DNA of 42,916 bases from Akkermansia muciniphila. Lineage in GTDB: Bacteria > Verrucomicrobiota > Verrucomicrobiia > Limisphaerales > SXQI01. The translations under genes were made by a program, and so were the position numbers. Positions 1-42,916 of this stretch are shown here, one piece after another. Below the pieces are notes generated by a model, which worked only from the letters and a program-made list of their open reading frames with translations, had not been told where the DNA came from and made no database searches. The stretch is from positions 1-42,916 of the forward strand of contig CAMBHS010000005.1 in the NCBI GenBank assembly GCA_945867235.1, in the 5' to 3' direction. The number at the start of each line of letters is the position of its first letter. Position 1 is the stretch's first letter.

Positions 1-493
1 CTTCCTGCTCAATGGGGTTCTGCGTCGCCAAAACGAGGAATGGATTCGGTAACGGAAAAGTTTCCTCCCCGATCGTGACCTGCCTTTCCTGCATCGATTC
101 CAACAACGCGCTCTGCACCTTGGCAGGTGCGCGGTTGATTTCATCGGCAAGAATCAGGTTCGCAAAAATCGGCCCCTTTTTCGTCGAGTAGGTGCCATCC
201 TTTGGGCTATAAATAAGATTGCCCAACAGGTCGCTTGGCAAAAGGTCCGGGGTAAATTGGATCCGTTGAAACTTGGTGTGAATACACTGGGCGAGAGCAC
301 TCACCGTGGCTGTTTTCGCCAGTCCCGGAACGCCTTCCAATAGGACGTGCCCATTGGCCAGCAACCCGATCAGCAGGCGGTCGATGAGGTAGCGTTGTCC
401 GACGATGGATTTGGCCATTTCCTTCTGGATACCTGCAATGAGAGGTCCCATGGCCAAAACCTGTTGGGTCAATTGTTCAATCTCGGATTTCAT
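1..493 (-). CDS. MoxR-family AAA ATPase, truncated by the window edge
   Basis: The minus strand encodes the first 164 residues of a MoxR-type AAA+ ATPase; the rest lies outside the window. MoxR ATPases are cytoplasmic chaperone-like ATPases, often encoded with DUF58 and von Willebrand A domain proteins and helping metal insertion or maturation of partner proteins. The Walker A loop reads GVPGLAKT, the GxPGxAKT form typical of this family. The Walker B segment reads LILADEINR, followed by APAKVQSALLESMQE and the sensor-1 segment FLVLATQNPIEQE. The start is the ATG at 493, preceded by a GGTGAT Shine-Dalgarno-like stretch. The partner genes that would define its role would lie beyond position 1, so the specific function is unknown. 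Confidence 0.93.
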   Translation of the reverse strand, partial: MKSEIEQLTQQVLAMGPLIAGIQKEMAKSIVGQRYLIDRLLIGLLANGHVLLEGVPGLAKTATVSALAQCIHTKFQRIQFTPDLLPSDLLGNLIYSPKDGTYSTKKGPIFANLILADEINRAPAKVQSALLESMQERQVTIGEETFPLPNPFLVLATQNPIEQE

Positions 494-727
494 ATTTCAT
501 CACCGACTCGGAACGAATATCCGCCGGCTCCCCTGATCACGAGCCGCTTTAACGAATTCATAAGTGAATCTTTTAGATTCAAATTATTCAATAGGTCACT
601 GGAAAAATTGTCGGACGACAATCTCCATTCCAAGATAACCTTGCAACTAAAAACCAAGTGGAAATCAAAAGCAGAACGGCGAGGGGAATAAGCAGCTGGA
701 AGGGAGACTTGACCGAGAAAACAGAAT
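494..727. other. Non-coding stretch upstream of the MoxR gene with two perfect palindromes
   Basis: No convincing gene is present in these 234 bases. Two perfect inverted repeats stand out. TGAATCT-TTT-AGATTCA lies at 565-581, and ATTGTCG-GA-CGACAAT at 607-622. Both lie where the promoter and operator of the minus-strand MoxR gene would be, 72 to 130 bases upstream of its start codon. They could be regulator binding sites or RNA hairpins. A plus-strand frame crossing this region overlaps the MoxR coding sequence and has no recognisable protein features. Confidence 0.45.
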
Positions 728-801
728 TGGAGCGGGTGACGGGAATCGAACCCGCGTGGCCAGTTTGGAAGACTGGAACTCTACCATTGAGCTACACCCG
801 C
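728..801 (-). tRNA. tRNA-Gly (anticodon TCC)
   Basis: The minus strand folds as a full cloverleaf. The acceptor stem GCGGGTG (801-795) pairs with CACCCGC (738-732), with discriminator U at 731 and CCA encoded at 730-728. The D arm contains AGCTCAATGGTAGAGT, the anticodon loop reads CTTCCAA, giving anticodon TCC, and the T arm contains GGTTCGATTCC. U at the discriminator position and a body of 71 bases without CCA are usual for bacterial glycine tRNA. It reads GGA, and by wobble GGG. Confidence 0.97.
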
Positions 802-814
802 ATTAACCTCTGAG

Positions 815-842
815 AGATTAGCGTCCATGCTTGCCTTGTCAA
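815..842 (-). promoter_or_regulatory. Likely promoter of tRNA-Gly
   Basis: On the minus strand a perfect -35 box TTGACA (842-837) is followed after 16 bases by TAATCT (820-815). This would start transcription near 808, just before the tRNA 5' end at 801. The -10 box matches the consensus at only three of six positions, so the assignment rests on the -35 box and the position. Confidence 0.5.
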
Positions 843-916
843 TCTTGGTTTAGGTAACATGCGAGTGTATTTCTGACCTGTGCTTGCATGTGAACTGGGA
901 GAAATAACGACACATT

Positions 917-2296
917 GTGAATTCGATTTTACTTCTTAATGGCCGGTTGATCGATCCTGGAAATCGGTTGGATATGATCGCCGATTTACTGGTTTTCGAT
1001 GGTAAAATCGCTGCCATCGGTGCGGAGGCTCGCGCAAAGGCGGATCCTTCAACCCCGCACAAGGATGTCACCGGATGCGTTGTTTGCCCGGGTTTGATTG
1101 ATTCCCATGTCCACTTGCGAGAGCCTGGACAGTCGGCCAAAGAAACCATCGCAATGGGAACAAAGGCGGCAGCACGCGGCGGATTTAGCTCGATTCTTTG
1201 CATGCCCAACACATCCCCTGCTATCGATAACGCCGGCACCGTGGCCTTGATCCACGAGAAAGCGGCGAGGGACGGCGTCGTCAATGTTTTCGTATCGGGA
1301 GCCATCACCAAAGGAATCGCAGGAGAGGAATTGGCTCCGATCGGTTCCTTGAAACAAGCGGGAGTGGTTGCGATCACAGATGACGGACATTGCGTCCAAA
1401 ATAATGAACTGATGCGTCGGGCTCTTGAGTATTCACGGATGTTTGACCTGCCGATTTTGGATCATTGCCAAGATTATTCCCTAGTCTCGGATGGCGTCAT
1501 GCACGAAGGATATTGGAGCACTTTATTAGGTCTGCGTGGATGGCCTTCAGCAGGAGAGGAAGCCATTGTTGCGCGAAATATTTTATTGGCGGAATTAACC
1601 GGCGCACACGTGCATTGTCAGCACTTGAGTTCGGCAGGCAGCGTCCGGTTGTTGCGCGAGGCCAAAGCACGTAACGTGACGATATCCGGCGAGGCGTGTC
1701 CGCACCATTTCACATTGACGGATGCAACTATCGCCGGAAGTTCAGATTTCTGGTCAAAGGATGGACAAGAATTGCGGCGGCATTTTCCGAAGGATCATCC
1801 CCTGCCTTCATGGCCGCCCTTTGATACGAATTTTAAGATGAACCCTCCGCTGCGATCGGTCTCGGATAGGGATGCCATTATTGACGGATTGGCCGATGGG
1901 ACCTTGGAAATACTGGGAAGCGACCATGCCCCGCATTGCGACTATCAAAAAGAGGTGGAGTTTGATTACGCGCCATTCGGAATTACAGGTCTGGAAAATG
2001 AATTGGCACTTTGCTTGATGCAACTCTACCACACAGGCCGGCTCTCCTTGACGCAGGTCATTGAAAAATTCACCACGGGACCCGCGAGATTACTTCGGTT
2101 GAATAAAGGAACGCTGACCTTGGGGGCTGATGGAGACGTGACGGTTTTTGATCCGGAAGCGATCTGGACATTTAATCGCGAGGAGACATGCAGCAAATCT
2201 TTTAACAACCCATTTTACGGATGGTCCATGCGCGGAAAAAACATGTTAACCTTGGTAGAAGGTCGAACGGTTTTTGATGCCACGGTGTCAAAATAA
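917..2296 (+). CDS. pyrC: Dihydroorotase
   Basis: This is a class I-type dihydroorotase of 459 residues, a cytoplasmic zinc amidohydrolase that cyclises carbamoyl aspartate to dihydroorotate in pyrimidine synthesis. The metal-binding signature DSHVHLREPGQ (His64, His66), His183 in ILDHCQD, His236 in HCQHLSS and the catalytic Asp336 in LGSDHAPH are all present. The substrate-binding region ends in KMNPPLR but carries about 20-30 extra residues before it (about 272-303) compared with the usual form. The start is a GTG with a GGGAG about 15 bases upstream, a rather long spacing, and no better start is visible. carA lies 0.65 kb downstream, so two pyrimidine genes sit close together. No pyrB is seen in the window. 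Confidence 0.95.
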   Translation: MNSILLLNGRLIDPGNRLDMIADLLVFDGKIAAIGAEARAKADPSTPHKDVTGCVVCPGLIDSHVHLREPGQSAKETIAMGTKAAARGGFSSILCMPNTSPAIDNAGTVALIHEKAARDGVVNVFVSGAITKGIAGEELAPIGSLKQAGVVAITDDGHCVQNNELMRRALEYSRMFDLPILDHCQDYSLVSDGVMHEGYWSTLLGLRGWPSAGEEAIVARNILLAELTGAHVHCQHLSSAGSVRLLREAKARNVTISGEACPHHFTLTDATIAGSSDFWSKDGQELRRHFPKDHPLPSWPPFDTNFKMNPPLRSVSDRDAIIDGLADGTLEILGSDHAPHCDYQKEVEFDYAPFGITGLENELALCLMQLYHTGRLSLTQVIEKFTTGPARLLRLNKGTLTLGADGDVTVFDPEAIWTFNREETCSKSFNNPFYGWSMRGKNMLTLVEGRTVFDATVSK

Positions 2297-2378
2297 CTGG
2301 AAGTCAAAAAAGTCCCATGCAAGGGATTGTCGTAATACCGATTTCAGTGTAGCGTCTCAGAAATATAAAAACTTGATT

Positions 2379-2837
2379 ATGAAATATATTAGTTCGTTCA
2401 TTTTAGCACTCTGCTTCACCACTGCAGCTCTTGTTGCTGAGAGCAAAGAAACGGGATGGCTGACCGATCACCAATCGGCATTGAAACAGGCTAAGGAGGA
2501 AAAAAAACAATTATTAATAAACTTCACAGGCTCGGATTGGTGCAGTTGGTGTAAGAAGCTGGTCAAGGAAGTGTTTACTCAAAAAGAGTTCATGGCTTTT
2601 GCCAAAAACAACCTGGTGTTGCTCGAGGCGGATTTCCCCCAGAATAAAACCCAATCCAAAGAGCTCAAAAAGGCCAATGAAGCACTTCAAAGGAAATATA
2701 ATATTGAAGGTTATCCCACGCTCATCATTCTGGATTCTGATGGAAAACAGGTCGGCACAATGGGTTATCAACCTGGGGGTCCTGGACCATTCATCGACAA
2801 GTTGAAATCATTCAATAAACCTTCGACCACTAAATAA
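2379..2837 (+). CDS. Exported thioredoxin-fold protein
   Basis: The product has 152 residues. An N-terminal signal peptide ([20 protein letters not shown]) is followed by a thioredoxin-like domain. The redox motif is WCSWC (Cys55, Cys58), and the cis-proline loop is GYPT (Pro113). The segment before the motif, [11 protein letters not shown], resembles the DsbD-gamma/Thioredoxin_7 type that acts as a periplasmic disulfide reductase or heat-shock-like Trx. The frame is open further upstream, but the ATG at 2379 is chosen because it starts directly with the signal peptide. It sits between pyrC and carA, with a small hairpin terminator after it. Its partner protein is unknown, and the neighbours do not explain it. 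Confidence 0.85.
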
Positions 2838-2871
2838 CAAAAGATTTTCAAATCACGAGAGGCACGGCGAT

Positions 2872-2892
2872 AAAAGCGTCCTCGCTTTTTTT
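2872..2892 (+). terminator. Short rho-independent terminator after the thioredoxin gene
   Basis: AAAAGCG (2872-2878) pairs with CGCTTTT (2883-2889) across a TCCT loop, and the T run continues to 2892. The GC core is only three pairs, so it may be leaky. It separates the thioredoxin gene from carA and argues against the TTG at 2903 as carA start. Confidence 0.55.
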
Positions 2893-2953
2893 ATGGATAA
2901 CCTTGACCAGACCGCTTCTCGAACTAGCATCTCCGGCGGTTAGTGACCCATCA

Positions 2954-4117
2954 ATGAGCATGAACGCTATTTTGGCTTTGGAAGACGGAAGCGTATTTCG
3001 AGGCACTGGTTTCGGTGCAGAGGCTGAATCCTGCGGGGAGATTTGTTTTAACACCTCGATGACAGGCTACCAGGAGATCCTGACGGATCCTTCCTATAAG
3101 GGCCAAATCATCACCATGACCTATCCCTTGATTGGGAATTACGGAATTAACTTTCAAGATGTCGAATCATGGAAGGCTCATGCAGCCGGCTTCGTCGTGC
3201 GTGAAGTGTCCCCTATTGTGAGCAATTGGAGAGCCGACCTTTCGTTGCCAAGTTACCTTGAGCAAAACGGTATTCCTGGGATTCAAGGAGTGGATACGCG
3301 TGCTTTGACAAAAAAACTTCGAGTGCGAGGTGCCATGAAAGCCTTCGTGTCCACAAAGCCAATCTCCGATGAAGAAGCGATTCACCGTGCACAAAGTTGG
3401 CGAGGAATCGAAGGCGTGGATTACGTGCAAGAAGTTACCCATCGCACCTCCTTTATGTGGGACGAAGGGGACACCCAAAGTGGAGAGTTTGATTTGGTAA
3501 GAGGTAAAACAATCGCTAATACTCGCCAATTACGCCGTCCGTTACCCAAAGCTGACATTCCGATTGTGGCATTCGATTTCGGGATGAAATATAATATCCT
3601 ACGCTGTTTGCGACAAACAGGGTTCGCGGTTCGGGTTCTTCCAGCGAGCACGACAGCCACGGAGGCATTGAATTATAAACCAGCGGGTATTTTTCTTTCC
3701 AATGGTCCTGGGGATCCCTCCGCGCTGGATTATGCCGTCCGCATGGTGAGAGAATTGATCCAGACTGATATCCCGATTTTTGGGATCTGTTTGGGTCACC
3801 AGATTCTTGGTCAAGCATTCGGGGGAAAAACATTCAAACTTAAATTTGGTCATCGCGGAGGAAACCAACCCGTCAAAGACCTTGTCAGCGGCAAGATTGA
3901 GATCACTTCTCAGAATCACGGTTTCGCCGTGGATCCACACTCCTTACCATCGGATATTTCCGTGGATCGCATCAATTTGAATGATCAAACAGTGGAAGGA
4001 TTACGCCACAAAACCAAGCCGATCTTTTGCGTGCAATACCATCCAGAGGCTTCGCCGGGGCCGCACGATTCCAACCCGTTGTTTAAAGAATTTAGAACCT
4101 TGGTGGAACAGAGCTAG
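2954..4117 (+). CDS. carA: Carbamoyl-phosphate synthase small (glutaminase) subunit
   Basis: CarA releases ammonia from glutamine and passes it to the large subunit CarB to make carbamoyl phosphate for pyrimidines and arginine. The N-terminal half has the small-subunit signature ([20 protein letters not shown]), and the C-terminal half is a class I glutamine amidotransferase. The nucleophile is in FGICLGHQ (Cys279 from this start), with His363 and Glu365 in YHPEASPG completing the triad. The glycine-rich oxyanion strand is LSNGPGDPS. The frame is open from a TTG at 2903, but that codon lies only 10 bases after a terminator and CarA proteins begin just before the ILALEDG segment. I therefore place the start at ATG 2954 (387 aa); ATG 2960 is equally possible. 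carB is not in the window. Confidence 0.95.
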
Positions 4118-4168
4118 AGCCCCATTTGTTTGATCCATTCTCCCCACAACGCATCAAAAACAGGAGAG

Positions 4169-4294
4169 ATGGCTGAAAATCACCCAGTGGAGAAACCGAT
4201 TCGTTTACAAAGAAAGGTTCAGGATTACCGAAAACGGTTTGACTTAGCGAAACTCAGCGACATAATGACCGCCACCGAACCAATCTATGCCTAA
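4169..4294 (+). CDS. Possible 41-residue protein overlapping the FHA gene
   Basis: An ATG at 4169 opens a 41-codon frame beginning MAENHPVEKPIRLQRK. Its TAA stop overlaps the ATG of the FHA gene by eight bases, an arrangement typical of translational coupling. An AGGAG lies at 4162-4166, but only two bases from the ATG, which is closer than optimal. The predicted protein is basic in the middle and has no signal peptide or membrane segment. I recognise no family. It is in the same frame as the carA stop codon, so readthrough of carA is formally possible but not expected. Confidence 0.35.
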   Translation: MAENHPVEKPIRLQRKVQDYRKRFDLAKLSDIMTATEPIYA

Positions 4295-4802
4295 GTTAGT
4301 CGTATCGACTCAAGGACTCACGGATCGCTCATGCGAACTCAAAGCCGATCTCGTCACGGTGGGGAGAGTTGAGGATAATATTTTCCATATCGCAGAGGCA
4401 TCCGTTTCCAGCCATCATTGCGAGATATTCCTCCGTGGCAATGATGTGGTGATCAAGGATCTCAACTCGACGAATGGCACCTTTATCAACGGCGAGAAAA
4501 TCGCTGAAGCCATCCTAAAACCTGGGCAAACCTTACGATTAGGGAATGTGGAACTTCGACTGGATGCGGAAGGCGCTCCTGCAGCGAAGAAGGTGCACGA
4601 TCAAACGAAAGTTATTCCACGAGGCGTGCAACTGAATCAGCTAGAACAAGCAGGTAGTCAACCTGTGAAGTTCGACAAGAATCCATTTGCGAAGAAAAAC
4701 AACAAAATAAATGTGATCTTCATGGTCATTGGTGTTGTTCTCGCCTTGGCCATTATCGGTTCCATTATCGCCGCTGTGCTCATGCGCGGCGATGGACAAT
4801 AG
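4287..4802 (+). CDS. FHA-domain protein with C-terminal membrane anchor
   Basis: The product has 171 residues. Residues 1-95 form a forkhead-associated domain with all signature positions: GR (26-27), SSHH (41-44) and NSTNGTFING (60-69). FHA domains bind phosphothreonine peptides, so this protein probably docks to substrates of a Ser/Thr kinase or serves as a scaffold. A polar linker (about 96-140) leads to one hydrophobic helix at 142-166 (VIFMVIGVVLALAIIGSIIA), which would make it a tail-anchored inner-membrane protein with the FHA domain in the cytoplasm. No kinase or phosphatase is encoded in the window. Confidence 0.88.
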   Translation: MPKLVVSTQGLTDRSCELKADLVTVGRVEDNIFHIAEASVSSHHCEIFLRGNDVVIKDLNSTNGTFINGEKIAEAILKPGQTLRLGNVELRLDAEGAPAAKKVHDQTKVIPRGVQLNQLEQAGSQPVKFDKNPFAKKNNKINVIFMVIGVVLALAIIGSIIAAVLMRGDGQ

Positions 4803-4832
4803 CCTCCTTTTGGAAGAGGTAGAATAAACCGA

Positions 4833-5840
4833 TCATTCCTTCAGCCAGCCAGCCAATGCGCGGGCTGAATAAGTAAGAATGATATCCGCGCCTGCTCTGC
4901 GCATGGCGAGATGGGATTCGATCGTAATGGCACGCTCATCCACCCAACCCCGTTCACTTGCGGCCTTTATCATCGAGTATTCACCACTCACTGCATAGGC
5001 GGCAGTAGGATACTGAAACTGATCTTTCACGCGACGAACAATATCAAGATAAGCTAAAGCTGGCTTCACCATCACAATGTCTGCGCCTTCGGCGATATCC
5101 TGTGCCACTTCGCGCATCGCTTCATCCGTATTGCCCGCATACATCTGATAGGTTCGGCGATCCCCAAACTGAGGAGCCGATTGTGCCGCTTCACGAAACG
5201 GACCGTAAAATGCTGAGGCATATTTCGCTGCGTAGGACATGATGGGAACATCCTCAAATCCCTTACCGTCTAGCGCGCTGCGGATGGCTCGCACGCGTCC
5301 ATCCATCATATCACTTGGAGCAATGAGATCGGATCCGGCTTCGGCATGACTCACAGCAACGCGGGCAAGAATTTTCAAACTTGGATCATTCAGAATCCGA
5401 GTTTTTGTGGAACCATGTTCTACCAACCCACAATGCCCGTGACTCATGTATTCACAAAGGCAAACATCCGTGATCACGAGCAACTGCGGTATTTCAGATT
5501 TCAACAAACGCACGGTGCGTTGAATGATCCCGTTTCGGGCATAGGCTCCCGATGCTTTTTCATCCTTTTTATCAGGAATTCCAAATAAAATAACGCCGGG
5601 AATGCCTTCCTTGAATGCAAGAGAAGCTTCACGAACGGCTTCGTCGGGAGACAATTGAAAAACGCCGGGCATCGAAACCACCGGATGACGAAACTTTGTT
5701 CCAGAACGAACAAACAAAGGGAGGACGAGGTTGCGAGCAGACAGCTCCGTTTCCGCTGTCATAGCACGTAATGCCGGGGTAGATCTGAGGCGACGTGGAC
5801 GATAGGCAGGGAAATTCCCGACAACTATTTCGTGTTGCAT
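4833..5840 (-). CDS. hemB: Delta-aminolevulinic acid dehydratase (porphobilinogen synthase)
   Basis: HemB condenses two 5-aminolevulinate molecules into porphobilinogen. The 335-residue length is normal. The zinc-type cysteine cluster is intact in DVCLCEYMSHGHCG (Cys127, Cys129, Cys137), so this should be a zinc enzyme. The two Schiff-base lysines are Lys206 in SYAAKYAS and Lys259 in MVKPAL. The start ATG at 5840 gives the usual N-terminus (YRPRRLRSTPALR). It is transcribed divergently from the DUF4230 gene and is separated by 22 kb from hemC and hemA, which are also in this window. Confidence 0.97.
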   Translation of the reverse strand: MQHEIVVGNFPAYRPRRLRSTPALRAMTAETELSARNLVLPLFVRSGTKFRHPVVSMPGVFQLSPDEAVREASLAFKEGIPGVILFGIPDKKDEKASGAYARNGIIQRTVRLLKSEIPQLLVITDVCLCEYMSHGHCGLVEHGSTKTRILNDPSLKILARVAVSHAEAGSDLIAPSDMMDGRVRAIRSALDGKGFEDVPIMSYAAKYASAFYGPFREAAQSAPQFGDRRTYQMYAGNTDEAMREVAQDIAEGADIVMVKPALAYLDIVRRVKDQFQYPTAAYAVSGEYSMIKAASERGWVDERAITIESHLAMRRAGADIILTYSARALAGWLKE

Positions 5841-5967
5841 ATCACATACCTAAGGCCAACACGAATTTGAAGCAATCCGAGAAAGAAATGTTTCCAAAAA
5901 TTGATGACCCTCTACGCAAGAATGCTTTCTGACTTTCATTACCATATGGGTTAGTTAACGTGGAGGC

Positions 5968-6555
5968 GTGAAAGTTCGAGCCTGGATTCTGGCTGTAACT
6001 GCCCTGCTGCTATTGGCAGGCGGGATTGTGGCGGGCGTTATGTTGGCTGGATTTTCCGGTTCCCTATCCAAACCACTCTACCTCGATACATCAACGATCA
6101 TTCGACAGGTTCAAGCCCTCTCTGAATTGGTGACCGTTAAATACGTATTAGAAAAGGTCATCGTTTTTGAGGATGCAAAATGGTATGGCGAAAACCGAGT
6201 CATCCTTGTCGCCAACGGCGTAGTCAAAGCGGGCATCGATCTCAACCAACTTACGACACGCGATATTGAAACCCGTGATGGCGTGATCTGGGTCAAACTA
6301 CCTCAAGAACGAATCACGGACGCCTATTTAGACGATCGAAAAACTCAGATATTGGAGCACAGCACAGGTCTGTTGCGAGCGTTTGATAAAAATCTGCAAC
6401 AAAATATTCGCCAACAAGCCGTGGACGATTTGCGACGCGCAGCTCGATTTGACGGCATCCTCGCAGATGCTAGGAATCGAGCGGAACTCCAAATAAAACA
6501 ACTCCTCCTTCAATCAGGGTTTGCACATGTTGAATTCGCTCCGAGGCTGGATTGA
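5968..6555 (+). CDS. DUF4230-type membrane-anchored protein
   Basis: The product has 195 residues. One N-terminal membrane helix (about 7-30) is followed by an extracytoplasmic domain resembling DUF4230: the segment LSELVTVKYVLEKVIVF, then VVKAGIDLNQL, then a lysine-, arginine- and glutamine-rich helical tail. The function of the family is unknown to me. The chosen GTG is preceded by a perfect GGAGG only one base away, which is too close for normal initiation. Either the start is a little downstream inside the membrane helix or initiation is inefficient. Confidence 0.7.
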   Translation: MKVRAWILAVTALLLLAGGIVAGVMLAGFSGSLSKPLYLDTSTIIRQVQALSELVTVKYVLEKVIVFEDAKWYGENRVILVANGVVKAGIDLNQLTTRDIETRDGVIWVKLPQERITDAYLDDRKTQILEHSTGLLRAFDKNLQQNIRQQAVDDLRRAARFDGILADARNRAELQIKQLLLQSGFAHVEFAPRLD

Positions 6556-6625
6556 AATGTTGATCCTAACGGTGAATTCCATTTCATCCGACGATCAGCC
6601 CATGGGTAGTTGGTGAATAGTTGCA

Positions 6626-8074
6626 GTGGATACGACATCGAATACATTGATGCAGATGCAATATCAGCCTTACAAGAACCTCCCTCCGTTAGCGGGGCTT
6701 TGTCAAATGCACGAGGCGATGGTTCCCGGTCTCTCGGTGGAAACCTGTGTGGCTCGACTCAAGCGGATTCATTTTATTTTTCGTGGGTTACACCAGATAT
6801 TTATCGCTCGCCTCACTGCGGAACCGATTTACGAATTAAAAATGGGGTTCAGTCTTCATGCCCACTACTGTGCGGAGCATACGAGCACTTTTCGGAAGCG
6901 AGTTGGAGAAATGCGGGAACCTCCCTTGGGTCTTGACCAGATTCCCCATCGCGATCTGCAACGATTGTTAGATGAGGTTTTGGCGGCACCCACAACGGGC
7001 GAACTTTTGCGCGGTGTATATGGAGTCATTCTTCCAGCACTCGGGCTCTGCTTGGAAAATCATCTCAAAGCCACAAACCCATTAGTCGATCAACCTTCGA
7101 TTCGCATTTGCAAATTCGCCCTCCTCGAGATTCGCGAAATGATCGATTACGGAGAGCAATGTTTGGCGCAACTCCTCACTCCTGAAACACTCTTTCAAAC
7201 TCAAGAATGGACTGATTATCTTGGCAGTCTTATGGATGGAGCGGGTGGATTGGATGGAGCCTCGGAACCAAAACCACACAACCTCGATCCCCGATATTCC
7301 GCGCAGCCTTACTCCTACGAGGGTCACCCGAAACGGGACGGGAGATTTTCTGACCCTTACAATATGGGGGTCAACGCCGAGGTGTTTCTTTACGACCCCC
7401 AATATGCTCCTGAGCCTAAAACGCTCATGATGTTTTACAAACGCCTTCGAGAAATCGACGTCCCAGAAATGATGGCGAGCATCATTTATGAAACGAAAAA
7501 CAAGCCTTGGGATTATTATCGAGACATGACGCGACAACTCTGGGACGAGGCCCGCCACGCCATGATGGGTGAGGTGGGGTTTGTTAATCTTGGGTTGGAT
7601 TGGCGTAAAGTGATGGTGAATTTTACTTGGTCGTTGGCTCTCAATACTCAACTGAAACCGCTCGAACGTCATGCCGTTCTTTATTTTATCGAACAAGGGC
7701 TGATGCCGAGATCCGGCAAACGGTTCGAGTGGGAAATCGGTCTCGCCTCCCACAATCCGCTGGCTGCTCTGTTTCAAGATTATGATTGGGCGGACGAGGT
7801 GTTGCACGCCAAGATCGGTCGCGACTGGTATGTGAAACAATTCCAAAACGCAACGACCGCTGTCGAATACGGCGATGAATGTTGGTCCAGGGTTTTGATG
7901 GATTGGGAATCATGGCGAAAAGATGGCCTTACCCAACACCGGAATTGGTGGACGGACCTCTACCTCGACGCCTGCAAACAATGGGGAATTGAGCCCGATC
8001 AAAAAGTTCTGGCATTTAACACAACTTATCAGTCGATCCGAGCCGATCTAAAAAACGTGTCCGGATCAGCTTAA
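6626..8074 (+). CDS. Ferritin-like (DUF455-like) putative di-iron protein
   Basis: This is a soluble protein of 482 residues with no signal peptide. Two segments carry ferritin-like metal signatures: WDEARHAMMGE (Glu308, His311) and DEVLHAKIGRDWY (Glu391, His394). Possible further carboxylate ligands lie in CAEHTS (Glu84) and FIEQGL (Glu356). The spacing resembles DUF455/ferritin-like proteins, but the N-terminal 280 residues are not a part I recognise. A di-iron oxidase or hydroxylase role is plausible but unproven. The start is a GTG with GGTGA about nine bases upstream; ATGs at 6650 and 6656 are alternatives. Confidence 0.7.
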   Translation: MDTTSNTLMQMQYQPYKNLPPLAGLCQMHEAMVPGLSVETCVARLKRIHFIFRGLHQIFIARLTAEPIYELKMGFSLHAHYCAEHTSTFRKRVGEMREPPLGLDQIPHRDLQRLLDEVLAAPTTGELLRGVYGVILPALGLCLENHLKATNPLVDQPSIRICKFALLEIREMIDYGEQCLAQLLTPETLFQTQEWTDYLGSLMDGAGGLDGASEPKPHNLDPRYSAQPYSYEGHPKRDGRFSDPYNMGVNAEVFLYDPQYAPEPKTLMMFYKRLREIDVPEMMASIIYETKNKPWDYYRDMTRQLWDEARHAMMGEVGFVNLGLDWRKVMVNFTWSLALNTQLKPLERHAVLYFIEQGLMPRSGKRFEWEIGLASHNPLAALFQDYDWADEVLHAKIGRDWYVKQFQNATTAVEYGDECWSRVLMDWESWRKDGLTQHRNWWTDLYLDACKQWGIEPDQKVLAFNTTYQSIRADLKNVSGSA

Positions 8075-8164
8075 ACGGGCCTCTGTTTCAAAACTTTTGA
8101 AAGTATAGAGTGTCCCCTTCGATGAGATCGTGTTAGTATCCGCCGCTCGGGTTGAAGGAGCTGA

Positions 8165-8242
8165 ATGGTTCCGATTCGACACCCAAAGAATGCAGTTTTT
8201 AACAATCTGCTTTCATTCAGAGGAACCACTAACTCCTATTGA
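8165..8242 (+). CDS. Candidate 25-residue leader peptide
   Basis: ATG 8165 opens a 25-codon frame (MVPIRHPKNAVFNNLLSF and seven more residues) with AAGGAG at 8155-8160, four bases upstream. Its start codon sits inside the left arm of the CTGAATG/CATTCAG stem. The layout is that of a leader peptide in a regulatory region, although no run of one regulated amino acid is seen. Chance is a real alternative at this length. Confidence 0.25.
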   Translation: MVPIRHPKNAVFNNLLSFRGTTNSY

Positions 8243-8273
8243 TTAATCCGTGGGTATAGAAGTGTCGTGATCC

Positions 8274-8420
8274 ATGAATAGCAACTATGATAAGCCGATG
8301 ACGCTCATGAAGAACTGGGGCACGACCATGATAGAAGTTTTTACCGCCCGGACGAATTTTGATTTCAATTTTAATTTAGAAATATCCAAAATATCCCTGC
8401 AAAGATCTGTTAAAGAATGA
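8274..8420 (+). CDS. Candidate 48-residue small protein
   Basis: The frame starts MNSNYDKPMTLMKNWG and ends 31 bases before ndk. It has only a weak GTGAT-like ribosome binding site and no recognised motif. Its second half is AT-rich. It is listed only because the space is otherwise empty. Confidence 0.2.
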   Translation: MNSNYDKPMTLMKNWGTTMIEVFTARTNFDFNFNLEISKISLQRSVKE

Positions 8421-8451
8421 TCCTCCTGTTACCACACTTTAAGCACCTGAT

Positions 8452-9624
8452 ATGTCACAAGAATTAGCCTACGTTATCGTCACCCCATACTCCCTGCACA
8501 AATCGCGCACGGGAGGAATTCTCACCCGCCTCATCACTCGCACAGGTCTTGATCTGGTCGGGGCACGCATGTTCGCACCGAGCCAAGAATTGGTTCAGAA
8601 ATACTCTGAAACCATCGTCTCAGCCAACGATCCCCAAGACCGTCATATTCAAGAACTCATTCGGGATTACATTTTACAGAATCTTTCGCCCGATTCGAAA
8701 ACTGGTCAACGTCGCCGCGTCATGATGTTGCTGTTTAAGGGCGAAGATGCCGTGCGAAAAATTCGCGGGGTAGTGGGCAATATCAGTGCCACTCGGACCG
8801 GAGGCGAAACCATTCGTGATACTTTTGGCGATCTGATCTTGGACGACAACAATCAGGTCCGCTACTTCGAACCCGCCGTTTTGGCCGCCCCCAACGCAGA
8901 AGAAACCGAGATAAAAGCCAAACTTTGGGCCTCCTACTCGGATCAAGACGGAGGGGTTTTGGATAACGTCATCACCTACCCTATCAATGAACCGGTGCAG
9001 CGCACCTTGGTTTTGATCAAGCCCGATAATTTCCGTTTCCCCACAGGGCGACCCGGAAATGTCATCGACTTTTTCTCCCGCACCGGCCTCTACATTGTTG
9101 CGATCAAAGTGCACCAAATGAGCGTGGCACAGGCGGTTGAGTTTTATGGTCCAGTGAAGGATATTTTACGCACAAAACTGGTTGATGTTGTGGGTGGAAA
9201 AGCTAAATCAGCCCTTGAAAAAGAACTCGGGTTCTCAATTCCAGCTGCTGAAGTTAAACAATTGGGGCAACTGCTTTGTCCGCTTTATGGCGATGATCAG
9301 TTCGATAACATCATCCGCTTCATGTCGGGTCGGACCGCAGGTGAATGTGATGCGAAGTTGATGACAGAGCCTGGAACCGAAAAATGTATCGCCCTCGTGT
9401 ATGAAGGTCCGGAGGCCGTTAGAAAAATTCGCGATGTGCTCGGGCCAACCGATCCATCAAAAGCACCTCCTGGGTCGATCCGACGCGAGTTCGGACAAAC
9501 TATCATGGTCAACGCGGCTCACGCCAGCGATGCACCTGAAGCAGCGATACGGGAGATCGGCATTGTGAATGTCGCCGAGAATAATTTCCGCAAAATCGTG
9601 GACGACTTCTATAGCAAAGCCTGA
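8452..9624 (+). CDS. ndk: Double-domain nucleoside-diphosphate kinase
   Basis: The product has 390 residues, more than twice the 140-150 of a normal NDK. NDK balances nucleoside triphosphates through a phosphohistidine intermediate. The C-terminal copy (about 183-390) is complete: LVLIKPDNF (Lys190), EFYGP, FMSGR, GPTDPSKAPPGSIRREFG and the active-site NAAHASD (His357). It contains about 13 extra residues after FMSGR. The N-terminal copy (about 5-150) keeps the fold pattern (VIVTPYSLHKS, RRRVMMLLFKGEDAVRKIRG, TIRDTFGD), but the NxxH motif is replaced by AVLAAPNAEE, so it should be inactive and may be structural or regulatory. The gene stands alone, with a long leader and a strong terminator. 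Confidence 0.92.
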   Translation: MSQELAYVIVTPYSLHKSRTGGILTRLITRTGLDLVGARMFAPSQELVQKYSETIVSANDPQDRHIQELIRDYILQNLSPDSKTGQRRRVMMLLFKGEDAVRKIRGVVGNISATRTGGETIRDTFGDLILDDNNQVRYFEPAVLAAPNAEETEIKAKLWASYSDQDGGVLDNVITYPINEPVQRTLVLIKPDNFRFPTGRPGNVIDFFSRTGLYIVAIKVHQMSVAQAVEFYGPVKDILRTKLVDVVGGKAKSALEKELGFSIPAAEVKQLGQLLCPLYGDDQFDNIIRFMSGRTAGECDAKLMTEPGTEKCIALVYEGPEAVRKIRDVLGPTDPSKAPPGSIRREFGQTIMVNAAHASDAPEAAIREIGIVNVAENNFRKIVDDFYSKA

Positions 9625-9659
9625 TGCGGAAGTAGAATCATCTTGGCCAATAAAATGAG

Positions 9660-9690
9660 AACACCCTCAGCAATCCCTGAGGGTGTTTTT
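9660..9690 (+). terminator. Strong rho-independent terminator after ndk
   Basis: A perfect 11-base stem, AACACCCTCAG (9660-9670) with CTGAGGGTGTT (9677-9687), has a six-base loop and is followed by further T residues to 9690. It terminates ndk. It may also act on the converging folB transcript, although the T run on that side is weak. Confidence 0.9.
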
Positions 9691-9699
9691 GGATTGATC

Positions 9700-10053
9700 C
9701 TAGACGTTAAGCGGACGCGTCGCAGTGACAGCCACATACCTCGCTTCCGGAATGATGAATTTCTTGATCTGCACGGAAACTAGGAGGGGCTTGTAGCCCT
9801 GTAAAAGAAGTTCCGCGATCTCGACGGCGAGAGTCTCAATTAGCCTCCATTCTCGACCTTCCCCGAATCCTAATAACAGTTGGGTCACTGCAAAATAATC
9901 AATGGTGTGGGCGAGGTTATCCGATTTAGCTGCTTCAGTAAAATCAACCGAAAACTGGACGGTGATCCATAGGCGCTGGGGTTTGGCTCTCTCTTGGTCT
10001 GGGACTCCTACCCGATAATTAACCACCAAATCCTTGATGTGGATTGTGTCCAT
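9700..10053 (-). CDS. folB: Dihydroneopterin aldolase
   Basis: FolB cleaves 7,8-dihydroneopterin to 6-hydroxymethyl-dihydropterin and glycolaldehyde in folate synthesis. The 117-residue length is typical. Family positions are visible: GVPDQERAKPQ with Glu21, IDYFAV, RLIETLAVEIAELLL with Glu73, and the catalytic lysine in VQIKKF (Lys98). The ATG at 10053 is one base after the stop codon of the HAD-Nudix gene, so the two are almost certainly translated from one mRNA. It is the last gene of the minus-strand run gltB-gltD-HAD/Nudix-folB. Confidence 0.93.
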   Translation of the reverse strand: MDTIHIKDLVVNYRVGVPDQERAKPQRLWITVQFSVDFTEAAKSDNLAHTIDYFAVTQLLLGFGEGREWRLIETLAVEIAELLLQGYKPLLVSVQIKKFIIPEARYVAVTATRPLNV

Positions 10054-10054
10054 A

Positions 10055-11131
10055 TCAGGTGCGGTTACGCAGCACCATTTCCAACAGGATTCGAGTGGGT
10101 TGATTGATCGGGAGCTTCAGTGCCTCGTCGCATTCGACCCAACGAAAAAGTTGCGCCTCGTGATTGAGAGTAACCTCCTCCGAACCCACCACGCGGCAGG
10201 TGTAATTCAATAAAATAAAATGTGCTTCCCGATAAAACTCCGGAGAGTTCACACAATCCTGAACCAAGATGAATTGCACGTCTGTCACGCACAGATTGGT
10301 CTCCTCCAATATCTCGCGTTCCAAAGCTTGGATGGAGGACTCAGCATACTGAATTTTGCCTCCCGGAATCCCCCACAAGTTGGACCATTTATGTGTCTGG
10401 ATCATCAGCACCTGACCCTGGGAGTTGAAGATCAATGCCCCCACGGTCGGAACGGGAAAGTGGAGGAACGCTTTAGGGTGAACCTCGCGGATGTAGTGCA
10501 TATCCCATTCATGCACATCCAGAATACGTCGCAACTCGCTTAAATGCTCCGTAATCAAATCCGGCTTGGACTCGCGTAATTGTTGGAGCGAATTGTAGCC
10601 GGTCAAAACACCGCAGGAAAAAACGCCGCCCGTTTTTGCAGTTTCGATGTCATGCTGCATGTCTCCAATGAACAGGGTTTCGTCCAAAGCAAGGTTGTGT
10701 GCGGAAAGTAGTTTGACGATCTCGAGGCGTTTATCGAGAACCCCTGTGTAAGCGTGGTCTATAAACCTTGAAAGACCCGTTTCCTGAGCCTGAATCGAAT
10801 AAGCATCGGGGAGAACAGAACTTAGGACGAAGGTTTTTAAGCCTTTATCGCGACAAACCTGAAGAAATTCCCGCGAATGGGGCAAGGCGTCCACCGCATG
10901 TTGTGAATTCTTAAAGTGTTCCCGGAACCACAACTCCAATTGCGGATACGGAATGTTCGGGGTAAATCGGTCGTAAAAATTTTTGAATGGCAGACAGAAC
11001 TCAGCACGGAATGTCTCCATGCTCATTTCAGGCAGGCCAGCCGAACGAAAAACGTGGTTGGTCGCATGCCAGACTGCGGGCAGATCATCCACTAAGGTCC
11101 CAGACCAATCAAAGATGATGTTTCGTATCAT
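10055..11131 (-). CDS. HAD hydrolase-Nudix hydrolase fusion
   Basis: The product has 358 residues and two enzyme domains. Residues 1-205 form a HAD-superfamily domain of the phosphoglycolate-phosphatase type: motif I DWSGTLVDD (nucleophile Asp8), motif II LSS (104-105), motif III Lys134, motif IV GDMQHD (Asp157, Asp161). The usual second Asp of motif I is Ser10, which weakens a simple phosphatase assignment. Residues 225-355 form a Nudix domain with a complete box (Gly258, Glu264, Arg272-Glu273, Glu276-Glu277). Because folB follows after one base, a role in dephosphorylating dihydroneopterin triphosphate is a reasonable inference. Nucleotide or sugar-nucleotide repair is the main alternative. 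Confidence 0.88.
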   Translation of the reverse strand: MIRNIIFDWSGTLVDDLPAVWHATNHVFRSAGLPEMSMETFRAEFCLPFKNFYDRFTPNIPYPQLELWFREHFKNSQHAVDALPHSREFLQVCRDKGLKTFVLSSVLPDAYSIQAQETGLSRFIDHAYTGVLDKRLEIVKLLSAHNLALDETLFIGDMQHDIETAKTGGVFSCGVLTGYNSLQQLRESKPDLITEHLSELRRILDVHEWDMHYIREVHPKAFLHFPVPTVGALIFNSQGQVLMIQTHKWSNLWGIPGGKIQYAESSIQALEREILEETNLCVTDVQFILVQDCVNSPEFYREAHFILLNYTCRVVGSEEVTLNHEAQLFRWVECDEALKLPINQPTRILLEMVLRNRT

Positions 11132-11170
11132 GGTTCTTGGTGTGATCGTGAATGGTCGTTTTCTCGATGA

Positions 11171-11186
11171 TCGGAGCTTGCTCCGA
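11171..11186 (-). repeat. Hairpin between gltD and the HAD-Nudix gene
   Basis: TCGGAGC and GCTCCGA form a perfect inverted repeat just after the gltD stop codon. Folding needs a loop of at least four bases, leaving a six-pair stem. No T run follows, so it is more likely an mRNA-stability or attenuation element than a terminator. Confidence 0.5.
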
Positions 11187-11191
11187 AACGC

Positions 11192-12673
11192 TCAGGGTAA
11201 ATCAGTGGAACCCATTAAATACCTGTCCACTTCGCGAGCAACGCCTCGGCCTTCGTTAAAGGCCCAAACCACAAGGCTTTGACCTCTGCGCGCATCCCCA
11301 GCGGCAAAAACACCTTTCACTGATGTGGTGTAGTTTTCGTGTTCTGCTTTAACATTTGTACGGGCATCCCGCTCCACGCCAAGTTGGTCTAGCAGGGGTT
11401 GTTCGGGCCCGAGGAATCCCATGGCGAGCAACACCAGTTGTGCCGGCAACACTTTTTCAGATCCTTCAATTTCCTTGGGAATAAATCGCCCCTGATCGTC
11501 CCTCTGCCATTCAATGTTCACGACGTGGACAGACTTTATTTGTCCATTTTCGTCACCGACAAATTTCTTCACCGTCGTCAGATAAACCCGAGGATCAGCC
11601 CCAAATTTTGCGGCGGCTTCCTCCTGTCCATAATCCATTTTGTAGGTTTTAGGCCATTCCGGCCATGGATTATCTTTTGCACGCTGCTCAGGAGGTCTTG
11701 GTAGAATTTCCACCTGAATAAGGCTTTTGCAACCGTGGCGCATGGAGGTGCCTACACAGTCGGTACCTGTATCCCCACCACCGATGACAATGACGTCCTT
11801 ATTTCCCGCTGAGATGAAATTTGCTCCCTGATGGTTATCCAACAGTGACTGAGTATTGATGTGGAGAAACTCCATCGCAAAATGAATCCCTTTGAGGTTG
11901 CGACCCTCGATGGGTAAGTCACGGGGTTTCGTGGCTCCGGTGCAAATGACCGTAGCGTCAAACTCGGCGATCAAAGTTTGCGCAGGTATATCTGTGCCAA
12001 TACTTTTTCCCGTGACGAAGGAGACTCCCTCCTGCGTCATTTGGTCAATTCGCCGAGTTACCAGGCTCTTATCGAGTTTCATGTTGGGAATGCCATACAT
12101 GAGCAACCCTCCTAGGCGATCGGATCGTTCGTAAACGGTGACTTGGTGACCCGCTCGGTTCAATTGGGCAGCAGCTGACAAACCCGCAGGACCAGAACCA
12201 ATGATGGCGACCTTTTTGGCAGTTCTCCTCAGCGGAACCTCTGGGATGACCCAGCCTTCTTCCCACCCTTTATCAATAATCGTACATTCGATATTCTTGA
12301 TGGTGACTGGAGGATTATTGATCCCAAGCACACACGAACCTTCGCAAGGTGCCGGACAAACGCGACCCGTGAACTCAGGAAAATTATTTGTCTTATGCAA
12401 CCGGTTTAAGGCCTCATGCCAAAGCCCTCGGTAGATAAGGTCGTTCCATTCAGGAATCAGGTTGTTGATCGGACAACCGGACGCCATCCCGCTGATCAAC
12501 GTCCCGTTATGACAAAAAGGCACCCCACAATCCATGCACCTTGCGGCCTGTTGCTTGAGATTCTTCTCCTCCATGTGGAGATGAAACTCATTGTAATCAT
12601 TGATACGAGCCAATGCGGAACGATCCAGTGGCAGTTCGCGCAAGTATTCGATGAATCCAGTAGGCTTACCCAT
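11192..12673 (-). CDS. gltD: Glutamate synthase (NADPH) small subunit
   Basis: GltD takes electrons from NADPH via FAD and passes them through iron-sulfur clusters to GltB. The 493-residue length is normal. The N-terminal cysteine pattern for two [4Fe-4S] clusters is intact (Cys46, 49, 54, 67 and Cys106, 110, 114). The FAD-binding motif is [19 protein letters not shown], with the second fingerprint [10 protein letters not shown] for NADPH. The C-terminal segment [18 protein letters not shown] closes the FAD site. It follows gltB after 65 bases on the same strand. Confidence 0.97.
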
Positions 12674-12738
12674 TTTAAAACTGTGCTAATTATTTCCTAA
12701 TTTGTTTCTGACGGCATGGAGGCTCGATAGACGAATCA

Positions 12739-15700
12739 TCAACCCCCACCCACTCTCGCTGCATCTTTAGAGTTCTCCTCAAATGCCGCCATAATTGCTT
12801 CCTCGCCGCTCAGACCTGATGCCTTGACTCGATCAAGTGCCTGTAGGACACGCTTGTAGTCCCTTGGCATAACTTTAACGAATTGAGGAACCGTTTGCTC
12901 CCAGTTTTCCAACAAGCGGACCGCGAGTTCACTTTTTGTGAACCGAGCGTGGCGTTGGATCAACTGTCGCAATTCTTCGATCTCAGTGCTGCACTGAAGT
13001 TTCTCCAGTTCCACCATCTGCTTGTTGCACTTTGATGCAAAATCCTGTTGCAAATCGAGGACATAGGCAATTCCACCCGACATCCCAGCGGCAAAGTTTC
13101 GTCCTGTCGCCCCTAATACGACTACCTTACCCCCGGTCATGTATTCACAACCGTGGTCACCCACGGACTCCACCACCGCTTCTACTCCACTGTTGCGAAC
13201 ACAAAACCGTTCGCCCGCCATGCCTCGGAAATAGGCTTCACCGCTCGTCGCACCATAAAGCGCAACATTGCCGATGATCATATTTTCCTCTGATTTGAAT
13301 GAGGCTTTGCCGGAAGGATAAATGATGAGTCTTCCACCGGAAAGTCCTTTGCCCACATAGTCGTTGGCATCGCCTTCCAAGGTCAACGTCATGCCATGGG
13401 GAACAAAGGCTCCAAAACTTTGACCTGCGGATCCGTTGAATTTAAATCGGATTGTATCGTCAGGCAATCCCGCCGCTCCATGAAGGCGGGTGACCTCACT
13501 TCCCAAAATGGTCCCCGCCACGCGGTTGACATTTCGAATCGGAATCTCTGCGTAAACTTTTTCTTTGCGCTCGAGTGCAGGAGCCGCCAACTTCATGAGC
13601 ATCTGCATATCGAGCGAGGCTTCAAGCCCGTGATCTTGGGTTTCGCTTGCAAAACGCCCGACCGAAGCTGGCATGGACGGGGCGTAAAGTATTTTGGAGC
13701 AATCCAATCCTTTGGCCTTCCAATGATTGACCGCTTCGCGTGCTTCGAGTCGATCCACCCGTCCCACCATTTCATTGATCGTCCGGAAACCCAACTGGGA
13801 CATGAGATCACGCACTTCCATGGCGATAAACTTCATGAAATTGACTGCGTGATCAGGGTCACCCGTGAAGTTTTTACGGAGCACTGGATCCTGCGTCGCC
13901 ACTCCCACCGGACATGTATTCAGATGGCACACACGCATCATGATGCATCCGAGGGAAACGAGCGGAGCCGTGGCAAATCCAAATTCTTCGGCGCCCAGCA
14001 ATGCCGCTACGACGACATCCCTGCCAGTCTTTAATTGACCATCCGTTTCGACCCTGATGCGACTGCGCAGATTATTCAACACAAGGGTCTGATGAGTCTC
14101 GGCTAGACCAAGTTCCCATGGAATGCCCGCATGCTTGATGCTGGTCAATGGTGATGCGCCAGTTCCCCCATCGTAACCGCTGATAAGCACCACGTCTGAG
14201 TGGGCTTTGGCCACCCCTGCGGCCACCGTTCCCACGCCAACTTCAGCCACTAACTTGACACTGATTCGGGCGCGTGGATTCGAATTTTTCAGGTCGTGAA
14301 TCAATTCCGCAAGATCCTCGATCGAATAAATATCATGGTGCGGCGGTGGAGAAATAAGACCCACCCCAGGGGTTGAGAGGCGAACTTTGGCGATTGCCGG
14401 GTAAACTTTGCTTCCGGGCAATTGCCCTCCTTCACCGGGCTTGGCACCTTGTGCCATCTTGATCTGGATTTCTTTAGCACTCACCAAGTATTGGCTTGTC
14501 ACTCCAAATCGACCGGATGCCACCTGTTTAATCGCGCTGTTTTTAGAATCCCCGTTCGGTTCAAGTTCATAGCGGGCAGGATCCTCGCCTCCCTCACCGG
14601 TATTGCTTTTGCCACCCAACCGGTTCATCGCGATGGCGATTGTTTCGTGGGCTTCCTTGCTGATTGAACCGTAGGACATGGCTCCAGTCTTGAACCGAGC
14701 CAGAATTGATTCCAACGATTCTACTTCCTCAATCGGAACAGCCGTCCCTAGTTTGAATTCGAACAAACCGCGCAGCGTGCAAGCTTTTTTGGTCTGGTCA
14801 TTGACCAAGGCTGAATACTCTTTAAAGATTTTGAAATTCGCTGTCCTGACGGATTGCTGAAGTTTATGGACAGTTTGGGGACTAAAAAGGTGAACCTCAC
14901 CTTCTCTACGCCACTGGTATTGCCCCCCTACCTCCAGAGTGTGTCCATCGACTTGTCGATCTGGAAAAGCGAGATGATGACGAATCAATACTTCCTGTGC
15001 CACCACGTCCAGGCCGATGCCTTCAATACGCGTTGGGGTCCATGTAAAATAGCGATCCACAAGAGCTTGTTTAAGCCCGATCGCTTCAAAGATTTGCGCC
15101 CCACGATAGCTTTGAATTGTGGAAATGCCCATTTTAGAGGTCACTTTCACAACACCTTTGACCGCCGCTTTGACAAAGTTTTTGCAGGCTTCCTTGTGCT
15201 TGATGTCGGTCAACATCCCATCTTGGATCATGTCATCCAACGTCTCGAATGCGAGGTAGGGGTTGATGGCTCCGGCTCCGTAGCCAATCAAAAGGCTAAA
15301 ATGGTGAACCTCTCGCGGTTCTCCCGATTCGACCACGAGTCCGACACGAGTTCTCGTTCCTTCACGAATTAAATGGTGATGCAACCCAGAAACCGCAAGG
15401 AGCGACGGAATAGGTGCGTGGGAACGATCGACTCCACGATCCGACAGAATGAGAATATTGATCCCGTTTTTGATCGCTTGTGAAGCCTGGACAAATAGCT
15501 GCTCCAGAGCCTTTTCCATGGCTCCGACGCCTTCACTCGCGATAAACAATATCGGGAGAGTGATTGATTTAAATCCCGGCCGATCAATATGACGCAGTTT
15601 CGCTAATTCCTCATTTGTAAGGATCGGCGACTTGAGCTCAATCAGATGGCAACTTTCGGGCTCAGGATTGAGGAGGTTGCGCTCAGATCCGATCGTCGTT

Positions 15701-17400
15701 TCGGTCGAGGTGACAATTTCCTCACGAATGCAATCAATCGGTGGATTGGTGACCTGAGCGAACAACTGTTTAAAATAATTGAACAGGGTTTGTGGTTTAT
15801 CGGAAAGAACCGCCAACGGGGTGTCTGTTCCCATCGAACCGATCGCTTCGACCCCTGTTTTCGCCATCGGCACCATCAACAGGCGTAAATCTTCAAAGGA
15901 ATAACCAAAGGCTTGCTGACGACACAGGATGCTCTCGTGATCGACTTTGGGAACATGCCCCTCATCAGATATTTGATCGAGTTCCAGCATGTGTTGATCC
16001 AACCACTGCTGATAGGGACGTTCCTTGACGATGGCTTCTTTGATCTCTTCATCCGCGATGATTCGACCGGCCTTTGTATCGACCAAAAACATTCTCCCGG
16101 GTTGGAGCCGACCTTTATGCAAAACGCGATCAGGAGGAATATCGAGAACTCCTACTTCCGATGCCATGATGACCAAGTCATCTTTGGTGACGTAATAACG
16201 GGAGGGTCTCAAACCATTGCGGTCAAGGCTCGCACCGATCATCACGCCGTCAGTGAATGCAATAGAAGCAGGGCCATCCCACGGCTCCATCAGGCAGCTA
16301 TGATATTCGTAAAACGCCTTACGATCTGGACTCATGCTTTCATGATTCGCCCAAGGCTCAGGGATCATCATCATGATCGCGTGGGGCACTGATCGTCCGG
16401 CCAAAACCAAGAGTTCTAGACAGTTGTCGAACATCGCCGAATCACTGCCATCGGTATCAATAATTGGCAGGAGTTTTTTGATGTCCTCACCGAACAGATC
16501 ACTCTCGAACATGGCCTCGCGAGCACGCATCCAGTTGATATTGCCGCGGAGCGTGTTGATCTCACCGTTATGAGCGACATACCGATAGGGGTGTGCTCGA
16601 TCCCAGCTTGGAAAGGTGTTGGTGCTGAAACGGGAATGGACAAGAGCGAGGGCGCTTTCCACCTCTGGATCCGCGAGATCAGAAAAAAACTCATCGACCT
16701 GCTCGGACATGAGCATGCCTTTGTAAATGATGGTCTTAAACGAAAGGCTAGACACATAGAAGTGCTGTCCTTGTTCAAAACGACCACTCCGACGAATCGT
16801 GTGTGTAGCTACCGACCTAATGACGTAAAGCTTACGTTCAAATGCCATTTCATCGGTAATCGCTGGATTACGCCCAATAAAAATCTGCCGGACACAGGGC
16901 TCAACGGAACGAGCGGTTGCACCAAGAGTTTGATTTCGCGTGGGCACCGTTCTCCATCCAAGGAAAACCTGGCCTTCCGCCAGAACAACCTCCTCGAATG
17001 CTTTTTCCGCCAAGGCTCTAGCCGCAGGATCGGGAGGAAGAAAAACCATGCCGACCCCGTAGGCACCCGGTTCAGGAAGCGTAATTCCGAGTTGCAAACA
17101 TTTCCCAGCGAGAAACTTGTGTGGAACTTGGAACAAGATACCTGCCCCGTCTCCGGTATTGGCTTCACATCCGGACGCTCCACGATGACGAAGATTGACA
17201 AGGATGGTCAGTGCTTGTCGGACGATTTCGTGGGACTTGACCCCTTTTATATTAGCCACGAACCCGACACCGCAGGCGTCGTGCTCAAATTGAGGGTCGT
17301 ACAATCCTTGCTTGGGTGGCAATCCAGGCAAAGCAGATCTCTCGGTTTGTGCTTGGGCGAAATCGTTCATCATTTCTTCGTCGATCAGATGTAAGACCAT
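12739..17400 (-). CDS. gltB: Glutamate synthase (NADPH) large subunit
   Basis: GltB makes two glutamates from glutamine and 2-oxoglutarate, the second half of the GS-GOGAT ammonia assimilation route. At 1553 residues it is full length. The class II glutaminase nucleophile follows a short propeptide in EHDACGVGF. The FMN domain contains [17 protein letters not shown], the [3Fe-4S] cysteines lie in [15 protein letters not shown], and the C-terminal glycine-rich beta-helix ([21 protein letters not shown]) is present. The longest start is ATG 17400; ATGs at 17373 and 17370 give a propeptide of more usual size. It is divergent from thiG. Confidence 0.96.
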
Positions 17401-17523
17401 ACATTCTCAAATTCAATACCTTTTTAGATCTGAAAGCATTTTTCTTCAAAGAGTGCTTCCCGTTTCCGGATCTCCATCGTGCTGTTCTTGCCGTTCCGTG
17501 CTTCATTCCGTAATCTGACACCA

Positions 17524-18315
17524 ATGCTTTTGTCTGAACGACCACTCATTATTGCCGGACGATCCTTTTCATCTCGATTGGTTGTGGGAACTGGAAAATT
17601 TTCTTCACCCGAAACCATGCGAGACGCGCTGTCGGCGAGTGGAACGGAAATGGTGACCGTGGCGTTGCGTCGTGCAGATCTGAGCGGGCAGAAAGATCCG
17701 TTTGCCAATATCTTGGAATTCGTCGATCCAGCCAAGTATCTCATATTGCCTAATACCAGCGGCGCGATGAATGCCGCCGAAGCCGTCCGACTTGCCCGCC
17801 TTGCCGTTGCAGCCGGACTCCCCAAATGGGTGAAGTTGGAAATTCACCCCGATCCGCGTTATCTTCTTCCCGACCCGATCGAAACCTACGAAGCAGCAAA
17901 AATATTGGTAAAAGAAGGGTTCACAGTGCTTCCTTATATCAACGCAGATCCCGTCCTTGCCAAGCGTTTGCAAGAGATCGGTTGCGCTACGGTGATGCCG
18001 TTGGGTTCACCCATCGGCTCCAACCGAGGCGTGGACACACGGCATCAAATCCGCATCATCATCGAGCAAGCAACCGTCCCAGTGATCGTAGATGCTGGAT
18101 TGGGAGCTCCAAGTCATGCGGCGGAAGCGATGGAGTTGGGTGCCGATGCTGTCCTCGTCAACACGGCCATCGCCGTCGCTTCGGATCCCAATCGGATGGC
18201 TCGAGCATTTTCCCTATCGGTCCAAGCAGGCCGCGAAGCGTATGTACTCGGCATCCATGTGGCTCAAACGACCGCCGCTCCCACCAGTCCACTCACTGCT
18301 TTTTTAGATTCTTAG
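17524..18315 (+). CDS. thiG: Thiazole synthase
   Basis: ThiG builds the thiazole phosphate ring of thiamine from deoxyxylulose phosphate, dehydroglycine and ThiS thiocarboxylate. The 263-residue TIM-barrel protein has the Schiff-base lysine in WVKLEI (Lys104), plus the family segments [25 protein letters not shown] and [33 protein letters not shown]. The frame is open upstream from a GTG at 17479, but ATG 17524 matches the family N-terminus. Its usual partners thiS, thiF and thiH or thiO are not nearby. No clear Shine-Dalgarno is visible. Confidence 0.95.
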
Positions 18316-18372
18316 AATGGCAACCGGTTAATTCCCCGAATACTCGCTGACTTGGCGGGGCGATGGGTGCAG

Positions 18373-19785
18373 ATGACAAATTTTATGAGTAGTTCGATCA
18401 AACCAAGCGAAACAATGGACCGGACCAAGTCCCCCATCGTTCCAACGGCTTTGATCCTGCTCATTTTGATTAACCTTTTTAATTATCTGGATCGTCAGGT
18501 GCTTTCCGCCGTGGTTCCCAACCTGAAGGAAAGTTTTTTTGGTAAAGATTCGGAGCGAAGCGAGTTTCTGACACAAATGCTCCTCTGGTGTCAGGCACAT
18601 CTGGGCTTTAAACCCGAGAACGCATTGATCGGTGTGCTCTCCATGGCTTTCATGGTGGTTTACATGTTGGGGGCACCCCTATTTGCCCGCCTCGCAGACA
18701 AACATTCTCGATGGGTTTTGATAGGGATCGCGGTTGCGTTATGGAGTGTCGCAAGTTTCGCTTCGGGAATTGCGACCACCTTTGTGGGTTTATTAATCAC
18801 CCGATGCTTTGTGGGGATTGGCGAGTCCGCGTATGGACCGGTAGCTCCAAGTTTAATTTCAGATTTGTATCCCATAAAAAAACGCAGCACGGTGCTGGCT
18901 TGGTTTTACATGGCCATCCCTGTTGGCAGTGCCCTTGGTTATATTCTGGGTGAATTCGTGGCTAAATCTTCCATCGGTCCCTGGGGTCATTCTGCTTTTG
19001 GATTGTCACCTGAGAGTTGGAGGTGGGCCTTTTATCTCGTGATGCCTCCAGGTCTCCTGCTCGGAGCTTGGTGTCTCTGGATGAAAGATCCGCAAGTGGG
19101 TCAATCGGACGGTGCGAACAGGATGCCGAAAAGAAAAATGGCGTGGAAAGAATATCGTGTTTTGCTTGAGACCCCTTCTTTCCTTTATTGCACTTTCGGA
19201 ATGGCTGCGATGACTTTTTCAATCGGAGGCATTGCTTTTTGGATGCCTTATTATCTAGAGAAGGAAAGGCAATTAGGCGGGCATCCCGTGATGATATTTG
19301 GAGGCATCACCGTGATCGCGGGACTGGCGGCCACATTGTTGGGCGGGTTCGCAGGCGACAAACTCCGGACTCGTTTTCCAGGTTCTTATTTCATTGTTTC
19401 CGGCGTCGCCATGTTACTTGGCTTTCCCATGTTATTATTGGTGCTTCAAACGACCAATTCCATGATTTGGGTTTATATGTTTTTAACGTGTTTTTGTTTG
19501 TTCTTCAATACGGGACCAACGGCGACAATCATTGCCAACGTGACTCATCCCGCAATGCGTGCGCGCGCTTTCGCGGTTAACATTTTTGTTATTCATGCCT
19601 TGGGGGATGTGATTTCGCCGCTCATCATCGGCATACTCAGCGACCATTATCAGGATATGGGAAAAGCGTTTTGGGTGGTCGCATTCATGTTTCTGGTCGG
19701 AGGTGTCCTTTGGTTGATGGGTGCCCGTCACTTGGAAAAGGATACAGCCAGTGCAGCAGGGAAATTCAACTTCCAAAAAACTTAA
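18373..19785 (+). CDS. MFS transporter, Spinster-like
   Basis: This is an integral membrane protein of about 470 residues with roughly 12 hydrophobic helices. The first helix contains NLFNYLDRQVLSAVVP, the signature of Spinster-like major facilitator proteins. The loop between helices 2 and 3 reads ARLADKHSRW, the MFS motif. The loop between helices 8 and 9 carries GGFAGDKLRTRFPG, the matching C-terminal version. A long loop before helix 2 (about 50-75) is somewhat unusual. The substrate is unknown; lipids, organic acids and sugars are all possible for this group. The start is uncertain: ATGs at 18373, 18385 and 18415 are in frame. Confidence 0.88.
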   Translation: MTNFMSSSIKPSETMDRTKSPIVPTALILLILINLFNYLDRQVLSAVVPNLKESFFGKDSERSEFLTQMLLWCQAHLGFKPENALIGVLSMAFMVVYMLGAPLFARLADKHSRWVLIGIAVALWSVASFASGIATTFVGLLITRCFVGIGESAYGPVAPSLISDLYPIKKRSTVLAWFYMAIPVGSALGYILGEFVAKSSIGPWGHSAFGLSPESWRWAFYLVMPPGLLLGAWCLWMKDPQVGQSDGANRMPKRKMAWKEYRVLLETPSFLYCTFGMAAMTFSIGGIAFWMPYYLEKERQLGGHPVMIFGGITVIAGLAATLLGGFAGDKLRTRFPGSYFIVSGVAMLLGFPMLLLVLQTTNSMIWVYMFLTCFCLFFNTGPTATIIANVTHPAMRARAFAVNIFVIHALGDVISPLIIGILSDHYQDMGKAFWVVAFMFLVGGVLWLMGARHLEKDTASAAGKFNFQKT

Positions 19786-19794
19786 ATCCTTTGA

Positions 19795-19816
19795 AAAGGA
19801 AAGCCTAGTTTCCTTT
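19795..19816 (+). repeat. Hairpin in the MFS-DUF6807 gap
   Basis: AAAGGAAA (19795-19802) and TTTCCTTT (19809-19816) form a perfect eight-pair stem with a GCCTAG loop, between the MFS stop codon and the DUF6807 start at 19827. A short pyrimidine tract follows, not a T run. It could be a weak terminator or an mRNA processing element. Confidence 0.45.
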
Positions 19817-19826
19817 CCACTGAATC

Positions 19827-21044
19827 ATGAATAGGAATTGTCTCAATTATTTCGTAGCCCTTGTTTGGATTGCGTTCTCTGTTTCCCCATTGATGGCTGC
19901 CTCGAGCTCCATTGTGGAAATCAAATCAAGAGGCTTCGTTCAAACCAATGTGCCTGTTTCGCTGATTCTCAACGATAAACTTTCCCTCTCCGACCTCGCT
20001 GAATCGGAGGAGCCGAATGCTCCTCGCATCCCGACCCAATTCAAAGGGGGTCATCTCACTTTCGTTCTGCCACATATCGCCGCGAAAGATACGAAACGAT
20101 TTTATTTGGTTCCAAAAAAGAACGGCACCTCTACCCTGCTTAGAATTGTCGCAAGCAATGAAACTCTGTCGATTAATCAGGGGGCTGCATTGCGATTTCA
20201 GTACGCCGTCGGAAATGGGGTGTTGCCCGGTTCCCATGTTCCAGAACTTTTTCGACGTGCCGGTTTTATCCACCCTCTGCGCACCGCCAAAGGCCAAGTC
20301 ATCACCGATAGTTATGCGAACAACCACCTTCATCATCACGGGCTATGGTTCGCTTGGACCAAAACGGTATTTGACGGACGCCAGCCCGACTTTTGGAATA
20401 TGGGGCAAAGCAAAGGCTCGGTGCGATTTACGGGATTGGCCGATGCTTGGGCAAATGCAGTTACCGCAGGATTCGAGGCGGATTATGAGTATGTGGACAA
20501 AACGAGTCGTCCCGAAGAAATCGCCATGCGTGAGCATTGGATCGTCAGCACCTATAACACTCAACCCACTCAGGATTCGTATATCATTGATTTCGTTTCC
20601 ACCCACCTGACTGACAATAAACCATTATCGTTGCCGAAGTATCATTACGGGGGATTGGGATTCAGGGGGTTGGAATCTTGGAACGGTCAAAAAAACTTTT
20701 CCATATTAACTTCGGAAGGAGCGACTAACCGGATCGCAGCAAATGGCACTCGTTCCCGTTGGTGCTACATGGGAGGAACTACCCCCCAGGGAATGGCAGG
20801 GATTGTAATCCTGTGTGCTCCTGAGAATTACCGGTTTCCTCAACCGATCCGAATACATCCAGACGAACCGTTTTTTTGTTATGCTCCTTCCCAACTCGGA
20901 GATTGGGTCATCCAAAAATCAGAACCCTATGTGAGCCGCTACCGGTTTATCATTTTAGATGGATCACCGAACCAGCAACAAATAGAGAATTGGTGGCGAG
21001 ATTTCGCATTTCCTCCAGTAGCTTCATTGGTAATTAAACCGTGA
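19827..21044 (+). CDS. Secreted DUF6807 (PmoA-like) family protein
   Basis: The product has 405 residues with a signal peptide (about 1-25, ending PLMAAS). The conserved core of the DUF6807 family is clear: HPLRTAKGQVITDSYANNHLHHHGLWFAW with a histidine cluster (His167, 169-171), then DFWNMGQSKG and, later, YHYGGLGFRG. The family is widespread in Planctomycetes and Verrucomicrobia, and its name refers to a weak methane-oxygenase annotation, not to proven chemistry. Clustered histidines suggest a metal or carbohydrate-binding site outside the cytoplasm. It lies downstream of the MFS transporter, so a link to uptake of a degradation product is possible. Confidence 0.82.
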   Translation: MNRNCLNYFVALVWIAFSVSPLMAASSSIVEIKSRGFVQTNVPVSLILNDKLSLSDLAESEEPNAPRIPTQFKGGHLTFVLPHIAAKDTKRFYLVPKKNGTSTLLRIVASNETLSINQGAALRFQYAVGNGVLPGSHVPELFRRAGFIHPLRTAKGQVITDSYANNHLHHHGLWFAWTKTVFDGRQPDFWNMGQSKGSVRFTGLADAWANAVTAGFEADYEYVDKTSRPEEIAMREHWIVSTYNTQPTQDSYIIDFVSTHLTDNKPLSLPKYHYGGLGFRGLESWNGQKNFSILTSEGATNRIAANGTRSRWCYMGGTTPQGMAGIVILCAPENYRFPQPIRIHPDEPFFCYAPSQLGDWVIQKSEPYVSRYRFIILDGSPNQQQIENWWRDFAFPPVASLVIKP

Positions 21045-21066
21045 TCCCTTTGTCAAAAATGAATTA

Positions 21067-21957
21067 ATGATGAAATCTAAACAACAATCATTCCCGCTCG
21101 ATTTAAGTATGAAAACTGAGTTTTGTTTTTTCCATGGCGATTGCATCGAAGGAATGCGCCAACTCGGCGAGTCCACCGTGGATGTGGTAGTGACCTCCCC
21201 TCCCTATAACTTGGGAATTTCATACGCCTCCTACGATGACAAACAGACCCGTACGGAATACTTGAAGTGGACGTTGGAATGGATCACTGAAGTGCAACGG
21301 GTGCTGCGGCCTAACGGATCATTTTTTCTGAATGTGGGAGCCGCTCCCTCTAATCCCACGATGCCTCACGAAATCATTCTAGCTGTGCGTGATCTCTTCG
21401 TGTTGCAAAACACCTTTCATTGGATCAAGTCGATTTCGATCACAACTCGAGATAATACAACAATTTCTGCTGGGCATTTTAAACCTTTGAATTCGAAACG
21501 ATTCATCACCGATTGTCATGAATTTGTTTTTCACCTCACAAAATCAGGAACCACAGAATTGGATCGCCTAGGAATCGGGGTGCCGTATTCCGACAAAAGC
21601 AACATTGCCCGTTGGTCGCACACGGGGGGTGTTGACAAGCGGTGTCGAGGCAATGCCTGGTTTATCCCCTATCAGACCATTCGGAGTCGTGCTGGTGAAC
21701 GTCCCCATCCGGCAACCTTTCCCGTGGAACTTCCTCTCAACTGCGTCAAATTACATGGGAATGTGGCGAACACGGTGATGATGGATCCCTTCCTAGGCAT
21801 TGGTCACTCCGCCTTAGCGGCTCGGGATGCAGGTGTAAAACAATTCATAGGTTTCGAGATAGATCGGGGTTACATCGAGACAGCAGCAGACTCTCTGGGA
21901 TTGCCGCTGGATCAAATCATGGCGATCAAGAAACCTACGCCCGTAGATAAGATTTAA
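21067..21957 (+). CDS. Solitary beta-class DNA methyltransferase
   Basis: The product has 296 residues. Catalytic motif IV is TSPPYNLG (43-50), and the AdoMet-binding motif follows near the C-terminus as DPFLGIGHSALAARDAG and then FIGFEID. This order (IV before I) is the beta class. SPPY is commoner in N4-cytosine enzymes but also occurs in N6-adenine ones, so the modified base is open. No restriction endonuclease or specificity subunit is seen nearby, so it is probably an orphan regulatory methyltransferase. In-frame ATGs at 21070 and 21109 are alternative starts. Its 3' end overlaps the converging TauE/SafE gene by 23 bases. Confidence 0.9.
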   Translation: MMKSKQQSFPLDLSMKTEFCFFHGDCIEGMRQLGESTVDVVVTSPPYNLGISYASYDDKQTRTEYLKWTLEWITEVQRVLRPNGSFFLNVGAAPSNPTMPHEIILAVRDLFVLQNTFHWIKSISITTRDNTTISAGHFKPLNSKRFITDCHEFVFHLTKSGTTELDRLGIGVPYSDKSNIARWSHTGGVDKRCRGNAWFIPYQTIRSRAGERPHPATFPVELPLNCVKLHGNVANTVMMDPFLGIGHSALAARDAGVKQFIGFEIDRGYIETAADSLGLPLDQIMAIKKPTPVDKI

Positions 21958-22714
21958 CCACATCCCAAGCCAGCTTCACGATCAATGCAGTGACCACAAA
22001 AAGAAAAACCCGGCGCACAAATTGCCCTCCTTTCAGAATAGCCAGTTGGGAACCTAGCTTGGAGCCGAGTATATTGCAGATACCCATCGGGATCGCATAT
22101 TCATACAAGATTAGTCCTTTTGATGCGAAGTAAAGGACAGCGGCCAAATTGGTCGCTAGGTTGATTACTTTCGCACTAGCACTGGCCACGAGAAAATCGA
22201 AACCGAATAACCGAACAAAAATAAAGATAAGAAAAGCACCTGTTCCAGGTCCAAAAAAACCATCATAAAAACCGATACAGACACCGGTGCAAATGCCATA
22301 GATCATTGCCCGCTCGTTTGAGATTCTCGCAGGCACTTGTGGTCCGGTTTTCCTTTTTGAATAGGTGAAAATAGCGACATAACACAAAAGCCCTATGACC
22401 AATGGCTTCAGCAACTCGGGTCTGATTAGGGTGACGATGGCAGCCCCTAACATTGAAAAAACAAAAGCAGCCCCCGCAGATGGAGTGACAATGTGCCAAG
22501 GAATCTTGACTCGCTTTGCATAATGACCCACAGCGACGGCCGTGCCACAAATCGACGAAAGTTTATTGGTTCCAAAAACGACTGAGGGAACTGCGGTGAG
22601 CGATGCTGGAAGAAACAAAAATAGGGCGGGCAGTTGAATCAACCCTCCACCACCGGCAACTGCATCAACCAATCCAGCAAAAAATGCAAATCCGCAAAGG
22701 AGCACTAACGTCAT
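21935..22714 (-). CDS. TauE/SafE family membrane permease
   Basis: The product has 259 residues with about eight hydrophobic helices. The family signatures are the N-terminal GLVDAVAGGGGLIQLP and the central GFYDGFFGPGTGAF. Members of TauE/SafE (formerly DUF81) export sulfite, sulfoacetate or related organosulfonates, or act in taurine metabolism; which applies here cannot be told. No sulfur genes surround it. It is divergent from recQ and converges on the methyltransferase gene, with overlapping 3' ends. Confidence 0.9.
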   Translation of the reverse strand: MTLVLLCGFAFFAGLVDAVAGGGGLIQLPALFLFLPASLTAVPSVVFGTNKLSSICGTAVAVGHYAKRVKIPWHIVTPSAGAAFVFSMLGAAIVTLIRPELLKPLVIGLLCYVAIFTYSKRKTGPQVPARISNERAMIYGICTGVCIGFYDGFFGPGTGAFLIFIFVRLFGFDFLVASASAKVINLATNLAAVLYFASKGLILYEYAIPMGICNILGSKLGSQLAILKGGQFVRRVFLFVVTALIVKLAWDVVKSYLRA

Positions 22715-22778
22715 GATGCAAAAATTGTATCGAACTAAGTGCCCACGGTATAAACTTTAGTCAGCAAGTCAATTGACC

Positions 22779-24671
22779 ATGACCAATCGTCCTCAACCGC
22801 AGGAAAATCCGAGCCATGAAAAACAACTGCTTAACCTGACTAAGCAGTATTTTGGATTTGCCAACTTCCGCCAGCATCAACTCGCTATCATGAACGACGT
22901 GATTGCTGGCCACGATGTGCTGGCTCTACTGCCCACCGGAGGCGGAAAATCGCTTTGTTTCCAAGTTCCTGCGTTGCACCTCACCGGTTTAACAGTCGTC
23001 ATCTCTCCATTAATCGCCCTGATGAAGGATCAGGTTGATGGATTGCAAGCTGTGGGAATTCCTGCAACGTTTTTAAATTCTTCGTTGAAGGGGGAAAAAT
23101 CCCGTGCTCGATTGCGTGGGTTGCACGCAGATGAATTTCGGTTGCTTTATCTCTCGCCGGAACGCGTGATGTTGGATGGCATGCTAGAGGATTTGAAAAA
23201 ATGGAATGTGGCTCTTTTTGCGATTGATGAAGCGCATTGCATCAGCGAGTGGGGTCACGATTTTCGTCCAGAGTATCGTGGGCTGGCGATGTTGCGTTCA
23301 GAATTTCCGACTACTCCCATGTTGGCCCTAACCGCAACAGCCACCGAACGCGTGCGTGTCGATATCATCAGAATGCTGCAGTTACGGGATGTGCGATGCT
23401 ATGTGGCGAGCTTTAACCGTCCCAATCTGCGGTATTCCGTTGTTCGCCGTGAAAAGGGATACGACCAATTACGTAACTTCATTAAATCACGTCCCCGCGA
23501 ATCTGGGATCGTGTATAGCCAAAGCCGCAAAACTTCAGACAGCCTCGCCGAAAAATTGTCGGATGATAACGTCCCAGCCCTCCCTTACCATGCAGGTTTA
23601 ACTACAAAGGAACGAAGTGATCACCAGGATCAGTTTTTGCGTGATGATACCCGTGTCATTCGTGCCACCATCGCTTTCGGCATGGGAATCAACAAACCGA
23701 ATGTCAGGTATGTGATTCATTACGACCTCCCAAAAAACCTTGAAGGATACTACCAGGAAACCGGGCGAGCCGGTAGAGATGGGTTGCCTAGCGAATGCCT
23801 GCTCCTCTTCAGCGCAGGGGATGTCGTGAAATATGATGTGTTCATCAAAGAAAAAACCGATGAACAAGAACGCATCATGGCTCGAAGTCAGTTGCGCCAA
23901 ATGGTGGACTATGCCGAATTCTCGGACTGTCGGCGGGCAAAGCTGCTGGCTTACTTTGGCGAAACAGATGCTCCTGCAAATTGTGCATCCTGCGACAACT
24001 GTCTTTCTCCTCGTCAAACCTATGACGGCACGGTGTCAGCACAAAAATTACTTTCCTGCGTGTATCGGATCAAGGAACGCACTGGATACGGTTTTGGTCT
24101 TGCACACACCACTGCCATTCTTGTCGGATCAAAAGATAAGAAAATCTTAGATCGTCACCATGATCAACTTTCCACCTATAATATCGGGCAGGAGCATACT
24201 TTATCTCAATGGTCGGAGATCGGCCGTGAATTGATCAGGGCGGGTTATTTGTGTCAAAACACCGAACGCGGCAATGCTTTGGAACTCACCGCAGAGGGGA
24301 AAATGGCTCTTAAAGATCGGAGACCCATCACATTAACCTCCGCACTCGCCGGGAATTCGACAAAGTCTTCACCAAACATTTCCACTCCAAAAAAGAAATG
24401 GGATTCAGGTGCCATTGACTGCGACGAGGAACTATTCGATCAACTCCGTGTATTACGAAGAAAACTGTCTAACGAACGTGAAGTCGCCGCTTTCATTATT
24501 TTCTCGGATTTATCCTTGCGGGGTATGGCGCGCTTTTATCCACAGACAGAGGTGGAAATGTGCCGAATCAACGGCATTGGAGCAAAAAAGTGGGTGGATT
24601 TCGGAGAAATTTTTATCGCTGAGATTCGCAGCTATTTACAGAACCACCCACGAATCCCATTCGAGTCATAG
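22779..24671 (+). CDS. recQ: ATP-dependent DNA helicase RecQ
   Basis: RecQ is a 3'-5' DNA helicase of recombination and repair. The product has 630 residues from ATG 22779; a TTG at 22773 is also in frame. Walker A is LPTGGGKS (51-58), followed by SPLIALMKDQ, the DEAH box IDEAHCISEWGHDFRPEY, the ALTATAT motif III and motif VI QETGRAGRDG. The RecQ zinc site is complete (CRRAKLLAYFGE, then CASCDNC), followed by a winged-helix RQC domain. A C-terminal HRDC domain begins about residue 540 (FDQLRVLRRKLSNE). This is the full classical bacterial architecture. Confidence 0.97.
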   Translation: MTNRPQPQENPSHEKQLLNLTKQYFGFANFRQHQLAIMNDVIAGHDVLALLPTGGGKSLCFQVPALHLTGLTVVISPLIALMKDQVDGLQAVGIPATFLNSSLKGEKSRARLRGLHADEFRLLYLSPERVMLDGMLEDLKKWNVALFAIDEAHCISEWGHDFRPEYRGLAMLRSEFPTTPMLALTATATERVRVDIIRMLQLRDVRCYVASFNRPNLRYSVVRREKGYDQLRNFIKSRPRESGIVYSQSRKTSDSLAEKLSDDNVPALPYHAGLTTKERSDHQDQFLRDDTRVIRATIAFGMGINKPNVRYVIHYDLPKNLEGYYQETGRAGRDGLPSECLLLFSAGDVVKYDVFIKEKTDEQERIMARSQLRQMVDYAEFSDCRRAKLLAYFGETDAPANCASCDNCLSPRQTYDGTVSAQKLLSCVYRIKERTGYGFGLAHTTAILVGSKDKKILDRHHDQLSTYNIGQEHTLSQWSEIGRELIRAGYLCQNTERGNALELTAEGKMALKDRRPITLTSALAGNSTKSSPNISTPKKKWDSGAIDCDEELFDQLRVLRRKLSNEREVAAFIIFSDLSLRGMARFYPQTEVEMCRINGIGAKKWVDFGEIFIAEIRSYLQNHPRIPFES

Positions 24672-24719
24672 ACGTTTTCCACCGAGGCAGTGTTCAGTTG
24701 AGCGAATCAGGCCTCCCAA

Positions 24720-27700
24720 TTATGGCTTTGTGATAGGTTCCAATGGCATGACGCCGTATTGACCTAAGGCGGACCAGAACCCATCAATTACTGAACCGTT
24801 GATCACAGGTTGAGCCCAATAATAACAACCGGGCGACTCAGAATATGCGATCCCTTGGAGTGTATTGGGATCGTAAAGAGTCATGTCAGAAGAGGTGCGG
24901 ACAAGGATTTGACCAGCGATGGAACTCAACTCCTGAGCCGGCGTTGGAAGGAGTATCGAGGAAACCCGTTCCAAGTCACCCTTTTGGTTTAACTGTAACT
25001 TCTCAAGAACTGATTTAGAATTTTTCTCGTCTGTGATTCCAAGAAAAACTTGCCCATCTAGGATGGTGACTGGGTGCGGCCAAAAGTTGGAAAGGCGATT
25101 TGATGTGATCGAGAACGCTTTCACCCCATCATAGGACGCCACGTCGAGATATTCATGGTATCCCGTAACAGAATTATCCTGTGGGTGGTAACCCACCATA
25201 TAAAGAATACTGCCATCCTTGGAAATCCCTTTGAGATCATTCGGGATGCTAGTCCCCGGCCGAGATGCAGGAAGCGTTGGATCCGTAAAATCAACCACGT
25301 CCAAATAAATATTGTTCAGGTAGGAAACCGTGACCGAATCCTTAGGGTCGGGCGTTTGGGTTGTGACCACTTCGTATTCATGATGGCTGGAATAAAGCAG
25401 TGTACCAGACTGAAATACAGCACTTCCACCCGACCATGCATTGGTTCCGGCGACATAGGTTGAGAGCGCCTTGGGTTGCTTCACATCGTTAACACCAACG
25501 GAAAAGAATGTCTGATTGCCGCCATACCCGCCCCAAAATGACATCCTCATGTAATACCCCCAATATTGCTGCTGTTGAGATGCCCAAACGAGGACATCCG
25601 GCTTGGGCCAAAATGCAGTGAGGTCGTTCACAGAGGCGTTGGAGTCAACCTTGTTATCCGTGAATCCCAATAGGGTCAGATTGGATGGCTTGGATGCATC
25701 AATGATCGTGGTGCGAAGATCCGAGCTGATATTGGAACCGTTATCGCCTACTGGCTCCAAATCCATCAGCATCCCTTTCCCATAATAACCGCCATAGGAG
25801 GATTGCGAGGCCTGGGCAATATACAGCTTATCTTTATTTAATTGGATTCCGACAATGGGTAAATTCGTGGTGAGCACCAAGGTCTGGATTATTTCATCTG
25901 GCTGCGTGGAAGTCGTGACGAGAATCCGAGAACCGTTTCCATCATCCGCAGCGAGTTGCAATAAATATCCGCCGACGGGAATGACGTGGGTCACATTCCA
26001 CGAAAGAACAAGTTCTGCCTTCACCTCAGGACGATCCCTGTCTGGAGCCGCGACACTGAGCAGGCGATTGCTGTCGATCGAAAAAATGTGATCCTTGACC
26101 ATGGTGGCTCGGCGTGGAGCAAAGGCGTGTGGGATCACTCCTCGCAGGGATAGCGAGGATCGATTGAAATCGATCAGTTGCATCCCATGAGTAACGGTCC
26201 AGTTGGTGGAGGAACTCTGCCAAGGCAATAAAATCAAGCCCGCATCCGTGAGCACATTGAAAGCTTTTTCGTCGTTGTTGGCTTCGCTCGAAGACCAGTT
26301 ACCCCCCAGCATTTCACGATCAATCAAAAGAGGGTTCGTCACATCGGCAACATCGAACAAGGAAACCGTCACATGCCAACCGTTGGTGGTATCGATACCA
26401 ACGGATAACAGACGATCGCCCATGGGATGCAGGTAGGTGGACCAACCCGGCACATGGAGTTCGCCTTTGATCTGGGGTTTGGATGGATTACTCAAATCAA
26501 CAATCCACAACGGATCAATTCTTAAAAAAGTGACGATATAAACCTTATCCCCGTCAAAACGCGTCGCATACAACTGCTCACCTGCCGCCAACTCTAATCG
26601 TCCGAGGGCATTGGGTTTGTTGGGATCGGTAATGGAATAAGTTTGCAATAAGGTAACCCAACGGCGGGATTCATTCCAAGTTTGAGAGATCACCGTCAAG
26701 ACCTCTCCATTTTGGTGGATCTTAAATTTATCAGGGATAGTACCGGCAATATTGATGGATCCTGCGAGCTTCATTGCGCCATCGGGTGCGGAAATATCGA
26801 TCAGTTGCAACCGGGAGGAATTCCAATCTGACGCTTGGGTGCCCACGAAGAAAAACTGTTCGCTAGCCGCGACCATATTGTTATATCCGTCAAAAGTCAG
26901 ACTCCCTTTGACAACAGGAACCAATGGATCTGCTAGGTCAAAGGAGCTCACGACACTCGACCAAGTCCAATAGGTTTTGGTGCCATCTTCAACCTGACGA
27001 TAAGCCTGAGTGGAAACATAAAGAGCCGAACCTACCATGCGACTTTCCTGAATCCAGCCCATGACGGGAAGCTTCGAAACCAGCGTGGGTTTTCCATCCT
27101 TTACCTGAAGAATGATCACCAAGTTGCGGTCAGAGCCGGTGCCATAGCAATTGTCACGAGCAAGAAGAACCACAAAGCCGCTCGGCAGCACATACATCTG
27201 TTCACCGGCCGCAGGTAATTCATAGGTGCCTGTTAACTTGGGTGATTCGGGATCCTGGATATCTATGACCTGCAATCCTCGATACTGATTGTAGTAATAA
27301 ATGGTCGAACCCTCCACTTTCCAAATGTCCGATTCCGTCACCGACCTCGAAGAATCGGTAGTGGAGTTCTTAGATTCTGGGGTCACTGCAGTCGTGTTGA
27401 ATACTGGGGGACCATCCGTCACCGCATTCAAATCCCCAGAAACCTTTTCGCCGACGAATTTGTTTGTGCCTTTATAAAAATGTTCCGGCAGCGGCTCGCC
27501 TTCATCCCCTCGGACGCGAAGCAATTCCAATTCCGCCTTTACTGGCAGTGAAAAAACGGTGGATGCCCCCTTGCCATCGAGTCGATTAACAGCCCGGGGA
27601 ATCCACGCACTTCCTACCGCCCTTGTGCGGCTCTCCAATGTGACTTTGCGCAGCCCTTCCGAAACATCGACTGTGACAATGACATTGGTCCGATTGATCT

Positions 27701-27818
27701 CAATGTTTATGATCTTCGGAGCGACAGGCCCTGCGAGAACTGTTCCGGCAACCGAGACTAAAAGAAAAAAACCTACGAAAAATTGAGCTATTGGAGAATT
27801 TCTGAGATTTTGGTTCAT
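24720..27818 (-). CDS. Large secreted beta-propeller protein
   Basis: The product has about 1032 residues. A signal peptide (MNQNLRN, then a hydrophobic stretch ending TVLAGP) is followed by an Ig-like N-terminal region (about 35-110). Many propeller blades then repeat LVIVD-like units such as QVIDIQDPESPKL, QLIDISAPDG, WIVDLSNPSKPQIKG and SLFDVADVTNPLL. The overall pattern matches the 'beta-propeller domain' family of secreted proteins (Beta_propel). Its ligand is unknown. An upstream in-frame start exists, but ATG 27818 has GGAAAGGG eight bases before it and starts the signal peptide. A good promoter lies directly upstream. The gene is monocistronic and converges with recQ. Confidence 0.85.
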   Translation of the reverse strand: MNQNLRNSPIAQFFVGFFLLVSVAGTVLAGPVAPKIINIEINRTNVIVTVDVSEGLRKVTLESRTRAVGSAWIPRAVNRLDGKGASTVFSLPVKAELELLRVRGDEGEPLPEHFYKGTNKFVGEKVSGDLNAVTDGPPVFNTTAVTPESKNSTTDSSRSVTESDIWKVEGSTIYYYNQYRGLQVIDIQDPESPKLTGTYELPAAGEQMYVLPSGFVVLLARDNCYGTGSDRNLVIILQVKDGKPTLVSKLPVMGWIQESRMVGSALYVSTQAYRQVEDGTKTYWTWSSVVSSFDLADPLVPVVKGSLTFDGYNNMVAASEQFFFVGTQASDWNSSRLQLIDISAPDGAMKLAGSINIAGTIPDKFKIHQNGEVLTVISQTWNESRRWVTLLQTYSITDPNKPNALGRLELAAGEQLYATRFDGDKVYIVTFLRIDPLWIVDLSNPSKPQIKGELHVPGWSTYLHPMGDRLLSVGIDTTNGWHVTVSLFDVADVTNPLLIDREMLGGNWSSSEANNDEKAFNVLTDAGLILLPWQSSSTNWTVTHGMQLIDFNRSSLSLRGVIPHAFAPRRATMVKDHIFSIDSNRLLSVAAPDRDRPEVKAELVLSWNVTHVIPVGGYLLQLAADDGNGSRILVTTSTQPDEIIQTLVLTTNLPIVGIQLNKDKLYIAQASQSSYGGYYGKGMLMDLEPVGDNGSNISSDLRTTIIDASKPSNLTLLGFTDNKVDSNASVNDLTAFWPKPDVLVWASQQQQYWGYYMRMSFWGGYGGNQTFFSVGVNDVKQPKALSTYVAGTNAWSGGSAVFQSGTLLYSSHHEYEVVTTQTPDPKDSVTVSYLNNIYLDVVDFTDPTLPASRPGTSIPNDLKGISKDGSILYMVGYHPQDNSVTGYHEYLDVASYDGVKAFSITSNRLSNFWPHPVTILDGQVFLGITDEKNSKSVLEKLQLNQKGDLERVSSILLPTPAQELSSIAGQILVRTSSDMTLYDPNTLQGIAYSESPGCYYWAQPVINGSVIDGFWSALGQYGVMPLEPITKP

Positions 27819-27840
27819 GGTATAAACCCTTTCCATTTGC

Positions 27841-27868
27841 AACATAAAATTTGAACCAAGATTGTCAA
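27841..27868 (-). promoter_or_regulatory. Likely sigma-70-type promoter of the beta-propeller gene
   Basis: On the minus strand TTGACA (27868-27863) and TATGTT (27846-27841) are separated by 16 bases. Transcription would start near 27834, leaving a leader of about 16 bases before the ATG. The ribosome binding site GGAAAGGG is at 27834-27827, so the true start may be a few bases earlier. Confidence 0.6.
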
Positions 27869-27948
27869 CGTTAAAATAAACTTAAAAAAAATCTAAAACA
27901 GAGCATTCCGAGGTATTCACAAGCAATAACTGAACCAATATCTCGATG

Positions 27949-28950
27949 CTAGCTGGACAATCTTCTCGCCAACTCGATCCCAGCCGCGCTCGCCTCGCGA
28001 AAAGGAACAATCAATTCACCCCGTCTGACCTGGAAATCTCGAAATGAAACGGCTCGCAGATGAACCATATCCCCTAATACCTCAGCGTAAGCCGCCACGG
28101 GACTGAGGCACCCTCCTCCCATCGCATGTAAAAATTTCCGTTCGGCGTGGACGCAAAGTTCCGTGATCGAATCATTGAGTTTTTCGCAAATAGAATCCAT
28201 CCGGGGGTCGTTCTCGCGGGATTCAAGACCGATTGCTCCTTGCCCGACGCAAGGAAGCATTTCTTCAATGGAAAGAATCGAAGCGTATAAGCCATTCGGG
28301 ACACCCTCCCCACACAAACGACCTTCCGGATATAGGATCATACCAAGCCTAGACAACCCTGCGAGCGCGAGGATAAGGCCATCCAATGGGTCTTGATCGA
28401 TCAATTTTTGCAAACGCGTGCCGACATTTCCGCGAATCGGAACCGTCTGCAAATCGGGGCGAACAATTAAAACTTGGGCCTGACGGCGTGTGCTGCTCGT
28501 GGCGATCGTGGATGCAGGCGCAAAGTCAAGGAGGGTCGAGTGCGGTTTTAAGGATGAGCTTCGGACATTGCCGCCAGCACCTAGCCTTTCTCCGAAATCG
28601 CGTTGTCGAAAGACCATGACATCCCGAACATCCGCACGCTTCAGTACAGCGGCTAGCTTAAGCCCTTCAGGGAGATCTGTAGGAAGGTCTTTTAAACTGT
28701 GAACGGCCACGTCGGCCTCACCTTGAAGCAATGCTGCTTCTAATTCTTTTGTGAAAAGACCCTTGGGAAGAGCCTGATTAGGTTCACCGATTTGAACCGA
28801 TTGAAGTTTGTCCCCGGTCGTCCGAATGATTTTCAGTTCGAATGGGACGCCTGGGAAAAAAGTTCTGCATTGTGCTAAAACGCCATTGGCTTGCGCTAAT
28901 GCCAAAGCACTTCCCCGTGTCGCAATCCGGATGGGTTTGTTAGATTCCAT
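27949..28950 (-). CDS. hemC: Hydroxymethylbilane synthase (porphobilinogen deaminase)
   Basis: HemC polymerises four porphobilinogens into hydroxymethylbilane. The product has 333 residues. The dipyrromethane cofactor cysteine is in MGGGCLSPVAAY. Other family segments are present: ATRGSALALAQA, KGLFTKELEAALL, DVAVHSLKDLPT, ATSSTRRQAQ and PIRGNVGTRLQKL. The start is ATG 28950, two bases after the hemA stop codon, so the two genes are tightly coupled. A TTG six bases earlier would overlap the hemA stop. hemD does not follow. Confidence 0.96.
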   Translation of the reverse strand: MESNKPIRIATRGSALALAQANGVLAQCRTFFPGVPFELKIIRTTGDKLQSVQIGEPNQALPKGLFTKELEAALLQGEADVAVHSLKDLPTDLPEGLKLAAVLKRADVRDVMVFRQRDFGERLGAGGNVRSSSLKPHSTLLDFAPASTIATSSTRRQAQVLIVRPDLQTVPIRGNVGTRLQKLIDQDPLDGLILALAGLSRLGMILYPEGRLCGEGVPNGLYASILSIEEMLPCVGQGAIGLESRENDPRMDSICEKLNDSITELCVHAERKFLHAMGGGCLSPVAAYAEVLGDMVHLRAVSFRDFQVRRGELIVPFREASAAGIELARRLSS

Positions 28951-28952
28951 GT

Positions 28953-30029
28953 TCAAGTATGGGGCCGTGGATGCGGAAAAAACGAAGGAACCTGGGATTC
29001 ACTAATTTGTTGGGATAATCGTCCTTCAAGTAGGAATGCTTTCGTTTTCCCTTCGATGATAACCAAACATTTTTCAATCTCCTCATGGCGTTGTTTCAAA
29101 CCCTCGTCAGCGATCGACTGCAAATCGTCCACATTGTAAAGATACACGTTATCCAGCAGGTTCACCTCAGGATCGATATCGCGCGGAACCGCTATATCCA
29201 CCAGCAACAAAGGCCGACCCCGGCGATGCCGGATTAAGGTCTCCAGCTTAGGACGATCCAAAACATAATGCGGAGCCGAAGTGCTGCTAATGACAATGTC
29301 GATATTGTCAAATTCCACTGCCCAATCCGTGAACGCAATCGCTCGACCCCCTAATTCCGAAGCCATGGCTTCAGCACGTTCCAGCGACCGGTTGGAAACC
29401 AAGATGCTCCTTGCGCCGCGACTCAGGAGAGCCCGAGCAGTTTTTTCACTCGTTTCTCCCGCACCGATCACCATCACCTGTCTTCCTTGAAGGGTGTTAA
29501 AAATCTTTTCAGCAAGATCCACTGCCACCGATGCAACCGATGTATTCCCACGCTGAATCTGGGTTTCAGTGCGGATCTGTTTGGCGACATTGAACGCTCG
29601 CTGGAACACCTTGTTCAATCGAGAACCTGTGCATTTGTGTTGTAGAGCCAGATCATACGCCTTCTTGAGTTGGCCTAATATCTCTGTTTCCCCCAACACC
29701 ATCGAGTCAAGTCCACAGGCGACTTTGAATAAATGATGCACACTTTGAGGTTCTCTCAGACAATAGATTTCATCGGTCAGTGCGATCTCGTCCTGGTGTG
29801 CTTTCGCTAGGAACCTGACTAATTTTTGCTCTGCTTCCAACGGATTTCCTTCAACCACAGTATAAATCTCGACTCGGTTGCACGTGGAAAGGAGCACCCC
29901 TTCTTGGATCAACTGCTCCGATTTCATCCGAGCCAATGTTTCAGGGATGACTGCGTCAGCAAATGCAAACCTTTCCCGAACTGAGACGGGCGCGGTATGG
30001 TGATTAAGTCCGACGACAACAATGGGCAT
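28953..30029 (-). CDS. hemA: Glutamyl-tRNA reductase, short form
   Basis: HemA reduces glutamyl-tRNA to glutamate-1-semialdehyde, the first committed step of C5 heme synthesis. The catalytic cysteine is Cys50 in LLSTCNRVEIY, with GLNHHTAPVSVRE at the N-terminus and GLDSMVLGETEILGQ in the catalytic domain. The NADPH site is VIGAGETSEKTA. The usual length is about 410-430 residues, but this protein ends at 358, shortly after YNVDDLQSIADEGLKQR, so most of the C-terminal dimerisation domain is missing. The tail is proline- and histidine-rich (PSFFPHPRPHT). The stop overlaps no frameshift signal that I can see. The gene lies 15 bases after the HemX/CcsA-like gene. Confidence 0.94.
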   Translation of the reverse strand: MPIVVVGLNHHTAPVSVRERFAFADAVIPETLARMKSEQLIQEGVLLSTCNRVEIYTVVEGNPLEAEQKLVRFLAKAHQDEIALTDEIYCLREPQSVHHLFKVACGLDSMVLGETEILGQLKKAYDLALQHKCTGSRLNKVFQRAFNVAKQIRTETQIQRGNTSVASVAVDLAEKIFNTLQGRQVMVIGAGETSEKTARALLSRGARSILVSNRSLERAEAMASELGGRAIAFTDWAVEFDNIDIVISSTSAPHYVLDRPKLETLIRHRRGRPLLLVDIAVPRDIDPEVNLLDNVYLYNVDDLQSIADEGLKQRHEEIEKCLVIIEGKTKAFLLEGRLSQQISESQVPSFFPHPRPHT

Positions 30030-30044
30030 GGGATGAAATAGGAA

Positions 30045-30902
30045 TTATTGCGGCACCGGATTATGAACCGCCGATAACAAATTGAAGCCCCAAAATGTTA
30101 GGAGCACGAAAACGAATGCCCCCATGGCTGCGTAAGAAAATCGGCGACCTCCGGTAGGGAACCATCGTGCCATAGCTAGCAAAAAACCATATAAAGCCCA
30201 TACAAAAACAGACCATAATATTTTTGGATCCGCAGAGAAATAAACGCCCGCCTTTTCATACAGCAACCACGGTGCCATGAAGAGCCCAATGGTTAATAAG
30301 CAAAACCCGAGGAGCATGGAATGATGCACCACGCTTTCGAGTCGTTGGATCGGGGGCATCAGTGAAAAAACCGCGCGCAGTTTATGAAATTTTAAGTCGT
30401 GCTCTTGGGTAATATACATGAGGGCAGCGACTGAACTCAGACCGAATGCTCCGTAGGACAGAAGGATTAGGGCTGCATGCAAACTCGCCAACCCGTTGCC
30501 AAAGTAAGGTTTTACTCCACGGACATCCAAAGCAGGCATTAAAGCGAAAATTCCTATGGCACAAAGAATTGGGGAGGCAAATGCCCCAAGAAATCGGAGT
30601 CGTCGCCAAATTCCGATAATGAGATAGGTCGCTACAATCGTCCATGCCACAAACCCGATCGCTTCGTATAAATTATTAACCGGGCATCGATCCAACCGGA
30701 ATCCCCTCATGAACATGGCAGAGGTATGGAATATCGCGCCAATAAACAGCAGGATGTAACTCACCCTATTATCCTCACGAAAGCCACGCCGCCACAGAAA
30801 AACGGAATGGATCGAACTCACGCCGTAAATAAAAACGGCGAGGGAAAATACATTGCGATCAGTGATCCACTCCACACCGTGAGAGTAACTCTTCAAAAAC
30901 AC
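30045..30902 (-). CDS. HemX/CcsA-like cytochrome c assembly membrane protein
   Basis: The product has 285 residues with about eight hydrophobic helices. It matches the cytochrome c assembly family (CcsA/HemX/ResC type). Histidines in or near membrane helices (IFHTSAM, ASLHAALILLSYGAF, SVVHHSM) fit heme handling. The tryptophan-rich WWD loop of true CcsA is not obvious, so it is closer to HemX, which sits beside hemA in many bacteria and affects the level of glutamyl-tRNA reductase. The order HemX-hemA-hemC here supports this reading. A role in cytochrome c maturation is the alternative. Confidence 0.85.
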   Translation of the reverse strand: MFLKSYSHGVEWITDRNVFSLAVFIYGVSSIHSVFLWRRGFREDNRVSYILLFIGAIFHTSAMFMRGFRLDRCPVNNLYEAIGFVAWTIVATYLIIGIWRRLRFLGAFASPILCAIGIFALMPALDVRGVKPYFGNGLASLHAALILLSYGAFGLSSVAALMYITQEHDLKFHKLRAVFSLMPPIQRLESVVHHSMLLGFCLLTIGLFMAPWLLYEKAGVYFSADPKILWSVFVWALYGFLLAMARWFPTGGRRFSYAAMGAFVFVLLTFWGFNLLSAVHNPVPQ

Positions 30903-30956
30903 GGGGCAAGTGGCTTCTTATGACTCAAACAGAGGCGTATCCCGGCGACCGTCCCA

Positions 30957-32189
30957 TTATAACAACCTCCGACGCACCATCTCCAATGCTTGTTGGGACG
31001 TATAGTATTTAAATGTTTCTCGGTCGTATTGGTTCAAAAACCGTTTCACGACAACTCCCTCCGCGGTGGCCAACGCAATGAATACAGTCCCCACCGGCTT
31101 TGCTTCCGAACCACCACCCGGACCCGCGATGCCGGTAATTGCGAGAGCCAACGACGACCCCGACCTCAGTCGAACACCTGCCGCCATTTCGCACGCGGTC
31201 GATTCACTGACTGCGCCGTGCTCGTCCAGTGTGGTAGATAAAACTCCCAGATACTCGGTTTTCGCCGCGTTGCTGTAAGTGACCAAGCCTATTGTAAAAA
31301 CTTCTGAAGCCCCGGGAACATTCGTGATTCGGTTTGCTACGAAACCACCGGTGCAGGATTCGGCGAGAGCCAGAGTATGACCATTTTTCTTTAATAAACC
31401 AACCACCACGGAAGCCAAACCTTCCTGCGACTCCGAAAAAACATGCACTCCTAGGAGTTCGCGCGCCAAGAACACTGCTTCTGCTACGATGACGGCACTA
31501 TTGTCGCCACGCGCGGTGAGACGGACATCGACCTCCCCTACCCGGGCACAGTAGCCGATCCCTAATCCTCGATTCACCAAACCGCCCAATGCAGGAGCGA
31601 TTAGCTCCTCTACAACGGATTCTCCCAACCCTGTCGTTTTAAGAGTGTTGCACGTAAATACAGTCGGAACGGGAAACCAAACGGCTAACAAGGGGATCAA
31701 TTGATCCCGAACCATGGGGCGGAGTTCGCGGGGAGGTCCAGGCAACATGACCAGCCAACCTTTGGGTGTCGGCAATGCCAAACCCGGTGCGGTTCCATGT
31801 GGATTCCATAATACAACGCCTCCTTCGGGCACCATCGCTTGAACGCGTGTGCTCGCGGGAACGCCGCGTGACCGGCTCGCAAAAAACTCCTTGATATGAG
31901 CCACAATTGCAGGGTTCTCATGCAACGGTTTCCCAAGAAGTTGGGCGATCAAGTCTCGCGTGATATCGTCGGAAGTAGGTCCCAACCCTCCCGTGGTGAT
32001 GACCAACTCAGCTCTTTCAATTGCCTCCGCCACGGCAGATTGGATGGCTGCACCCTCATCATGCACTGCCACCTGTCTTTCAACGGTGAAACCCAGATCC
32101 GAAAGTTGTCGGCTAATCCATTGTTGGTGGGTGTTGAGCACGAACCCCAACATAAGCTCGCTGCCTGTATTTATTATCTCGACTCGCAC
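30957..32189 (-). CDS. cinA: CinA-family protein with NMN deamidase domain
   Basis: The product has 410 residues. The N-terminal domain (about 1-170) is molybdopterin-binding-like (IINTGSELMLG, TTGGLGPTSDDITRD, LPGPPRELRPM). The C-terminal domain (about 255-410) is the CinA/PncC deamidase with ALAESCTGGFVANRIT and AITGIAGPGGGSEAKPVGTV. Such proteins convert nicotinamide mononucleotide to nicotinic acid mononucleotide in the NAD salvage cycle. The start is a GTG with no clear Shine-Dalgarno. It is the first gene of the minus-strand run leading into HemX-hemA-hemC, 54 bases ahead. Confidence 0.95.
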   Translation of the reverse strand: MRVEIINTGSELMLGFVLNTHQQWISRQLSDLGFTVERQVAVHDEGAAIQSAVAEAIERAELVITTGGLGPTSDDITRDLIAQLLGKPLHENPAIVAHIKEFFASRSRGVPASTRVQAMVPEGGVVLWNPHGTAPGLALPTPKGWLVMLPGPPRELRPMVRDQLIPLLAVWFPVPTVFTCNTLKTTGLGESVVEELIAPALGGLVNRGLGIGYCARVGEVDVRLTARGDNSAVIVAEAVFLARELLGVHVFSESQEGLASVVVGLLKKNGHTLALAESCTGGFVANRITNVPGASEVFTIGLVTYSNAAKTEYLGVLSTTLDEHGAVSESTACEMAAGVRLRSGSSLALAITGIAGPGGGSEAKPVGTVFIALATAEGVVVKRFLNQYDRETFKYYTSQQALEMVRRRLL

Positions 32190-32373
32190 ACTTGAACTCT
32201 GTCAATTGGTCTCAAATCCGCAAGCCACTCTTTAATAATTACGAGAAGAACTGATCGATACTAAAATCGATTCGATTTTTTCCATCGCGTTCGTTGACAA
32301 CGGAATGAAAGAGCGTCTTAATAAAAAGCAATTCGTTAAGCATGTAATTCTCCAATTATTCGGAGGTGATAGA
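32190..32373 (+). promoter_or_regulatory. Divergent promoter region with plus-strand promoter
   Basis: The gap between cinA and the surface operon holds a perfect TTGACA (32294-32299) followed after 17 bases by CTTAAT (32317-32322, four of six consensus positions). Transcription would start near 32329, leaving about 45 bases of leader before the 45-codon ORF. An in-frame ATG at 32305 lies upstream of this start and would not be translated. Near the ORF start the sequence GGAGGTGAT (32362-32370) is a perfect match to the 16S rRNA tail. Confidence 0.5.
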
Positions 32374-32511
32374 ATGCATTCAAAAATTGAGTTGAAGTGG
32401 CGTTCAAATGGCGGTGTTTTATTGTCGGATATTCCTAGGTGTGATTTGGGAATTATTGAGCTAGGTTCGACAAAAAGGAAACTCAACCTAAGGGAGTTTT
32501 TTCCTACATGA
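32374..32511 (+). CDS. 45-residue small protein with perfect Shine-Dalgarno
   Basis: ATG 32374 is preceded by GGAGGTGAT with seven bases between GGAGG and the start, an ideal ribosome binding site and by far the strongest I noticed in the window. The frame encodes MHSKIELKWRSNGG and 31 more residues. Its TGA overlaps the ATG of the next gene as ATGA, the classical translational-coupling junction. It has no signal peptide or membrane segment and belongs to no family I recognise. It may be a real small protein or a leader cistron that feeds ribosomes to the 1186-codon gene. Confidence 0.55.
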   Translation: MHSKIELKWRSNGGVLLSDIPRCDLGIIELGSTKRKLNLREFFPT

Positions 32512-35500
32512 ACGCAATCAAAACGGGGTTTTATTGCCTAGTTTTTGCACTTTCTCTTTACCAAAGTGTTGCCACTGAATTTTCCGTGACTCGTTTGGAA
32601 AACGATGGATCCGGAAGCCTGCGGGACGCGATGGTGAAGGCTAATGCGACACCTGGCATGGATACGATTCGAATTCATGTTGGCGGAACTATATCGGCAC
32701 CTACTCCTCTCCCCGCCATTACGGAGGATCTCATCATCATTGGGCAGAGCACCAAAGCAACCATTATCAGCGGACAGTCTCATACCAACGACTCCAGCTT
32801 ATTCCGTGTTCAAAGCTCCGCTTCAGTTTTTTTAAGAAATCTCGCGATCAAAAATGCAATTTCCTCAACACCTGGAGCCGCTCTCCACAACTCCGGAATT
32901 GTCACTCTTGAGAACTGTTTAATTTCCGACAATCAATCGATGAATCAAGGGGGCGGTATTTACAACTCTGGGCACCTTGTTTGCCTCTCTTCGACGATCT
33001 GTTCTAATACGGTGATTGGGAATAAAGGCCCCCTTATTGTCACCGCAGGAGGAGGCGGAGCTGGTAAAGGAACCGGCGGTGGGATTCAAATCGCAGGGGG
33101 ATCCGTTTGGATGACCAACTGCACGGTGAGCGGTAATATCGCCATTGGCGGACAAGGAGGGGACAACTCACAGAACGATGGCGGAGGAGGCGGGGGCGGA
33201 GGGGAAGGAAGCGGAGCTGGAATTTTTGTTTCTAACGGAACTCTAACACTAGTCAACGTCACTGTTGCAAGAAACCACGCCATCGGAGGTTTGGGTGGAG
33301 CAGGAAGCGGAGGGGGCGGCAACGGGGGTGATGGAACCAGTCGCGGAGGAGGCATTTTTACCGAGAACGGAACCGTTCGACTATTGAACTCCTTGATTGC
33401 TGATAACCAAGCAAACGCCTGGGTTGATACGGCAGCCACTCTAGGTTCTTTCCAGAGCTTAGGCCATAATCTCTTAGGAAGTCTTCCAACCCACCAATCG
33501 GGCACTAATTGGTTAAGCAGCACGGATTTGGCCAATACCCCTCCTCTACTGGAGGCATTGGGAGATTATGGAGGATCAACCTTAACTCATCGATTGTTAC
33601 CCACCAGTCCTGCGATTGACCGTGGGGCAACACTTTTGCCGGGATCTCCAGTTTTTGATCAACGGGGTGCCCTACGCCCCCAAAACTTAGGGGTTGATAT
33701 TGGGGCTGTCGAATCCGGAAAAATTATCCAAACAGTAACAATAAACCCCGTAGCGGATATCACCTACGGGGACGTTCCATTTCAAACAATGGGTAAATCT
33801 TCATCAGGATTGCCTGTTACTTTTTCCGTCGTGAATGATTTGAATGCGAAGATCACCGACACTCACATCACATCCACAGGTGCAGGTGTGGCAACCGTGA
33901 AAGCCACTCAACCCGGTGACGACAATTATTTTCCCGCAAGCTCAGTCGAGTCGTTCACCATACACAAGGCGATCCTCACGGTGAACGCAGTTGATATGGT
34001 GAAAACTTTTGGCGACCCGAATCCTGATTTAAAAATCAGTCTTTCGGGGTTCAAGTTTAATGAAACGAGCACCGTGCTGAATGTTCAACCTATGGCGTCA
34101 ACTTTTGCCACTAAGTATAGCTCTGTGGGAACTTACCCAATCGTTGTCAGTGGTGGTATTGATGACAATTACGCTTTGATTGGGTTTGCATCGGCAACCC
34201 TTACTATCCTCCCAGCATTCCAATCGGTTCAGTTCGATCCCATCCCCACCAAGGTTTACGGAGATACATTCGCCATTTCTGCAATATCCAGTTCTGGATT
34301 GCCTGTCTCTTTCAAAGTAATCAGTGGACCAGCGACTTCATCAGGGCTCCATGGTGCAACCATCACCACGACCAACATAGGAACTGTAGCGGTTCAGGCT
34401 GTTCAACTGGGAGATTCGAACCATCCACCGACGGGATTAACTTTTCAATCATTTGAAGTCATAAAGGCGCCCTTAACGGTGAAAGGGGTGGATGTCATCG
34501 TTCCATTCGGTCAGACAATCCCTCCGGTGCAGATCACTTTTATAGGTTTCAAGCTCGGTGAAACTATCACGGTTCTGGACGTCCCACCCAAGGCCAGCAC
34601 TCTGGCGAATCCTACCAGTCCGGTTGGAATTTACCCGATTGCAGTCACAGGCGGGTCGGATAATCATTACACGTGGCAAAGCGATTCACGAGGGACAGTC
34701 ACTATCACTCCTGCCGCACAAGTCATCGCTTTTGATCCCATCTTACCAAAGATTTACGGGGATGTTTTCACTGTAAAAGCAACGACTCCGTCAGGATTGC
34801 CCGTAACTTTCAATGTCGTCGGAGGACCTGCAACTGCCACGGGGCAGAACGGATCGACAATAACGGTCACAAGCGTGGGAACGGTAACCCTACAAGCAAC
34901 CCAACCGGGTGATGGTAATCACCAACCCGCCGCAGGGATCGTGCAATCGTTCGAAGTCTTTAAGGCACCCTTAACGGTAAAAGGAGTTGATGTCATCGTC
35001 CCCTTCGGTCAGACAACCCCTCCGGTGCAGATCACTTTTACAGGTTTCAAGCTCGGTGAAACTAACACGGTTCTGGATGTTCCACCCAAGGCCACCACTC
35101 TAGCGAATTCTACCAGTCCGGTTGGAATTTACCCGATTGCAGTCACAGGCGGGTCGGATGATCATTACACGTGGCCAAATGATTCACGCGGAACAGTGAC
35201 CATCATTGAACCCACACCTCCACCCACTGTGACGCTTGTGAGCCCGACAAATGGGACGGTTTATATTCAGCCAATCAATTTAAATTTGATCGTTGAAACC
35301 ACGGGGTCGTTGAGCCCCATTTCAAAAGTGGAATTTTTTGGGGGTGACGCTAGGATCGGCATTACCAATACCGCTCCATTTTTTGTTACTTGGACGAATG
35401 TTCCAGCAGGAACGAACATCATCTTCGCGACGGTCACTTACGAAAATGGAACCACCAATAATTCAGCCCCCATTCTCGTTACTGTATTGGAAGAAGTACC

Positions 35501-36068
35501 TGTGGTTCATTCGGCAGTCGTGACCAACGGATTGTATTTTCGGCAAACTGGACTGTTTCAACAAACGATTACCCTGTCCAATCCGACCCCAATCGAAGTC
35601 AATGGACTCAGACTATTCATCGAAAACCTTCCTGATCGAACGCAGGTGGCAAATGCCACGGGGATCACTAACGGCATCCATTTTATCCAATACAATACCG
35701 TCATTCCGGCAGGTCAAAGCGTCAGTATTCCAGTAGATTATTATGTTCCAACACGTGTGGTTCCGACTCCAACTTTTTCCACCCAAATAGTAACGAGCCA
35801 ACCCAGTGTCCCAATTCAAGGAACTCCATTATCAATTTCACGACAATTATGGCTGCAAAACCTTGGGTTTCTTCTCGAATTCGAAACTGAATTATTGAAA
35901 ACTTATTTCATTCAATACACCGATAATTTGCAGAATTGGAAAACCGCATGGCCTGCGATCTCCGGGAACTGTTCTAAAATACAATGGATTGATAATGGCC
36001 CTCCTCGCACTGAATCCTCACCTGTCCAGCAGTCGCAACGGACTTACCGTGTGATTTCCATACCTTGA
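32508..36068 (+). CDS. Secreted beta-helix protein with three MBG-type repeats
   Basis: The product has 1186 residues. A signal peptide (about 1-23) leads into a right-handed beta-helix (about 30-400) with repeated 'GGGI' turns, very glycine-rich insertions (about 180-290), and the closing motif PAIDRG, then DQRGALRP and VDIGAVESG. Three repeats of about 166 residues follow (405-903), each an Ig-like part (YGD, SGLPV) plus an MBG-type part. Then come an Ig-like domain (about 905-1000), another beta domain, and a C-terminal FIQYTDNLQNWK module. MBG and beta-helix domains are typical of adhesins and surface proteins. The gene overlaps the small ORF by four bases and is nine bases from the barrel gene, so all three probably work together. 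Confidence 0.85.
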   Translation: MNAIKTGFYCLVFALSLYQSVATEFSVTRLENDGSGSLRDAMVKANATPGMDTIRIHVGGTISAPTPLPAITEDLIIIGQSTKATIISGQSHTNDSSLFRVQSSASVFLRNLAIKNAISSTPGAALHNSGIVTLENCLISDNQSMNQGGGIYNSGHLVCLSSTICSNTVIGNKGPLIVTAGGGGAGKGTGGGIQIAGGSVWMTNCTVSGNIAIGGQGGDNSQNDGGGGGGGGEGSGAGIFVSNGTLTLVNVTVARNHAIGGLGGAGSGGGGNGGDGTSRGGGIFTENGTVRLLNSLIADNQANAWVDTAATLGSFQSLGHNLLGSLPTHQSGTNWLSSTDLANTPPLLEALGDYGGSTLTHRLLPTSPAIDRGATLLPGSPVFDQRGALRPQNLGVDIGAVESGKIIQTVTINPVADITYGDVPFQTMGKSSSGLPVTFSVVNDLNAKITDTHITSTGAGVATVKATQPGDDNYFPASSVESFTIHKAILTVNAVDMVKTFGDPNPDLKISLSGFKFNETSTVLNVQPMASTFATKYSSVGTYPIVVSGGIDDNYALIGFASATLTILPAFQSVQFDPIPTKVYGDTFAISAISSSGLPVSFKVISGPATSSGLHGATITTTNIGTVAVQAVQLGDSNHPPTGLTFQSFEVIKAPLTVKGVDVIVPFGQTIPPVQITFIGFKLGETITVLDVPPKASTLANPTSPVGIYPIAVTGGSDNHYTWQSDSRGTVTITPAAQVIAFDPILPKIYGDVFTVKATTPSGLPVTFNVVGGPATATGQNGSTITVTSVGTVTLQATQPGDGNHQPAAGIVQSFEVFKAPLTVKGVDVIVPFGQTTPPVQITFTGFKLGETNTVLDVPPKATTLANSTSPVGIYPIAVTGGSDDHYTWPNDSRGTVTIIEPTPPPTVTLVSPTNGTVYIQPINLNLIVETTGSLSPISKVEFFGGDARIGITNTAPFFVTWTNVPAGTNIIFATVTYENGTTNNSAPILVTVLEEVPVVHSAVVTNGLYFRQTGLFQQTITLSNPTPIEVNGLRLFIENLPDRTQVANATGITNGIHFIQYNTVIPAGQSVSIPVDYYVPTRVVPTPTFSTQIVTSQPSVPIQGTPLSISRQLWLQNLGFLLEFETELLKTYFIQYTDNLQNWKTAWPAISGNCSKIQWIDNGPPRTESSPVQQSQRTYRVISIP
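34222..35217 (+). repeat. In-frame tandem 498-base repeat inside the beta-helix/MBG gene
   Basis: Two adjacent units (about 34222-34719 and 34720-35217) have a period of exactly 498 bases (166 codons). Their second halves (34463-34700 and 34961-35198) are about 90% identical by hand count, including 50 consecutive identical bases at 34612-34661 and 35110-35159. The first halves are clearly more diverged. A third, older unit lies at about 33724-34221. Confidence 0.9.
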
Positions 36069-36077
36069 TGACTACTC

Positions 36078-37862
36078 ATGAAAATTAACTACTTGTTGAT
36101 TTTCGCCGTTTATCTGGCGGTGACATTCGGTTCGCTCCGGTTGCGTGCCGAGGAAACCGCTCTGGTATTTGGAAAGCGCGTGAATGTTCGTGGATTACCC
36201 ACCATGACTTCCGAAGTGCTCACGCAATTAAATGAAGGAGAAACCGTATCTATTCTTGCTTGGGAGACCTCACCTAATTCAGATCAGAGCAAACCCGTGC
36301 GATGGGCGAAGATCGTGCTTCCGAAATCTGTGCCGGTTTATATTAATGCGAATTTTGTGAGGGAAGGAAGAGTGACCTCGAAACACTTAAATATTCGTTC
36401 TGGCCCTGGGGAACATTTCCTTGTGCTAAACCGTCTGGCTCAAGGCGCGAAAGTAAATGGATCAGGCAAAATTTCGGGTTGGCTACGAATCGAACCCCCG
36501 GTCGAAACTGCGGCCTATGTCTCCGCTGAGTATTTGAAAAGATTAAAGGTAACCCCCTCTCCCTCCCCTACCCTAGCATCATCCTTACCAACGAGCGTTC
36601 AGATTCCTTCGAAACCACCCCAAGTAATTTCACCGGTGATCTTGGAGCCTCCAACAGCAGTTCCTGCAACATCAATCAGCGTGGCTCCCGAACTTTTGAA
36701 CGATCCACAACCGGCTCCTCCTATCGGAAAACCTTCAACCCAAAAGGTTGTGTTAACCCACTCTGAACCGGTGATCGCTACTTCAACCTCAGATCAGGAT
36801 GAAGGGATCAAACCTTTACAAGCGACTCCAAAAAAGACTGATTCAACGTTTTACCCGAACATCCAACCACCTAGGATGCAATCGCCTGTTCAGAATCTCA
36901 ACAGTTTGGGGTTATCCTACCGTATCGGTTTCAATACTCATGCAACCATCAAAAAGATGCCGCCATTCCTAAGTGGAGCCGATCTAGGAACCTCAACCGA
37001 TCGTAAAACAACTCGTCTTTATGATGATGGCTTTGTTGGCGTGGATTCGAGCGGAAACGCCGGTGGTTTGACATGGTTTTGGGGCTATGCAGACCCAGAA
37101 CAGATCTCATCCGACCGTAATTGGCTACATGAACATAGTTATTCAGGGAGTGTCGAATCCGCGAACGAAATCGTGAAAAATTCAGATCCAGAGCAAGGAT
37201 TTGAACTTTTTTACAACAGACAAATAGGCACTTTTCTTGGAAATAGTGGTGCAACTTGGGGTGTTGCCGGTGCTCTTTCTCTATCTGATTTCCGAGCCCA
37301 AGAAAACCACACCGTTTCTGCCACACTCAATACAATAACTGATTCCTATTCACTGGGAGGGATCGAACCTCCGCTAGCTCCCTTCATCCCATGTTGCGAG
37401 ACGCCTGGAATCCCGCTGATCGATGATAAACCAAATCGCACTACGATTTCCGTTCCGAATGGGGCTTCCGTGATCGGTCACCGCAATTTTGAGGCGGATA
37501 TTTACATACTTCGGCTCGGGTCTTATGTGGATTTCCCGATGGGCAAATATGTCTCTGCTACCTTGAGTGCAGGCCTTGTATTGGGACGCATCGAAAGTCA
37601 ACTTGGTTTAGATCAAACCATGGTGATTCCCCATTCCTCAGTTACGCTCAACCAAGTCCACCGCAGTGCCGATAATGGCATATCGACCGGTTGGTATTTG
37701 GAAGCTAATCTTCATTTTCCACTCTACAAATCGATCCAAGGACAAATTGGATTTCAGTATCAGAGTTTGGGGGCTTACATCCATGAAGGTGGTTTCGACC
37801 GTGTTGAGTTGGATTTGGGAAATACCAGTTTCCTCACGATTGGCATGAGCTACTCCTTTTAA
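36078..37862 (+). CDS. Outer-membrane protein with two SH3b domains, Pro-rich linker and beta-barrel
   Basis: The product has 594 residues. After a signal peptide (about 1-24) come two bacterial SH3 domains: about 28-95 (KRVNVRGLPTMTSEV, then VYINANFV) and about 98-155 (KHLNIRSGPGEHFLVLNRL, then AAYVSAEYL). A proline/serine/threonine-rich linker (about 157-285) leads to a C-terminal region of alternating amphipathic strands ending in SYSF, with the terminal phenylalanine typical of outer-membrane barrels. SH3b domains commonly bind peptidoglycan, so this looks like a barrel tethered to the cell wall. It follows the beta-helix protein by nine bases and may export, anchor or display it. I know of no named family with this layout. 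Confidence 0.8.
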   Translation: MKINYLLIFAVYLAVTFGSLRLRAEETALVFGKRVNVRGLPTMTSEVLTQLNEGETVSILAWETSPNSDQSKPVRWAKIVLPKSVPVYINANFVREGRVTSKHLNIRSGPGEHFLVLNRLAQGAKVNGSGKISGWLRIEPPVETAAYVSAEYLKRLKVTPSPSPTLASSLPTSVQIPSKPPQVISPVILEPPTAVPATSISVAPELLNDPQPAPPIGKPSTQKVVLTHSEPVIATSTSDQDEGIKPLQATPKKTDSTFYPNIQPPRMQSPVQNLNSLGLSYRIGFNTHATIKKMPPFLSGADLGTSTDRKTTRLYDDGFVGVDSSGNAGGLTWFWGYADPEQISSDRNWLHEHSYSGSVESANEIVKNSDPEQGFELFYNRQIGTFLGNSGATWGVAGALSLSDFRAQENHTVSATLNTITDSYSLGGIEPPLAPFIPCCETPGIPLIDDKPNRTTISVPNGASVIGHRNFEADIYILRLGSYVDFPMGKYVSATLSAGLVLGRIESQLGLDQTMVIPHSSVTLNQVHRSADNGISTGWYLEANLHFPLYKSIQGQIGFQYQSLGAYIHEGGFDRVELDLGNTSFLTIGMSYSF

Positions 37863-37913
37863 TTTCTTAAATGGTAATGCCTCTGGATTTGAAGGTTGTA
37901 TTTTTACCAATCG

Positions 37914-37941
37914 TTGACTTGAACAAATTAATTCTTATAGT
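37914..37941 (+). promoter_or_regulatory. Strong promoter of the Fur-family gene
   Basis: TTGACT (37914-37919) and TATAGT (37936-37941) each match the consensus at five of six positions and are 16 bases apart. The expected start of transcription, about seven bases on, coincides with the ATG at 37948. This suggests a leaderless or nearly leaderless mRNA. Confidence 0.65.
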
Positions 37942-37947
37942 TGAATC

Positions 37948-38436
37948 ATGATGGGTGATCTGAAAAACCGTGCCCGCGAAAGTTTTTTAAATTTTCTCGC
38001 TGATAAAAAACTGCGAATCACATCGCAGCGGCAGGCTATTGTGGATTCCGTTTTTAGCACTGAAGAGCATTTTACCGCCGAACAGTTGCTCGATTGGGCC
38101 CGCGTCCGCGACAAGTCGGTCTCCCGCGCCACGGTTTATCGCACCTTGCCACTGCTTGTTGAAAGCGGCATGGTGCGTGAAATGGATTTCGGTAAGGATT
38201 ACAAGTTTTACGATCCTAACTACCTAGATCATCCCAATCACCACCATATCATTTGTCAGGACTGTGAAAAGATTGTCGAATTTGAGAGCGAGAAGATCAC
38301 GAAAATCGAGGCTGAAATCAGTCACAAACTTGGCTTTTCCGTCGCTTCCCAACGGCTCCAAATAACCGGAAACTGCGAAGAACTCAAGAAAATGGGTGGT
38401 TGCAAAAACCACCCCTGTCCGAGCAACGAACACTGA
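37948..38436 (+). CDS. Fur-family metal-responsive regulator
   Basis: The product has 162 residues. The N-terminal winged helix contains RITSQRQAIVDSVF and the recognition region VSRATVYRTLPLLVESG. The metal and dimerisation half has the histidine cluster HPNHHHIICQDC (His95, 98-100; Cys103, Cys106) and a second C-x4-C pair (Cys152, Cys157), which together form the structural zinc site seen in Fur and PerR. Whether it senses Fe, Zn, Mn or peroxide cannot be decided. ATG 37948 or 37951 gives a normal N-terminus; no Shine-Dalgarno precedes them. It converges on the barrel/cytochrome pair, whose promoter carries two Fur-like boxes, so regulation of its neighbours is likely. Confidence 0.93.
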   Translation: MMGDLKNRARESFLNFLADKKLRITSQRQAIVDSVFSTEEHFTAEQLLDWARVRDKSVSRATVYRTLPLLVESGMVREMDFGKDYKFYDPNYLDHPNHHHIICQDCEKIVEFESEKITKIEAEISHKLGFSVASQRLQITGNCEELKKMGGCKNHPCPSNEH

Positions 38437-38443
38437 TCTACCG

Positions 38444-38779
38444 CTATTTTTTAACCGGAGACTGAGCCCCTTTCAGTTTACGGGCTCCGTTTTTTTCTGA
38501 ACCGACCACTCGCAGTTGGTGGGTGAACTCCAACATTCGTTGGTAATCATCCTCTTTTAACTTCGACTTACGCTTCATTTTTGACATCCAGTCTTCCCAC
38601 TCTGTCGCGGAGTAGTTCTCGGGAGGATACAACTTGTGGCACTTGGCGCACTTGATGAGGTACAGTTTGCTCGTTGGCTTCCAAACTGGATTTGTGACTG
38701 CACTATCGGCGTAGCTTCCTGAGAGCGGCAAGAATAAGCCTAACACGAGGATACTTGCCGGATGGAATGGCCAGGTCAC
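38444..38779 (-). CDS. Small exported monoheme c-type cytochrome
   Basis: The product has 111 residues with a signal peptide (about 1-24) and one heme-binding motif CAKCH (Cys44, Cys47, His48) followed by KLYPP. Met66 or Met69 in WEDWMSKMK could be the second axial ligand. The C-terminus is lysine-rich. It is short for a class I cytochrome c. The start is a GTG three bases after the barrel gene stop codon, so the two are co-transcribed and probably functionally linked. Its 3' end overlaps the terminator of the converging Fur-family gene. A small periplasmic electron carrier is the simplest reading. Confidence 0.8.
   Translation of the reverse strand: MTWPFHPASILVLGLFLPLSGSYADSAVTNPVWKPTSKLYLIKCAKCHKLYPPENYSATEWEDWMSKMKRKSKLKEDDYQRMLEFTHQLRVVGSEKNGARKLKGAQSPVKK
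38456..38496 (+). terminator. Terminator of the Fur-family gene, inside the cytochrome gene
   Basis: GAGCCC (38464-38469) pairs with GGGCTC (38482-38487), and the nearby CGGAG (38456-38460) offers an alternative partner for CTCCG. Seven T residues follow (38490-38496). The element lies within the last codons of the minus-strand cytochrome gene. Confidence 0.5.
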
Positions 38780-38782
38780 GAT

Positions 38783-39622
38783 TTAAAATTCGAACCCAAA
38801 ACCTACTCGAATATTGACTCGTTCTAGGTCGGTGAGCACTAAATGCGGGTTGTTGTCGGTGTCGTTTCCGTAGTTGGTTCCGTAGATCTGTGGCATCACC
38901 GAAATCAGGCCCCAGAGTTTTTCATTTCGGTAGCTCAACACCGGTCCGAGAAACAACGCAGAATAGGTTGCTTTTTCATACTCCGGGAACCCCGTCACCT
39001 CCCTCGCCTCCACACCGAGTGTCCAATGTTTTCCCAAGGATCGAGCCAAACCTGCGGTTACCGCAACCTTCGCATCGGTAGCATTAAAGTTCTTTTTCCA
39101 CTCAGTCTCGTGAATGAAATTGACGGCCCATATCCAATCGCCGAATCGATTTCCAAAGATAATTTTCTCCTCCAGTTTCGACTCGTCTCCTGCGAACGTG
39201 GGTTCGATATACAGGGTCATCCCGACAGGATTTTCTGCGGGATTCAGGACCATATAACGATTCTCGATCGAGACTCCAGCGAAACGAAACTTCGAAATAT
39301 CACTTCCGCTAAAAACCTCTCGGTACCTCGTCTGTTCAAAGTTCAGATAACCTGACACCGTGTAACGATCAGTAACTCCGTATTCGATTTCGGATCTGAC
39401 CTGCATCTTGGTGTAGTTCTCCTTGGCGTCCCTGGGATTGACCGTATCACTGGTTCGCCCTGAGCGCACCGTCACCCACTGCTCAAATTCCAATTCTCCA
39501 GCCGGACTGGTTTCGGGTTGATAGACGTATCCAAAATAACGATTGGAAGCGACGGTCCCTGCTGACGAAGTGAGCAAGGCGATTAGGACGGACAAGGCGA
39601 TATTATTTGTTGTTGTTTTCAT
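38783..39622 (-). CDS. Predicted outer-membrane beta-barrel protein (DUF6662-like)
   Basis: The product has 279 residues with a signal peptide (MKTTTNNIALSVLIALLTSS, then AGTVAS). The rest consists of alternating polar and hydrophobic strands with a terminal phenylalanine (VRVGFGFEF-type ending), as in outer-membrane barrels. The early segment GYVYQPETSPAGELEFEQW resembles the DUF6662 family, but I am only moderately sure of the name. The frame is open further upstream, but ATG 39622 has AAGGA five bases before it and starts the signal peptide. Two Fur-like boxes precede it, so expression is probably metal-controlled. The cytochrome gene follows after three bases. Confidence 0.75.
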   Translation of the reverse strand: MKTTTNNIALSVLIALLTSSAGTVASNRYFGYVYQPETSPAGELEFEQWVTVRSGRTSDTVNPRDAKENYTKMQVRSEIEYGVTDRYTVSGYLNFEQTRYREVFSGSDISKFRFAGVSIENRYMVLNPAENPVGMTLYIEPTFAGDESKLEEKIIFGNRFGDWIWAVNFIHETEWKKNFNATDAKVAVTAGLARSLGKHWTLGVEAREVTGFPEYEKATYSALFLGPVLSYRNEKLWGLISVMPQIYGTNYGNDTDNNPHLVLTDLERVNIRVGFGFEF

Positions 39623-39632
39623 TATTCCTTGA

Positions 39633-39646
39633 GAATGAATCTCATT
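39633..39646 (-). promoter_or_regulatory. Fur-like operator 1
   Basis: GAATGAATCTCATT lies 11-24 bases upstream of the barrel start codon. With its flanks it reads TGAGAAT-G-AATCTCA, a 7-1-7 palindrome with one mismatch, close to the classic Fur core TGATAAT-G-ATTATCA. It lies downstream of the predicted transcription start. Confidence 0.7.
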
Positions 39647-39656
39647 AACTTCGGTC

Positions 39657-39685
39657 AAGTTATTGCGAATGAGTCTCATTGTCAA
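39657..39685 (-). promoter_or_regulatory. Promoter of the barrel/cytochrome operon
   Basis: On the minus strand TTGACA (39685-39680) and TAACTT (39662-39657) are 17 bases apart. Transcription would start near 39650. Fur-like operator 2 occupies the spacer and touches the -35 box, so binding there would block RNA polymerase. Confidence 0.55.
39667..39680 (-). promoter_or_regulatory. Fur-like operator 2
   Basis: GAATGAGTCTCATT differs from operator 1 at one of 14 positions and contains the perfect palindrome AATGAG-T-CTCATT. The two operators are 34 bases apart, close to three helical turns, which favours cooperative binding on one face of the DNA. Confidence 0.7.
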
Positions 39686-39754
39686 TAGAGCAACTTCTTT
39701 TTCGAACCTCAAACCATCGATTCCCGGATAGCCAACTCATTCGCAGGTATCTGA

Positions 39755-39865
39755 TTATTCTTTGAACGATTTAGGGACTTCAATCGTCATATAGCCGATG
39801 GGTTTGTTATTGGTCGAAGTAAAGTGGTTGTCCCATTGCTTCGTATTGGGGTCTGCGCTGGATAA
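39755..39865 (-). pseudogene. Possible gene remnant: C-terminal end without a start
   Basis: A stop-bounded minus-strand frame of 35 codons reads like the end of a protein (PNTKQWDNHFTSTNN, then PIGYMTIEVPKSFKE and stop). It has no plausible start codon or ribosome binding site, and an in-frame TAA lies upstream. It may be the decayed tail of a deleted gene. I do not recognise the family, and chance is possible. Confidence 0.35.
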
Positions 39866-39891
39866 TTAGCGAGACTGGTTGTTTGGGTTGG

Positions 39892-39920
39892 GCGGGCACC
39901 TCGGTGGTGCCCGCTTTTTT
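39892..39920 (+). terminator. Strong rho-independent terminator without an upstream gene
   Basis: GCGGGCACC (39892-39900) pairs perfectly with GGTGCCCGC (39906-39914) across a TCGGT loop, followed by six T residues. It works in the plus direction, yet no plus-strand gene ends nearby. It may end a small RNA or be left over from a lost gene. Confidence 0.88.
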
Positions 39921-39987
39921 AATGCATTCTAGGCGAAGCTAGCCGCCAAAAGAACAACGATCTCCGAGATGTGAGACTTCGCGTAGG

Positions 39988-42916
39988 CTAGCGAATTCTT
40001 ACGATGCGGAAGAATACCGTTTCGTCTGTAAGAGTCGGATGCAGATTTATAGAAGTGGAACTTTTGGATGTCTGTCGATCGCTTCCCTCGACAACCCGCC
40101 ACGATTTCAAATCGGTGGAAGATTCAATTTGATATAATTCGTAAGGAATGGTGTTCCATGAAATCGAACGACTCTGGATATCCAAGGTCGCCCTAATGGG
40201 GTGCATCGAAGGTAATGTCTCGCTAGCATCAGCCGTGGATACTTGCAGGTGTGTTTGTATCGAATTCGAGGAGCGATTGGATAACGAAACCATCCAGTGA
40301 CCTGCCAAATCAGCGTGGGTCGCGTCAGGGCGCATCAATAACATTCCTGCTGATGTGGAGGCACTCCACCCATCTTCAACACGTGTCAAGGTGATCAAGA
40401 CATCGGGAAATAATTCACCTAATTCAACAAGAAGTCGGGTTACCCCTGCGTCAACTTTTGTGGTGAAAGTGTTCGTCGAGAACCTGGGGATCGTCGAAGC
40501 AAAAGGTGCGTTTTGTAACACCGACTGGTTCACCACTCCTTCGGTGCCATCGTAATCAACCACCAAGGAAAAGGGTGCCGGTTGCTCAGAATTATTCCGC
40601 ACCGAAATGAACCATGAACCCGGGGTCAACGGCACGGGTTGGGTCGTGGTATTGATGCTGATCTCTTGTTCACCTTCGTTTGCCGATGTGGAATAGTCGA
40701 ATGAATCGATGGTAGAAATCTCATTTTTACGCAGGCGAAGAGTCATTTTTTCATCCCCTCCTGGTGCAAGACGCACTTGAGCGGTCGTTCCATCTTCGGG
40801 CACAAGGAATTTATAGCTTTGTTCCAGATCCAAAAATGCACTTCCCGCAATATCGCTGAAATTTTCGTGGTTATTCAGGGGTATTGGTTGTGGTTGGAAA
40901 CAATTTCCAACCGAGAAAATCTTTAACTGGAATGAATTTGTGGTGAACCGATCGATATTCCGCACTGCAATAAACAGCGGTTGAAAGGAGTTAAGAGGAG
41001 CAGCCTGAGGAAGAACCGGGGTGAGCGTCAACACCGCCATGCCATTCGCCGAGACGGGAAGCAGATTATTAACAACAGGCACATAATCGTCGGTCAAAGG
41101 ATTGCCCGTAGGCAAACCACTTCGATCGACCAATAATTGAATGGCACCATAATTCGTCAAACCAATCAGAGTTATCTGAAGAAACTGTGCGTCAGGACAA
41201 CTCGGAACAATGAAGTATTGTATTTCTTCCCCCTTAAGGAGTCCTGGATTGATCGCCAGAGGTCCATTGGTAAGGGAAGTAACATGAATTGTTTTTGGAT
41301 AAAGGACGTTATTAGCCAAGCGTTCAGCAGGAGGTAATGGCGGTGCTAAATCCAAGTCGAGCGTCCATTCGATAAGATCGGTCATGCCACCCGAGGATTC
41401 CCCTGTTCGCGAGTCCTTGATCTCCAAAATCCATTCACCGAGGGTGCGCTGGCTCTTCAAGGCCTCCAAGGTTTCCTCGGATTGAACATAGATGTTACCT
41501 GTGTCGATCAATTGCACTTCGTCCAACCAAACGCCTCCTTCAATGCAGGCAATTCCTAAATCCTGATCATCCGCGGTGGCGACAAATTCAATGGAAGCGG
41601 TTTTCCAATCATCCCCAGCCATGTAAAAATTCGTAAATGTCGAACTAAGTTGCACCTGCAACCAACCATTGGTGAATGATTCCCATGCGGCACTACTCAT
41701 TACCTCAGCTCTGAATCCGATCGGGGTATTGGTGCCGTTGTTTTCATTGGTTGTAACGAAATCAAGGGTATTAAGCCCCTGAACAAAATTTGTTAGAATG
41801 ACAAAATTAGTTGAAAAACCAAGATTCCCACCATTGGGTATTAACGAGGAGATCCCCACGCCATTCAGCATTATTTCATCTCCGGCATTCTCTGAAGCCC
41901 ACTGTCCGGTTACCTGAAATCCTCCCCCGGCAGTTGGTGATTCAAACACTGTTCGATAAACATATTTTCCGGATGGATGTGCGTTGCCTGCATTGGGTGG
42001 CTCCGGAGCGATCCATTGTGAATTCGTATTATTGGCGAACCATCCTGTCATGGGCGATAGCCGAGTATCCCCAACCACCAAATCCAACAATACTGAATTT
42101 GTGCCACTTGAACTATCAATGATGGAGTAATGAGGATCCTCGGAACGCACCGGCAAAGGACGTTGAGAATCATCCACCCCTGTATTGAAAAGGTTGAGAA
42201 ATGTCGCTTTCCGATAAGCAAAGTTGAGTTGATAGGCACGACCTTGTTTGGTGCCCGATGGTTTTCGGATCGCACCTTGGCGCAAATGCAAAAGATTGGT
42301 GCCACTATAAGCTCTCACGCCGCTTGAGAGGACACTGACGAGATTGGACTCAACCACCCAACCTTCCACATCACTCCCTAATGGATAGTTAATATTTGTC
42401 GCCGTTTCAAAACCGCTCAGAAAAACCTCACCACGATTCGTTCCGAAATCCGCAAAAGGAGGTTTCCTAAACTTGATCGGAAGCTCAGACAGGTCTTCCT
42501 CCTCGGTAAACATCATCAGCGAATTTTGAGATTTAACTCCAATCAGTGCATTGGTGAATAAGAACGTGGAACCGTAACCGAGCAAATTGGTTCCACCTCG
42601 ATTTTCCGCCAAAACAATCCGAGTCCCTTGAGGACTCACCAAATGAACGCTTAAATCCGCAATTCGGGAGTGATCAACGCGCAACCCCACCCTTGCTCCG
42701 GCGACTGTTCTGTCGAGATCTGAAAATACCGAAAACTTTGTGACCGCATCATCAGAAATATATCCCCCAAAGCTGGAGAAACTGAGTCGGTTTAAACCGG
42801 CGGTCCCGATTTCGAAATAGACCACGATCTCATAATCGACAACGAACGTATTTGCATTGGAAATACAAAGGAAGTAGTTCCCTCCGGGTATCAGCGGAGG
42901 GGTGCTTCGATCACCC
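39988..42916 (-). CDS. Giant secreted protein with nested P-domain, jelly-roll and PPC modules, 5'-truncated
   Basis: The frame is open through the right edge of the window, so the N-terminus is missing. Counting from codon 42825 as 1: a proprotein-convertase P-domain begins at about 20 (HSRIADLSVHLVSPQGTRI) and resumes only at about 446-493 (GEWILEIKDSRTGE, then IEWTLDL). Between its halves lies a DUF642-like jelly-roll (about 133-208 and 380-442, ending GGVWLDEVQLID), itself interrupted by a lectin-like module (about 211-379: GWFANNTNSQWIAP, KYVYRTVF). PPC-like domains follow (PGSWFISVRNNSEQPAPFSL), and a similar one precedes the P-domain (PGGNYFLCISN). The C-terminal module contains YQIESSTDLKSW. 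It is probably an extracellular carbohydrate-binding or adhesive protein. Any catalytic domain would lie outside the window. Confidence 0.82.
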   Translation of the reverse strand, partial: GDRSTPPLIPGGNYFLCISNANTFVVDYEIVVYFEIGTAGLNRLSFSSFGGYISDDAVTKFSVFSDLDRTVAGARVGLRVDHSRIADLSVHLVSPQGTRIVLAENRGGTNLLGYGSTFLFTNALIGVKSQNSLMMFTEEEDLSELPIKFRKPPFADFGTNRGEVFLSGFETATNINYPLGSDVEGWVVESNLVSVLSSGVRAYSGTNLLHLRQGAIRKPSGTKQGRAYQLNFAYRKATFLNLFNTGVDDSQRPLPVRSEDPHYSIIDSSSGTNSVLLDLVVGDTRLSPMTGWFANNTNSQWIAPEPPNAGNAHPSGKYVYRTVFESPTAGGGFQVTGQWASENAGDEIMLNGVGISSLIPNGGNLGFSTNFVILTNFVQGLNTLDFVTTNENNGTNTPIGFRAEVMSSAAWESFTNGWLQVQLSSTFTNFYMAGDDWKTASIEFVATADDQDLGIACIEGGVWLDEVQLIDTGNIYVQSEETLEALKSQRTLGEWILEIKDSRTGESSGGMTDLIEWTLDLDLAPPLPPAERLANNVLYPKTIHVTSLTNGPLAINPGLLKGEEIQYFIVPSCPDAQFLQITLIGLTNYGAIQLLVDRSGLPTGNPLTDDYVPVVNNLLPVSANGMAVLTLTPVLPQAAPLNSFQPLFIAVRNIDRFTTNSFQLKIFSVGNCFQPQPIPLNNHENFSDIAGSAFLDLEQSYKFLVPEDGTTAQVRLAPGGDEKMTLRLRKNEISTIDSFDYSTSANEGEQEISINTTTQPVPLTPGSWFISVRNNSEQPAPFSLVVDYDGTEGVVNQSVLQNAPFASTIPRFSTNTFTTKVDAGVTRLLVELGELFPDVLITLTRVEDGWSASTSAGMLLMRPDATHADLAGHWMVSLSNRSSNSIQTHLQVSTADASETLPSMHPIRATLDIQSRSISWNTIPYELYQIESSTDLKSWRVVEGSDRQTSKSSTSINLHPTLTDETVFFRIVRIR

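Follow-up and report, generated by a model that had tools for sequence, protein, structure and literature searches.

In folate synthesis, the last phosphate was held to be removed by a 'non-specific phosphatase' before the dihydroneopterin aldolase FolB acts, and most genomes had no known gene for the triphosphate step (PMC1971073, 2007). The dihydroneopterin triphosphate pyrophosphatase FolQ/NudB is a Nudix protein, and in L. lactis its gene folQ sits in the cluster folKEPQC (PMC1971073). In HAD phosphatases the second Asp residue of motif I serves as general acid/base (PMC12715507), and the HAD phosphatase Sav2152 is still active as D12A variant, in which this same Asp is changed to Ala (PMC11084212). 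The open-licence literature yielded no description of a folate enzyme with HAD-Nudix or HAD-FolB architecture.

The window, i.e. the whole stretch of 42,916 nucleotides that was analysed, encodes a HAD-Nudix fusion protein next to folB (Table 1). With FolQ/NudB the fusion shares the Nudix fold, the Nudix box and the neighbourhood of folate genes, but its Nudix domain is fused to a HAD domain, adjoins folB and not folKEPC, and scores far below the curated cut-off of the NudB model NCBIfam NF006961 (29.4 vs. 103 bits). The HAD half has the C1-cap fold of the HAD-IA subclass comprising phosphoglycolate phosphatase and PpaX, the C1-cap phosphatase structure 3sd7 being its best Foldseek match (TM (target) 0.85). 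It differs from this subclass by Ser or Cys in place of the second Asp, by an invariant GDMxHD motif and by its tie to folB. Another protein without the second Asp of motif I, phosphonoacetaldehyde hydrolase (PhnX), shows a weak N-terminal sequence match and a fold match (1fez) to the HAD half; membership in this family was rejected with 25.7 bits against the TIGR01422 cut-off of 220. In two other lineages FolB is fused to the same HAD, whereas in the window it is encoded by a separate gene.

Table 1 Features of the HAD-Nudix/folB locus (positions refer to the window)
Feature	Position	Strand	Properties and basis
HAD-Nudix fusion protein	10055..11131	-	358 aa; Pfam domains; 80 full-length relatives
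HAD half, residues 1-205	10517..11131	-	C1-cap phosphoglycolate-phosphatase-like fold; Pfam, AlphaFold, Foldseek
HAD motif I, D8-W-S10-G-T	11096..11110	-	nucleophile Asp kept; second Asp replaced by Ser
HAD motif IV, G156-D-M-Q-H-D161	10649..10666	-	G156, D157, M158, H160, D161 invariant in 127 sequences
Linker between the halves, residues 206-225	10457..10516	-	pLDDT <50 at 217-223
Nudix half, residues 226-356	10064..10456	-	PF00293
Nudix box, residues 258-280	10292..10360	-	last consensus Gly replaced by Asn; E264, R272, E273, E276, E277 invariant in 81 sequences
folB, dihydroneopterin aldolase, 117 aa	9700..10053	-	PF02152; alignment to solved FolB

A preliminary description had claimed a HAD domain fused to a Nudix domain with an intact Nudix box, and a folB gene starting one base after the stop codon of the fusion. 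The fusion was confirmed as a single uninterrupted open reading frame with Pfam matches to both HAD_2 (PF13419, residues 5–175, E 2e-18) and NUDIX (PF00293, residues 227–346, E 1e-21, 77.7 bits vs. cut-off 21.1). In the AlphaFold model (mean pLDDT 90.5, pTM 0.71) both domains are confidently predicted and the linker is loose. The junction CGCACC-TGA-T-ATGGAC indeed leaves one base between the stop codon and the folB start. The Nudix box, G258-x5-E264-x7-R272-E273-I-L-E276-E277-T-N279-L280, agrees with the superfamily box GX5EX7REUXEEXGU at all catalytic positions, so that 'intact' holds for the catalytic residues but not for the last consensus Gly.

Since a scan of one genome per species revealed 174 relatives in other genomes, the best 80 of which align over nearly the full length with 51–70% identity, the open reading frame is more than a chance product. 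The residues D8, W9, G11, T12, K134, G156-D157-M158, H160, D161 and the Glu and Arg residues of the Nudix box are invariant or nearly so in the relatives. Among the best 80, 77 are titled as Verrucomicrobiota lineages, two as 'bacterium' (L019, L037) and one as Omnitrophota (L062); some of the genome titles may be misassigned, e.g. 'Akkermansia muciniphila' on MAGs of that series.

The downstream FolB matches PF02152 (E 8e-23, 81.5 bits vs. cut-off 31.8) and aligns normally with solved aldolases, with a score slightly below the equivalog cut-off of TIGR00525 (66.6 vs. 72.15 bits). In 73 of the 80 loci of the best relatives a folB gene follows the fusion on the same strand. The distance, counted from the stop codon of the fusion to where the match of the folB profile begins, has a median of 11 bp and lies within 410 bp in 72 of these 73 loci. 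Two of the seven loci without folB end at the gene (L007, L074) and a third has 785 bp left (L018); about 6 kb downstream of the fusion is without folB in the remaining four (L013, L056, L059, L067). The genes upstream of the fusion belong to many unrelated groups, the largest homologous cluster covering 10 of 73 loci (one sub-lineage with an additional Nudix gene), and the largest cluster among the genes after folB covers 8 of 70. Because the linkage is kept while the outer genes are scrambled, the fusion-folB pair is maintained as gene order decays, and chance adjacency is rejected. A link to the glutamate synthase gene gltD, located upstream in the window, was dismissed, as this arrangement is common to the three nearest relatives only. 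The outcome that homologues never lie near folate genes, which would have spoken against a folate function, did not come true: folB is adjacent almost everywhere.

In the loci L071, L075-L081 and L083-L085 an extra Nudix gene is located directly upstream of the HAD-Nudix gene, and the copy that was read has a zinc-ribbon-like start with a CPxC motif.

The profile of the fusion gave 45 positives among 289 genomes of the phylum: 11 full fusions, 33 with the HAD only and one with the Nudix only. The Nudix search added five genomes, which brings the HAD-positive ones to 49. All 49 encode FolB, and in 41 of them the HAD is fused to FolB or located near folB, with G258 and G308 (distance about 0.5–0.6 kb) counted as near. 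In 22 genomes from two lineages (genus g3, n = 20; genus g42, n = 2) a HAD lacking the Nudix half forms an in-frame fusion with FolB, and for two loci (L099, L203) Pfam finds the HAD and FolB domains in one open reading frame. A stand-alone HAD gene directly precedes folB in G125, G269, G188, G191 and G200. The HAD lies away from folB in family f4 (6 genomes), as does the HAD-Nudix in G179 and G252 (genus g35). No relative of either half was present within 1.5 kb of 30 folB loci from other families or classes, and many bacteria of the phylum that possess FolB are without the HAD protein. It is the HAD half, not the Nudix half, that stays with FolB.

On the tree of the HAD domain the HAD-Nudix label requires at least four changes and the HAD-FolB label at least two, showing that separate events joined the HAD to the same partners. 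HAD-Nudix forms occur to either side of the midpoint root. Most simply, the ancestor would have had a HAD-Nudix-folB operon, and several losses of the Nudix part would have followed; with a gap of few bases to folB, deletion of the Nudix part could join the HAD to FolB. The sampled species are related and the counts do not represent independent events; the independent evidence consists of the repeated change of architecture with the same partners and of the contrast with the scrambled outer genes.

Two observations concern FolB in these lineages. In family f4, whose HAD is not near folB, one genome (G072, L199:5776-6684) carries a fusion of FolB with a circularly permuted YpsA SLOG domain (PF12694, E 2e-54), and in four others FolB is part of an open reading frame of more than 300 aa. 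The near-complete genome G113 of genus g3 lacks HAD and FolB, corresponding to one lost fusion gene, and keeps FolE2 and FolK.

On balance, the HAD-Nudix fusion is probably a dedicated phosphohydrolase of the folate pathway acting just before FolB, with both substrates deduced from domain content and gene context. Each of the two chemistries has a matching half in the protein, and the adjacent gene encodes the enzyme that acts next. The Nudix half would convert dihydroneopterin triphosphate, the product of FolE or FolE2, into the monophosphate and pyrophosphate. The HAD half would then strip the last phosphate from dihydroneopterin monophosphate via an aspartyl-phosphate on D8, for which another residue or water would need to take the place of the missing acid/base Asp. 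Dihydroneopterin would finally be cleaved by FolB, whose gene comes directly after that of the fusion (in other lineages FolB is joined to the HAD itself), and fusion and folB are presumably co-transcribed. The proposal of the preliminary description that this single protein could perform both steps is thus partly supported: the link to folate is well supported; the exact two reactions are predictions. Doubt about the proposed HAD reaction comes mainly from the missing acid/base Asp, and against the triphosphate step counts that, by score, the Nudix half is not a NudB orthologue. The wider proposal, to which we give an even chance, is that the DW[S/C]GT HAD clade as such acts as a dedicated phosphatase for dihydroneopterin monophosphate, manages without the usual acid/base Asp and was joined in separate events to Nudix and to FolB. 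Gene order, two kinds of fusion and co-occurrence, all of which connect this family to folB, provide a concrete candidate gene for the orphan phosphatase step, and if the proposal is true, this HAD phosphatase family has Ser fixed at a residue normally counted as catalytic machinery.

The active site of the HAD half was compared among 127 HAD sequences. The nucleophile D8 of motif I, K134 of motif III and G156, D157 and D161 of motif IV (consensus GDxxxD) are kept in all 127, and motif II has Ser (S104) in 78 and Thr in three of 81 sequences, as expected for the HAD superfamily. Position 10, where HAD phosphatases usually carry the second Asp, is Ser in 124 and Cys in three sequences and never Asp; the window protein reads D8-W9-S10-G11-T12. 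Judged by these motifs the HAD half belongs to the HAD superfamily, yet is not a canonical DxD phosphatase. The preliminary description had noted the Ser as a caveat, which stands as a fact of the sequence; a degenerate copy is unlikely, with Ser or Cys as a fixed family trait and the other motifs invariant. Since these motifs are invariant and Sav2152 stays active as D12A variant, catalysis by the HAD half may be altered but is plausible. The replacement of the second Asp in all members could also mean that the HAD is no longer a phosphatase and binds a pterin phosphate or FolB as scaffold or regulator, leaving catalysis to the Nudix half alone. We consider this unlikely, as the invariant D8, K134 and motif IV residues form the pattern of an active site under selection, and the Ser is kept without drift.

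About as unlikely is a role of the HAD after FolB, in which FolB would cleave dihydroneopterin monophosphate and the HAD would dephosphorylate the released glycolaldehyde phosphate. By sequence and fold comparison the HAD half is closest to phosphoglycolate phosphatases, but this similarity is general for the HAD subclass concerned. The weak similarity to phosphonoacetaldehyde hydrolase is in line with such a role, and the HAD-FolB fusions fit it equally well. The name 'dihydroneopterin monophosphate aldolase' does exist in databases, for a different, PTPS-like enzyme (PMC5041015), while the FolB of the window aligns normally with dihydroneopterin aldolases.

For the Nudix half, the proposed triphosphate step has to be seen together with the distribution of its family. 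The nearest solved relatives are NudI, and Foldseek likewise gives NudI-like structures. In 388 genomes of the phylum, members of this Nudix family were seen in the fusion only, apart from one stand-alone copy in G190; ten further genomes of the family of G190 yielded no second one. The stand-alone gene follows queE and overlaps a gene for a dihydropteroate-synthase-like protein. The QueE pathway likewise starts from the FolE product, and this context is no more than a supporting hint. The overlapping gene was rejected as canonical FolP, as it is divergent and reaches only 84 bits, the canonical FolP of G190 being encoded on another contig. This divergent protein (L200:5280-6056) lies between two Nudix genes, behind queE. 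A regular-expression scan of the open reading frames near the examined folE2, folK, folP and folB loci found a Nudix box outside the fusion beside one folK only (L178).

In the HAD-only genomes tested, the Nudix family of the fusion was not found at E 1e-10, so another enzyme must perform the first step there. The same genomes bear on the idea that the HAD hydrolyses the pyrophosphate released by the Nudix half and thereby pulls the first step, with a general phosphatase performing the second. The HAD half has a weak match to PpaX (43 bits), Bacteroides pyrophosphatase structures are among its fold matches, and pyrophosphate would be a better leaving group, for which the loss of the general acid matters less. 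Nevertheless, genomes without this Nudix, in which it would produce no local pyrophosphate, retain the HAD next to FolB or fused to it, and we regard such a pyrophosphatase activity as quite improbable.

The remaining folate pathway agrees with dephosphorylation ahead of FolB as the preferred function. The host genome encodes FolE, FolB, FolK and FolP, and each of the 23 HAD-positive genomes in which both FolE and FolE2 were sought possesses at least one of them, so that dihydroneopterin triphosphate should be formed. Besides the fusion the host has five Nudix genes, of which one looks MutT-like, one YfcD/IPP-isomerase-like and one NudE-like, with two unassigned. None of the six exceeds the NudB cut-off, which is weak evidence for the absence of a separate NudB because the model passes in only one of 14 control genomes. 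A house-cleaning enzyme for damaged or stray pterin or nucleotide phosphates, acting beside the pathway, is very improbable: Nudix and HAD domains fused to vitamin genes did prove to be pyrophosphatases and hydrolases of side reactions (PMC4921024) and the HAD protein is missing from many FolB-containing bacteria of the phylum, but FolB occurs in every HAD-positive genome and GTP cyclohydrolase wherever tested, and, as a weak test, the host has no recognisable NudB.

Two further genes of the window were recorded. Positions 6626-8074(+) encode a 482-aa protein that matches DUF455 only weakly and nothing in NCBIfam. A 390-aa protein encoded at 8452-9624(+) contains three nucleoside diphosphate kinase stretches, apparently in tandem, and has relatives in L009 (92% identity) and L049 (66%).
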